A program made the translations under genes and the position numbers. A DNA stretch of 46,120 nt, taken from Bacillus sp. ISL-37 (lineage in GTDB: Bacteria; Bacillota; Bacilli; Bacillales; Cytobacillaceae). Positions 1 through 46,120 of this stretch are shown in pieces; the first letter of the stretch is position 1; every line of letters begins with the position of its first letter. Location: assembly GCF_018613315.1 (NCBI RefSeq), contig NZ_JAGGQL010000043.1:1-46120 (forward strand), written 5' to 3'. A model generated the notes under the pieces. It saw only the letters and a list, made by a program, of their open reading frames with translations, was not told where the DNA came from and did not search any database.

Positions 1-94
1 AATAGATTACTCGTTCTTCTTATTCTTCTTACACATTATCTAGTTTTGAGGGAATAAAGTTGCGTAAGCAAATGTTATTTCCTTAATCAAATAG
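1..94 (+). other. 23S-5S rRNA internal spacer
   Basis: This A/T-rich stretch immediately precedes the 5S gene and contains no ORF. Its position shows that the window opens inside a ribosomal RNA operon. The call rests on position and on resemblance to Bacillus 23S-5S spacers; the 23S 3' end itself is not visible. Confidence 0.6.
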
Positions 95-210
<116 letters not shown>

Positions 211-246
211 TGTTTGAAAAATTTAAATGGATTCTTATATTATCGA

Positions 247-320
<74 letters not shown>

Positions 321-343
321 TAATCCATCTTCTTATACATATT

Positions 344-419
344 GGTCCCGTGGTGTAGCGGTTAACATGCCTGCCTGTCACGCAGGAGATCGCCGGTTCG
401 ATCCCGGTCGGGACCGCCA
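344..419 (+). tRNA. tRNA-Asp (anticodon GTC)
   Basis: A complete cloverleaf with acceptor stem GGTCCCG/CGGGACC, anticodon GTC at 377-379, T-arm GGTTCGATCCC and an encoded CCA end. It lies 23 nt after tRNA-fMet and ends the rRNA-tRNA transcription unit. Confidence 0.95.
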
Positions 420-445
420 TTTTCATAAATTGATAGATTGTCAGG

Positions 446-468
446 ACGAAACATGGTTTCGTTTTTTT
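446..468 (+). terminator. Terminator of the rrn-tRNA operon
   Basis: The inverted repeat CGAAAC/GTTTCG (447-452 with 456-461, ATG loop) is followed at once by eight T residues. It sits 27 nt after tRNA-Asp. Confidence 0.8.
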
Positions 469-529
469 TATTGCCTAAAAACGACGAAAAATGGCTGGTT
501 TTTTTGCCCGTCCTCCTTAAATCGTGTAA

Positions 530-575
530 ACTACATGTAGTATCCTCATCCTTAGGAGACATCCTAAGGTTTTTT
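530..575 (+). terminator. Palindrome and terminator-like hairpin before tsaE
   Basis: A perfect 12-bp palindrome ACTACATGTAGT (530-541) is followed by a hairpin CCTTAGG/CCTAAGG (550-556 with 563-569) and six Ts. The hairpin could finish read-through from the tRNA operon or attenuate a promoter ahead of tsaE; which of the two cannot be decided from sequence. Confidence 0.5.
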
Positions 576-610
576 GTATTATAAAATCGACTGTTAGTTA
601 GGTGATATAT

Positions 611-1063
611 ATGGCGAGTTATCAATTCATTTCAAAGCAGCCGGAAGAGACAAAGGAATTTGCGAAAAGGCTGGCGGGTCTTCTTCAAGCGGGAGATGTG
701 ATTGCCCTTGAAGGGGATTTAGGTGCAGGAAAGACGACTTTTACAAAAGGCCTTGCAGAAGGATTGGGAATCACCAGGAATGTGAACAGTCCTACTTTTA
801 CAATTATCAAGGAGTACCAGGGACGTCTTCCGTTATATCATATGGATGTTTATCGTGTTGAAGATGCGTTTGAAGATCTTGGTTTTGAAGAATACTTTGA
901 AGGTAATGGTGTGACGGTCGTTGAATGGGCGCATCTGATTGAAGCCCAGCTGCCTGAAGAGCTATTGCTCCTTCAATTATATCTTGATGAAAATGGTGCT
1001 AGAAGAATCGTTGCTGAGCCGAAGGGCAATCGGTATGAAGAATTGTGTAAGGAGATTTTTTAA
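611..1063 (+). CDS. tsaE: tRNA t6A37 biosynthesis ATPase TsaE
   Basis: TsaE is the P-loop ATPase that, with TsaB and TsaD, makes the threonylcarbamoyl-adenosine modification at position 37 of ANN-decoding tRNAs. The 150-residue product has the Walker A motif GDLGAGKTT near residue 38 and the family signatures NSPTFTI and HMDVYR. The ATG at 611 follows an AGGTGAT Shine-Dalgarno; an in-frame GTG at 602 lies inside that site and is unlikely to be used. The stop codon abuts the tsaB start, and tsaB, rimI and tsaD follow in the order of B. subtilis ydiB-ydiC-ydiD-ydiE, so the four are probably one operon. Confidence 0.95.
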
Positions 1064-1765
1064 ATGAAGGTATTATCGATTGATACGTCCAATTATGTTT
1101 TAGGTATTGGTCTTCTTGATGGTGAGACAGTTTTGGGCGAGTATATTTCCAATATAAAAAAGAATCATTCGGTACGCGTCATGCCGGCGATCCAGACATT
1201 GATGGAAGAGTGCAATATAAAACCAGGTGATCTATCGAAGATTGTCGTGGCTGAAGGGCCTGGATCATACACTGGTGTCCGGATCGGAGTGACAATCGCG
1301 AAAACAATGGCCTGGACATTGAAAATCCCGTTATCAGGCGTATCGAGCCTTGAGGTTGCAGCAGCATCGTCTGGCCGCTATTTTGACGGATATGTTTCTC
1401 CTTTTTTTGATGCGAGGAGAGGACAGATTTATACAGGTTTGTATAAGTTCGAGAATCAAAATTTGCAGATAGTAAAAGATGATCAGCTTGTTATGTCAGC
1501 TGATTGGGTAAAAACATTGAATGAAATGGACAGCAGGATTCTGTTTACGAGCAATGATTTGAAACTCCATAAAGATGTCATTAAGGAAGAGCTTGGAGAC
1601 AAAGCAGTTTTTGCAGCTGTCACTGAACAGAATCCTAGACCTGCAGAGCTTGCATTATTAGGGATGGATAAAGAGGCTGTTGACCTTCATACATTCGTTC
1701 CTAACTATATCCGCCTGGCAGAAGCAGAGGCCAATTGGCTAAAAGCGCAAGAGACTAAAAAATAA
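1064..1765 (+). CDS. tsaB: tRNA t6A37 threonylcarbamoyltransferase complex dimerization subunit TsaB
   Basis: TsaB is the non-catalytic ASKHA-fold partner that dimerises with TsaD in the t6A complex. The 233-residue protein shows the N-terminal phosphate-1-like strand (LSIDTSN) and the family motif GPGSYTGVRIG near residue 64, with the usual family length. The start ATG directly follows the tsaE stop codon without spacing, which indicates translational coupling. Rated confidently because motif, length and neighbours agree. Confidence 0.94.
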   Translation: MKVLSIDTSNYVLGIGLLDGETVLGEYISNIKKNHSVRVMPAIQTLMEECNIKPGDLSKIVVAEGPGSYTGVRIGVTIAKTMAWTLKIPLSGVSSLEVAAASSGRYFDGYVSPFFDARRGQIYTGLYKFENQNLQIVKDDQLVMSADWVKTLNEMDSRILFTSNDLKLHKDVIKEELGDKAVFAAVTEQNPRPAELALLGMDKEAVDLHTFVPNYIRLAEAEANWLKAQETKK

Positions 1766-1778
1766 GTGGGAAGAGAAG

Positions 1779-2228
1779 ATGAATAAAACGATAACGTTCC
1801 GGAATATGACGGTTGATGATCTGGATGAGGTGATGGAGGTTGAGGTTAATTCCTTTACCATTCCATGGAGCAGGGAAGCTTTTTTCAATGAATTGACGAA
1901 GAATCAGTTTGCTCAGTATCTGATTGTGGAAGTGGATCAAAAGGTAGTTGGTTACTGTGGAGTGTGGATCATCATTGATGAAGCACATATCACAAATATT
2001 GCCTTGCTTCCGGAATACAGGGGAATGAAGCTGGGTGAGGCGCTTATGGGCAAGGTAATGGAGCTGGCTCGTGAACTGGGCGCATTAAGGGTGACGCTCG
2101 AAGTCAGGGTCAGCAATGAAACGGCCCAAAACCTTTATCGCAAGTTTGGTTTCGAAGAAGGAGCTATTAGAAAACAATATTATACAGACAATATGGAAGA
2201 CGCTTTAGTAATGTGGGTGAATTTATAA
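1779..2228 (+). CDS. rimI: Ribosomal-protein-alanine N-acetyltransferase RimI
   Basis: A GNAT-fold acetyltransferase of 149 residues. In the family the enzyme acetylates the N-terminal alanine of ribosomal protein S18 using acetyl-CoA. The acetyl-CoA-binding segment [15 protein letters not shown] (about residues 72-86) carries the R-G-x-G/A pattern, and the C-terminal [15 protein letters not shown] block is typical of RimI. The start has a GGGAAGAG ribosome-binding site. The stop codon overlaps the tsaD start by one base, matching the ydiD-ydiE arrangement in B. subtilis. Confidence 0.9.
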
Positions 2229-3259
2229 TGACAAAAGATCAATTAATAATGGGAATAGAGACGAGCTGTGATGAAACGGCTATAGCGATTGTGAAAAATG
2301 GACGGGAAATCCTTGCGAATGTAGTCGCCTCTCAGATTGAAAGCCATAAGCGTTTCGGAGGGGTAGTACCGGAGATTGCGTCAAGGCACCATGTTGAACA
2401 GATCACGCTTGTGTTAGAGGAAGCATTAGCCCAGGCAAATGTGGATGTTAAGGATCTGGATGCTATTGTAGTTACAGAAGGACCAGGCTTGGTTGGCGCG
2501 TTATTGATTGGCGTTAACGCAGCCAAAGCATTGGCGTTTGCGAATGGTATTCCACTCATTGGTGTCCATCATATTGCCGGCCATATTTATGCGAACCGAC
2601 TAGTAACGGAGATGAACTTCCCGCTGCTTTCACTTGTCGTGTCCGGCGGGCATACTGAGCTCGTCTATATGAAGGAACACGGTCATTTCGAGGTGATTGG
2701 TGAGACACGGGATGACGCAGCAGGCGAAGCCTATGACAAGGTAGCAAGGACGTTGCACCTTCCATATCCGGGCGGTCCGCATATCGACAGGCTGGCTCAT
2801 GAAGGAAAGGCAACAATCGACCTGCCACGTGCATGGCTTGAGGAAGGCTCCTATGATTTCAGCTTCAGTGGGTTGAAGTCGGCTGTGATCAACGTTGTGC
2901 ATAACGCACAGCAGCGTGGAGAGGAAATCGTACCTGAAGAGCTTGCAGCTAGCTTCCAGGAGAGTGTTATTGATGTACTTGTCACAAAAACTCAAAGAGC
3001 TGTGAAAGAATACGGAGTAAAACAAGTACTGCTTGCTGGAGGAGTTGCGGCGAATAAAGGGTTGAGGGAGAAATTATCCACAGAGTTTGCAGATTCAGAT
3101 GTGGAAATTGTCATTCCTCCGTTGTCTTTATGCACAGACAATGCTGCCATGATTGCCGCGGCAGGCAGTGTTTTTTATGAAAAAGGCCAACGGGCCGATT
3201 TAACCTTGAATGGAAATCCTGGTCTGGAGATAACTATCCACAACGAAAGTCGTACGTAA
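2228..3259 (+). CDS. tsaD: tRNA N6-adenosine threonylcarbamoyltransferase TsaD (Gcp, YdiE)
   Basis: The catalytic ASKHA subunit that transfers the threonylcarbamoyl group to A37 of tRNA. The 343-residue protein begins with [12 protein letters not shown]. It carries the metal-binding HHIAGHIYA motif (two His ligands), the substrate-loop VSGGHTELV, and the C-terminal nucleotide/metal region [10 protein letters not shown] containing the third ligand Asp. The ATG at 2228 overlaps the rimI stop and is preferred over an in-frame GTG at 2213, because the family begins just before the IETSCDE motif. Confidence 0.95.
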
Positions 3260-3281
3260 AAAAATTGTTGTCAGACTCTTC

Positions 3282-3403
3282 TGTGGATATGTTGATGTAT
3301 TGAGAACAAAACTGTGTACAATGTGGATAAAACGAGCTGATTTTGTGGATAATGTGGAAAAGTCTCTGGATAAGCCATAAATCAGTCTTTACTATGTGAA
3401 TAA
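3282..3403 (-). promoter_or_regulatory. DnaA-box cluster between tsaD and ydiF
   Basis: On the minus strand this intergenic stretch contains two perfect TTATCCACA boxes (3322-3330 and 3344-3352, 22 bp apart), one TTATTCACA that still fits TTATNCACA (3395-3403), and one single-mismatch box (3282-3290). Further partial TGTGGA and TGGATAA words lie between them. All face the same way. DnaA-box clusters outside oriC are established in B. subtilis; I recall the gcp-ydiF interval as one of them, which would be this same position. Confidence 0.75.
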
Positions 3404-3414
3404 CTATGTGAACT

Positions 3415-3446
3415 AAAAGTCCCGGTTTTCAACTCGGGACTTTTTT
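3415..3446 (+). terminator. Terminator of the tsaE-tsaD operon
   Basis: An AAAAGTCCCG/CGGGACTTTT stem (3415-3424 with 3434-3443) with a 9-nt loop, followed by a run of T residues. It lies 155 nt after tsaD, beyond the DnaA boxes. Confidence 0.85.
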
Positions 3447-3544
3447 GTGGATTTTTCGCATACTTTAAAAGAGTTTTTTCTAAAAAACGACCCTTTTACA
3501 AGGGGAAAATTGATTATGAGACAACACTATCTGGCGCTGATCAC

Positions 3545-3660
3545 TTTTTATAGCGAAAATCCAAGTTTTATAGCGAAAAACTTAATTATATAGCGAAAAT
3601 CCAAGTTTTATAGCGAAAACAAAAATTATATAGCGAAAATCACATTTTTATAGCGAATTG
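3545..3660. repeat. Six-copy TATAGCGAA array with exact 20-bp period
   Basis: The 9-mer TATAGCGAA recurs at 3549, 3569, 3589, 3609, 3629 and 3649, exactly 20 bp apart. The bases between alternate in a way that also gives a 40-bp higher-order repeat (TTTTATAGCG and TTATATAGCG forms). The array contains no ORF and sits between the converging ends of tsaD and ydiF. Confidence 0.9.
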
Positions 3661-3744
3661 GAAATTCCAATCGTTTTTTACCAATGAGTTTTGTGAAATT
3701 TAGCATGGGCTCTATTAAAGAGTTTATGTACCATATATGAAAAT

Positions 3745-3776
3745 AAAAAACCGGGCAACTTCATGCCCGGTTTTCC
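3745..3776 (-). terminator. Terminator of ydiF
   Basis: The stem CCGGGCA/TGCCCGG (3752-3758 with 3765-3771) is followed on the minus strand by a U-rich run (complement of the A tract 3745-3751). It lies directly after the ydiF stop codon at 3782. Confidence 0.85.
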
Positions 3777-3781
3777 ACTCA

Positions 3782-5710
3782 CTAAGCCAGTTCTGTCCAC
3801 TCTTCCATCAGTTCGTCGAGTTTCTCTTTGGCGGCTTCGATTTTACTATTGATTTCTCCTGCTTTTTCATGATCCTGGAAGACTTCGGGATCACAAAGCA
3901 ATTCCTCGTATTCAGCTACTTCTAATTCCAGCTGTTCAATCTTCGTTTCAACTTCTTCCATGCGGCGTTTGCGCTGGCGTTCGAGTTTTTTCGCTTCTTT
4001 GTCCTGCTGGTAGGAGGTCTTGTCCTGCTTTGAGTTGTCCACAGCACTTCCTGAAGCTTTGGCGGCCTGCTCGGCCAGTGCCTTCAGCTCTTCCTGCTCA
4101 AGCTTTTTCTCGACGTAATAATCGTAATCGCCAAGGTATTCAGTTGAGCCACCACGGTCTAGCTCGAGGACCTTTGTGGCAATCCTGTTGATAAAATAAC
4201 GGTCATGTGAGACGAACAGGATGGTGCCTGGGTAATCAATCATGGCATTCTCGAGCACTTCCTTGCTATCCAGGTCGAGATGGTTTGTCGGCTCGTCCAA
4301 AATTAAGAAGTTAGAGTTTTGCAGCATAAGCTTGGCCAGTGCCAGACGAGCTTTTTCGCCGCCGCTTAAGGTGGAAACGATTTTTAGGACATCGTCACCT
4401 GAAAAAAGGAAATTCCCCAGCACGGTACGAATGTCTTTTTCCGATTTAAGAGGGTATTCATCCCAAAGTTCGTTCAAAACCTTTTTATTCGAGCTGAGCT
4501 CTGCCTGTTCCTGGTCATAATAGCCGATCGAAACATTTGAACCGTATTGAATATTTCCAGTTATTGAAGGCAGTTTTTCAACGATTGTTTTTAATAAAGT
4601 CGATTTTCCGACGCCATTTGGCCCAACGAGTGCTGTGCTGTCGCCACGCGAAAGGTTGAACGTGATATTTTCAGATACGACCTCATTCTGATAGCCGACA
4701 GCAAGCGTATGCACCTTGAGGACATCATTCCCGCTCTGGCGTTCAATTTGGAAGCTGAACGATGCGGATTTTTCATCACCCATAGGCCTGTCCATCCGGT
4801 CTATTTTTTCAAGTTGCTTCCGACGGCTCTGGGCACGTTTGGTTGTTGATGCCCTGGCCAGGTTCCGCTGGATAAAATCCTGCAGCTTGTTGATCTCATC
4901 CTGCTGCTTCTCAAACAGTTTCAGATCACGTTCGTAATTCGCGGCTTTCTGCTCTAAATACGAGCTGTAATTGCCAGGGAACTTCGTCAGCTGATGGCGG
5001 GAGATTTCGTATACCTGGTTCACGACCTTATCCAGGAAGTAACGGTCGTGTGAAACAATCAGGATGGCGCCGTCATAACCCTGTAAATACTGCTCAAGCC
5101 AGGATAGCGTATCGATGTCAAGGTGGTTCGTCGGTTCATCGAGAATCAAAATATCCGGCCGGGTCAATAATAGCTTCGCCAATGCGAGTCTAGTTTTCTG
5201 TCCCCCGCTTAAAGTGGATATTTTTGTGGAATAATCAAAAGAATGGAAGTTCAGGCCGTGAAGGACAGAACGGATATCGGCTTCATATTGGTAGCCGCCT
5301 TTTTCCTTGAACTGAACCTGAAGAAGGTCATACTCTTTCATGACTCTTTCGTATTCAGTCTCATTTGACAGAATGACAGGATCCGACATCTTTTCTTCCA
5401 GCCGGCGCAAGTCTTTTTCCATGCTGTGAAGATGGTTAAAAACGGCTAGCATTTCATCCCAGATGCTTTTCTCGGATTCCAGCCCAGTATTTTGGGCAAG
5501 ATAGCCAATCGTCGTTCCCTTAGGGCGGATGATCTCACCGCCGTCATGGGATTCGTACCCGGCAATGATTTTCAGCAGGGTTGATTTTCCCGCCCCATTC
5601 CGGCCGACAAGCGCTACTCGGTCATTGGTCTGTATTTCAAACTTTATATTCGATAAAATAAGATCAGCAGCAAAATATTTTGATAGCTGATTCACCTGTA
5701 ATAAAATCAT
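3782..5710 (-). CDS. ydiF: ABC-F family ATPase YdiF
   Basis: A 642-residue protein with two ABC ATPase domains and no membrane segments, the layout of ABC-F proteins, which act on the ribosome in translation. Domain 1 has Walker A GRNGAGKST near residue 37 and signature LSGGQKTR. Domain 2 has GPNGVGKST and LSGGEKAR; both have Walker B LILDEPTNHLD. The interdomain linker is basic and helical. The C-terminus (about residues 550-640) is a charged coiled coil starting KEAKKLERQRKRR. The start ATG follows an AGGTG Shine-Dalgarno. The gene is transcribed toward the tsaD operon and divergently from moaC, as in B. subtilis. Its exact ribosomal role is not deducible here. Confidence 0.93.
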   Translation of the reverse strand: MILLQVNQLSKYFAADLILSNIKFEIQTNDRVALVGRNGAGKSTLLKIIAGYESHDGGEIIRPKGTTIGYLAQNTGLESEKSIWDEMLAVFNHLHSMEKDLRRLEEKMSDPVILSNETEYERVMKEYDLLQVQFKEKGGYQYEADIRSVLHGLNFHSFDYSTKISTLSGGQKTRLALAKLLLTRPDILILDEPTNHLDIDTLSWLEQYLQGYDGAILIVSHDRYFLDKVVNQVYEISRHQLTKFPGNYSSYLEQKAANYERDLKLFEKQQDEINKLQDFIQRNLARASTTKRAQSRRKQLEKIDRMDRPMGDEKSASFSFQIERQSGNDVLKVHTLAVGYQNEVVSENITFNLSRGDSTALVGPNGVGKSTLLKTIVEKLPSITGNIQYGSNVSIGYYDQEQAELSSNKKVLNELWDEYPLKSEKDIRTVLGNFLFSGDDVLKIVSTLSGGEKARLALAKLMLQNSNFLILDEPTNHLDLDSKEVLENAMIDYPGTILFVSHDRYFINRIATKVLELDRGGSTEYLGDYDYYVEKKLEQEELKALAEQAAKASGSAVDNSKQDKTSYQQDKEAKKLERQRKRRMEEVETKIEQLELEVAEYEELLCDPEVFQDHEKAGEINSKIEAAKEKLDELMEEWTELA

Positions 5711-5892
5711 TATTTTTCACCTCTATTGCCTTAGAGATAGTGTAACCCATTAATATAGACACGGCAATATGTGCGAACTGCAATAGGTGATAAGGTATAT
5801 TGAAAACCACCAATGTATTTGTGAACATAGAAACAAAGTTCACACACAAGTTTTATAAAATAGTGTATTATTTGGTAGAAAGGAGCTTTAAC
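5711..5892. promoter_or_regulatory. Divergent ydiF/moaC intergenic region with an inverted repeat
   Basis: This 182-bp gap must hold the promoters of both genes. A TGTGAAC/GTTCACA dyad occurs at 5820-5826 and 5838-5844, followed by A/T-rich sequence that could hold the moaC -10 element. The half-sites are 11 bp apart, too far for a standard Rex operator, so the binding factor is unknown. Confidence 0.4.
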
Positions 5893-6387
5893 ATGGCAGA
5901 ATTTACGCATTTTAATGAAGAGGGAAGAGCGAAGATGGTTGATGTCAGCGAAAAGCCGGAGACGGTCCGTACGGCAGTCGCCCATTCAAGCATAACCGTG
6001 AACGAAGATATATATAGTAGAATTACTGAAAATAAGATGAAAAAAGGGGATGTACTGGCTGTTGCGCAGGTAGCAGGCATCATGGCAGCAAAAAAGACAT
6101 CTGAAATCATCCCGATGTGCCACCCAATTCCTTTGACAGGCATTGACCTTTCGTTCGATTGGGAGCAAAATGGTAATGACTATATTTTAAATATCGCCGC
6201 AGCTGTAAAAACAAAAGGGAATACAGGTGTGGAAATGGAAGCGTTAACAGCAGCTTCAGCATGTGCGCTGACTGTTTATGATATGTGCAAGGCCGTTGAT
6301 AAGGGCATGGTGATTGGCAAGACGTATCTGGTCGAAAAAACCGGAGGTAAAAACGGTGATTTCAAGAGAGAAGAAAAGTTGAGATAG
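5893..6387 (+). CDS. moaC: Cyclic pyranopterin monophosphate synthase MoaC
   Basis: MoaC makes cyclic pyranopterin monophosphate in molybdenum cofactor biosynthesis, acting after the radical-SAM enzyme MoaA. The 164-residue product contains the active-site segment [11 protein letters not shown] (about residues 73-83) and the C-terminal [11 protein letters not shown] and [10 protein letters not shown] motifs. The ATG at 5893 has a strong AAAGGAGC ribosome-binding site; the open frame extends upstream but the family starts with the [16 protein letters not shown] segment seen here. rex follows 28 nt later. No other moa gene is present in the window. Confidence 0.95.
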
Positions 6388-6415
6388 AAATAACGGACAG
6401 GGTGGAGGATGGAGA

Positions 6416-7081
6416 ATGACGAATGATGCTATGAAGATTCCGCAGGCAACCGCAAAACGTTTGCCACTGTATTACCGGTTCTTATTGAACTTGCATTCTT
6501 CAGGGAAGCAAAGGGTGTCATCCGCGGAATTAAGTGAAGCGGTAAAAGTGGATTCAGCAACAATCCGAAGAGATTTTTCCTACTTTGGGGCTTTAGGTAA
6601 AAAGGGATACGGCTATAATGTGAATTACCTGCTAACCTTTTTCCGTAAGACATTAGACCAGGATGAGCTGACGAAAGTTGCCCTGATCGGTGTCGGAAAC
6701 TTGGGAACAGCATTAATGAACTACAATTTTTCAAAGAATAATAATACGAAAATCAAGATAGCTTTCGATGTTGACGCAGGCAAGGTCGGCACGAAAATCG
6801 GCGAAGTCTCAATATATCACATGGATGATCTTGACAAGGTTGTCGTCGAGGAAGGGATCCAGGTAGCTATCCTGACTGTTCCTTCAGCCGTAGCACAGCC
6901 GATCACAGACCGATTGGTACAGGCGAATATCAAGGGAATCTTGAACTTCACGCCGGCGAGGCTGAATGTGCCGCCGTCGATCAGGATCCATCACATTGAT
7001 TTGGCGGTTGAGCTGCAGTCATTGATTTATTTCTTAAAACATTATCCAACAGATACTGAAACAACTGAATCAGTCGAATAA
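6416..7081 (+). CDS. rex: Redox-sensing transcriptional repressor Rex
   Basis: Rex binds operator DNA and releases it when the NADH/NAD+ ratio rises, controlling fermentative and respiratory genes. The 221-residue protein has an N-terminal winged helix ([10 protein letters not shown] and [19 protein letters not shown]) and a Rossmann domain with GVGNLGTAL near residue 94. The C-terminal helix ([12 protein letters not shown]) is the domain-swapped dimer helix. The start ATG follows GGAGGATGGAG. A strong hairpin lies immediately after the stop. In B. subtilis tatAy-tatCy follow rex; here ydiK follows in the opposite direction instead. Confidence 0.95.
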
Positions 7082-7113
7082 AAAATAGCTCCTTCATGAA
7101 GGAGCTATTTTTT
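7081..7113. terminator. Bidirectional terminator between rex and ydiK
   Basis: The near-perfect palindrome TAGCTCCTTCATGAAGGAGCTA is flanked by A residues on the left and T residues on the right, so it can serve both the rex and the ydiK transcripts. It overlaps the last codons of ydiK. Confidence 0.88.
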
Positions 7114-7305
7114 CTGTACATTCTTCAGTTTGAAATGGAACATAATCATCCTGATGCCGGACCCGAAGTCGAACGTGGCAAGAGCTACAAGCAAATAGCT
7201 AAAGAATCCCCAGCCTGTCTCGTTTACATTCTGGATGGCGAAATAGGTGAATAAGCTGCCTAACAAGATGTAGACAATGCCTGAAAATAAAGGCGATTGC
7301 TTCAT
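7105..7305 (-). CDS. ydiK: YdiK-like small membrane protein (DUF4305)
   Basis: A 66-residue protein with two predicted membrane helices (about residues 8-25 and 31-51) and a basic C-terminus (KLKNVQKK). The length and the position next to ydiL match B. subtilis ydiK. The function is unknown. It starts 3 nt after the ydiL stop on the same strand, so the two are co-transcribed as ydiL-ydiK. Confidence 0.8.
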   Translation of the reverse strand: MKQSPLFSGIVYILLGSLFTYFAIQNVNETGWGFFSYLLVALATFDFGSGIRMIMFHFKLKNVQKK

Positions 7306-7308
7306 AAC

Positions 7309-8040
7309 TTAAAATCCCCCAATAAAGCTTTGTATTTTCTCTGCTTCTTTTATCATTCTCTCAATGTCTTCCCTAAATACGGATTGAAGCAGGACAACCA
7401 TTGTATTCATTGTAACGTGGGCGATGATTGGCACGATGATCCGCTTTGTTTTTACATAAAGGAAGGCAAAAGTGAAGCCCATCGCTGAGTATAGGATCAC
7501 GTGCTCCGGCTCCATATGGGCAAGCGCAAAAATGACAGAGCTGATTAGTGCGGAAAAGAAGAAATTCATTTTCTTATGCAGGCTGCCGAAAATGATTTTA
7601 CGGAAGACGATTTCTTCTAATATAGGGCCGATAATCGAGCTAACCAAAATGATAACTGGGAACATTTCAATCAATTTAATGATTTCCTGTGTATTCTCCG
7701 AGCCCATTTCAATACCAATCATGTTTTCGATGCTAGCCGCGATTGATTGTGCGAACAGAGCAAGGAATACACCTGCGAATGCCCAGGCAGCAGAGCTTGC
7801 AGGTGATGAAGCATCACGCAGGTCAGTCTCTGTTCTGCGTTCTTTCCTTAGAAGCAGAAGCACAATCACAAGTGTGAGTGAAAAGCTGATCACGAGCCAG
7901 TATGGAATCGAGAGTGTCTCCATTTCCTTAAGGCTTTTTCCCATTGCAGCTCCGATAAAGGCAACAATCGGAATGCCGATCAGGCTTGAGAGCTGCATGA
8001 CAATATAGGCAATAATGACGTACCAGTATTCCTTTTTCAA
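7309..8040 (-). CDS. ydiL: CPBP-family intramembrane protease-like protein YdiL
   Basis: A 243-residue polytopic membrane protein with a conserved C-terminal CPBP (Abi/CAAX protease) domain. It has the glutamate pair plus arginine motif EEIVFRKIIFG (about residues 142-152), the second motif FALAHME and the third HVTMNT, which supply the predicted metal ligands. About seven hydrophobic segments are visible. The substrate is unknown. It lies between rex and groES as in B. subtilis, transcribed away from groES and together with ydiK. Confidence 0.88.
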   Translation of the reverse strand: MKKEYWYVIIAYIVMQLSSLIGIPIVAFIGAAMGKSLKEMETLSIPYWLVISFSLTLVIVLLLLRKERRTETDLRDASSPASSAAWAFAGVFLALFAQSIAASIENMIGIEMGSENTQEIIKLIEMFPVIILVSSIIGPILEEIVFRKIIFGSLHKKMNFFFSALISSVIFALAHMEPEHVILYSAMGFTFAFLYVKTKRIIVPIIAHVTMNTMVVLLQSVFREDIERMIKEAEKIQSFIGGF

Positions 8041-8316
8041 TATGATAATCTCCTTCTATTCGGATCGGTCTATGTGTATGCCATAAAAGCTATTATAAGA
8101 ATGCTATCTATCCATTTTACTAGTAATCATCAGGAAAGTTCAAATATCAGGGTGTCTCATGAATGTTTTGTCAAAATTCCTTTGAACCGGCATACTCTTT
8201 AAGGTGGCCTTTTTTGGCCAGGCTGCCTGCAAAACCGCGAAATATAGTACTTGCTGTCGAAGGGAAAGAGGTTAGCTTCTTCTGCTAAATTTTATAAAAA
8301 AAGTTAGGCTTCACGC
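8041..8316. other. ydiL-groES intergenic region
   Basis: A non-coding 276-bp stretch that must contain the ydiL promoter (minus strand). I see no convincing RNA gene or repeat in it. A short GCCTTTTTTGGC palindrome (8206-8217) occurs in the middle. Confidence 0.4.
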
Positions 8317-8382
8317 TTGCAAAAAAAATAGAGATTCATTATTATATAAATTGTGTTAGCACTCTATTGAGGAGAGTGCTAA
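8317..8382 (+). promoter_or_regulatory. groESL promoter and CIRCE operator
   Basis: A sigma-A-type promoter with -35 TTGCAA (8317-8322), a 17-bp spacer and -10 TATTAT (8340-8345) precedes a perfect CIRCE element. The element is TTAGCACTC-N9-GAGTGCTAA at 8356-8382, the binding site of the heat-shock repressor HrcA. Because CIRCE lies just after the start of transcription it would also fold in the mRNA leader. Confidence 0.93.
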
Positions 8383-8420
8383 TAAAAAATTCTACATATA
8401 ATTTGAGGAGGTTGTTTCAC

Positions 8421-8705
8421 TTGATCAAGCCACTAGGAGATCGCATTATTATCGAGCTTGTTGAGTCTGAAGAAAAAACTGCAAGCGGTATCGTTTTACC
8501 CGACACAGCGAAAGAAAAGCCTCAAGAAGGCAAAGTCGTAGCTGTTGGAACTGGCCGTGTTCTAGAGAACGGCGAGCGCGTTGCTCTTGAAGTTGCAGTC
8601 GGAGACCGCATTATCTTCTCAAAATACGCAGGCACAGAAGTAAAGTACCAGGCAACTGAGTACCTGATCCTACGTGAAAACGACATTCTAGCAGTAGTGG
8701 AATAA
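8421..8705 (+). CDS. groES: Co-chaperonin GroES
   Basis: The 94-residue heptameric lid of the GroEL folding chamber. Family motifs are [10 protein letters not shown] at the N-terminus, the mobile loop [21 protein letters not shown], and the C-terminal [12 protein letters not shown]. The start is taken as TTG 8421, because GAGGAGG lies at 8405-8411 at the right spacing and because homologues begin right before KPLGDR. The upstream extension to 8367 runs into the CIRCE hairpin and is not coding. groEL follows 57 nt later with its own AGGAGG. Confidence 0.96.
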
Positions 8706-8747
8706 TCACTGCGATTATAGACAGAACGTTATAAATTAAAATTCTGA

Positions 8748-10388
<1,641 letters not shown>

Positions 10389-10479
10389 TAAGCTGATATT
10401 CTCCTTGATATCAAAGGGTTTATAAGCTTCCCTCCAATCTGTAGTGTCCGAAAAAGCAAGAAAAATAAATAAAAATTTT

Positions 10480-10527
10480 AAAGAGGTCCTTTATTAAGTC
10501 AGTGAACTTAATAAAGGACCTCTTTTT
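10480..10527 (+). terminator. groESL terminator
   Basis: A perfect 20-bp inverted repeat (10480-10499 with 10506-10525, CAGTGA loop) followed by Ts. It separates groEL from the retron. Confidence 0.93.
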
Positions 10528-10564
10528 AAATGTTTATTCTTAACTGACTTTTGTTTCATATAAA

Positions 10565-10593
10565 TGTTCAAATTTTTTTAAAAAGTGTATAAT
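10565..10593 (+). promoter_or_regulatory. Retron promoter
   Basis: A consensus -10 TATAAT at 10588-10593 lies 7 bp before the first base of the retron RNA stem, exactly the spacing needed to start transcription at a1. A weak -35-like TGTTCA (10565-10570) lies 17 bp upstream of the -10. Confidence 0.65.
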
Positions 10594-10599
10594 TTTATT

Positions 10600-10744
10600 A
10601 ACGTGTGGCTAGATTTTTTCGCTTGTGTTTCGCAAGTGTTTACAATAATGGTGGGAACATTCGCTTCTCCGATTCTAATTATCTGCATGGTGGTATATGT
10701 CACTGTTGGCACCACGCGGTTCGCCTAATGAGTAGCCACACGTT
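10600..10744 (+). ncRNA. Retron msr-msd non-coding RNA
   Basis: The ends form the diagnostic a1/a2 stem: AACGTGTGGCTA (10600-10611) is the exact reverse complement of TAGCCACACGTT (10733-10744). Next to a1 is G10612, a candidate branching guanosine. The msr part has an 8-bp stem-loop with a UUU loop (10620-10627 with 10631-10638, two G-U pairs) and a smaller stem (10653-10657 with 10665-10670, one bulge). The msd part has a 10-position stem with one A-C mismatch and a G-U pair (10683-10692 with 10710-10719) and a 17-nt loop. The reverse transcriptase gene begins 21 nt after a2. The msDNA ends are inferred, not determined; the msd would be roughly 60 nt. Confidence 0.88.
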
Positions 10745-10764
10745 TATTTTTGAAGGAGTTTTAT

Positions 10765-12522
10765 ATGATGGAATTTCACGATATAAAAACACGAAATGAT
10801 CTTGCTGATTCTCTGGAAATTCCCAGAAAAAAACTTAGTTATCTATTATATAAAAATGACATTAATACTTTCTACACTTCGTTTGAAATAGATAAAAAAA
10901 AATGGTGGCGTTCGAAAAATTAATGCTCCATCAGCAGAACTCAAAGACATTCAAAGAAAACTTGCAGTGGCATTGTATAATAATAGAAAAAAAAACAGGA
11001 AATAAAAAATATTCTCTCTCATGCATTCGAAAAAGAAAAGAGCATTATAACCAATGCAAAAATTCATCGGAATAAAAGGTTGGTTTTGAATATCGATTTA
11101 GAAAGCTTTTTTGAAAGTTTTCATTTTGGTCGTGTCAGAGGTTTTTTTATTAAGAATTATAATTTCTTATTAACTAGTGAAGTAGCCACAGTTATTGCAC
11201 AATTAACATGTTACAAAGGAACCCTGCCGCAAGGAGCGCCAACTTCTCCAATCATTACAAACCTAATTTGTGAGATACTTGACCAAAGAGTATTGAAAAT
11301 CGCAAAAAAATATAAGTTAGATTATACACGTTATGCGGATGATTTGACATTTTCTACAAATGATAAGGGATTTTTAGACCTACAGGCGGAATTTTATGAA
11401 TTATTATCAAGTGAATTAACACGAGCAGGGTTCAAAATTAATGAAAAGAAGAAAAGGTTACAACTTAGGGATTCAAGACAGGTGGTAACTGGACTTGTTG
11501 TTAATAAGAAGATTAACGTGAATAAAATCTTTTATAAAGAGACTAGGGCAATGGCTCATCAACTTTATAAAGAAGGAAAGTTTGAGATTAATGGTAAACT
11601 CGCAAACCTTAATCAATTAGAAGGAAGATTTGCCTTTATAAATCAATTAACTAAGTACAATAACAAAATAGATGGTAATAAGCATAATTTTAATAACTTG
11701 AGTTCAAGAGAACTCCAATATCAAAAGTTTCTTTTTTATAAATACTTTTATGCGAACCCAAAGCCAATAATTGTGACGGAAGGTAAAACAGATATTGCTT
11801 ATTTAAAAGCAGCTTTAAAAAATCTCTATAACGAATATCCTAATTTAATTACAAAAAATAGTGATGGATCATTTGAGTTTAAAGTATCTTTTCTAAATAA
11901 AACTAAGAGATTAGCATACTTACTGGGCATTTTCCAGGATGGGGGGAGTGCACTAAATAATATATACAATTTCTTTGATGCTAAGACCAAGAAATCCACT
12001 CTTAGTTATTTAAGTTATTTTAAGAAGATAAGCAACACTTTACCTAAAAACCCTGTTATTTTATTGTTCGATAATGAGATTAAGAGTGGGAAAAATAAAC
12101 CTATAGGTAATTTTATTAATTATGCAAAGCTTGATGATAAGAAAAAGGGTATCTTAAGGGATAAATGCATGGTCAATATTATTGACAATTTATACCTTTT
12201 GACTGTACCGTTATTAGATGGGAAGCCCGAATGTGATATAGAGGACTTATTTGATAAATATACTCTGTCGCAAATAATTGGAGGAAGAGAATTTTGCAAA
12301 AAGGACAAGTATGATCACTCGAAGTACTATGGTAAAGAAATTTTCTCTAAGTATATTTTAGGTAATTACACTGAAATAAATTTTAATCAATTTAGATCCG
12401 TCTTAAATAACATAAATAATGTAATAGAATTATACACAAAGGGGCTTGTTGATACGCCGGGGAATCTTGAAGCAAAAAATATAGATAAGATTAGCGTGGA
12501 AAAGGTTCCTTTAGAAGTCTAA
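10765..12522 (+). CDS. Retron reverse transcriptase-TOPRIM fusion (Ec67/Eco2-like), split by two frameshifts in A-tracts
   Basis: The reverse transcriptase makes msDNA from the adjacent RNA; the C-terminal TOPRIM domain is the likely effector nuclease. From ATG 10765 (GAAGGAG site) frame 1 is read to the 9-A tract 10894-10902. The next frame encodes the RT segment NGGVRKINAPSAELKDIQRKL up to the 9-A tract 10987-10995, after which frame 1 resumes to the stop. Joined, this gives about 585 residues, close to the 586 I recall for Ec67 RT. RT marks are NAKIH (retron region X, NAxxH), LNIDLESFF, the catalytic YADD (11332-11343) and VVTGLVVN (region Y, VTG). TOPRIM marks are IIVTEGKTD, ILLFDNE and CDIEDLFD. 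A TTG at 11080 would give 480 residues lacking RT regions 0-2 and is an unlikely real start. Base use is much more A/T-rich than the neighbours. Family call firm; activity uncertain. Confidence 0.87.
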
Positions 12523-12523
12523 T

Positions 12524-12546
12524 AGTAGTGAAGGTTTATCACTACT
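12524..12546 (+). terminator. Hairpin after the retron
   Basis: An 8-bp perfect inverted repeat AGTAGTGA/TCACTACT (12524-12531 with 12539-12546) begins directly after the RT-TOPRIM stop codon. No T run follows, so termination by it is only possible. Confidence 0.5.
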
Positions 12547-12737
12547 CAAAAACATAGATCCAATTTGTGAAATTAGAAATTTAATCAGCATACAAACGGG
12601 CTTCACTATTGTGAGGTTCTTTTTTTCTTTTCTTAGGTAACTAACGGGCAGTCCTGTAAAAACTGAATTTTATTGACAAACACCTCAAAGTTTTATTTTT
12701 CGATAAATACAAGGTTGAGTAGAATGGGGAAATTCAT

Positions 12738-13787
12738 TTGAGCCAAAAACGAAAGAAGAATTCTATTGATAGAGCTACAAGGTTAATTGTTACTCTTACT
12801 ATTGCTAGTGGTGTGGCCATTTTAGTTAAAATGGCGTTTAGTGCATGGTTTCAAACATTTTCAACAAATGCATATACAAAAAACTTCATAAATTTTGATT
12901 ATATTTTTTCAATTTTATTTGTTACTGTTACTATTCTATGTGCCTTTTCCATTGGAAGATATTTGTTTTTTGAATTAATGACTTTTAACTACTATGAAAA
13001 TAGTAGTGAACAAGAATTTGCATACGAGGCTTCAGATAATGCTTATAGAAGTATATTTAAGACAATAAAAATGTGTATTAATGTAGTTTTTTTAATAATG
13101 ATTGTTACAGCTCTTATTAATGTATTTGAAAATAAGGATTCTTGGAAATACATTTTAATAGGTGCATCAATAAGTAGTATGTCGATTCTAAGTCTTTTCT
13201 TTATTAATAAGAAAAAATTAAAGAAGGTCATAAAGTTTACAGAAAAAGTTGAAACAAAAATTAATATTTATCTCCAATTTGTATATGTAGCTTTTTTAAT
13301 GTTCTTTGTAGGAATAACAATTACCTTACTTTCATTAAATTCTAATCATACAGCAAGTATTTTAATCGGAGATTCCAAAAATGTTCCACTAAAGATTGAA
13401 TTACAGAATAAAACAAATTCCAAAATTTATATAAAAATTAAAAATCCTGAAAAGGAATTTTTTGTTGACGATTCTGATGTGAAAACTTCAGAAAGTTACG
13501 TTGAGGTTTTAGAAAAGAATGATGAACTAAACTCTTCAAATGAAATTGATCACTTTGTTAAAAATCTAAGCAAAGAAAATGATAAGATGAATATCCCAAA
13601 AACCGAATATACTAAGATATATAGTGCAGATTTAGGAGACTACCTTGTATCGGGGGAAAATTATGTTGAGATTACTATTGTGTCAACTGTCTCCAATAAT
13701 ACTAAAGCTATCCACTTCTTAACTACAGTTACAAAAGAGGGAGATACTATAGAGGTAACCAAGAAAAAGATGAATCTGAAACTATAA
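12738..13787 (+). CDS. Unrecognised five-helix membrane protein next to the retron
   Basis: I do not recognise this 349-residue protein. It starts at TTG 12738 behind GGGGA. Hydrophobic segments lie near residues 15-37, 49-72, 108-128, 135-155 and 178-203. A soluble C-terminal part of about 145 residues follows, rich in Lys, Asn, Ser and Glu and likely beta-stranded (KIELQNKTNSKIYIKIKNP). The N-terminus is basic (SQKRKKNSIDR). Base composition is as A/T-rich as the retron's and unlike the flanking core genes, so it probably arrived with the same island. It is 215 nt downstream of the RT gene with its own ribosome site. It may be a retron accessory, another defence component or an unrelated passenger. 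Confidence 0.6.
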   Translation: MSQKRKKNSIDRATRLIVTLTIASGVAILVKMAFSAWFQTFSTNAYTKNFINFDYIFSILFVTVTILCAFSIGRYLFFELMTFNYYENSSEQEFAYEASDNAYRSIFKTIKMCINVVFLIMIVTALINVFENKDSWKYILIGASISSMSILSLFFINKKKLKKVIKFTEKVETKINIYLQFVYVAFLMFFVGITITLLSLNSNHTASILIGDSKNVPLKIELQNKTNSKIYIKIKNPEKEFFVDDSDVKTSESYVEVLEKNDELNSSNEIDHFVKNLSKENDKMNIPKTEYTKIYSADLGDYLVSGENYVEITIVSTVSNNTKAIHFLTTVTKEGDTIEVTKKKMNLKL

Positions 13788-13804
13788 AAAATTTTAACGG
13801 ACAA

Positions 13805-14231
13805 CTTATCATCATCCTGAAATCATCCACCGCCTCGGGTTGATCTCAATTAATCCAGCCTTGGAGGTGATTTTGCCAGAAATACACGATTGGCCATCTT
13901 CGTCACCAAATCGATTGCCAAAGGTGGAAAGATTTCGAGCATCGTACCTTTCGTCTCTCATGTAGACCACACCGAGCATGATGTCGACGTGATTGTCACT
14001 GAACAGGGATATCCAGACTTGAGAGGCCTTGCTCCAAGGGAAAGAGTGGAACTGATTATTGAAAACTGCGCGCACCCAATGTACCGCGGCCAGCTGCGTG
14101 CCTATTATCAGAAGGCACTGCAAAGAGGCGGACAAACGCCGCATGTTTTGGAAAAAGCTCTATCATGGCATACCAATTTTGCCAGCAAGGGTACTATGCA
14201 TGAAGAGACAACAGAAACCGTTCAGGTATAA
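13805..14231 (+). pseudogene. Remnant of acetyl-CoA hydrolase/CoA-transferase family gene
   Basis: Only the 3' part of a gene of the acetyl-CoA hydrolase/succinyl-CoA:acetate CoA-transferase family remains. Frame 1 encodes HPEIIHRLGLISINPALEV (13813-13869). The frame then changes and continues DFARNTRLAIFVTKSIAKGG, then SIVPFVSHVDHTEHDVDVIV and TEQGYPDLRGLAPRERVELI to the stop at 14229-14231. The family normally has about 25 residues between ALEVD and GDFARN; these are missing. GGTGAT at the junction could have served both ends, as in a deletion between short repeats. The first two thirds of the gene and any start are absent. It abuts the retron island, so insertion of the island probably broke the gene. 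Confidence 0.85.
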
Positions 14232-14260
14232 TCAGAGCGGCCAAGTATTATACCATTTGG

Positions 14261-14293
14261 ACTCCCCAACCATTGAGGTTGGGGAGTTTTTTG
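14261..14293 (+). terminator. Terminator of the CoA-transferase remnant
   Basis: ACTCCCCAACC/GGTTGGGGAGT (14261-14271 with 14277-14287) with a 5-nt loop and a T run. It isolates the hydrogenase operon from the pseudogene. Confidence 0.9.
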
Positions 14294-14369
14294 TTCCAGA
14301 CACCACTAAAGGTCTTTTCCACAAAGACAGGCATAAAATAGGATGAAGGATAACGTGGGTGGTGTAGGG

Positions 14370-14738
14370 ATGCATGAGATGTCACTGATGTCAGAAATCA
14401 TTCAATTAGTTTCAGAGGACGCTGCTGCTAGAGGTTTTAAAAAAGTGAATAAGATTGAAGTGATTGTTGGTGATTTATCAAATGTCCTGCCAGATGCATT
14501 GGAGTTGGCGTTTATGTTTTTTCGAAGACAAGAAGTCAGTGTCATTGATGAAGAAACGAAGCTTCACATTATACGTGAAGTGGCAAAAGCACAATGCCAA
14601 ACTTGCGATTATGAATTTAATCCTGACTATAAGATTGCTCTATGTCCAAGGTGCAATCTTCCCGGCAGCCTGCTTGTAAGTGGTGAAACTTTCAGAGTTG
14701 AATCCTATGAAGGAAGTGAGGAATACGATGAAAATTAA
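14370..14738 (+). CDS. hypA: Hydrogenase nickel incorporation protein HypA
   Basis: HypA is the nickel-binding metallochaperone that works with HypB to load Ni into the hydrogenase large subunit. The start is set at ATG 14370 because the family requires an N-terminal MHE, whose His2 is a nickel ligand; the in-frame ATG at 14343 would bury it. The 122-residue protein has the structural zinc site CQTC and CPRC in its second half. It is the first gene of a nine-cistron-plus operon running to 23343 with overlaps or short gaps throughout. Confidence 0.95.
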   Translation: MHEMSLMSEIIQLVSEDAAARGFKKVNKIEVIVGDLSNVLPDALELAFMFFRRQEVSVIDEETKLHIIREVAKAQCQTCDYEFNPDYKIALCPRCNLPGSLLVSGETFRVESYEGSEEYDEN

Positions 14739-15387
14739 GCTTGAAGCAGATGTGCTGAAGGATAACAACTTAGCCGCTAATTATAATAGAGAAACATTTA
14801 ACAGAAATAAAACGCTTGTCATTAATATTATGAGTTCGCCAGGTGCCGGAAAAACAACTCTCCTGGAGGAAACAATAAAAGCATTGGGGAATGATTTTAC
14901 AGCAGCAGTGATCGAAGGTGATTTGGCTACAGATCGTGATGCAGAAAGATTGCGATCTTTAGGTGTAAAAACGACCCAAATTAATACAGTGGGAGGCTGT
15001 CATCTAGACGCAAGGATGATCGCCAAGGTTTTGCCGGAATTTGAGTTAGAAGATATTGATATTCTCTTTATTGAGAACATTGGAAACCTTGTATGTCCGT
15101 CAGGCTATGATTTAGGACAAGATTATAAAGTCGTTGTATTAAGTGTTCCAGAAGGCAATGATAAAATTCCGAAATATCCAGTGATGTTCAGACGTACTGA
15201 TCTTACGATTATCAATAAAGTCGATCTCCTTCCATATGTCTCATTCAATGTGGAGGAAGCGAAACAAGATTTGGAATCTATTAATCCTGCTGCAAAGCTG
15301 AAAGTCTTGTCAGCCAAGACAGGCGAAGGGCTTGAAGGCTGGGTCAATTGGATAAAGGAAGCACACAGTCAATGTACAAAGCATTAA
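14728..15387 (+). CDS. hypB: Hydrogenase nickel incorporation GTPase HypB
   Basis: HypB hydrolyses GTP to drive nickel delivery from HypA. The 219-residue product carries P-loop SSPGAGKTTL near residue 31, the metal-binding GGCHLDA segment (Cys-His pair, about residues 90-96), a Walker B-like IDILFIENIGNL, and the guanine-specificity NKVD. It lacks the N-terminal CxxCGC/His-rich nickel-storage stretch found in some HypB proteins. The ATG at 14728 overlaps the hypA end by 11 nt and has GGAAGTGAGG upstream; the in-frame start at 14680 would lie deep inside hypA. Confidence 0.94.
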   Translation: MKIKLEADVLKDNNLAANYNRETFNRNKTLVINIMSSPGAGKTTLLEETIKALGNDFTAAVIEGDLATDRDAERLRSLGVKTTQINTVGGCHLDARMIAKVLPEFELEDIDILFIENIGNLVCPSGYDLGQDYKVVVLSVPEGNDKIPKYPVMFRRTDLTIINKVDLLPYVSFNVEEAKQDLESINPAAKLKVLSAKTGEGLEGWVNWIKEAHSQCTKH

Positions 15388-17708
15388 GCATCATAGTGAC
15401 TGGAAGGGTGCAAGGAGTCGGTTTCCGGCCATTCGTATACTCGCTTGCGAAAAAGTTTCATTTAACTGGAACTGTCCAGAATAATCTTGACCATGTCATT
15501 CTAATTATAGAAGGAAAAGAACACCATCTAGCAAGAGCAGTGGAGGAACTAAAATGTTCTCCACCACCTTTATCGAAAATCAATACAATCACTATAAAAG
15601 AAATCCCCCCTGGCTATTTTGAGGAATTTACGATAGTTCCAAGCGAGAAAATAGAAGCTTCCGCCTTACCGTGGGTATCAGCTGATGCCGCCATTTGTGA
15701 GGATTGTTTGAAAGAAATGAATGATCCATCTAATCGTCGCCATAAGTATCCATTCATAAACTGCACTCAATGTGGACCGCGATACTCGATCATCCAGGCC
15801 TTACCTTATGACCGCCCTAATACTACAATGAGTGAATTTACGATGTGTGATCATTGCCATGCAGAGTATGAAAACCCGTTGAATCGGCGGCATCACGCTC
15901 AGCCCATATGTTGTTCTGTTTGTGGGCCTTTCATTGGTTTATATCATCAAGACGGGAAATTAGTGGCTCAAGACGAGAATGCGATTCTCGAAACAGGTGC
16001 ACTCATCAGGGATGGCTATATTGTTGGGATAAAAGGAATCGGCGGCTATCACCTGGCATGTAATGCTCTTCAGGAGAGAGCAGTGAATGAAGTAAGAGTA
16101 AGGAAGAACCGTCCTGCGCGACCGCTGGCCATTATGGCAAGGGACACGGATGTTGTAAAAAAGTATTGTCATCTATCCAAAAAGGAAGAGGAAATGCTGA
16201 CTAGTTCTGTCATGCCTATAGTGATTTTGCAGAAAAGAAGGGAATGTAACCTCCCGGATATTCTATCGCCAGGTTTATCGACAATTGGAGTTATGCTGCC
16301 TTATACCCCATTGCACCATCGACTATTTGAAACAAGCGGGTTGGAATGTATGGTCATGACAAGTGCAAACCCTTCAGGATTACCGATCCAATACAAAGAT
16401 GAGTCTATGGGACATTTATGTGATTATATATTAACCCATAATCGAGATATTCACCTTCCGATTGATGATTCTGTCGTCCAGTTTAGCGATGAAAATATGC
16501 TGTATCATAGGCGGGCCCGTGGGTTTGTCCCAGACCCTTTTCAATCAAAATCCATGGTTGACGGAATCATTGCGTTTGGAGGAAATCAAAAGAATACTTT
16601 TGCCGTCGGGAAGCAAAAGGACATTGTGATAAGCGCTCATATTGGTGATCTCGATAACGAAGAAATGATACGTTTTTTCAAGGACCAACTTCTTCATTAT
16701 AAAAAGTGGTTGGATGTAGAAGTGAAACATATAGCAGTTGATAAGCATCCATTGTACGCATCAGCAACACTTGCAAAAGAGTATGAATGTAACGTCATAC
16801 CTGTTCAGCATCATCATGCCCATCTTGTATCCTGTATGGAGGATAACGGAGTAGAGGAACCTTGTATCGGTATTATCCTTGATGGCACAGGTTATGGAGA
16901 TGACAGGAATATCTGGGGATTTGAGTTTTTATACGGAAACGCTCAATCCTTTGAACGTCTTGGTCACCTGGAATATACACCTCTTCCCGGCGGAGAAAAA
17001 GCTGTGAAGGAAACATGGAGAAATGCAGTCGGAATGCTGCATCATTATTGGCAGGAAGACGGAATAGAAATGGCTATTAAACTATTCCCTGACAAAGTTG
17101 ATGAAATCAACATAATAAAGAGGATGATCGTTAATCAAGTAAATACACCGATGGCGGATACATGCGGAAGAGTATTTGATGCAGTCAGTGGCATTTTGGG
17201 AATTTGCTTAACGTCCACCTATGAAGGAGAAGCGGCAATTAAATTGTCAGACCGGATGATAACCGGATCGGAACATTATGATGAGATTTATCCTTTTCAT
17301 ATAAAAACAAACCAGGAGAATCAGCTTCAACTTAATCTTTCACCGATGATCTATCAAATTATCCAGGATAAATTAAACTATCGTTGTATCACCAAGATCA
17401 TTCACACTTTTCATTCAACTATTGTTTCGTGCTGTGTTGAGATGATATCAAGATTAGTAATATTAAATCCTCAAATGAACAGGACGGTCATGTTGTCAGG
17501 AGGCTCGTTCCAGAATTTATTTTTAACGAAAGAGATCAAAGCGAAGCTCGAGGAGAAAGGGTTTGATGTTAGGACACATAGAAACGTGCCCTGTCATGAT
17601 GGTGGCTTATCATTAGGCCAAATTATTATAGCTTCGGATTCTATTAATAATAAGGTGGTGGATCATTGTGTGCCTGGGAGTACCTGCGAAGGTGATGGAG
17701 ATCGATGA
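15372..17708 (+). CDS. hypF: Carbamoyltransferase HypF
   Basis: HypF turns carbamoyl phosphate into a carbamoyl group on the C-terminal Cys of HypE, the precursor of the active-site cyanide ligands. Domains in order are an N-terminal acylphosphatase domain (GRVQGVGFRPFVYSL), two zinc fingers with four CxxC-type pairs (CEDCLKE, CTQCGP, CDHCHAE, CSVCGP), a YrdC-like domain (RVRKNRPARPLAIMARD), and a Kae1-like domain (VQHHHAHLVSCMED and ILDGTGYGDD). The length of 778 residues is normal. Start ATG 15372 overlaps hypB by 16 nt with AAGGAAG upstream; the alternative TTG 15348 is less likely. Confidence 0.95.
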   Translation: MYKALSIIVTGRVQGVGFRPFVYSLAKKFHLTGTVQNNLDHVILIIEGKEHHLARAVEELKCSPPPLSKINTITIKEIPPGYFEEFTIVPSEKIEASALPWVSADAAICEDCLKEMNDPSNRRHKYPFINCTQCGPRYSIIQALPYDRPNTTMSEFTMCDHCHAEYENPLNRRHHAQPICCSVCGPFIGLYHQDGKLVAQDENAILETGALIRDGYIVGIKGIGGYHLACNALQERAVNEVRVRKNRPARPLAIMARDTDVVKKYCHLSKKEEEMLTSSVMPIVILQKRRECNLPDILSPGLSTIGVMLPYTPLHHRLFETSGLECMVMTSANPSGLPIQYKDESMGHLCDYILTHNRDIHLPIDDSVVQFSDENMLYHRRARGFVPDPFQSKSMVDGIIAFGGNQKNTFAVGKQKDIVISAHIGDLDNEEMIRFFKDQLLHYKKWLDVEVKHIAVDKHPLYASATLAKEYECNVIPVQHHHAHLVSCMEDNGVEEPCIGIILDGTGYGDDRNIWGFEFLYGNAQSFERLGHLEYTPLPGGEKAVKETWRNAVGMLHHYWQEDGIEMAIKLFPDKVDEINIIKRMIVNQVNTPMADTCGRVFDAVSGILGICLTSTYEGEAAIKLSDRMITGSEHYDEIYPFHIKTNQENQLQLNLSPMIYQIIQDKLNYRCITKIIHTFHSTIVSCCVEMISRLVILNPQMNRTVMLSGGSFQNLFLTKEIKAKLEEKGFDVRTHRNVPCHDGGLSLGQIIIASDSINNKVVDHCVPGSTCEGDGDR

Positions 17709-17901
17709 GCAGACAGCTCTGGTGGATGTTATGGGATCGCGGATGTATGTCGGCATCATCTTTGTTCCGGAGGTTAAGGAAGGCGACTATGTATTGCTCC
17801 ATGCTGGACAGGCGATGACCGTGGTAGACGAGAAATATGCACATGAAAGCATCGAAGAGTGGAGGAATGTTTTAGATGGAAAGTATGGAGGCATTTTCTG
17901 A
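17668..17901 (+). CDS. hypC: Hydrogenase assembly chaperone HypC
   Basis: HypC carries the Fe(CN)2CO unit with HypD and docks it to the large-subunit precursor. The 77-residue protein starts MCLGVPAKV; its Cys2 is the essential metal-binding residue. The start is GTG 17668, overlapping the 3' end of hypF by 41 nt, with AAGGTGG upstream. The family length (70-80) and the location between hypF and hypD are standard. Confidence 0.94.
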   Translation: MCLGVPAKVMEIDEQTALVDVMGSRMYVGIIFVPEVKEGDYVLLHAGQAMTVVDEKYAHESIEEWRNVLDGKYGGIF

Positions 17902-18982
17902 TTCGGCATTAGCCCGCCAGTCACTTGAAGCCGTAATAGAATTAGCTGACGAATTTAAAAAGGAACATGGAAGAATACCAGTTTTGATGGAAGTGTGCGG
18001 ATCACATACGATGGCATTTGCCAAATCAGGATTAAAATCGAGATTAAAGGATCATGTCAGGCTGATAGCTGGTCCTGGATGTCCGGTATGTGTGACAGAC
18101 CAGAAATCGATTGATGCGATGATTCAATTAGCTGAAGGGGCAAACAGGATACTGTGTACTTTTGGCGATATGATGCGAGTCCCTGGTTCCCAGGTCAGTC
18201 TAATGAAGGCAAAAACGGATGGCAAAGACATTCGAGTCATCTATTCTCCATTGGATAGCGTGAAAATCGCAGAGGAAAATCCTGATAAAGAAGTAATTTT
18301 CCTGGGGATTGGCTTTGAAACTACCATCCCAATTTTAACTCTGGCCATTCGTGAAGCAGAAAGAAAAGAGTTGAAGAATTATAGTGTCTGGATGACAACT
18401 AAATTGGTTGAACCAGTTATGAGAGCCCTTCTTGATTCAGGGGAGGTCAAACTGGATGGCTTTATTTTACCTGGCCATGTCTCGGTCGTATTAGGCAAGA
18501 AAAGCTTTGAGTTTTTAGTTGAGGACTATAAAATCTCTGGGGTTATAACCGGATTTGAACCGGTTCAATTACTAAGCGGCATCTATAAAATACTGCAACT
18601 TCTGCTCGAGAATAAGCATGATGTCATAAATGACTATAAATATGTTGTAAAGAATGAAGGGAACCTGCATGCTCAAAATTTACTGAAGAAATATTTGAAA
18701 CTTGATGATGAGGATTGGAGAGGTATGGGGACGATTCCCAAGAGCGGGCTTGTCCTTAAAGACCAATACGCACAATTTGACGCGAAGAAGAAGTACAAGG
18801 TAACTGTTGGAGAGCCAAGGAAAACAAAATGTCGTTGTGGTGAAATCATCAAGGGGTTGGTCACACCTGAAGAATGTGTTTTGTTTAATAAAGGCTGTAC
18901 ACCGACTCAGCCGATTGGTCCTTGTATGGTTTCAACAGAAGGAACTTGTGCGGCTCATTACCAATACATGAGAGGGGATTAG
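17876..18982 (+). CDS. hypD: Hydrogenase Fe-cyanide assembly factor HypD
   Basis: HypD is the [4Fe-4S] protein on which the Fe(CN)2CO unit is put together. The 368-residue protein has the family motifs CGSHTMAF (residues about 42-49) and GPGCPVC (about 68-74). The C-terminal cluster region contains CRCGEIIKG, CVLFNKGCTPTQPIGPC and GTCAAHYQY, with the conserved Cys set. The ATG at 17876 overlaps the hypC end by 26 nt; an alternative ATG at 17885 cannot be excluded. A GGAGG lies about 10 nt upstream of 17876. Confidence 0.95.
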   Translation: MESMEAFSDSALARQSLEAVIELADEFKKEHGRIPVLMEVCGSHTMAFAKSGLKSRLKDHVRLIAGPGCPVCVTDQKSIDAMIQLAEGANRILCTFGDMMRVPGSQVSLMKAKTDGKDIRVIYSPLDSVKIAEENPDKEVIFLGIGFETTIPILTLAIREAERKELKNYSVWMTTKLVEPVMRALLDSGEVKLDGFILPGHVSVVLGKKSFEFLVEDYKISGVITGFEPVQLLSGIYKILQLLLENKHDVINDYKYVVKNEGNLHAQNLLKKYLKLDDEDWRGMGTIPKSGLVLKDQYAQFDAKKKYKVTVGEPRKTKCRCGEIIKGLVTPEECVLFNKGCTPTQPIGPCMVSTEGTCAAHYQYMRGD

Positions 18983-18984
18983 AC

Positions 18985-19989
18985 TTGGTGCAGAAGATTG
19001 GTTTAGCTCATGGAGAGGGTGGTGAACTTACTCACCAGCTTATTCAAGATATTTTCATTAAGTCATTTGGTCATGGAGAGCAAACTAAATTGGATTCTGC
19101 CATTCTGCCAATTTCTCAAAAAAATATTGCCGTGACAACAGATAGTTTTGTCGTAAAGCCTGTTTTCTTTCCTGGAGGTAATATAGGAAAGTTGGCCATA
19201 GCGGGAACAGTGAATGATTTAGCTGTCAGTGGAGCAATCCCGCGGTTTATTACTGCAGGATTCATTCTGGAAGAAGGCTTACCCATCCCCGATTTGAAGA
19301 GGGTTGTCCAAAGTATGGCAGAAGAGGCGGAACGGGCAGGTGTCCAGATTATTGCCGGAGATACAAAAGTGGTCGAAAAGGGAGGTGTAGATGGCATTTT
19401 CATCAATACAACAGGGATTGGGGAGGTGCATGAGGAGAAAAGGCCGAACCCGGAAAATATTAAAAAAGGTGATGCGGTGATCATAAGCGGCACAATAGGC
19501 GACCACGGCATTTCTATTTTAAGCGCTCGCCAGGAATTGGGATTGATGACCGATGTCACGAGTGATTGTGCATCCCTTAATCATCTCATTCAAGAGCTTA
19601 CAAATGAAGTTGGTGGTATTCGAATCATGAGAGATCCTACAAGAGGTGGATTAGCTACTACTCTTGTCGAGATATGTGAAGACTTCCGTGTGACGATCGA
19701 GCTTGAAGAAGCTGCCATCCCAGTGCGGAAGGATGTGCAGGGAGCATGTGATATTTTAGGATACGATCCTCTTTATCTAGCTAATGAGGGGAAAGTTGTA
19801 ATCATTGTAGACTTAAACTCTGTAGAGAAAACGATCGGAATCCTTAAGAAACATGGCTTAGGGAGAAACTCCAGTGTGATTGGCCAGGTTTCCTCAATGG
19901 ATGCAGGCAAACTTTTGTTAGAGACTCCTTTTGGAACAACGCGCAGGTTGCAGCGTCTCTCAGGGATGCTCTTGCCAAGAATATGTTAA
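18985..19989 (+). CDS. hypE: Carbamoyl dehydratase HypE
   Basis: HypE dehydrates the carbamoyl group placed by HypF on its C-terminal Cys to a thiocyanate and passes the cyanide to iron. The protein ends in PRIC, the exact functional tail. It starts near GLAHGEGGELTHQLI and has PurM-like ATP-binding motifs DSFVVKP, GTVNDLAVSGA and RDPTRGGLATTL. The start is TTG 18985 or GTG 18988, both just after the hypD stop and behind GAGAGGGG; the upstream frame to 18922 lies inside hypD. Length is about 334 residues. Confidence 0.93.
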   Translation: MVQKIGLAHGEGGELTHQLIQDIFIKSFGHGEQTKLDSAILPISQKNIAVTTDSFVVKPVFFPGGNIGKLAIAGTVNDLAVSGAIPRFITAGFILEEGLPIPDLKRVVQSMAEEAERAGVQIIAGDTKVVEKGGVDGIFINTTGIGEVHEEKRPNPENIKKGDAVIISGTIGDHGISILSARQELGLMTDVTSDCASLNHLIQELTNEVGGIRIMRDPTRGGLATTLVEICEDFRVTIELEEAAIPVRKDVQGACDILGYDPLYLANEGKVVIIVDLNSVEKTIGILKKHGLGRNSSVIGQVSSMDAGKLLLETPFGTTRRLQRLSGMLLPRIC

Positions 19990-20044
19990 TTATTCCTGGG
20001 CTGGCGCATAGGATATGAGGAAGCCGCCTTAAGGAGAGGAAGTC

Positions 20045-20569
20045 ATGAACAACACAGAGTTAATCAGATTACAGCTGAATCACCTTGTTACTCAGGCACG
20101 GCATGATTTATATACACTTTCCAGAACGAATGATCTTTATGTAAAACAACAAATCTTACAGCGTTTATGGGATTCACTTTCTTCCATTCAGTTTTTAAGT
20201 GAACTGTTGGCTAATCAAGCCTTAAAACATTCCACTTTACCACATATGCCAGTGATGCAGCAGCCGGTAAATACAAATCAGCCACAAATCCCGCCAATCA
20301 CTCCCTTGCCAAAACAAAATACCCAATCGAACAATCAACGACTTTTTACAATACAAGAATTAGCAACATTCGACGGTAAGAACGGAAAACCTGCTTATGT
20401 GGCAGTTAATGGAATCGTCTATGATGTGACGAACAACCGGGCGTGGGCAGCGGCTACCCATTTTGGTTTAGTCTCAGGAAAAGACTATACTCAGGAATTC
20501 GCTTCCTGCCATGCAGGTCAACAGTCCATCTTGACGATGCTGCCAGTGGTTGGGAGGTTAGTGCAATGA
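20045..20569 (+). CDS. Cytochrome b5-like heme-binding domain protein of the hydrogenase operon
   Basis: A 174-residue soluble protein. The first 60 residues are helical. A Pro/Gln/Asn-rich linker (about 70-100) follows, then a C-terminal cytochrome b5/MAPR-like domain of about 73 residues (FTIQELATFDGKNGKPAYVA, then VNGIVYDVTNN). His residues in the following part (THFGLVSGKDYT and SCHAGQ) are candidate heme ligands. No signal peptide or membrane helix is seen. It starts behind AAGGAGAGGAAG and its TGA overlaps the small-subunit ATG. This coupling suggests that it is an electron-transfer partner of the hydrogenase, replacing the usual membrane cytochrome b. That role is inferred. Confidence 0.78.
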   Translation: MNNTELIRLQLNHLVTQARHDLYTLSRTNDLYVKQQILQRLWDSLSSIQFLSELLANQALKHSTLPHMPVMQQPVNTNQPQIPPITPLPKQNTQSNNQRLFTIQELATFDGKNGKPAYVAVNGIVYDVTNNRAWAAATHFGLVSGKDYTQEFASCHAGQQSILTMLPVVGRLVQ

Positions 20570-21471
20570 AACAACCGATCCTGCCACCTGAGCCATTAAC
20601 GAATGAGGCAATTGCTGAACGGCTTACAAATACAGTTATTAAGCGAATTGATAGTGGTTTGGTCAAGAAAAGGAACTTAGTGTACTTAGAATTAAACGGC
20701 TGCTCTGGAAATATTATTTCTTTGCTAAATGGCCAGAACCCTGATTTTGAATATGCGTTAAATTCAATGGTCAATCTTCGGTACAGTAATAGTCTAATGG
20801 GAGCCGAAGGAGAACAAGCCATTGAAAAACTAATGGATGCATTGGATGATGATTTCATTTTAGCTGTTGAGGGAGCGGTCGCATTAAAAAATAATGGACT
20901 TTACAATATCATCGGCAGCTGGAAAGGAAAGCCGCTTACCGGTCTTCAAGCAGCCAAAATGCTTGGAGAAAAGGCATCGAGCATTTTAGCTGTTGGTGCA
21001 TGTGCGACACATGGAGGCGTTTCTGCTGCTAAACCCAATCCATCTGAGTCAGTGGGCTTACAAACGGTTCTTCCAGAAAAGAAGATGATTAAACTGCCAG
21101 GGTGTCCCGTCCATCCTGACTGGTTTTTAGGAACACTGGCTCACCTTATCCTTTATGGAGAACCAGAAACAGATAATTTGGGCCGCCCGCTGATGTTTTA
21201 TAGTACTCTCATTCATAATCGCTGCCCGAGAAGACCATTTTTTGACCGGGGAATTTTTGCTGAAAAGCTGGGAGATAAAACTTGTTTATTCAAGCTAGGA
21301 TGCCGGGGGCCGGTGACAAGGGTTGATTGTCCAACCAGACAGTGGAACGGCCATGTCAATTGGCCGATAGGGGATGATACTCCATGTATAGGCTGTGCTC
21401 AGTTTGGTTTTCCGGATGCGATGGCCCCATTTATCAGTTATGACACGACAAGGGTGGTGACGGATGAGTAA
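20566..21471 (+). CDS. [NiFe]-hydrogenase small subunit
   Basis: The electron-transfer subunit of 301 residues. Fe-S ligands can be placed by motif. Distal: H217, C220, C240, C246. Medial: C255, C274, C277 (PCIGC). Proximal: C46, C146 (GACATHGGV) and C180 (LPGCPV). The fourth proximal position in the usual CxGC is Asn49 (GCSGN). There is no twin-arginine signal peptide and no C-terminal membrane anchor, so the enzyme should be cytoplasmic, unlike classical membrane-bound uptake hydrogenases. The start ATG 20566 sits in an ATGA overlap with the cytochrome b5-like gene. It overlaps the large-subunit gene by 8 nt. HydDB subgroup could not be assigned from reading alone. Confidence 0.93.
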   Translation: MKQPILPPEPLTNEAIAERLTNTVIKRIDSGLVKKRNLVYLELNGCSGNIISLLNGQNPDFEYALNSMVNLRYSNSLMGAEGEQAIEKLMDALDDDFILAVEGAVALKNNGLYNIIGSWKGKPLTGLQAAKMLGEKASSILAVGACATHGGVSAAKPNPSESVGLQTVLPEKKMIKLPGCPVHPDWFLGTLAHLILYGEPETDNLGRPLMFYSTLIHNRCPRRPFFDRGIFAEKLGDKTCLFKLGCRGPVTRVDCPTRQWNGHVNWPIGDDTPCIGCAQFGFPDAMAPFISYDTTRVVTDE

Positions 21472-22870
21472 GCGAATTGTGATTAACCCGTTAACACGAA
21501 TCAGTGGCTTTATGGAGATTGATGTAACGATAGAAAACAACCATGTGGTGGATGCAAAGACAAAAGGCAATTTATTTAGAGGTTTCGAGCAAATGCTGAT
21601 TGGAAGAAGTCCATTTGATTCCGTTTATTTTACCCAGCGGATATGCGGGATCTGCTCAGCAGCACATTCGATGGCATCTTCTTTAGCACTAGAGGATGCC
21701 CTGAATATTGAGCCAATGGAACAAGGGAAGTATTTAAGAGATATTATTCATTGCTGCGAGTTCCTGCAAAATCATATTCGGCATTTTTACCAATATACAG
21801 TTCCCGACTTTGTGAAAATAGAACAAAATGCTTTATTCCAAACAGATCATGATGATTTCCGATTGCCGAAAGAGATTAATGAGCGGATTGCCAAACATTA
21901 TTTCGAGTCTCTGGCAATCAGCAGGCTTGCTCACCAAATGTTAGCAGTGCTAGGAGGAAAAGCCCCTCATAATCATGGAGTCTTCATCGGAGGAATTACC
22001 ACACAGGCAACTGCAGAAAAGGTTGTTCATCTGGATTCGATTTTACAGAAGGTATCTGCGTTTATTGATGAAAAAATGATTCCCGATGTATATGATATTG
22101 CCCGATATTATCAAGAGTATTTTCAGTTAGGCGGAGGATACGGAAACTTACTGACATATGGTTCTTTTAACAATTATAAAGAACTTGGGACCTTATATGT
22201 TGATCCACTTGTATTGACCACCGAAGGGATACAGGTTTTTGACGAAAGCAAAATTCGCGAGAAAATTGATTACTCTTACTTTACATCAGTGGAAAGTGCG
22301 TATGCACCCAGTGAAGGTATGACAGAGCCAAATATGGATAAGAAGGATGCCTATTCATGGGTAAAAGCGCCAAGATATAACGGTCTCCCTTTTGAGGTTG
22401 GACCGCTGGCAAGATTAATATTGAGCGGGTTATATAATAAGGGAATCTCTGCGATGGATCGAACGATTGCCAGGGCACTGGAGGCAAAAAAGATTGCAGA
22501 GGTAATGAAAATCCTGCTCCAGCAGATCATACCAGGAGTGGATGTGCAAAAAAAATATGAACTTCCGGAATCGGCATCTGGAAGGGGATTGGTCGATACG
22601 ACGAGAGGTGCCCTGGGACACTGGCTTAAAATAGAAAATAAGAAAATTTCATTCTATCAAATTATTACTCCTTCAACATGGGATTTTTCGACTCGTGATG
22701 AAAACGGTTATAGAGGAACTGCTGAAGAAGCATTGATCGGGACACATGTCCAAAATCCAGATAAACCTGCCGAGATTGGAAGGATTCTTCGTTCCTTTGA
22801 TCCTTGTATGTCATGTGCGACTCATGTATACACTCCAGGAAACCAAGTAAAAACAATAAAGGTGTTTTAA
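21464..22870 (+). CDS. [NiFe]-hydrogenase large (catalytic) subunit precursor
   Basis: This subunit holds the Ni-Fe(CN)2CO centre that oxidises or produces H2. Of 468 residues, the L1 motif RICGICSAAH supplies C61 and C64 and the L2 motif DPCMSCATH supplies C448 and C451, so all four nickel/iron Cys are present. After H454 a 14-residue tail (VYTPGNQVKTIKVF) remains, the expected substrate of the maturation protease encoded next. The gene overlaps the small-subunit gene by 8 nt and the protease gene by 1 nt. The L2 form looks like group 1-type uptake enzymes, but the subgroup is uncertain. Confidence 0.95.
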   Translation: MSKRIVINPLTRISGFMEIDVTIENNHVVDAKTKGNLFRGFEQMLIGRSPFDSVYFTQRICGICSAAHSMASSLALEDALNIEPMEQGKYLRDIIHCCEFLQNHIRHFYQYTVPDFVKIEQNALFQTDHDDFRLPKEINERIAKHYFESLAISRLAHQMLAVLGGKAPHNHGVFIGGITTQATAEKVVHLDSILQKVSAFIDEKMIPDVYDIARYYQEYFQLGGGYGNLLTYGSFNNYKELGTLYVDPLVLTTEGIQVFDESKIREKIDYSYFTSVESAYAPSEGMTEPNMDKKDAYSWVKAPRYNGLPFEVGPLARLILSGLYNKGISAMDRTIARALEAKKIAEVMKILLQQIIPGVDVQKKYELPESASGRGLVDTTRGALGHWLKIENKKISFYQIITPSTWDFSTRDENGYRGTAEEALIGTHVQNPDKPAEIGRILRSFDPCMSCATHVYTPGNQVKTIKVF

Positions 22871-23343
22871 TGGAGAAGAAAATAATCGTTTTAGGCATTG
22901 GCAATCAGCTTATGATGGATGATGGAATCGGAATTTATTTGATTGAGCAACTATCCAAAAGGAATCGAACAACTAATATTTCTTTTTTGATTGGTGAATC
23001 GGATATTGATTATTGCATGGAGCAGATAATGGACGCTTCATTAGTCATCATTGTGGATGCAGTATGTTCAGGAGACACGCCAGGAAAGCTTACGGTTTAT
23101 CCCCTTTCCGATTTACACCAACACCATGAATTAGATATTTCCCCACATAATTTTCATCTATTTCAACTGTTGTATCTGCAGAAAGAATCTATCAAAGGGT
23201 TTCTCATAGGAGTGGAGCCTTCGGAGATAAGGTTCAATATCGGATTAAGTACATCGTTGATTGAGAAATGGGAGACGATTTTACAAGATGTATCGGATAC
23301 TATTGAGGAATTGATTGTGGGGTATGAAGTGGATAAGAAATAA
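22870..23343 (+). CDS. Hydrogenase maturation endopeptidase (HyaD/HybD family)
   Basis: The protease that removes the C-terminal tail of the large subunit after nickel insertion. The 157-residue product starts at ATG 22870 (KKIIVLGIGNQLMMDDGIG), with an acidic residue in that loop. It continues with VDAVCSGDTPG and the His-bearing SPHNF, corresponding to the three nickel-sensing ligands in HybD. The ORF extends upstream, but that part lies within the large-subunit gene. It is the last gene of the operon. Confidence 0.92.
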   Translation: MEKKIIVLGIGNQLMMDDGIGIYLIEQLSKRNRTTNISFLIGESDIDYCMEQIMDASLVIIVDAVCSGDTPGKLTVYPLSDLHQHHELDISPHNFHLFQLLYLQKESIKGFLIGVEPSEIRFNIGLSTSLIEKWETILQDVSDTIEELIVGYEVDKK

Positions 23344-23389
23344 AAAACGTTCAGTAGCAATATACCAACGTATAGCAATCTGTTTGAAA

Positions 23390-23417
23390 AGGACCTGTCT
23401 ATTTTTACAGGTCCTAT
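23390..23417 (+). terminator. Terminator of the hydrogenase operon
   Basis: A 9-bp perfect stem AGGACCTGT/ACAGGTCCT (23390-23398 with 23407-23415) lies 46 nt after the protease gene. The T run is short (ATTTG), so termination strength is uncertain. Confidence 0.65.
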
Positions 23418-23421
23418 TTGT

Positions 23422-24418
23422 ATATCGCTTCATTAAGTAAGTTTCGATTTCTGCAATGGTTGTAACTCGCTTTTAAGATCGGTTTCTACTAGTGAAATTA
23501 TTCTCTAAACGATATGAAAATTGCGATATATCTGCTACAATAGGCGATATGACTCTTGCGGATTTAGTTGAAATTTGTCATTATTTGAAGTATGGGAGGT
23601 GCGATATGCGAATCGATATACAACCGAATGAACAGGCATTCTCAACAAAAGAAGTGGCGGAAGAAGTAGGTATTGCTACACCCACTGTCCGAAAGTACGG
23701 TCAAATTCTGGAACGAAACGGTTATGAGTTCTTGAAAGATGGTGACCGGCGTATCTTTGTTCAATCGGATATTCAAGCGCTTATAGCGCTGCGCGATACG
23801 GACAAGCCGTTGGATGATACGGCTAAGGATCTCGTGCAACAGCAAAAGGAAAGATTGGAAGGGCCGAATGGAACGGAAATAGCGCTCGGCGATACAGCTG
23901 ATCATCTGCCGCAGGACCCTAATCAATTAAAAGAGCTTTTTCTTTTTGTCGCTAATGAACTTGCAGCCGCACGTGAAATGAATGTCCAGCTGAAAAACGA
24001 TATGGCCCAGTTGAAAACAAATGTCTCCCAACTACAGCAGGACCATCATGTGATCAGCTCCAGTATCGGAAATTCAGCACAAAGAACAAATTCGAAGATT
24101 GAAAGATTCATTGAACAGCAGAATACCCATTACGAAATCTTGCTGCATCAGGAAAGAGAGAGAAGTGAACTTCTGCAAAAAGAGATACAAAAAATGCGGG
24201 AGGAACAAAAGAGTGAGTGGAATTCCCAAAATGATTTTAACAAACGTCTGGAAGAAGAAATCCAGAAAAGAAAATGGGGATGGCTAACAGCGATATTCAG
24301 GAAATAAAGTGTTATAGATAGCTGGAATTAAGCGATATTCCTGTTGTGTCACGGAGCGTATTGCTGGCCGATATAACAAGTGTGGTTGGTGCAATGCTTG
24401 GCAAGCGTCATATATCGC
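23422..24418. repeat. Dispersed GCGATAT words around the RacA-like gene
   Basis: Seven exact copies of GCGATAT or its complement ATATCGC occur within 1 kb: 23422, 23523, 23544, 23601, 24290, 24332 and 24412. Variants (ACGATAT, GCGATAC, CCGATAT) add to these. The copy at 23601 overlaps the start codon of the gene at 23606. Both orientations occur. About 0.1 copies would be expected by chance in this length. Confidence 0.7.
23606..24307 (+). CDS. RacA/MerR-like DNA-binding protein with coiled coil
   Basis: A 233-residue protein with an N-terminal MerR-type winged helix (FSTKEVAEEVGIATPTVRKY, then RRIFVQSDIQALIALRD). It continues with an acidic linker, a long coiled coil (about residues 120-220, rich in Gln/Glu/Lys) and a basic, tryptophan-bearing C-terminus (KRKWGWLTAIFRK). 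The layout resembles RacA and the DUF3967 proteins, which are DNA-binding proteins in Bacilli, often on plasmids. GGGAGG at 23593-23598 fixes the ATG at 23606 rather than the upstream start at 23492. The exact role is unknown; the surrounding GCGATAT words suggest its own binding sites. Confidence 0.75.
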   Translation: MRIDIQPNEQAFSTKEVAEEVGIATPTVRKYGQILERNGYEFLKDGDRRIFVQSDIQALIALRDTDKPLDDTAKDLVQQQKERLEGPNGTEIALGDTADHLPQDPNQLKELFLFVANELAAAREMNVQLKNDMAQLKTNVSQLQQDHHVISSSIGNSAQRTNSKIERFIEQQNTHYEILLHQERERSELLQKEIQKMREEQKSEWNSQNDFNKRLEEEIQKRKWGWLTAIFRK

Positions 24419-24630
24419 CTGACGATACGCTATTTGAAATGAAGTTATAGACTCAAGACGGAAAAGTTAGAGTAAGGTTCCGGAAATCGGTAATTCTACT
24501 TTCAAAGTTCAACAATTTCCCGAGAAATATCTACAAATTTCTGATTTGGCATTCGACAAAAATATCAGGTCGAATTAAAGGAATTGAGACCATTATTATC
24601 TGCGCGCGGATAAATGATTACATATAATAA
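24308..24630. other. Non-coding region after the RacA-like gene
   Basis: This 320-bp stretch holds two exact GCGATAT words and some variants in its first third. The rest shows no ORF, RNA gene or repeat that I can support. Confidence 0.5.
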
Positions 24631-24667
24631 AACCCCCTATGGAGGAGCAAACTCCATAGGGGGTTTT
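24631..24667. terminator. Bidirectional terminator
   Basis: A 14-bp perfect stem, AACCCCCTATGGAG with CTCCATAGGGGGTT (24631-24644 and 24652-24665), with A/T runs on both sides. It ends the ECF gene on the minus strand and could stop transcription from the left. Confidence 0.92.
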
Positions 24668-24680
24668 TATGTTGCTTATT

Positions 24681-25205
24681 CTATAATAGTTTCTTCATGC
24701 GTCCTGCAAGTGGAATGACGATCAGGCCTGCAATCAATACCTGCATCACATTGCCTGGGATTGATCCGAATGGCTGGATCCAGTTGCCGTAAAGGACTAC
24801 TTCAGTAAAATAGTAGCCTACGATTTTAATGACAAGGGCAGCAGCAACTGCCAGGGAGTACACAAACACTTTCTTGCCAGGCATTTTTTCAGCCATCAAA
24901 CCGGCTACATAGCCCATCGCACCGACGATAACAAAAGTAAACGGTGCCCATAATGCCCATCCTGAGATAATGTCGAACAAGCCCATGCCGAAGGCTCCTG
25001 CCATCGCACCTGTTTTCCTGCCGTAGACGAAAGCGGCAATAAATAGAGGAATATTACCCATATGGATCAGGCCACCATTACCCATGATTGGGAGCCTGAT
25101 GTTGATGAACATGGTTGCTACAACGGTCAGTGCAATGAAAAGTGCATTGATGACTAAAACTTTTGTTTTAGTTGTTTCTTTGGTTGATGAAAATGCTGCA
25201 TTCAT
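24681..25205 (-). CDS. ECF transporter S component
   Basis: A 174-residue integral membrane protein with about six hydrophobic segments. It has the S-component pattern: first helix ALFIALTVVATMFINIRLP, a GNGGLIHMGNIPLFIAAFVYG segment, and GAMAGAFGMGLFDIISGW. It would bind a vitamin or precursor and use a shared EcfAA'T module encoded elsewhere. The substrate cannot be determined; members with this N-terminal sequence type include thiamine-precursor and related vitamin binders. It is a single-gene unit with an AGAGG ribosome site and no recognisable riboswitch upstream. Confidence 0.8.
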   Translation of the reverse strand: MNAAFSSTKETTKTKVLVINALFIALTVVATMFINIRLPIMGNGGLIHMGNIPLFIAAFVYGRKTGAMAGAFGMGLFDIISGWALWAPFTFVIVGAMGYVAGLMAEKMPGKKVFVYSLAVAAALVIKIVGYYFTEVVLYGNWIQPFGSIPGNVMQVLIAGLIVIPLAGRMKKLL

Positions 25206-25433
25206 TTGGAAACCTCTTTCTTTGTTCAGGACTTTTTCGTATGCCTCGAAACTTCCTTTTTACTTACTATCATACTCCTTATTGGTAACTTAATAAATAC
25301 ATAATAATATACACTTGTACAGAATTTTGGGAATTTGGCTCTTCTGCCTTATGCACATTCGCGAATCGAAGCATTGATTTCGGGAAACATAACGATATCT
25401 TATTTGGAAATCGATCATGGGGAGTTGGCTGAA

Positions 25434-26975
25434 GTGAATAAGGTATCAAATGTGTTCTGGATTTCTCTCGTTCTTGCGAGTGGATTTGTGATTTGGGGAG
25501 TGGTTGCGCCGGTTCAATTAGGTGCAGTAATGGATCAAACTAAGGCATTCTTTTTAGATTCATTTGGCTGGTTCTATCAATTGGCAGCTTCTTTCTTCCT
25601 CCTGTTTGCGATATTTTTGATTTTTAGCAAGTATGGAAGAATAAAATTAGGAGCAGATGACGACAAACCAGACTTTAAAAGGAAAACGTGGTTTGCGATG
25701 CTATTCAGTGCTGGTATGGGGATCGGGTTGCTATTCTTTGGAGTCTCGGAGCCTATCTCTCATTTTGCGAATCCACCTATTGGTGAAGGGGGCACACCTG
25801 AGGCAGCAAAAGTTGCTTTGAGATACACCTATTTACATTGGGGTTTTCATGCTTGGGCTATTTACGCTGTCATCGCGCTTGTCCTGGCATACTATAAATT
25901 CAGGAAAAAGAAACCTGGCCTGATGAGTATAACTCTTACTCCTCTATTAGGAGAACGCTCAAAAGGAGCAATTGGAACCATCGTGGATGTAGTCGCGGTA
26001 TTTGCGACGATTTTTGGTGTAGCAGCATCTGTAGGTTTGGGAGCGGCACAAATTAACGGGGGTCTCAACTATGTAGCCGGGGTACCCAACAACTTCACTA
26101 TCCAGCTTATTATTATCGCAATCGTCACTGTCCTCTTTCTGCTTTCTGCTAGCACTGGGCTCCAAAGGGGGATTAAGTATTTAAGCAATGCCAATTTAGT
26201 ATTGGCCGTCATTTTGCTTTTTGCATTTTTAATTTTGGGTCCAACAGGATTTGTCCTTGACCTATTTACGACAACGCTTGGAAGTTACGTGCAAAACCTG
26301 CCAGGCATGGGCTTAAGACTCACTCCATTTAATGAAGAACAAGCGAGCTGGATAAAGGACTGGACGATTTTTTACTGGGCATGGTGGATCGCGTGGGCAC
26401 CTTTCGTTGGTACATTCATAGCGCGTGTTTCCAAGGGAAGGACGGTTAGAGAGTTCATGATTGCCGTTCTCGTTATTCCTACACTAGTTTGTGCCTTCTG
26501 GTTTGCGATATTTGGAGGTACTGCTATTTACTTCGAGTACTTTGAAGGTGCTAACATAGCAGGGCAAAACTTAGAAACAGCACTTTTTTATGTATATGAT
26601 CTTTTACCATTCTCCGGTGCATTAGTTGTCGTAACATTATTGTTGATTACTACATTCTTTGTCACTTCTGCAGATTCAGCGACATTCGTTTTAGGGATGC
26701 AAACAGCAAAAGGAGATTTGAACCCTCCAAATGTGGTCAAAATTATCTGGGGACTTTTTCTATCAGCGTCTGCTATCGTATTAATGCTCTCAGGCGGACT
26801 GAGTGCTATGCAAACAGCCATTATTGTCAGTGCCTTTCCATTGACCTTTGTATTGATTGCTATGTCATTTTCGATATTAAAAGATTTTAAATCGGAGGTC
26901 ATTGAAAAAAAGCCGAAAAAGGAAAAAGGGAAATTGTTGAAAAAAGAAGATAAGCCAGATCCAAGTCCGGTATAA
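25434..26975 (+). CDS. BCCT-family betaine/choline/carnitine transporter
   Basis: A 513-residue transporter with twelve or more membrane helices, of the family that imports glycine betaine and related osmolytes with sodium or protons. The hallmarks are AGMGIGLLFFGVSEPISHF, the LHWGFHAWAIYA segment and the tryptophan-rich WWIAWAPFVGTFIARVSKGR motif. The hydrophilic C-terminus is very Lys-rich (KKPKKEKGKLLKKEDK), typical of osmosensing BCCT proteins such as BetP/OpuD. The GTG at 25434 is preferred because GGGGAG lies 10 nt upstream and homologues begin near NKVSNVFWIS. An open frame continues to 25335. Confidence 0.9.
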   Translation: MNKVSNVFWISLVLASGFVIWGVVAPVQLGAVMDQTKAFFLDSFGWFYQLAASFFLLFAIFLIFSKYGRIKLGADDDKPDFKRKTWFAMLFSAGMGIGLLFFGVSEPISHFANPPIGEGGTPEAAKVALRYTYLHWGFHAWAIYAVIALVLAYYKFRKKKPGLMSITLTPLLGERSKGAIGTIVDVVAVFATIFGVAASVGLGAAQINGGLNYVAGVPNNFTIQLIIIAIVTVLFLLSASTGLQRGIKYLSNANLVLAVILLFAFLILGPTGFVLDLFTTTLGSYVQNLPGMGLRLTPFNEEQASWIKDWTIFYWAWWIAWAPFVGTFIARVSKGRTVREFMIAVLVIPTLVCAFWFAIFGGTAIYFEYFEGANIAGQNLETALFYVYDLLPFSGALVVVTLLLITTFFVTSADSATFVLGMQTAKGDLNPPNVVKIIWGLFLSASAIVLMLSGGLSAMQTAIIVSAFPLTFVLIAMSFSILKDFKSEVIEKKPKKEKGKLLKKEDKPDPSPV

Positions 26976-27286
26976 ATGTGTCGCGTTGGAATTACCCTAC
27001 AGATTGCTAAACAGCCAATACAGGTCTCTCCTCAGTTTACTCAACTGAAGGGGGCCCTTTTTTTATTGAGCTTGTTTCGTAAACTCTTTTGCCTTTCCGC
27101 TAATCGAAAAAGGCTCCTGGCTTGCTTAATAAATTTCAGATTACGCATTGAATATTGCTTTTTTAACATTCAGGAGGCTTCTAAACAGCAGCAAAGTAGA
27201 CAAGTCATTATTAAACAGTTTATCTAATACTGCAATGGGTATCATCCATTTTATAAAATATCAAAAATATTTTGGGATTAAAGCGG
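26976..27286. other. BCCT-copper operon intergenic region
   Basis: The stretch holds the BCCT terminator: a stem CCTCAGTT/AACTGAAGG (27030-27037 with 27043-27051, one bulge) and a T run at 27058-27064. The remaining part (27065-27286) shows no gene that I can support. Confidence 0.6.
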
Positions 27287-27344
27287 TTGACAATAATCGT
27301 TTACGGATGTAAACTATAAATACAAAACGATTACAGTTGTAAAC
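27287..27344 (+). promoter_or_regulatory. Copper operon promoter with two CopY-type operators
   Basis: A perfect -35 TTGACA lies at 27287-27292, with a -10-like TAAACT at 27310-27315 (17-bp spacing). Two inverted repeats of the cop-box type (consensus TACANNTGTA) overlap it: GTTTACGGATGTAAAC (27299-27314) lies across the spacer/-10, and ATTACAGTTGTAAAC (27330-27344) lies near the start of transcription. Repressor binding would block the promoter. Confidence 0.88.
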
Positions 27345-27360
27345 GAAAGAGGTGCTGGCC

Positions 27361-27819
27361 ATGCAAAAGGAAGAAAAGTTAGAGATTACTGATTCTGAAT
27401 GGGAAGTAATGAGGGTTGTTTGGACGCGCAAGACGGCGACCAGCAAAGAAATCATCAATGTGCTTCAGGATAAGAAAGACTGGAAGCCTGCGACTACGAA
27501 AACCTTTATTGGCCGCCTCGTAAAAAAAGGCGCCTTGAACACAGAGACGTCAGGAAATAAATTTATATACACTGCGGCTGTCAGTGAGGAAGAAAGCCTA
27601 AAATCACTGAAAGCCGGATTATTCAATCACATCTGCAATACGGCGGTAGGAAAAACAATCGCCGACCTCATTGCAGAAGCGACACTGAGCCATGACGATA
27701 TTGCGATGCTTGAGGAAGTTTTACAATCAAAGAAAAAGGATGCAGTAGAGCTGATTGTCTGCAATTGCGTCCCAGGTCAGTGCCATTGCAAAGAAAATCA
27801 TGATATGGATTGCCATTAA
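27361..27819 (+). CDS. copY: CopY/BlaI-family copper-responsive repressor
   Basis: The 152-residue repressor has an N-terminal BlaI/MecI winged helix (LEITDSEWEVMRVVWTRKTA, WKPATTKTFIGRLVKKG). Its C-terminus ends in CNCVPGQCHC, exactly the CxCxxxxCxC copper/zinc-switch motif of CopY. Copper replaces zinc there and releases DNA. Cop-box operators precede the gene, copZ and copA follow. The ATG at 27361 follows GAGGTG; an in-frame GTG at 27352 lies in that site. Most Bacillus cop operons use CsoR, so a CopY-type regulator is a notable variant. Confidence 0.93.
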   Translation: MQKEEKLEITDSEWEVMRVVWTRKTATSKEIINVLQDKKDWKPATTKTFIGRLVKKGALNTETSGNKFIYTAAVSEEESLKSLKAGLFNHICNTAVGKTIADLIAEATLSHDDIAMLEEVLQSKKKDAVELIVCNCVPGQCHCKENHDMDCH

Positions 27820-27838
27820 ATTAAAGGAGTGTTTATGA

Positions 27839-28069
27839 ATGGAAAAGATTGTATTGAAGATAGATGGTATGACATGCGGACACTGTGTTGGAAAGGTTGA
27901 AAAGTCCTTGAAATCGCTCCCTGGCGTAGAAGTAGCCAAGGTGGATTTAAAGAAGGGTACGGCAAAAGTGAAATATGATGATTCGAAACAAACAATAGAT
28001 AAGATGAATGAGGCGGTCCGTGAAGCTGGATATGAATCTAAATCAACATCCAAAAGGTGGCTGATATAA
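27839..28069 (+). CDS. copZ: Copper chaperone CopZ
   Basis: A 76-residue heavy-metal-associated domain protein with the GMTCGHC copper(I)-binding loop near residue 10 and the usual beta-alpha-beta-beta-alpha-beta pattern. It ferries Cu(I) to CopA and can donate it to the CopY repressor. It lies 19 nt after copY behind AAAGGAG and directly before copA. The C-terminal STSKRW extension goes beyond the ordinary domain and is of no obvious function. Confidence 0.93.
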
Positions 28070-28070
28070 G

Positions 28071-30527
28071 ATGACTGAAAAAACATTGACGATTGAAGGC
28101 ATGACCTGTGCATCCTGTGCGCAGTCTGTTGAAAAGGGTGCGGAGAAGCTGCCAGGCATGCAGGAAGCTAGTGTAAACCTGGCTACTGAAAAATTAAAGG
28201 TCAATTTTGATGAAAATGCGCTGACAATAAAAGACATCCAGGATGCTGTAGAGGGTGCGGGTTACAAGGCAATCACAGATATTGTAAAAAAGACCTTCAT
28301 CATTAACGGGATGACGTGTTCATCTTGCGTCCAGTCGGTTGAGAAAGCGACAAGGAAATTAGACGGAGTCATGGAATCAAATGTAAATATGGCAACAGAA
28401 AAAATGGTTATCCAATTCGATCCGGCCGCCATTACGGTGGCTGACATCAAGAATGCAGTTGCTGATGCCGGCTATGAAGCACAGGAGGATATTGGCGCTG
28501 AGAATTCTGCTGATGCAGACAGAGAGAAAAAGGAATTGCATATCAAGGAAATGTGGAGACGCTTCTGGATATCAGGCGTGTTTACAATCCCATTGCTGCT
28601 TGTATCAATGGGCCATATGCTCGGATTGCCGCTTCCAGAGGTGATTGACCCGATGCATAATCCGGCTGCATTTTCAATTGTCCAGCTGATCCTGACAATT
28701 CCAGTGATGTATCTAGGGAAGCCCTTTTTCACAGTCGGCTTCAAGACACTGATTAAGCGGCATCCTAACATGGATTCACTCGTTGCATTGGGAACTAGCG
28801 CGGCATTTCTCTATAGTCTGTTCGCGACAGTCATGATTGTCCTTGGCGATGAAAGCTACGCGGGCAACCTATATTATGAATCAGCGGCGGTTATTCTAAC
28901 GTTAATCACGCTGGGGAAATACTTCGAAGCACTTTCAAAGGGTAAAACGTCTGAAGCAATCAAGAAGTTGATGGGTCTCGCACCGAAGACAGCTACGGTT
29001 TTAAAAGACGGAAAGGAAGTCGAAATCTCTGTCGACGAAGTGCAAGTTGGCGACAGAGTCATCGTAAAACCAGGGGAAAAGATGCCTGTAGATGGTATCG
29101 TCGTCGAGGGTACGACTTCTGTCGATGAAGCAATGCTTACAGGGGAAAGTATCCCGGTCGAAAAATCAGTTGGTTCTAACATTATCGGTGCCAGCATTAA
29201 TAAAACGGGTACGATCCGTTATGAAGCAACAAAGGTCGGAAAGGATACAGCTCTGTCCCAAATTATTAAGCTGGTTGAAGATGCGCAGGGCTCAAAGGCG
29301 CCAATAGCGAAAATGGCGGATATCATATCGGGAATTTTTGTGCCAATCGTCATTGTGCTTGCGATTCTCACAGGTCTTGCCTGGTACTTTGGAGGGCAAA
29401 CGGGTCTGTTCGCCTTTACGATCACGATTTCGATACTTGTTATTGCCTGCCCTTGTGCGCTCGGATTGGCAACACCTACTGCGATCATGGTCGGCACAGG
29501 TAAAGGTGCCGAGAACGGCGTGCTTATCAAGAGCGGCGGTGCTCTGGAGACGGCCCATAAGATCGATACCATCGTGTTTGATAAAACAGGTACGATCACT
29601 GAAGGAAAGCCTGTTGTGACTGATATTGTCACGGTTAATGGCATCGCAGAAGAGGAACTTCTCACCCTTGCAGCGTCCGCTGAAAAGGGTTCTGAACATC
29701 CGCTGGGCGAAGCGATCGTCAGGGAGGCTCAAATGAAAGGTCTCAGCCTGGCAAAAACAGAAGGATTTAATGCAATTATCGGCCACGGAATCGAGGTAAT
29801 GATTCAAGGTCAAAACTTGTTGCTTGGAAACCGCAAACTAATGGATGACCGTGGAATCGAACTCGCCGATTTGGCAGAGACCTCTGACCAACTGGCTAAC
29901 GAAGGCAAAACACCAATGTATATCGCAAGGGATGGTAAAATTGCCGGAATCATCGCAGTAGCTGATACGGTAAAAGAAACCAGTCTCAAGGCTGTTGAAA
30001 AGCTTCACAAAATGGGGATTGAAGTCGCAATGATTACCGGCGACAACAAACGCACAGCTGAAGCAATCGCCAGACAAGTCGGAATCGACCGCGTTTTGAG
30101 CGAAGTCCTACCAGAAGACAAAGCAAATGAAGTCAAAAAGCTCCAGGATGAGGGTCAGAAGGTTGCAATGGTCGGAGACGGCATCAATGACGCACCTGCC
30201 CTTGCACAGGCTGACATCGGGATTGCCATTGGCTCCGGAACAGATGTCGCGATGGAGTCAGCCGATATCGTCCTGATGAGAAGCGATTTGATGGATGTAC
30301 CGACTGCACTAGAATTAAGCAAAGCAACCATCCGCAACGTAAAACAAAACCTGTTCTGGGCATTTGCCTATAACATCATAGGGATCCCAATCGCAATGGG
30401 TATCCTCTACCTGTTCGGCGGACCATTGCTGAATCCAATGATTGCCGGTGCGGCTATGAGTCTAAGTTCGGTATCAGTATTATTGAATGCATTGAGGTTA
30501 AAAGCTTTCAAGCCTTCAAGAGTATAA
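28071..30527 (+). CDS. copA: Copper-exporting P1B-type ATPase CopA
   Basis: An 818-residue copper pump of the plasma membrane that exports Cu(I) with ATP. It has two N-terminal metal-binding domains (GMTCASC and GMTCSSC), eight expected membrane helices with the ion-channel motif [11 protein letters not shown] in helix 6, the phosphorylation motif DKTGTITEG, the actuator LTGESIP, the nucleotide-domain SEHPLGEA and the hinge [10 protein letters not shown]. The start is one base after the copZ stop codon. Length and order with copZ are typical. Confidence 0.97.
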
Positions 30528-30535
30528 CAATAAAT

Positions 30536-30567
30536 AAGGATCTGTCCCTTTGGGGATGGGTCCTTTT
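30536..30567 (+). terminator. Terminator of the copper operon
   Basis: An imperfect stem pairs AAGGATC...TCCC (30536-30548) with GGGGATGGGTCCTT (30552-30565), followed by a T run. Confidence 0.7.
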
Positions 30568-30796
30568 TGCTTTCGATATTCCTTGACGCATTATTAATCA
30601 GGAAGTATAAAAGGGTCTTTTTATTTCATTTTTCCTTAGATAACAATTTTGAAAGTTTTAGTTGTCCTACCCTTATGGTACGTGTTAATATCAGAATATT
30701 AAAAATTATATAAAAATAAACCGAAAGGGGGACCTACTGCTTTTAATTCACCAAGAAGATACATAACCAATTTCGTGAATTTGGGGAGGATAAAGG

Positions 30797-31789
30797 ATGA
30801 AGAAGAGTTTGGCAGTTATATTAAGTGGGGCTATGCTCATGCTTGCGGCGTGCGGCGGCAGTAACCAGGCGAGCGGAGACAAGAAAGAAAAGATGGTTAA
30901 GATCGGAATTACCCAGATTGTTGAGCACCCATCTCTGGATGCGACAAGAGAGGGCTTTATTGCTGCTCTTAAGGATGCAGGCTATGAAGAAGGCAAGAAC
31001 CTCAAGCTGGATTACCAGAATGCACAGGGAGACATGAATAACAATGCATCGATTGCCCAAAAGCTGGTTTCGGATAAGAATGATCTTATTTTAGCGATTG
31101 CGACACCTAGTGCCCAGGCGGTAGTCCAAGCGACGAAGGATATACCGATTCTGTTCTCTGCAATTACCGATCCAGTCTCTGCGGAGCTTGTACAAAGTCT
31201 GGAAAAACCCGGCGGAAATGCGACTGGAACATCTGATACTCATCCAAATGCCATCAAGAATACAATCGCTGCAATCAAAAAATTTGTCCCTGATGCGAAA
31301 AAGGTCGGGATCATTTATAACAATGGTGAGCCGAACTCTGTCATAAACGTGAAAAATGCAAGGGAAGCGATTAAGGAAGCAGGACTAGAAGCGGTGGAAA
31401 CAACCATATCAACAAGCTCTGAAGTGAAGCAGGCGGCTGAATCGATGGTCGGCCGTGTCGACGTACTGTATATACCGAAGGATAACACTGTTGTGGCTGC
31501 GCTTGAATCTGTCATCGCGGTAGCAAATGACAAGGACATCCCAACCTTTTCCGGCGATGGGGATTCGGTAAAACGCGGAACGTTCGCTTCCTATGGATTT
31601 GATTATCATGACTTAGGCTACACGACTGGTAAAATGGCAGTAGAGATCCTTAAGGGTAAAAAGCCAAGCGAAGTACCTGTCGGTTTTCCTGAAAACCTGG
31701 AACTAATCGTTAATAAGAAAGCAGGAGAAGAGGAAGGAATTACCTTGACTGAAGACATGCTCAAGGACGCAAAGATTGTTGGAGAGTAA
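30797..31789 (+). CDS. ABC transporter substrate-binding lipoprotein (TrpX/COG2984-like)
   Basis: A 330-residue protein with a lipoprotein signal peptide: a basic N-terminus, a hydrophobic core and lipobox LAAC with the acylated Cys near residue 19. The mature part has the two-lobed periplasmic-binding fold typical of COG2984 (VKIGITQIVEHPSLDATREG, ILFSAITDPVSAELVQ, GIIYNNGEPNS). In this family TrpX-like proteins are proposed to bind tryptophan or related aromatics, which is not shown here. The permease and ATPase that normally follow are missing. The start follows GGGGAGG, and a leader of about 130 nt precedes it. Confidence 0.85.
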   Translation: MKKSLAVILSGAMLMLAACGGSNQASGDKKEKMVKIGITQIVEHPSLDATREGFIAALKDAGYEEGKNLKLDYQNAQGDMNNNASIAQKLVSDKNDLILAIATPSAQAVVQATKDIPILFSAITDPVSAELVQSLEKPGGNATGTSDTHPNAIKNTIAAIKKFVPDAKKVGIIYNNGEPNSVINVKNAREAIKEAGLEAVETTISTSSEVKQAAESMVGRVDVLYIPKDNTVVAALESVIAVANDKDIPTFSGDGDSVKRGTFASYGFDYHDLGYTTGKMAVEILKGKKPSEVPVGFPENLELIVNKKAGEEEGITLTEDMLKDAKIVGE

Positions 31790-31797
31790 AAGGAGGA

Positions 31798-31828
31798 GGC
31801 CTGTCAGGTTTTTGGCAGGCCCTTCTTA
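31798..31828 (+). terminator. Terminator of the substrate-binding protein gene
   Basis: GGCCTGTC/GGCAGGCC (31798-31805 with 31814-31821, one T-G pair) and a pyrimidine-rich 3' side, 9 nt after the stop codon. It shows that the gene is a monocistronic unit. Confidence 0.75.
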
Positions 31829-31868
31829 ATAAAAAAGGAATGTATAAATTTTACTTCAAGAAATGTTC

Positions 31869-31978
31869 AGCTCCAGCGCCTAGCCCCTCGAGTCGCTTCG
31901 GTCCGCCCAATGAAGTCAAAAAACGACTTCACTGGTCGGCCCTCCAGCGCTTGTCGGGGCTGACCAAGGCGCTTGCGC
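31869..31978. repeat. Dispersed Bacillaceae intergenic repeat element
   Basis: This GC-rich, non-coding 110-bp element starts AGCTCCAGCGCCTAGCCCC and ends GGGGCTGACCAAGGCGCTTG, with outer arms partly complementary. It contains a perfect inner hairpin TGAAGTC/GACTTCA (31911-31917 with 31925-31931). I recognise this type as a repeat found many times between genes in Bacillus-like genomes; the copy number here is unknown. A short truncated copy lies at 34487. Confidence 0.75.
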
Positions 31979-32092
31979 ATTTCTTATGCAGCTGACCAGA
32001 TACTACTATTTTCCTAATCTAAATAAACCGAAATACCCTTCTAATTAGCACAAGAACATAATACTTTTTAACGTTGTGAAAAAAAGGGGGGT

Positions 32093-33559
32093 ATGGGTTT
32101 GCGAAGGAGTAAGAGAATAATGTCATTATTGCTGGTTTTAATGCTGATGGTGCCGGTTGCTGCAAAAGCGGGAGATTTTGGTGGTGGTTCTTCAGGGACA
32201 CCAGGAACATGGTACCTAGGTTCTAACCCTTCATGGGTGGATCCTGCAAAAGCGCCGATTGTTTTCATTCATGGGTATAACAGTTCGGCGTCTGTTTGGT
32301 GGGACGGCAATGATATGTATCAAACCGCGCTGACCAATGGTTATCAAACGGCATTCATCGATCTGTATCCGGAAAGGGATATGTGGGAGAACGGCGCGAT
32401 GCTGGCTGGCAAGCTGAAGCAGATTTATGAGTATTTCGGCAACAAGAAGCTTGTCGTAGTTGGCCACAGCAAAGGCGGAGTCGATACTCAGACAGCGCTC
32501 GTCCATTACGGCGCGCACCAGTATGTATCAAATGTCATCACCCTGTCCTCTCCGTATCGTGGCACACAGCTGTCAGACCTAGCCCACAGTAGCTCAGCCT
32601 GGTGGCTGGCAGCATTGCTGGGAAACAATAATGATGCGACACGTTCACTTCAGACAGGAAATATGAGTTATTTCCGGAGCATTACGGATGGAAGGTCTGA
32701 GGCAAAACTGAACCGCTATTATACATTAGGCGGTTATAAATGGGGCTCATTCGGCAGCGCTTTATATTGGGGAGGCCTGTATTTGAGCAGCTATGGCTCC
32801 AATGACGGTGTTGTCACAGTCGCCAGCTCCCGTTTGCCGGGCGGAACAATCGTCCGGGAAGGTGCCTGGAACCATACGACCATTCGCGAAGGCTCACATA
32901 CTTTTTTAGTTTTCAAGCCATATACAATGTCAGAACAGCCAGCAGTAGCGAATGCATTTTCAGCAGCTGAGAGCATGGTGGCAGAACCCGATAAAAACCA
33001 GATTGTCAAAGGCGGTAAAGCTGAAAAAGCAATCAAGGAAAGTTTCGTGATTGAAGATGGAGCAGAAGGGTTCCAGATGGCGTTCCTCAGTGAAAAGAAG
33101 ATGGCTTCGCTCAAACTGAAGGGGCCAGATGGACAGGAGTATAAGGCGGCAAAAATCGAACAGGATAAAGGTGACTTTTTTAAAGGAGCCTGGGTCCATA
33201 CGTTTGATATCGCAAAGCCGGAGGCTGGAAAATGGAGCGTAACAGGACCAGCTGCGGCATACCTGCTAGTGGTTAGCATCGACAGTCCTCTTGATGTTGA
33301 ATTGAAAAAGGATAAAAACCAAAGTGTGAAAGCTTCCTATAAAACAAAGTGGATCAAATATGACAGAGATAGCAAAAAGAAGTTAAAAGAAGCAGGGAAA
33401 GGCTCGAAAACAGGCAAGGTGCTGGATGGTGATCTCACTGAGCCAGGTGTATACAATCTAACCACAGAAGTCACGGGAGTTGATGCAAAAGGTAAGCCGT
33501 TCGAAAGGACCATGATTGAATCAGTCTATGTTGATGAAAATGGCAAGACTCATAGATAA
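32093..33559 (+). CDS. Secreted lipase/esterase-like alpha/beta hydrolase
   Basis: The N-terminus is a Sec signal peptide (basic RRSKR, hydrophobic LLLVLMLMVPVAAKA). The mature part has an alpha/beta-hydrolase lipase domain with oxyanion HG (His60-Gly61 in FIHGYNSS), nucleophile Ser126 in GHSKGG, and later His in NHTTIREG. This resembles secreted triacylglycerol lipases. The C-terminal 200 residues (from about 290) form a separate domain of unknown function. The ATG at 32093 lies only about two bases from the GGGGG site, so TTG 32099 may be the true start. It is a single-gene unit. Confidence 0.85.
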   Translation: MGLRRSKRIMSLLLVLMLMVPVAAKAGDFGGGSSGTPGTWYLGSNPSWVDPAKAPIVFIHGYNSSASVWWDGNDMYQTALTNGYQTAFIDLYPERDMWENGAMLAGKLKQIYEYFGNKKLVVVGHSKGGVDTQTALVHYGAHQYVSNVITLSSPYRGTQLSDLAHSSSAWWLAALLGNNNDATRSLQTGNMSYFRSITDGRSEAKLNRYYTLGGYKWGSFGSALYWGGLYLSSYGSNDGVVTVASSRLPGGTIVREGAWNHTTIREGSHTFLVFKPYTMSEQPAVANAFSAAESMVAEPDKNQIVKGGKAEKAIKESFVIEDGAEGFQMAFLSEKKMASLKLKGPDGQEYKAAKIEQDKGDFFKGAWVHTFDIAKPEAGKWSVTGPAAAYLLVVSIDSPLDVELKKDKNQSVKASYKTKWIKYDRDSKKKLKEAGKGSKTGKVLDGDLTEPGVYNLTTEVTGVDAKGKPFERTMIESVYVDENGKTHR

Positions 33560-33567
33560 AGAAGGAG

Positions 33568-33595
33568 GCGGCAGCTGGTGAAAACCAGCTGCCGC
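33568..33595 (+). terminator. Strong hairpin after the lipase gene
   Basis: A perfect 12-bp stem GCGGCAGCTGGT/ACCAGCTGCCGC (33568-33579 with 33584-33595) with a 4-nt GAAA loop, 9 nt after the stop codon. No T run follows, so it may protect mRNA ends as well as terminate. Confidence 0.65.
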
Positions 33596-33640
33596 TCATG
33601 AATGGCAGATTGACGGAACTACCCGTACCGAACATCATGC

Positions 33641-33887
33641 ATAAGGGTGCATTTAGCCAAGAAATGAGCCCTTATGTAAGTGAAATCTGGTGTATAAGGG
33701 TGTATTTAGCCAAGAAATGAGCCCTTATGCAAGTGAAACCTAGTGTATAAGGGTGCATTTAGCCAAGAAATGAGCCCTTATGCAAGTGAAACCTAGTGTA
33801 TAAGGGTGCATTTAGCCAAGAAATGAGCCCTTATGTAAGTGAAACCTAGTGTATAAGGGTACATTAATCCATGGAATGTGCCCTTAT
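33641..33887. repeat. 53-bp tandem repeats, each carrying an imperfect hairpin
   Basis: Units begin with ATAAGGG at 33641, 33694, 33747, 33800 and 33853, spaced exactly 53 bp. Each unit contains a 35-nt dyad: ATAAGGGTGCATTT on the left and AAATGAGCCCTTAT on the right with a 7-nt loop. The fifth unit has different inner bases (ATAAGGGTACATT with AATGTGCCCTTAT) but still pairs. The bases between dyads are also conserved. The array is not coding and is not a CRISPR. Confidence 0.92.
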
Positions 33888-34036
33888 GCAGCCACACTCC
33901 TAATATAGCCTGTTCTACCTACAATCAATCCATAACCCTATGCCTTATTCACTAATTTATACATAAATGATGGAGTGGCAGAATTACAGGCCGATATAAA
34001 AGATAAGCAGAGTTTGTACACCAGGAGGAGAAAGTA

Positions 34037-34411
34037 ATGCACGTATTGGACTTGATTGTCAGGATCAACAATTGTGTCGAGGAGCTCGATTTTGCTGCCG
34101 CAAGAATGTATATGGAAGAGAACATCGAAGTCCTGAACGAGAATCGCAGCCGTTTAAAGTCAAATGCGAGGGAATTGCTTGAGTTTCTGACGAAACGGAT
34201 GGAAGCTGGGCACCAGCCGCTCACAAGGAAAGACATGGCGGTCATCAATACAGTGAATAGCTATGCTTCAAAGTTTGACTTGAGAGGCTTGAAGGTAATC
34301 GTCAGGGATCACTCGCTGTTGTTTTTACGGAATGATATCGAAGCATATTTGAATAACGATGCGAAGATCATCCTTGAGGGCATGGGTGCGATTCCGAAGG
34401 CTGCAAGTTAA
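34037..34411 (+). CDS. Conserved-looking hypothetical protein, small and helical
   Basis: A 124-residue soluble protein that I cannot assign to a family. It appears all-helical (MHVLDLIVRINNCVEELDFA and ESLLEFLTK-like stretches) with no signal peptide, membrane helix or metal-binding motif. The start ATG has a good AGGAGGAG ribosome-binding site, and codon use resembles core genes, so it is likely real. It lies alone between the 53-bp repeat array and a terminator. Confidence 0.7.
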   Translation: MHVLDLIVRINNCVEELDFAAARMYMEENIEVLNENRSRLKSNARELLEFLTKRMEAGHQPLTRKDMAVINTVNSYASKFDLRGLKVIVRDHSLLFLRNDIEAYLNNDAKIILEGMGAIPKAAS

Positions 34412-34747
34412 ATAGAATTCATATAAAAGTTGATGACGGCTTCTCGAGACGAGGCCGTTTTTTTATTTCGTGATTTTCGAAAAAATCTAGCTCCAGAGCC
34501 TAGTTAAATTTCATGCTTGAGTTCAATTCATCCAATATTTTGCGAGCGTTAGCGTTGAGTTGCTCAAGTGCTTGTGTTTTTTTATCATATCATGAAACAT
34601 TCCCCCGCAAGCTTCCGTCTATCACTAAGTGGTTATATTTTCATGCTGCGTATTACAGGATTTTTACAGAAAATAGCGAATATAGACATATTGGAGTAAA
34701 AAAGTAATAGTTAACGTAGATAAATAGATTTTAAGGGGGAAATTTCG
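34412..34747. other. Intergenic region before yeaC
   Basis: It holds a terminator with an 8-bp stem ACGGCTTC/GAGGCCGT (34436-34443 with 34451-34458) and seven Ts, then a truncated copy of the dispersed repeat (AGCTCCAGAGCCTAG near 34488). The remaining part is A/T-rich and probably holds the yeaC promoter; I cannot place it with confidence. Confidence 0.7.
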
Positions 34748-35701
34748 GTGCGGAATCAGATGAATCCAACAGTTGAAAGAATTCTAGGAAATATTGATAA
34801 GGTTATGACGGGTAAACGTAATGTGGCGGAGCTAAGCTTGATTGCATTGCTTGCCGGCGGCCATGTGCTGCTTGAGGACGTGCCTGGAGTTGGTAAGACG
34901 ATGATGGTTCGAGCACTGGCGAAGTCTGTCAGCGCCAAGTTCAGGAGGATTCAGTTTACACCTGATCTGTTGCCATCTGATGTGACAGGGGTTTCGATCT
35001 ACAATCCAAAGGAGATGGAGTTTGAATTCCGGCCTGGTCCCATCATGGGCAATATCATTCTTGCCGATGAAATCAACAGAACCTCTCCGAAGACCCAGTC
35101 TGCGCTGCTTGAAGGAATGGAAGAGCATAGTGTGACGGTAGATGGTGTGACCCATTTGCTCGGTAAGCCGTTTTTCGTCATGGCGACACAGAATCCGATT
35201 GATTATGAAGGTACGTATCCACTGCCGGAAGCACAGCTAGACCGTTTCCTGTTAAAAATGAAAATGGGCTATCCTGCACCGGAAGAGGAAATGGAAGTTT
35301 TGAACCGGGCGCAGCGGAATCTTCCGATTGAAGACTTGCAGCCGGTTGTATCACTTGAAGATCTGCGCGATCTGCAGCAGAGTATCAAAGAAGTGGTAGT
35401 AGACGATACACTTAAGCGATATATTGTGGAACTGGCTAACCGGACCCGCGGACATTCAAGTGTATATCTTGGTGTCAGCCCTCGTGGATCGATCGCTTTG
35501 ATGAAGGCTGCCCAGGCGTATGCGTTCATTTATGGAAGGGATTATGTCATCCCGGATGATATTCAGTACCTGGCTCCATTTGTTTTCGCCCACAGGATCA
35601 TTTTAAAATCAGAGGCCAGGTTCGAGGGGATTACAACCGAGGATGTCGTCAACAGAGTGTTGGCGAGAGTGTCTGTACCGGTCCAGAGGCTCGTGAAGTA
35701 A
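34748..35701 (+). CDS. yeaC: MoxR-family AAA+ ATPase (YeaC-like)
   Basis: A 317-residue MoxR AAA+ protein thought to act as a chaperone for assembly of neighbouring membrane/extracellular systems. It has Walker A EDVPGVGKTM (about residues 39-48), Walker B IILADEINR, the sensor motif MATQNPID and the arginine-rich LPEAQLDRFLLK. The start GTG 34748 sits behind AAGGGGGA. It lies one base before yeaD and yebA, the usual MoxR-DUF58-transglutaminase trio, in the B. subtilis gene order before guaA. Confidence 0.9.
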   Translation: MRNQMNPTVERILGNIDKVMTGKRNVAELSLIALLAGGHVLLEDVPGVGKTMMVRALAKSVSAKFRRIQFTPDLLPSDVTGVSIYNPKEMEFEFRPGPIMGNIILADEINRTSPKTQSALLEGMEEHSVTVDGVTHLLGKPFFVMATQNPIDYEGTYPLPEAQLDRFLLKMKMGYPAPEEEMEVLNRAQRNLPIEDLQPVVSLEDLRDLQQSIKEVVVDDTLKRYIVELANRTRGHSSVYLGVSPRGSIALMKAAQAYAFIYGRDYVIPDDIQYLAPFVFAHRIILKSEARFEGITTEDVVNRVLARVSVPVQRLVK

Positions 35702-35702
35702 T

Positions 35703-36920
35703 ATGAAAAAGTATTTCCAAAAGTTCAAAGAAGTTTGGAAGCTCATCGTTTTACTATTATTGATCTTGATCACCTTTTCCTATGCCATGTTCCAGGGAGG
35801 CTTTGTCAGCTGGTTCTTGTTTTACAGTTTCTTGCCATTCGCTCTCTATGCCCTGGGTCTCGCTTTTTATTCCGTCAAGGATATCAAGGCGGAAAGGGTG
35901 TTTACGAAACAGGAATATAACGCTGGCGAGAAGTTCAAGGCTAGCATTGTGCTTGAAAGGAATATTGGATTCCCGCTGTTTTATGCGATCGGGGAAGAAG
36001 AGGCCGGTGATACACTTTCCGGGAACAGGGATTTGCAAAAGGCGAAAACGATGTTGTTTCCTGGATTCAACCGGGTATTCGGTTTTGACTATTCCATTGA
36101 AAACCTTCCTCGAGGTGAGCATACATTAATGGGCATCAAGTTGAAAACAGGGGACCCGCTTGGCTTAATTGAAAAAGAAAAGGTATTGCCAGTTGAAAAC
36201 AAGATTCTCGTTTACCCTGCTTATCAGGATATGGTATATAGGCCGGTTGCCCATCATTTTGACCAGGGGATGACCGCCTCGAAGGAGCGTGTCCAGCGTG
36301 ATACGTCAATGGCGATTGGGGTTCGTGAATACCAGCCGGGAGACCGCTTTTCGTGGATCAACTGGAAGGCGACTGCAAGACGGAATGACATTATGACGAA
36401 GGAATTTGAACAGAGGCAGTCACATGATGTGGTCATTTTAATGGATTGTGCCCCTGAACCTCGTTTTGAAGTCGTCGTTTCGTTCACAGCTTCGGTTATC
36501 AGGGCAATTTTACGAAAAGGCGCACAGGTGGGCTTATTGACATTAAGCGCTGAGCGCAAGGCGTTTCCGGCACGCGGCGGGGAAGCTCACCAGCAACAGC
36601 TTCTTCATCACCTTGCTAAAATTCAGGATGGGAGTCCCGTATTGTTTGACCGGGTTCTTGAGGCAGAGAGCTTTTTAGCGCAGCAGAACAATTCAATTAT
36701 GCTGATTACCGCCCAACTGACGAAAGAGTTGATTGAAAAAGCTGCCTTCTATAATCAAAGAAATGCATCGGTGAGCATTTTCCTGATTAAAAATGGCCAG
36801 GAATCCCCGACAAAAACGGAGAAGAATTTAAGAACCTCGGCAAATGCCAGGGGAATCAGGCTTGTCATGGTACATGACGGCCAGTTCGCGGAAGCCTTCT
36901 CGGAGGTGAATAGAGGTTGA
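35703..36920 (+). CDS. yeaD: DUF58 membrane protein (YeaD-like)
   Basis: A 405-residue protein with two N-terminal membrane helices (about residues 13-50) and a cytoplasmic DUF58/von Willebrand-like domain. The signature is DRFSWINWKATARRNDIMTK-type DUF58 (about residues 214-234), followed by the ILMDCAPEPRFEVVV strand with a MIDAS-like start. The precise role is unknown; it is always seen with MoxR and transglutaminase partners. The gene overlaps yebA by four bases. Confidence 0.88.
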   Translation: MKKYFQKFKEVWKLIVLLLLILITFSYAMFQGGFVSWFLFYSFLPFALYALGLAFYSVKDIKAERVFTKQEYNAGEKFKASIVLERNIGFPLFYAIGEEEAGDTLSGNRDLQKAKTMLFPGFNRVFGFDYSIENLPRGEHTLMGIKLKTGDPLGLIEKEKVLPVENKILVYPAYQDMVYRPVAHHFDQGMTASKERVQRDTSMAIGVREYQPGDRFSWINWKATARRNDIMTKEFEQRQSHDVVILMDCAPEPRFEVVVSFTASVIRAILRKGAQVGLLTLSAERKAFPARGGEAHQQQLLHHLAKIQDGSPVLFDRVLEAESFLAQQNNSIMLITAQLTKELIEKAAFYNQRNASVSIFLIKNGQESPTKTEKNLRTSANARGIRLVMVHDGQFAEAFSEVNRG

Positions 36921-39133
36921 GGATCGATAAATCCAAAAAAGACGTCACTTTCTTTTTACTGTATATTTTCAGCTTTTTACTGCTATGGGAGTGGCTGCGG
37001 CCATTGGAGGAATTGACAGATACTGGACACTTAGGTGTTTTTCTAGGTTTTGTGTTTGTCTCACTGATGATGTCCTACTTCAATATGCCAATTTTTCCGT
37101 CTGCTCTCATAAAAGTCATCATCATCCTTTATTCCATTCACTTTATGTATTATGAAGGAACCTTCTTCAGCCTGGAATGGTTTGGGCAGCTCATCAATGA
37201 GGGAATCGTGAATTCAGTGGTTATCATCAATGCCGAATGGACTGAAATTTCGAATGTGTTTCGGACATTGTTGTTCTTTACCTTGCTTTGGCTGATGTCC
37301 TACTTGATACAATATTGGCTGATCAACAGGAAACAAATTTTCGTGTTTTTCTTCATGACGCTGGTTTATATAACGGTGCTGGATACGTTCAGTCCTTATG
37401 AAGCGGATGCGGCGATTGTCAGGACAGTCATTGCGGGTTTTGCTGTGATGGGGATGCTGGCTTATTACCGGATTGCTGATAGGGAAGTAGTAAAGAAGAA
37501 CCTCGAAAGTGCGAAAAAATGGATGATACCTCTTGTCGCCATGATTGTCTTGAGTGTGGGGATTGGCTATGCAGCTCCAAAGGCTGATCCGATCTGGCCA
37601 GACCCTGTCCCGTTCATTACCTCGTACAATGAGGATTCAGGCGAAGGCAGTGGCGGCGTAAAAAAAGTCGGCTACGGAACGGATGATTCTGCTCTGGGAG
37701 GGCCGTTTATCGGAAACGACCGGGTCGTTTTTACCGCTGAAGCAGATGGACGTCATTACTGGCGGATTGAGACAAAGGATGTTTATACGGGGAAAGGATG
37801 GATTGCAGACAAAGGCACAGCCATGCCGGTAGAATTTTTACCTGAGCAAAACATTCCGATGCAGCCATTTGAAGAGGAAGTTAAAACGGAACAGCGTACG
37901 AGCAGGGTCACCCCGAAGATTGGTTATCCGCACCTTGTTTATCCGCTGGGGGTGACACAAGTGGAGGCATCCGCAGGGAACACCACCCTCCAATTCAGTC
38001 TCGATCCAACAACAGAGAAAATCACATCGATTGCTGACGGGCAAGCCGGTTCGATTGGTCCATACTCGCTTAATTTTAATCACCCGGTGTATAGTGTAGA
38101 GAAGCTTAAGGCAGCCGGACCTGAAGAGCTCGCAGCAGAGTTTGCCTTCGTCTCGAAATACACACAGGTACCAGAAGAGCTTCCAGAGCGGGTAGTGGAG
38201 CTTGCTGAGGAAATAACGAAAGACAAAGTGACCTGGCTTGAAAAAGCGCAGGCGATCGAGAAGTACTTCCGCTCAAATGAATTTGTATATGATCAAACGC
38301 TTGTTGCTGTCCCGGAAGAGGACCAGGATTATGTCGACCAATTCCTGTTTGAAACTCAGCGTGGCTATTGTGACAACTTCTCGACATCGATGGTAGTCAT
38401 GATGCGTTCGGTTGGCATTCCGGCGCGCTGGGTAAAGGGCTATACCGAAGGCGAATATATCGATACACTTGAGAATGGACGCCGTCTTTACGAGGTCACA
38501 AACAACAATGCCCACTCCTGGGTAGAGGGATATTTCCCTGGTGTCGGCTGGGTTCCGTTTGAGCCGACGCAAGGTTTTTCAAACAACGTTCAATTTGAGT
38601 ATGACAATAAAGACGATTCACAAACCCAGACAGGTCAGGAAGAAGAGGATGATACAACACCTGCTGCTCCTGAAAAACCGGAACTGCCAGAAGAGCAGGC
38701 ACAGGTTGACAAGCCAAAGGTTTCTTTTTCCGAAGGCCTGAAAAACGCAGGAGCATTCCTGAAGGATAATCTGCAGAAGATTTTCCTGACATTACTCGTA
38801 CTGGCTGTGTTCGCCGCAATCATGTATAGGTTGAGAGGAAGATGGCTTCCTGTCCTGTATATCCTTCTCTACAAGTATAAAAAGCAAAACAAGTACATGG
38901 AGAAAGCCTATATTGCCTTATTGGTGCAGCTGGAAAGATACGGACTGAAGAGAGAGAAAGGCCAAACACTGCGCGATTATGCCAATTATGTGGACTCCTT
39001 CTTCTCGACAAACGAGATGCGCTGGCTCACAGAAAAATATGAAGAGTATCTTTACCGAGGCGATACGGATGAAGAAATGTGGCAGAATGCGAAAAAGTAT
39101 TGGGAGTTCATGATTCGGAAAGTTAGTGCTTGA
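36917..39133 (+). CDS. yebA: Transglutaminase-like membrane protein (YebA/TgpA-like)
   Basis: A 738-residue protein: an N-terminal block of about six membrane helices (DUF3488-like, residues 10-220), an extracytoplasmic transglutaminase-core domain, one more helix near residue 630, and a cytoplasmic C-terminal DUF4129-like part. The catalytic triad is visible: Cys in RGYCDNFSTSMVVMMR, His in NNNAHSWVEGYF, and Asp/Glu in PFEPT. It starts at TTG 36917 in an overlap with the yeaD TGA. The substrate is unknown; a role at the cell wall is inferred. Confidence 0.88.
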   Translation: MRIDKSKKDVTFFLLYIFSFLLLWEWLRPLEELTDTGHLGVFLGFVFVSLMMSYFNMPIFPSALIKVIIILYSIHFMYYEGTFFSLEWFGQLINEGIVNSVVIINAEWTEISNVFRTLLFFTLLWLMSYLIQYWLINRKQIFVFFFMTLVYITVLDTFSPYEADAAIVRTVIAGFAVMGMLAYYRIADREVVKKNLESAKKWMIPLVAMIVLSVGIGYAAPKADPIWPDPVPFITSYNEDSGEGSGGVKKVGYGTDDSALGGPFIGNDRVVFTAEADGRHYWRIETKDVYTGKGWIADKGTAMPVEFLPEQNIPMQPFEEEVKTEQRTSRVTPKIGYPHLVYPLGVTQVEASAGNTTLQFSLDPTTEKITSIADGQAGSIGPYSLNFNHPVYSVEKLKAAGPEELAAEFAFVSKYTQVPEELPERVVELAEEITKDKVTWLEKAQAIEKYFRSNEFVYDQTLVAVPEEDQDYVDQFLFETQRGYCDNFSTSMVVMMRSVGIPARWVKGYTEGEYIDTLENGRRLYEVTNNNAHSWVEGYFPGVGWVPFEPTQGFSNNVQFEYDNKDDSQTQTGQEEEDDTTPAAPEKPELPEEQAQVDKPKVSFSEGLKNAGAFLKDNLQKIFLTLLVLAVFAAIMYRLRGRWLPVLYILLYKYKKQNKYMEKAYIALLVQLERYGLKREKGQTLRDYANYVDSFFSTNEMRWLTEKYEEYLYRGDTDEEMWQNAKKYWEFMIRKVSA

Positions 39134-39181
39134 CCGCTAAAATATTATACTGATACAATGTTTGCAACTATATAGAATCAA

Positions 39182-39252
39182 CCTTCATATATCCTCGATA
39201 ATATGGTTCGAAAGTATCTACCAAATCACCGGAAATGATTTGACTATGAAGG
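39182..39252 (+). promoter_or_regulatory. Guanine-sensing purine riboswitch (guaA leader)
   Basis: The P1 stem CCTTCATA/TATGAAGG encloses the two hairpin loops of the purine aptamer, including GGTTCGAAAG-ATCTACC and the CGGAAATG loop. The base before the 3' P1 strand is C (39244), the guanine/hypoxanthine specificity position. With ligand bound, P1 would be stable and the terminator downstream would form. Confidence 0.92.
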
Positions 39253-39276
39253 CAGGTTTCTTTTTGTACGTAACGG

Positions 39277-39327
39277 GCTGGATTCCTGCTTTCCTTTTAT
39301 TTGAGGGGCAGGATTCTGGCTTTTTTT
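39277..39327 (+). terminator. Riboswitch-controlled terminator of guaA
   Basis: GCTGGATTCCTGC at 39277-39289 pairs with GGCAGGATTCTGGC at 39307-39320 (wobbles and one T-T mismatch), followed by seven Ts. It would form when guanine is bound, stopping transcription before guaA. Confidence 0.8.
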
Positions 39328-39418
39328 ATGTGAAAAAACGCGGCAACAAGCCATACTATCTACATAACCTTCTGTTTACGGAAGTTTCCGCGTTTCTATT
39401 TTATAATGAGGTGACTTT

Positions 39419-40966
39419 ATGAAAACCGAGCTGCAAGACCAGGAAAAGATTATTGTATTAGACTTTGGCAGCCAGTATAACCAGCTGATCACAAGAAGGA
39501 TCAGGGAATTTGGTGTCTACAGCGAATTACATCCACACACGATTACGGCAGCTGAAATCAAGGAAATGAATCCAAAGGGAATTATTTTTTCCGGAGGCCC
39601 GAACTCTGTCTATGATGAGGGAGCCTTCCGCTGTGATGAAGAGATTTTTGAGCTGGGCCTGCCGATTTTAGGAATCTGCTACGGAATGCAGCTGATGACG
39701 ATGCATTTCGGCGGCAAGGTCGAGAAGGCGAAGAACCGTGAATATGGAAAAGCTTTGCTGACTCTGCATAACCAGAACAGATTATTTGAGGGAACACCGG
39801 GAGAGCAGGTTGTCTGGATGAGCCACGGAGACCTTGTGACGATGTCACCTCCGGGATTCACAGTGGACGGCATCAACCCTTCTTGCCCAATCGCGGCAAT
39901 GAGTGATGAAAGCCGCAAGCTATATGCGGTCCAATTCCATCCTGAAGTGCGCCATTCCATTTACGGAAATGACCTTTTGAAAAACTTCGTCTTCAAAGTT
40001 TGCGAATGCGAAGGCAACTGGTCGATGGAAAATTTCATTGAAATCGAGATGGAGAAGATTCGCCAGCTGGTGGGAGACAAAAAAGTACTTTGCGCGCTCA
40101 GTGGCGGTGTAGATTCTTCAGTTGTTGCGGTATTGATTCATAAAGCGATTGGTGACCAACTGACATGTATATTCGTCGACCACGGATTGTTGCGAAAAGA
40201 CGAAGCCGAAGGTGTCATGAAAACTCTAGCTGATGGCTTCAATATGAATGTGATTAAAGTCGATGCGAAAGACCGTTTCCTCAGCAAGTTGGAAGGAGTA
40301 TCCGATCCTGAGCAGAAGCGTAAAATCATTGGCAATGAGTTCATCTATGTGTTTGACGATGAAGCTGAAAAGCTGGAAGGCATTGAGTTCCTGGCACAGG
40401 GAACATTGTATACCGATATTATCGAAAGCGGTACGGCGACAGCACAGACAATCAAGTCCCACCATAATGTCGGCGGACTGCCTGAGGATATGCAGTTCAA
40501 ATTGATCGAGCCATTGAATACATTATTCAAGGATGAAGTCAGGGCACTTGGCACTGAGCTTGGCATGCCTGATGAAGTCGTCTGGCGCCAGCCATTCCCG
40601 GGCCCTGGACTTGGCATCCGTGTCCTAGGTGCGATATCTGAAGAGAAACTTGAGATTGTTCGTGAATCAGACGCAATCCTCCGTGATGAAATAAAGAAAG
40701 CTGGTCTTGATCGTGAAATCTGGCAATACTTCACCGTTCTGCCTGATATCCGCAGCGTCGGTGTCATGGGCGATGCAAGGACTTATGATTACACAATCGG
40801 GATCCGAGCGGTAACGTCCATTGATGGAATGACGTCGGACTGGGCAAGGATTCCGTGGGACGTTCTCGAGGTCATCTCAACAAGGATCGTCAATGAAGTA
40901 GACCACGTAAATCGAGTTGTCTATGATATTACGAGCAAGCCCCCTGCAACGATCGAATGGGAGTAA
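39419..40966 (+). CDS. guaA: GMP synthase (glutamine-hydrolysing) GuaA
   Basis: It converts XMP to GMP with ATP and glutamine in purine biosynthesis. The 515-residue protein has an N-terminal class I glutamine amidotransferase domain with the catalytic Cys in GICYGMQLM, His/Glu in VQFHPEV, a PP-loop synthetase domain with SGGVDSSV, and the C-terminal dimer domain ending TIEWE. The start ATG follows a GAGGTGACTTT site. The neighbour upstream is yebA and downstream pbuG, matching B. subtilis. Confidence 0.97.
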
Positions 40967-40981
40967 AATACGAACGATTTA

Positions 40982-41011
40982 AAAACGAACATGAAAAATG
41001 TTCGTTTTTTT
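40982..41011 (+). terminator. guaA terminator
   Basis: AAAACGAACAT/ATGTTCGTTTT (40982-40992 with 40998-41008) with a 5-nt loop and a T run, 16 nt after the guaA stop codon. Confidence 0.92.
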
Positions 41012-41070
41012 ATTGACTAGGGGCAAAAGTCCTGTTAAAATAAATTTGAACTTAATAATTTGTCATAATT

Positions 41071-41139
41071 CGTCGTATAATCTTGGGGATATGGCCCAAA
41101 AGTTTCTACCGAGCTACCGTAAATGGCTTGACTACGAGG
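41071..41139 (+). promoter_or_regulatory. Guanine-sensing purine riboswitch (pbuG leader)
   Basis: The classic aptamer with P1 near TCGTA/TACGA (41073-41077 with 41133-41137), GGGGATATGGCCC on the first hairpin, TTTCTACCGAGC across J2/3, and the GTAAATGGC loop. C41132 is the guanine/hypoxanthine specificity base. It controls the pbuG permease. Confidence 0.94.
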
Positions 41140-41206
41140 TATAGAATTCATGGCTGGCAATCTATCAATCTATTGCAGCCAGGAGTTTCTTTTATTGCCT
41201 GCAGTC

Positions 41207-41238
41207 AACGCCCCGGTATCCCGTGGTGTTTTCTTTTT
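41207..41238 (+). terminator. Riboswitch-controlled terminator of pbuG
   Basis: AACGCC/GGTGTT (41207-41212 with 41225-41230, one G-T pair) with three inner pairs, followed by a T-rich run. An additional upstream stem GGCTG...GCAGCC (41154-41180) may be part of the alternative fold. Confidence 0.7.
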
Positions 41239-41278
41239 GGCCAGATTTCCTGAATACTATTCAGGGGGAAATGAAAAT

Positions 41279-42610
41279 ATGAAGAAGTATTTTGAGTTTG
41301 AGAAGCTTGGCACGAACTATCGCCGCGAATTCATTGGAGGGATGACAACGTTTCTGGCAATGGCGTACATCCTTATTGTAAATCCAAATATACTCACATT
41401 GTCAGATGTACCGGACCTGCCGGAAGCTTTGAGGATGGATACAGGTGCTGTCTTTGTAGCGACAGCTCTAGCTGCAGCAGTTGGTTCCATCATCATGGGC
41501 CTGATTGGTAAGTATCCAATCGCCCTTGCTCCGGGAATGGGCTTGAACGCATTCTTCGCTTACACAGTTGTTCTGAGCCATGGAGCACCGTGGCAACATG
41601 CCCTTGCAGCAGTCTTCATCTCAAGTGTGTTCTTCCTGCTGCTGACGATTTCAGGCTGGCGGGAAAAATTGATCAATGCCATCCCAGTTGAACTCAAGCA
41701 CGCAGTCGGAGCGGGTATCGGTTTGTTCATCACGTTCATCGGTCTGAAAAACGCAGGAATCATCGTAGATAATCCAGCAACACTTGTAGGGCTAGGAGAT
41801 TTGACAAACAGCAATACATTGCTTGCATTGTTTGGTTTATTAATTACAGTCATCATGCTGACAAGAGGCATTCACGGTGCGGTATTCTTCGGAATCATCA
41901 TTTCTGTCATTGTCGGAATGATCTTCAATCTTATTGAAACACCAGAAAGTGTGGTTGGAGCAGTGCCGAGTGTTGCGCCAACCTTCGGAGCGGTTTTCAG
42001 CGCTTTTGGTGATCCATCTTTCTATACAGCAACAATGCTCGGAATCATCCTGACATTCCTGTTCGTTGATTTCTTTGATAACGCAGGTACTCTTGTAGCC
42101 GTTGCCAACCAGGCAGGCTTGATGAAAGACAACAAGCTGCCGCGCGCCGGCCGTGCGCTTTTCGCTGATTCAATCGCATCGCTTGTTGGTTCGATCTTCG
42201 GTACGTCAACAACTACTTCATATATTGAGTCATCTGCTGGCGTAGCATCAGGAGCAAGAAGTGGATTTGCTTCACTTGTAACGGCTGGATTCTTCCTGTT
42301 AGCACTGTTCTTTTTCCCGCTGCTCTCAGTCGTTACCTCTGCTGTAACAGCGCCAGCATTGATTATCGTTGGTGTCCTGATGGTTTCTTCTCTGGGTAAA
42401 ATTGAATGGGGCCGATTTGAAATCGCCGTTCCATCATTCCTAACAATGATTGCAATGCCGCTTTCATCCAGCATCGCAACAGGGATTGCAGCCGGCTTCA
42501 TCTTTTACCCAATCACGATGATTGTTAAAGGGAAGTCAAAAGAAGTACATCCGATTATGTATCTGTTCTTTGTGATTTTCTTGCTTTACTTCGTATTTTT
42601 AACAGAATAG
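41279..42610 (+). CDS. pbuG: Hypoxanthine/guanine permease PbuG (AzgA-like NCS2)
   Basis: A 443-residue purine-base importer of the AzgA branch of the NCS2 family, with about 12-13 membrane helices. It starts with MKKYFEFEKLGTNYRREFIG and carries the family motifs GLNAFFAY and FVDFFDNAGTLVAVA and GTSTTTSYIES. The ATG at 41279 follows GGGGGAA; the open frame upstream passes through the riboswitch terminator and is not coding. Control by the guanine riboswitch matches the transport role. Confidence 0.95.
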   Translation: MKKYFEFEKLGTNYRREFIGGMTTFLAMAYILIVNPNILTLSDVPDLPEALRMDTGAVFVATALAAAVGSIIMGLIGKYPIALAPGMGLNAFFAYTVVLSHGAPWQHALAAVFISSVFFLLLTISGWREKLINAIPVELKHAVGAGIGLFITFIGLKNAGIIVDNPATLVGLGDLTNSNTLLALFGLLITVIMLTRGIHGAVFFGIIISVIVGMIFNLIETPESVVGAVPSVAPTFGAVFSAFGDPSFYTATMLGIILTFLFVDFFDNAGTLVAVANQAGLMKDNKLPRAGRALFADSIASLVGSIFGTSTTTSYIESSAGVASGARSGFASLVTAGFFLLALFFFPLLSVVTSAVTAPALIIVGVLMVSSLGKIEWGRFEIAVPSFLTMIAMPLSSSIATGIAAGFIFYPITMIVKGKSKEVHPIMYLFFVIFLLYFVFLTE

Positions 42611-42616
42611 AAGAAG

Positions 42617-42646
42617 GATCCAGCCTGCGCGGCTGGATCTTTTTTT
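42617..42646 (+). terminator. pbuG terminator
   Basis: GATCCAGCC/GGCTGGATC (42617-42625 with 42631-42639, 5-nt loop) and seven Ts. Confidence 0.93.
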
Positions 42647-42682
42647 GCCAAAAATTGAGGTGGGTATAAATAACGCTTCGGA

Positions 42683-42711
42683 TTGACTTCTAATTCTCCC
42701 TTATATACGAT
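42683..42711 (+). promoter_or_regulatory. Putative glcT promoter
   Basis: A -35 TTGACT (42683-42688) and a weak -10 TACGAT (42706-42711) with 17-bp spacing lie 35 bp before the glcT start. Sigma-A type by inspection only. Confidence 0.5.
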
Positions 42712-42745
42712 AATTCCATAGAACAAGCTGAAACGGGGATACAGG

Positions 42746-43588
42746 ATGGACCAAATTGCAGTGAAAAAAGGGTTGAACAATAATGTCATGATAGCGGACC
42801 ACCCTGCATTCGGGGAAGTCATCCTGATCGGCAAGGGCATCGGCTTCAACCGGAAAAAGGGAGATTTGATCGAAGAGGGGCAGGCGGAGAAAATGTTTGT
42901 CCTCAAGGATGAAAGAGAGCGGGCAAATTACATTAAGTTATTGCCATTCGTCGAAAACGATCTTCACGAGGCCATCATTTCTTCTATTGAGTTGATCAAA
43001 AAGAGAGCAGCTAGCCAATTGAATGAACACATCCATGTCGCATTGACGGATCACTTGATGTTCGCTGCGAACCGAATTGCAAATGGGCTGGATTTTAAAA
43101 ACCCATTTTTAGTCGAAACGAAAACACTGTACCCGACTGAGTTCCGGATTGCCCAAGAGGTTGTTCAGCTTCTTAAGGAAAAATCAGGGATTGAATTTCC
43201 GAATGGTGAAATAGGCTTCATCGCCCTTCATATTCATAGTGCGGTAATGAATCGGAACTTATCCGATGTGAACAAACACTCACAGCTTGTGACAAAATTG
43301 GTACAAATGATTGAAGAAAACCTGGAAGTCGAAATCGACAAAGAGGGGATTGACTACACCCGTCTTGTGCGCCATATACGTTTCACGATTGAAAGGGTCA
43401 ATAATGGCGAAACAGTAGAGGAACCAGAAAAATTTGCAACCCTCTTGAAAGAAGAATATCCAGTGTGCTACAATCTTTCGTGGAAACTCATTAAAGTGAT
43501 GCAGCAGACCTTGAAAAAACAAGTATGCGATGCTGAAGCCGTCTATCTGACAATGCATTTGCAAAGGCTTCAGAAAAAAGTTAAATAA
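42746..43588 (+). CDS. glcT: PtsGHI operon transcriptional antiterminator GlcT
   Basis: A 280-residue BglG/SacY-type RNA-binding antiterminator. The N-terminal CAT RNA-binding domain (about residues 1-58) shows the VLKKGLNNNVMIAD-like and GKGIGFNRKKGD segments. Two PRD domains follow with conserved His: HIHVALTDHLMFA in PRD1, IALHIHSAV at its end, RLVRHIRFTIERV in PRD2, and LTMHLQRL. In the presence of glucose it prevents termination at the ptsG leader, with activity set by phosphorylation from EIIGlc. The RAT sequence directly after the gene fits this role. Confidence 0.95.
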   Translation: MDQIAVKKGLNNNVMIADHPAFGEVILIGKGIGFNRKKGDLIEEGQAEKMFVLKDERERANYIKLLPFVENDLHEAIISSIELIKKRAASQLNEHIHVALTDHLMFAANRIANGLDFKNPFLVETKTLYPTEFRIAQEVVQLLKEKSGIEFPNGEIGFIALHIHSAVMNRNLSDVNKHSQLVTKLVQMIEENLEVEIDKEGIDYTRLVRHIRFTIERVNNGETVEEPEKFATLLKEEYPVCYNLSWKLIKVMQQTLKKQVCDAEAVYLTMHLQRLQKKVK

Positions 43589-43601
43589 GTAATTGTTTTT
43601 T

Positions 43602-43712
43602 ACGTGTTACTGATTCGATCAGGCATGAGTAAAGAATGTAATTGAAATGGAGTTTTATGGGTAATATATCCGTATGCTTCTTTCACTACATCTTTCTCAT
43701 GCCTTTTTTATT
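43602..43712 (+). promoter_or_regulatory. ptsG leader: RAT antiterminator and terminator
   Basis: A ribonucleic antiterminator sequence close to that of B. subtilis ptsG (ACGTGTTACTGATTCG, then ATCAGGCATGAG) lies at 43602-43629. Its 3' end AGGCATGAG (43621-43629) also pairs with CTCATGCCT (43696-43704), which is followed by a T-rich run; this is the terminator. GlcT binding to the RAT hairpin would block the terminator. The ptsG promoter should lie in the short gap after glcT. Confidence 0.93.
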
Positions 43713-43767
43713 TGTTTTTTTGATGTTTGTAACCGCTTTAGGAGAAAAAATTTCAGGAGGTATTCCT

Positions 43768-45843
43768 ATGTTTAAGAAAGCTTTTGGTGTTCTTCAAAAA
43801 GTAGGTAAAGCGCTCATGCTTCCAGTTGCGCTTTTGCCAGCTGCAGGTATCTTGCTTGCTCTAGGTGCGGCACTTAGAAACCCTGCTTTGCTGGAGCTTG
43901 CTCCATTTTTAGATAACAGCGGCGTCGATATGGTAGCTGCAGTCATGCAGAAAGCCGGTGACGTTGTCTTCGGGAACCTGCCGCTCTTGTTCGCGGTCGG
44001 TGTAGCTGTTGGTTTGGCTGGCGGTGAAGGTGTTGCCGGTCTAGCAGCAATTATCGGGTACCTAATCATGAATGTAACGATGGGTACAGTTCTGCAAATC
44101 ACGCCAGAGGATGTTAACGGTCTTAACTACCAAAACATTCTTGGTATTCCAACCCTGCAAACGGGTGTATTCGGCGGTATTATCGTAGGTATCATTGCTT
44201 CTGCTCTTTACAACAAGTTCTTCGAAATTGAGTTGCCATCCTATCTTGGTTTCTTTGCTGGTAAGCGTTTCGTGCCAATCATCACAGCAGGAACTGCAAT
44301 TTTGCTTGGTCTGGCAATGCTTGTTATCTGGCCGCCAATCCAAAATGGCCTGAATGCTTTCTCGCAAAACATGGTTCACGCTAACTTGACTCTATCAGCA
44401 TTTATCTTTGGTGTAGTTGAACGTTCCTTGATTCCATTCGGCTTGCACCATATCTTCTATTCACCATTCTGGTATGAATTTGGCCAGTATACTACTTTGG
44501 CTGGCGATGTCGTCCGTGGTGACCAGCGTATTTTCATGGCGCAGATTGGTGACAACGTACAAGACTTAACTGCTGGTACGTTCATGACTGGTAAATTCCC
44601 ATTCATGATGTTTGGTCTTCCGGCAGCAGCTTTGGCAATTTATCACGAAGCACGTCCTGAAAGAAAAGTAGTAGTCGGCGGTTTGATGGTATCTGCTGCA
44701 TTGACTTCATTCTTAACAGGGATCACAGAACCACTTGAGTTCTCATTCTTGTTCGTAGCGCCAGTACTATTTGGAGTGCACGCAATCTTTGCAGGTCTAT
44801 CTTTCATGACTATGCACCTTTTAGATGTAAAAATCGGTATGACTTTCTCCGGTGGTCTAATTGACTACATCCTGTTCGGTCTGATCAATCCACAGACAAA
44901 TGCATGGATTGTCATTCCGGTTGGTTTAGTTTTCGCAGTAATTTACTACTTTGGTTTCCGATTCGCAATCCGCAAGTTTAACCTGATGACTCCTGGCCGC
45001 GAAGCATTGGAAGAGGATGAAGAAGAAGGCGGAGCAAAAGGACAAGCTGGAGACCTTCCATATGAAGTACTTGATGCAATGGGTGGTAAAGAAAACATCG
45101 CCCACCTTGATGCATGTATCACTCGACTTCGTGTATCTGTAAATGACATTAACAACGTCGATAAAGATCGCTTGAAAAAGCTGGGTGCTGCCGGAGTGCT
45201 TGAAGTCGGCAACAACATCCAGGCAATCTTCGGGCCGCGTTCAGAGACAATTAAAGGTCAAATGAGAGATATCATGAACGGTAAAAGGCCTCGTCCGGTG
45301 GAAACGAACCAGGCAACAGAGGTTGAACAGCAAATTGAAGAAGTAAATCCAGAAGCGTTGCAGACGCACCATGATGCAGATGCTAGTGCAGATGTATTCG
45401 TTTCTCCTATTAAAGGTGAAATTCTGCCAATCACAGAAGTGCCTGACCAAGTCTTCTCAGGCAAGATGATGGGCGATGGTTTTGCTATCGTACCTTCTGA
45501 AGGTACAGTTGTATCACCGGTAGACGGAAAGATCGTTAACCTGTTCCCGACAAAGCATGCGATCGGGATTCTGTCTGACTCTGGAAGGGAAATCCTCATT
45601 CATTTTGGTATCGACACAGTGAATTTGAAGGGACAAGGTTTCGAAACACTTGTTTCTGAAAATGACACAGTGACAAAGGGACAGCCGCTATTGAAGGTGG
45701 ACCTTGATTACATCAAGAAGAACGCAACATCAATTATCACTCCGATCGTTTTCACTAACCTTTCTGAAGGGGAAAGCATTGTTATTAATAAGAAGGGCAA
45801 TGTAGATGTGAAAGACAAGAATATCATTACGATTTCTAAATAA
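43768..45843 (+). CDS. ptsG: PTS glucose-specific EIICBA component PtsG
   Basis: The membrane glucose permease of the phosphotransferase system, which phosphorylates glucose during import. The 691 residues divide into an EIIC domain (about 1-400, around ten helices, [15 protein letters not shown]), an EIIB domain with phospho-Cys450 in [10 protein letters not shown], and a C-terminal EIIA domain with phospho-His612 in [11 protein letters not shown]. The start ATG 43768 follows TTCAGGAGG; the upstream part of the open frame is the leader. glcT precedes and no ptsH or ptsI follows in the window; an rRNA operon comes next. Confidence 0.96.
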
Positions 45844-45852
45844 GAACTAATT

Positions 45853-45890
45853 ACAGCCGGTCTCCTGTATGGAGGCTGGCTGCTTTAATA
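45853..45890 (+). terminator. ptsG terminator
   Basis: AGCCGGTCTCC/GGAGGCTGGCT with a TGTAT loop and two G-T pairs (about 45855-45881), and a T-containing 3' side, 10 nt after the stop codon. Confidence 0.75.
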
Positions 45891-45945
45891 TATAGAAGAA
45901 AAGAACAGTCGGATTTTTTCCCAACTTTTTCAAGGTTTAAACATG

Positions 45946-45974
45946 TTGACTCTGGGCATCTCCGGTGATAGTAT
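45946..45974 (+). promoter_or_regulatory. rRNA operon promoter P1
   Basis: -35 TTGACT (45946-45951), spacer of exactly 17 bp, -10 TAGTAT (45969-45974). It belongs to the rRNA operon beginning beyond the right edge. Confidence 0.8.
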
Positions 45975-46038
45975 ATAGAAACAGTCGCGAACAGGTTAAC
46001 AACATTTTGATAATGAAAAAATAAATCAAAAAAAGCTG

Positions 46039-46120
46039 TTGACATTCAACGCTGTGATGTGATAAATTATTAAAGTCGCTTATGAGCGGCACGCGCAATT
46101 TGCTCTTTGAAAACTAAACA
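46039..46120 (+). promoter_or_regulatory. rRNA operon promoter P2 and 16S leader with boxA-like element
   Basis: -35 TTGACA (46039-46044) and -10 TAAATT (46063-46068, 18-bp spacer) lie about 70 bp before the end of the window. The last 20 bases, TGCTCTTTGAAAACTAAACA, are the boxA-like antitermination and processing leader found directly upstream of Bacillus 16S rRNA. The 16S gene itself is not in the window. Confidence 0.88.

Follow-up and report, generated by a model that had tools for sequence, protein, structure and literature searches.

The closest described system is the retron Eco2 (Ec67, type I-C) of E. coli, in which a reverse transcriptase (RT) is fused to a C-terminal TOPRIM domain (chains 9i2f and 9lm3). 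According to its description (PMC12405507), Eco2 is known to act in phage defence, and RNase activity is known for its TOPRIM domain. The Eco2 DNA is joined to rG15 of the RNA and ends with a base opposite rG52, which is directly preceded by rA49, rA50 and rU51. The same text reports that the exchange of R332 for alanine abolished defence, and that the loop carrying this residue is by itself insufficient for trimer formation. The window analysed here, a stretch of 46,120 nucleotides from Bacillus sp. ISL-37 (contig NZ_JAGGQL010000043.1), contains at positions 10599-12522 a retron which, judged by its sequence, is real and belongs to the Ec67/Eco2 (type I-C) RT-TOPRIM family. It very probably belongs to a Bacillota branch of this family and was acquired as cargo at an integration spot behind groEL. 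The retron is a sound representative of a known family, present here as an interrupted copy, and not a new kind of system; with it, the RT-TOPRIM retrons gain a well-delimited chromosomal member from the Bacillales.

Between positions 10588 and 12522, the window contains, in this order, a -10 box, a structured RNA, a ribosome-binding site and a gene that comprises 585 codons and a stop codon; the retron features described in the following lie on the forward (+) strand unless stated otherwise. The coding region (10765-12522, 1758 bases) starts with an ATG at 10765 and its stop codon ends at 12522, which agrees with the reassembled length of about 585 residues given in an initial annotation of the DNA. 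The start codon and the N-terminus are found in a first piece (10765-10920), which matches positions 1-45 of the PADLOC profile RT-Toprim_I-C (E 1.1e-12), a second piece in a second frame (10892-11002) matches profile positions 43-76 (E 3.7e-9), and a third piece (10987-12522), which is again in the first frame, encodes the RT core and the TOPRIM domain and is the longest with 511 open codons. The frame changes lie inside two runs of nine A residues (A9), located at 10894-10902 between pieces one and two and at 10987-10995 between pieces two and three, and these are the only A9 runs of the RT-TOPRIM gene. Since the three pieces match RT-Toprim_I-C profiles in succession, they form one interrupted gene and not a chance row of frames. 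A full retron cassette had been claimed for this locus; the RNA, the RT and the TOPRIM parts are indeed present, but the protein is not encoded in one open frame and has to be joined from three pieces at the two A9 runs. The window copy lacks an uninterrupted frame, a property that bears on activity and not on descent. Because of these two breaks at A9 runs, the window copy as written should not make a full-length protein, unless slippage or assembly errors come into play, and does not demonstrate a working system. The broken frame is a warning against calling defence systems active on profile matches alone.

The profile search proposed in the initial annotation confirmed the Ec67/Eco2-like identity. 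The third piece, searched as 11080-12519, matched RT-Toprim_I-C from profile position 107 or 108 on (E 5.6e-208, best of 43 PADLOC families), reached 526.3 bits against the NCBIfam model NF038237 (retron Ec67 family RNA-directed DNA polymerase/endonuclease; cut-off 450) and aligned with the solved Ec67 chains over both the RT and the TOPRIM part (E 2.6e-88 for 9i2f); the RNA tests described below agree with these results. The motifs NAKIH, YADD and VVTG of the RT as well as VTEGKTD, LLFDNE and CDIEDLFD of the TOPRIM domain, all of which had been read from the DNA before, are present; the RT motifs are aligned with those of relatives, and NAxxH, YADD and VTG are common to the window protein and Eco2. 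PADLOC also lists RT-TIR_XII (E 2.9e-65) and RT-Protease_XI (E 2.4e-63), which would be the starting point for regarding the protein as another defence RT, namely a TIR retron of type XII, a protease retron of type XI or a DRT. Both matches lie far below the best one, the model NF042941 reached only 190.8 bits with a cut-off of 600, and the TOPRIM half aligns to Ec67; such an identity is contradicted by the PADLOC, NCBIfam and Ec67 chain matches and has practically no probability. Among the Pfam families, RVT_1 alone was reported on the RT-TOPRIM pieces and TOPRIM was not, and the gene contains the only RVT_1 match in the whole genome at E up to 0.001. A fold prediction for part of the third piece together with two relatives yielded a mean pLDDT of 33.6, which is too poor for use. 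At the level of the letters themselves, the Ec67/Eco2 family membership is directly supported in the window, as are the RNA structure, by covariation, and the kept catalytic residues.

The msr-msd non-coding RNA of the retron is located at 10599-10745. It was detected by the covariance model R1, which is built from nine relatives outside the Bacillaceae, with 89.9 bits (E 1.3e-14 over 366 kb), and it is the sole match of this model in the whole genome at E up to 1. The a1 arm (10600-10611) and the a2 arm (10733-10744) form the perfect 12-bp terminal inverted repeat that had been noticed at the outset, and their pairing is supported by covariation in related loci. The msr stem-loop (10620-10638) consists of eight pairs, six of which show pair-keeping changes on both sides. 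The promoter that had been assumed upstream of the RNA is represented by the -10 element TATAAT at 10588-10593, which was recognised by sequence reading and is found, by an eye count, at the corresponding place in nine of 11 Bacillota-type upstream regions (absent from L008 and L012); its -35 box is weak, and the retron promoter is missing from the output of a promoter consensus scan. A ribosome-binding site was read at 10752-10758, and a computed scan placed a terminator-like hairpin with a T-tail at 12598-12619, 3' of the RT-TOPRIM gene.

The folding energy of the RNA strand is -44.4 kcal/mol compared to a shuffled mean of -35.8 (z -2.2), and seven of 200 shuffles are as good; taken alone, this would be weak evidence for a retron RNA. 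RNAalifold predicted 24 pairs for 11 RNAs of the Bacillota clade, ten of them with changes on both sides. When three proteobacterial RNAs were added, the two named helices comprised 20 pairs, 14 of which show changes on both sides versus a shuffle mean of 5.5, with the outermost pair of each helix failing in four of the 14 sequences. In this set, 97.1% of 278 cells are paired, compared to 83.1% in shuffles and at most 53.2% in a slid alignment, a control that is biased in favour of the structure because the structure was derived from these very sequences. There is only a slight excess of further pair types (26 versus 21.3 in shuffles, with eight of 500 shuffles reaching 26). The RNA alignments covered one of two loci with the same RNA (L008, with L040 left out), and L013, L061, L062 and L063-L067 lie outside the RNA comparison. 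While supported by covariation, the RNA is unmatched in Rfam: the five gathering-level matches in the window (5S rRNA, two tRNAs and two purine riboswitches) are all located elsewhere, and of the 20 matches that a search of 10400-10900 gave at E up to 10, not one overlaps 10599-10745.

Like the RNA of Eco2, that of the window has an a1/a2 repeat, a single msr stem-loop and a G that faces the expected end of the DNA. By alignment with Eco2 (PMC12405507), G10612, which is invariant in all 14 aligned RNAs, is the predicted branching guanosine and counterpart of rG15, and the reverse-transcribed part (msd) is predicted at 10650-10731 on the minus strand. The window RNA carries the letters AATGG, whose first G is position 10650, and a conserved GAGT with its A at 10731. 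The DNA product would accordingly comprise about 82 nt, compared to 67 nt in Eco2, with its first base opposite A10731 and its last base opposite G10650, the presumable counterpart of rG52. From Eco2, we infer branching, the DNA ends, silencing, RNase activity and a phage trigger for the window retron. In an intact member of the family, the RNA would be transcribed ahead of the gene and its a1 and a2 arms would pair; the RT would then prime DNA synthesis at the internal guanosine (G10612 in the window) and copy about 82 nt. The RNA-DNA hybrid is proposed to remain bound to the fused protein, thereby keeping the nuclease of the TOPRIM domain silent. If phage infection damaged or altered this hybrid, the nuclease would be set free and could then cut RNA, and phage growth would stop.

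Counterparts of the Eco2 residues E374, D378, D460, E515 and K562 are found in the TOPRIM domain of the window protein, whose catalytic set (TEGKTD, D-N-E, IED and GK) is present with its acids, glycine and lysine kept. In contrast, Eco2 D462 corresponds to E in the window, and the position of S513 is occupied by D. The second acid of the D-x-D motif is E in all 12 rows of the Bacillota clade that contain the site, annotated family members among them, and D in all eight proteobacterial rows; L062, which has no single open frame of sufficient length, and L067, which ends before the TOPRIM domain, were dropped from this count and from the tree, and L012 is without the last part of the TOPRIM domain. 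As the 12 rows form one branch of the tree, D-x-E possibly goes back to one single change. It may be a new lineage feature of the Bacillota clade; a literature search on D-x-E in the TOPRIM domains of retrons found no paper. For the family, this raises the question of whether D-x-E works in place of D-x-D.

A second difference concerns the loop that provides the trimer contact D331-R332-Y333 in Eco2. In the alignment, the loop of the window protein is about 13-14 residues shorter, has a length of 20 residues and lacks the DRY motif. Among 17 rows, loops of 20-21 residues are found in nine of the 12 clade rows. A short loop was considered as a mark of the Bacillota clade, and this idea was dropped, as the loop is 30 residues long in S. 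aureus and S. carnosus and 37 in L. plantarum, and as two of the five proteobacterial rows, Proteus (L039) and Providencia, also have 20. Since the latter two have the short form too, the Eco2-type loop does not define the family, and it can be asked whether the Eco2 trimer is general where the contact loop is absent. In the Enterococcus row L007, the loop reads DFR, which is not the contact motif, and a DRY-like flag falls on an ERY near the start of the stretch. It is highly unlikely that these differences add up to a functionally shifted Bacillota branch of RT-TOPRIM proteins, with a D-x-E metal site, mostly no Eco2-type trimer loop and, in the window strain, a toxic fusion whose expression is limited by slippage at the two A9 runs.

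A Bacillaceae host had been regarded as unusual for an RT-TOPRIM retron. A Firmicutes host is, however, no surprise, because Ec67-family retrons are already annotated in Enterococcus, Staphylococcus and Lactiplantibacillus. A search of plasmids revealed matches in 28 of 72,556 records, 16 of which extend over 80% or more of the query, including six from Staphylococcus and three from Enterococcus; matches in the three genera named above are annotated as Ec67-family retron, and a Listeria record matches without such an annotation. These annotated retrons share the NCBI product name and the D-N-E of the TOPRIM domain with the window retron, and those of Enterococcus and Staphylococcus also its RNA layout; unlike the window retron, they are plasmid-borne, and they are 42 to 60% identical to it, with a shortened TOPRIM domain in S. 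carnosus. On the S. carnosus plasmid (L012, 2677-4435), the annotated RT-TOPRIM frame ends early and is overlapped there by the next annotated frame; the long frame is without the C-terminal TOPRIM part, and four S. carnosus plasmid records show the same 73% match. Only one of 50,697 phage records matches, and a scan of viral_contigs gave no relative (20 stretches matched the pattern, none of which was confirmed).

Closer relatives are found in Bacillales genomes. The scan of species genomes identified two loci, in Sporosarcina sp. E16_8 (L002) and Cytobacillus purgationiresistens (L003), and whole-genome searches identified relatives in G050 (L014; same protein as that of C. purgationiresistens), G066 and G409. 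These four distinct Bacillales relatives are 74-79% identical to the window protein over the shared part and have an RNA nearly identical to that of the window; two of the four lie near groEL. In a tree of 20 rows, they group with the window protein (100/100) within a clade of 12 (100/99), which comprises, besides 11 Bacillota rows, an unverified phage record derived from human faeces. At strict cut-offs, with the own genome included and overlapping samples, such retrons were counted in three of 193 genomes of the family (E 1e-60), two of 397 of the order (E 1e-60) and one of 398 of the phylum (E 1e-40).

In each of the four Bacillales relatives the retron protein is encoded by one open frame, and, like Eco2, they differ in this respect from the window gene with its two breaks. 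The breaks may be real and recent, so that the window strain carries a decaying retron copy, a reading that comes close to an even chance. In six relatives, the A-runs at these places are at most eight residues long and mostly interrupted. Furthermore, the surrounding insert of about 3.4 kb has no match to the recombinases of the groEL site and adjoins a truncated acetyl-CoA hydrolase gene. The ratio of amino-acid to silent changes, which is 24:26 for the window branch and 39:60 for that of G409 (L006), points in the same direction, but the difference is not significant (Fisher p 0.38), and 511 codons without a further break speak against decay. It is also quite possible that the breaks are assembly or sequencing errors at the A9 runs and that the retron of the strain is intact and working. 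The genome is available as a 62-contig draft, both breaks sit in the sole two A9 runs of the gene, and the remaining gene is open over 511 codons, under purifying selection (dN/dS by NG86 of about 0.11, 0.19 and 0.18 versus L006, L003 and L005 over 494-496 codons) and accompanied by a well-kept RNA. On the other hand, 426 kb of the genome, window included, contain 58 A or T runs of eight or nine, of which 15 lie inside long open frames, two of them as A9. Runs of nine letters form a tiny sample; the nine in the 426 kb are distributed over the RT-TOPRIM gene (two), intact frames elsewhere (two) and regions outside long frames (five). A break test over the same 426 kb flagged three other candidates, one of which (L054) is antisense to an intact frame of 290 codons; the test is insensitive to breaks of the kind seen in the RT-TOPRIM gene, because these two went unflagged. 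The case that this survey makes against a general homopolymer problem is only a mild one.

Slippage is an established phenomenon in bacteria at runs of nine or more A residues. The A9 runs could act as a switch, in which slippage of RNA polymerase or the ribosome at both runs yields little full-length RT-TOPRIM protein and keeps the level of a toxic protein low. Both A9 runs coincide with the frame changes of a gene that is otherwise under selection; however, the four Bacillales relatives manage with a single open frame, no A9 run is found at these places in the rows compared, and two serial slips would be inefficient, which makes such a switch unlikely. A literature search on retrons and transcriptional slippage found nothing relevant. 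Mutational decay and assembly error are the two readings with substantial probability, decay being slightly ahead.

The initial annotation had placed the retron in a core locus, whereas the comparison of loci revealed that the region following groEL has repeatedly served as an integration spot and is not a stable core position. The groEL gene of the window ends at 10388, and the retron RNA starts 211 bp after groEL, while the distance in G050 and G409 is 4.1 and 3.4 kb, respectively; thus, the retron lies within 4.2 kb of groEL in three of five Bacillales loci, window included, which ties RT-TOPRIM retrons to this integration spot. The groEL end is absent from the 15-kb stretch of G066, nor was one noticed in the frames of the short stretch from Sporosarcina. 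In G050 (Cytobacillus purgationiresistens, L014), genes located between groEL and the retron (1631-4615) read as tyrosine recombinases, one of them apparently split in two frames, and a 92% identical relative of the G050 recombinase follows groEL in G085 (L023). Among 20 loci of the genus behind groEL, own locus included, a full relative of the G050 integrase is present in one (L023) and partial matches in three (L030, L024 and L021); the window shows no match to a G050-type integrase after groEL. In Sporosarcina (L002), a frame at 1642-3372 upstream of the retron reads like the coupling ATPase of a conjugation system; this would be consistent with a retron carried by an integrative conjugative element.

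In the sister genomes G076 and G082, groEL is followed by an acetyl-CoA hydrolase frame of 511 codons and a hyp operon, and G075 aligns likewise; G072 has the hyp operon in common with the window, but its alignment starts only from 14259 on. At the right edge of the insert (13810-14231), the window retains a truncated acetyl-CoA hydrolase gene, in which residues 348-367 and 391-511 (13810-14228) are all that is found of the frame in G076; therefore, about 3.4 kb of other DNA seem to replace the front of this gene. The insert consists of two modules. One is the retron, which aligns to G066 over 10580-12667; the other is a membrane-protein-like gene, which aligns to G024 over 12692-13792. The latter (12738-13787) encodes a protein of 349 residues for which Pfam, NCBIfam and PADLOC gave no match at E up to 0.01, and the G024 protein is 73% identical to it. 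As no retron match was found in the 14-kb stretch of G024, the gene is probably a separate cargo module. Repeats of the groEL end were considered as attachment sites; the window contains one 12-mer at a distance of 34.6 kb and G409 one 13-mer, both of which were taken as chance, and none was found in G050, L030 or L018. Between groEL and the retron, a very strong hairpin of 20 pairs is located at 10480-10525 (listed on the minus strand), where weak Rfam matches cluster; it is perhaps the groESL terminator. Further downstream in the window, the two purine riboswitches (39165-39266 and 41053-41154) are separated by about 1.9 kb, and each precedes an open frame.
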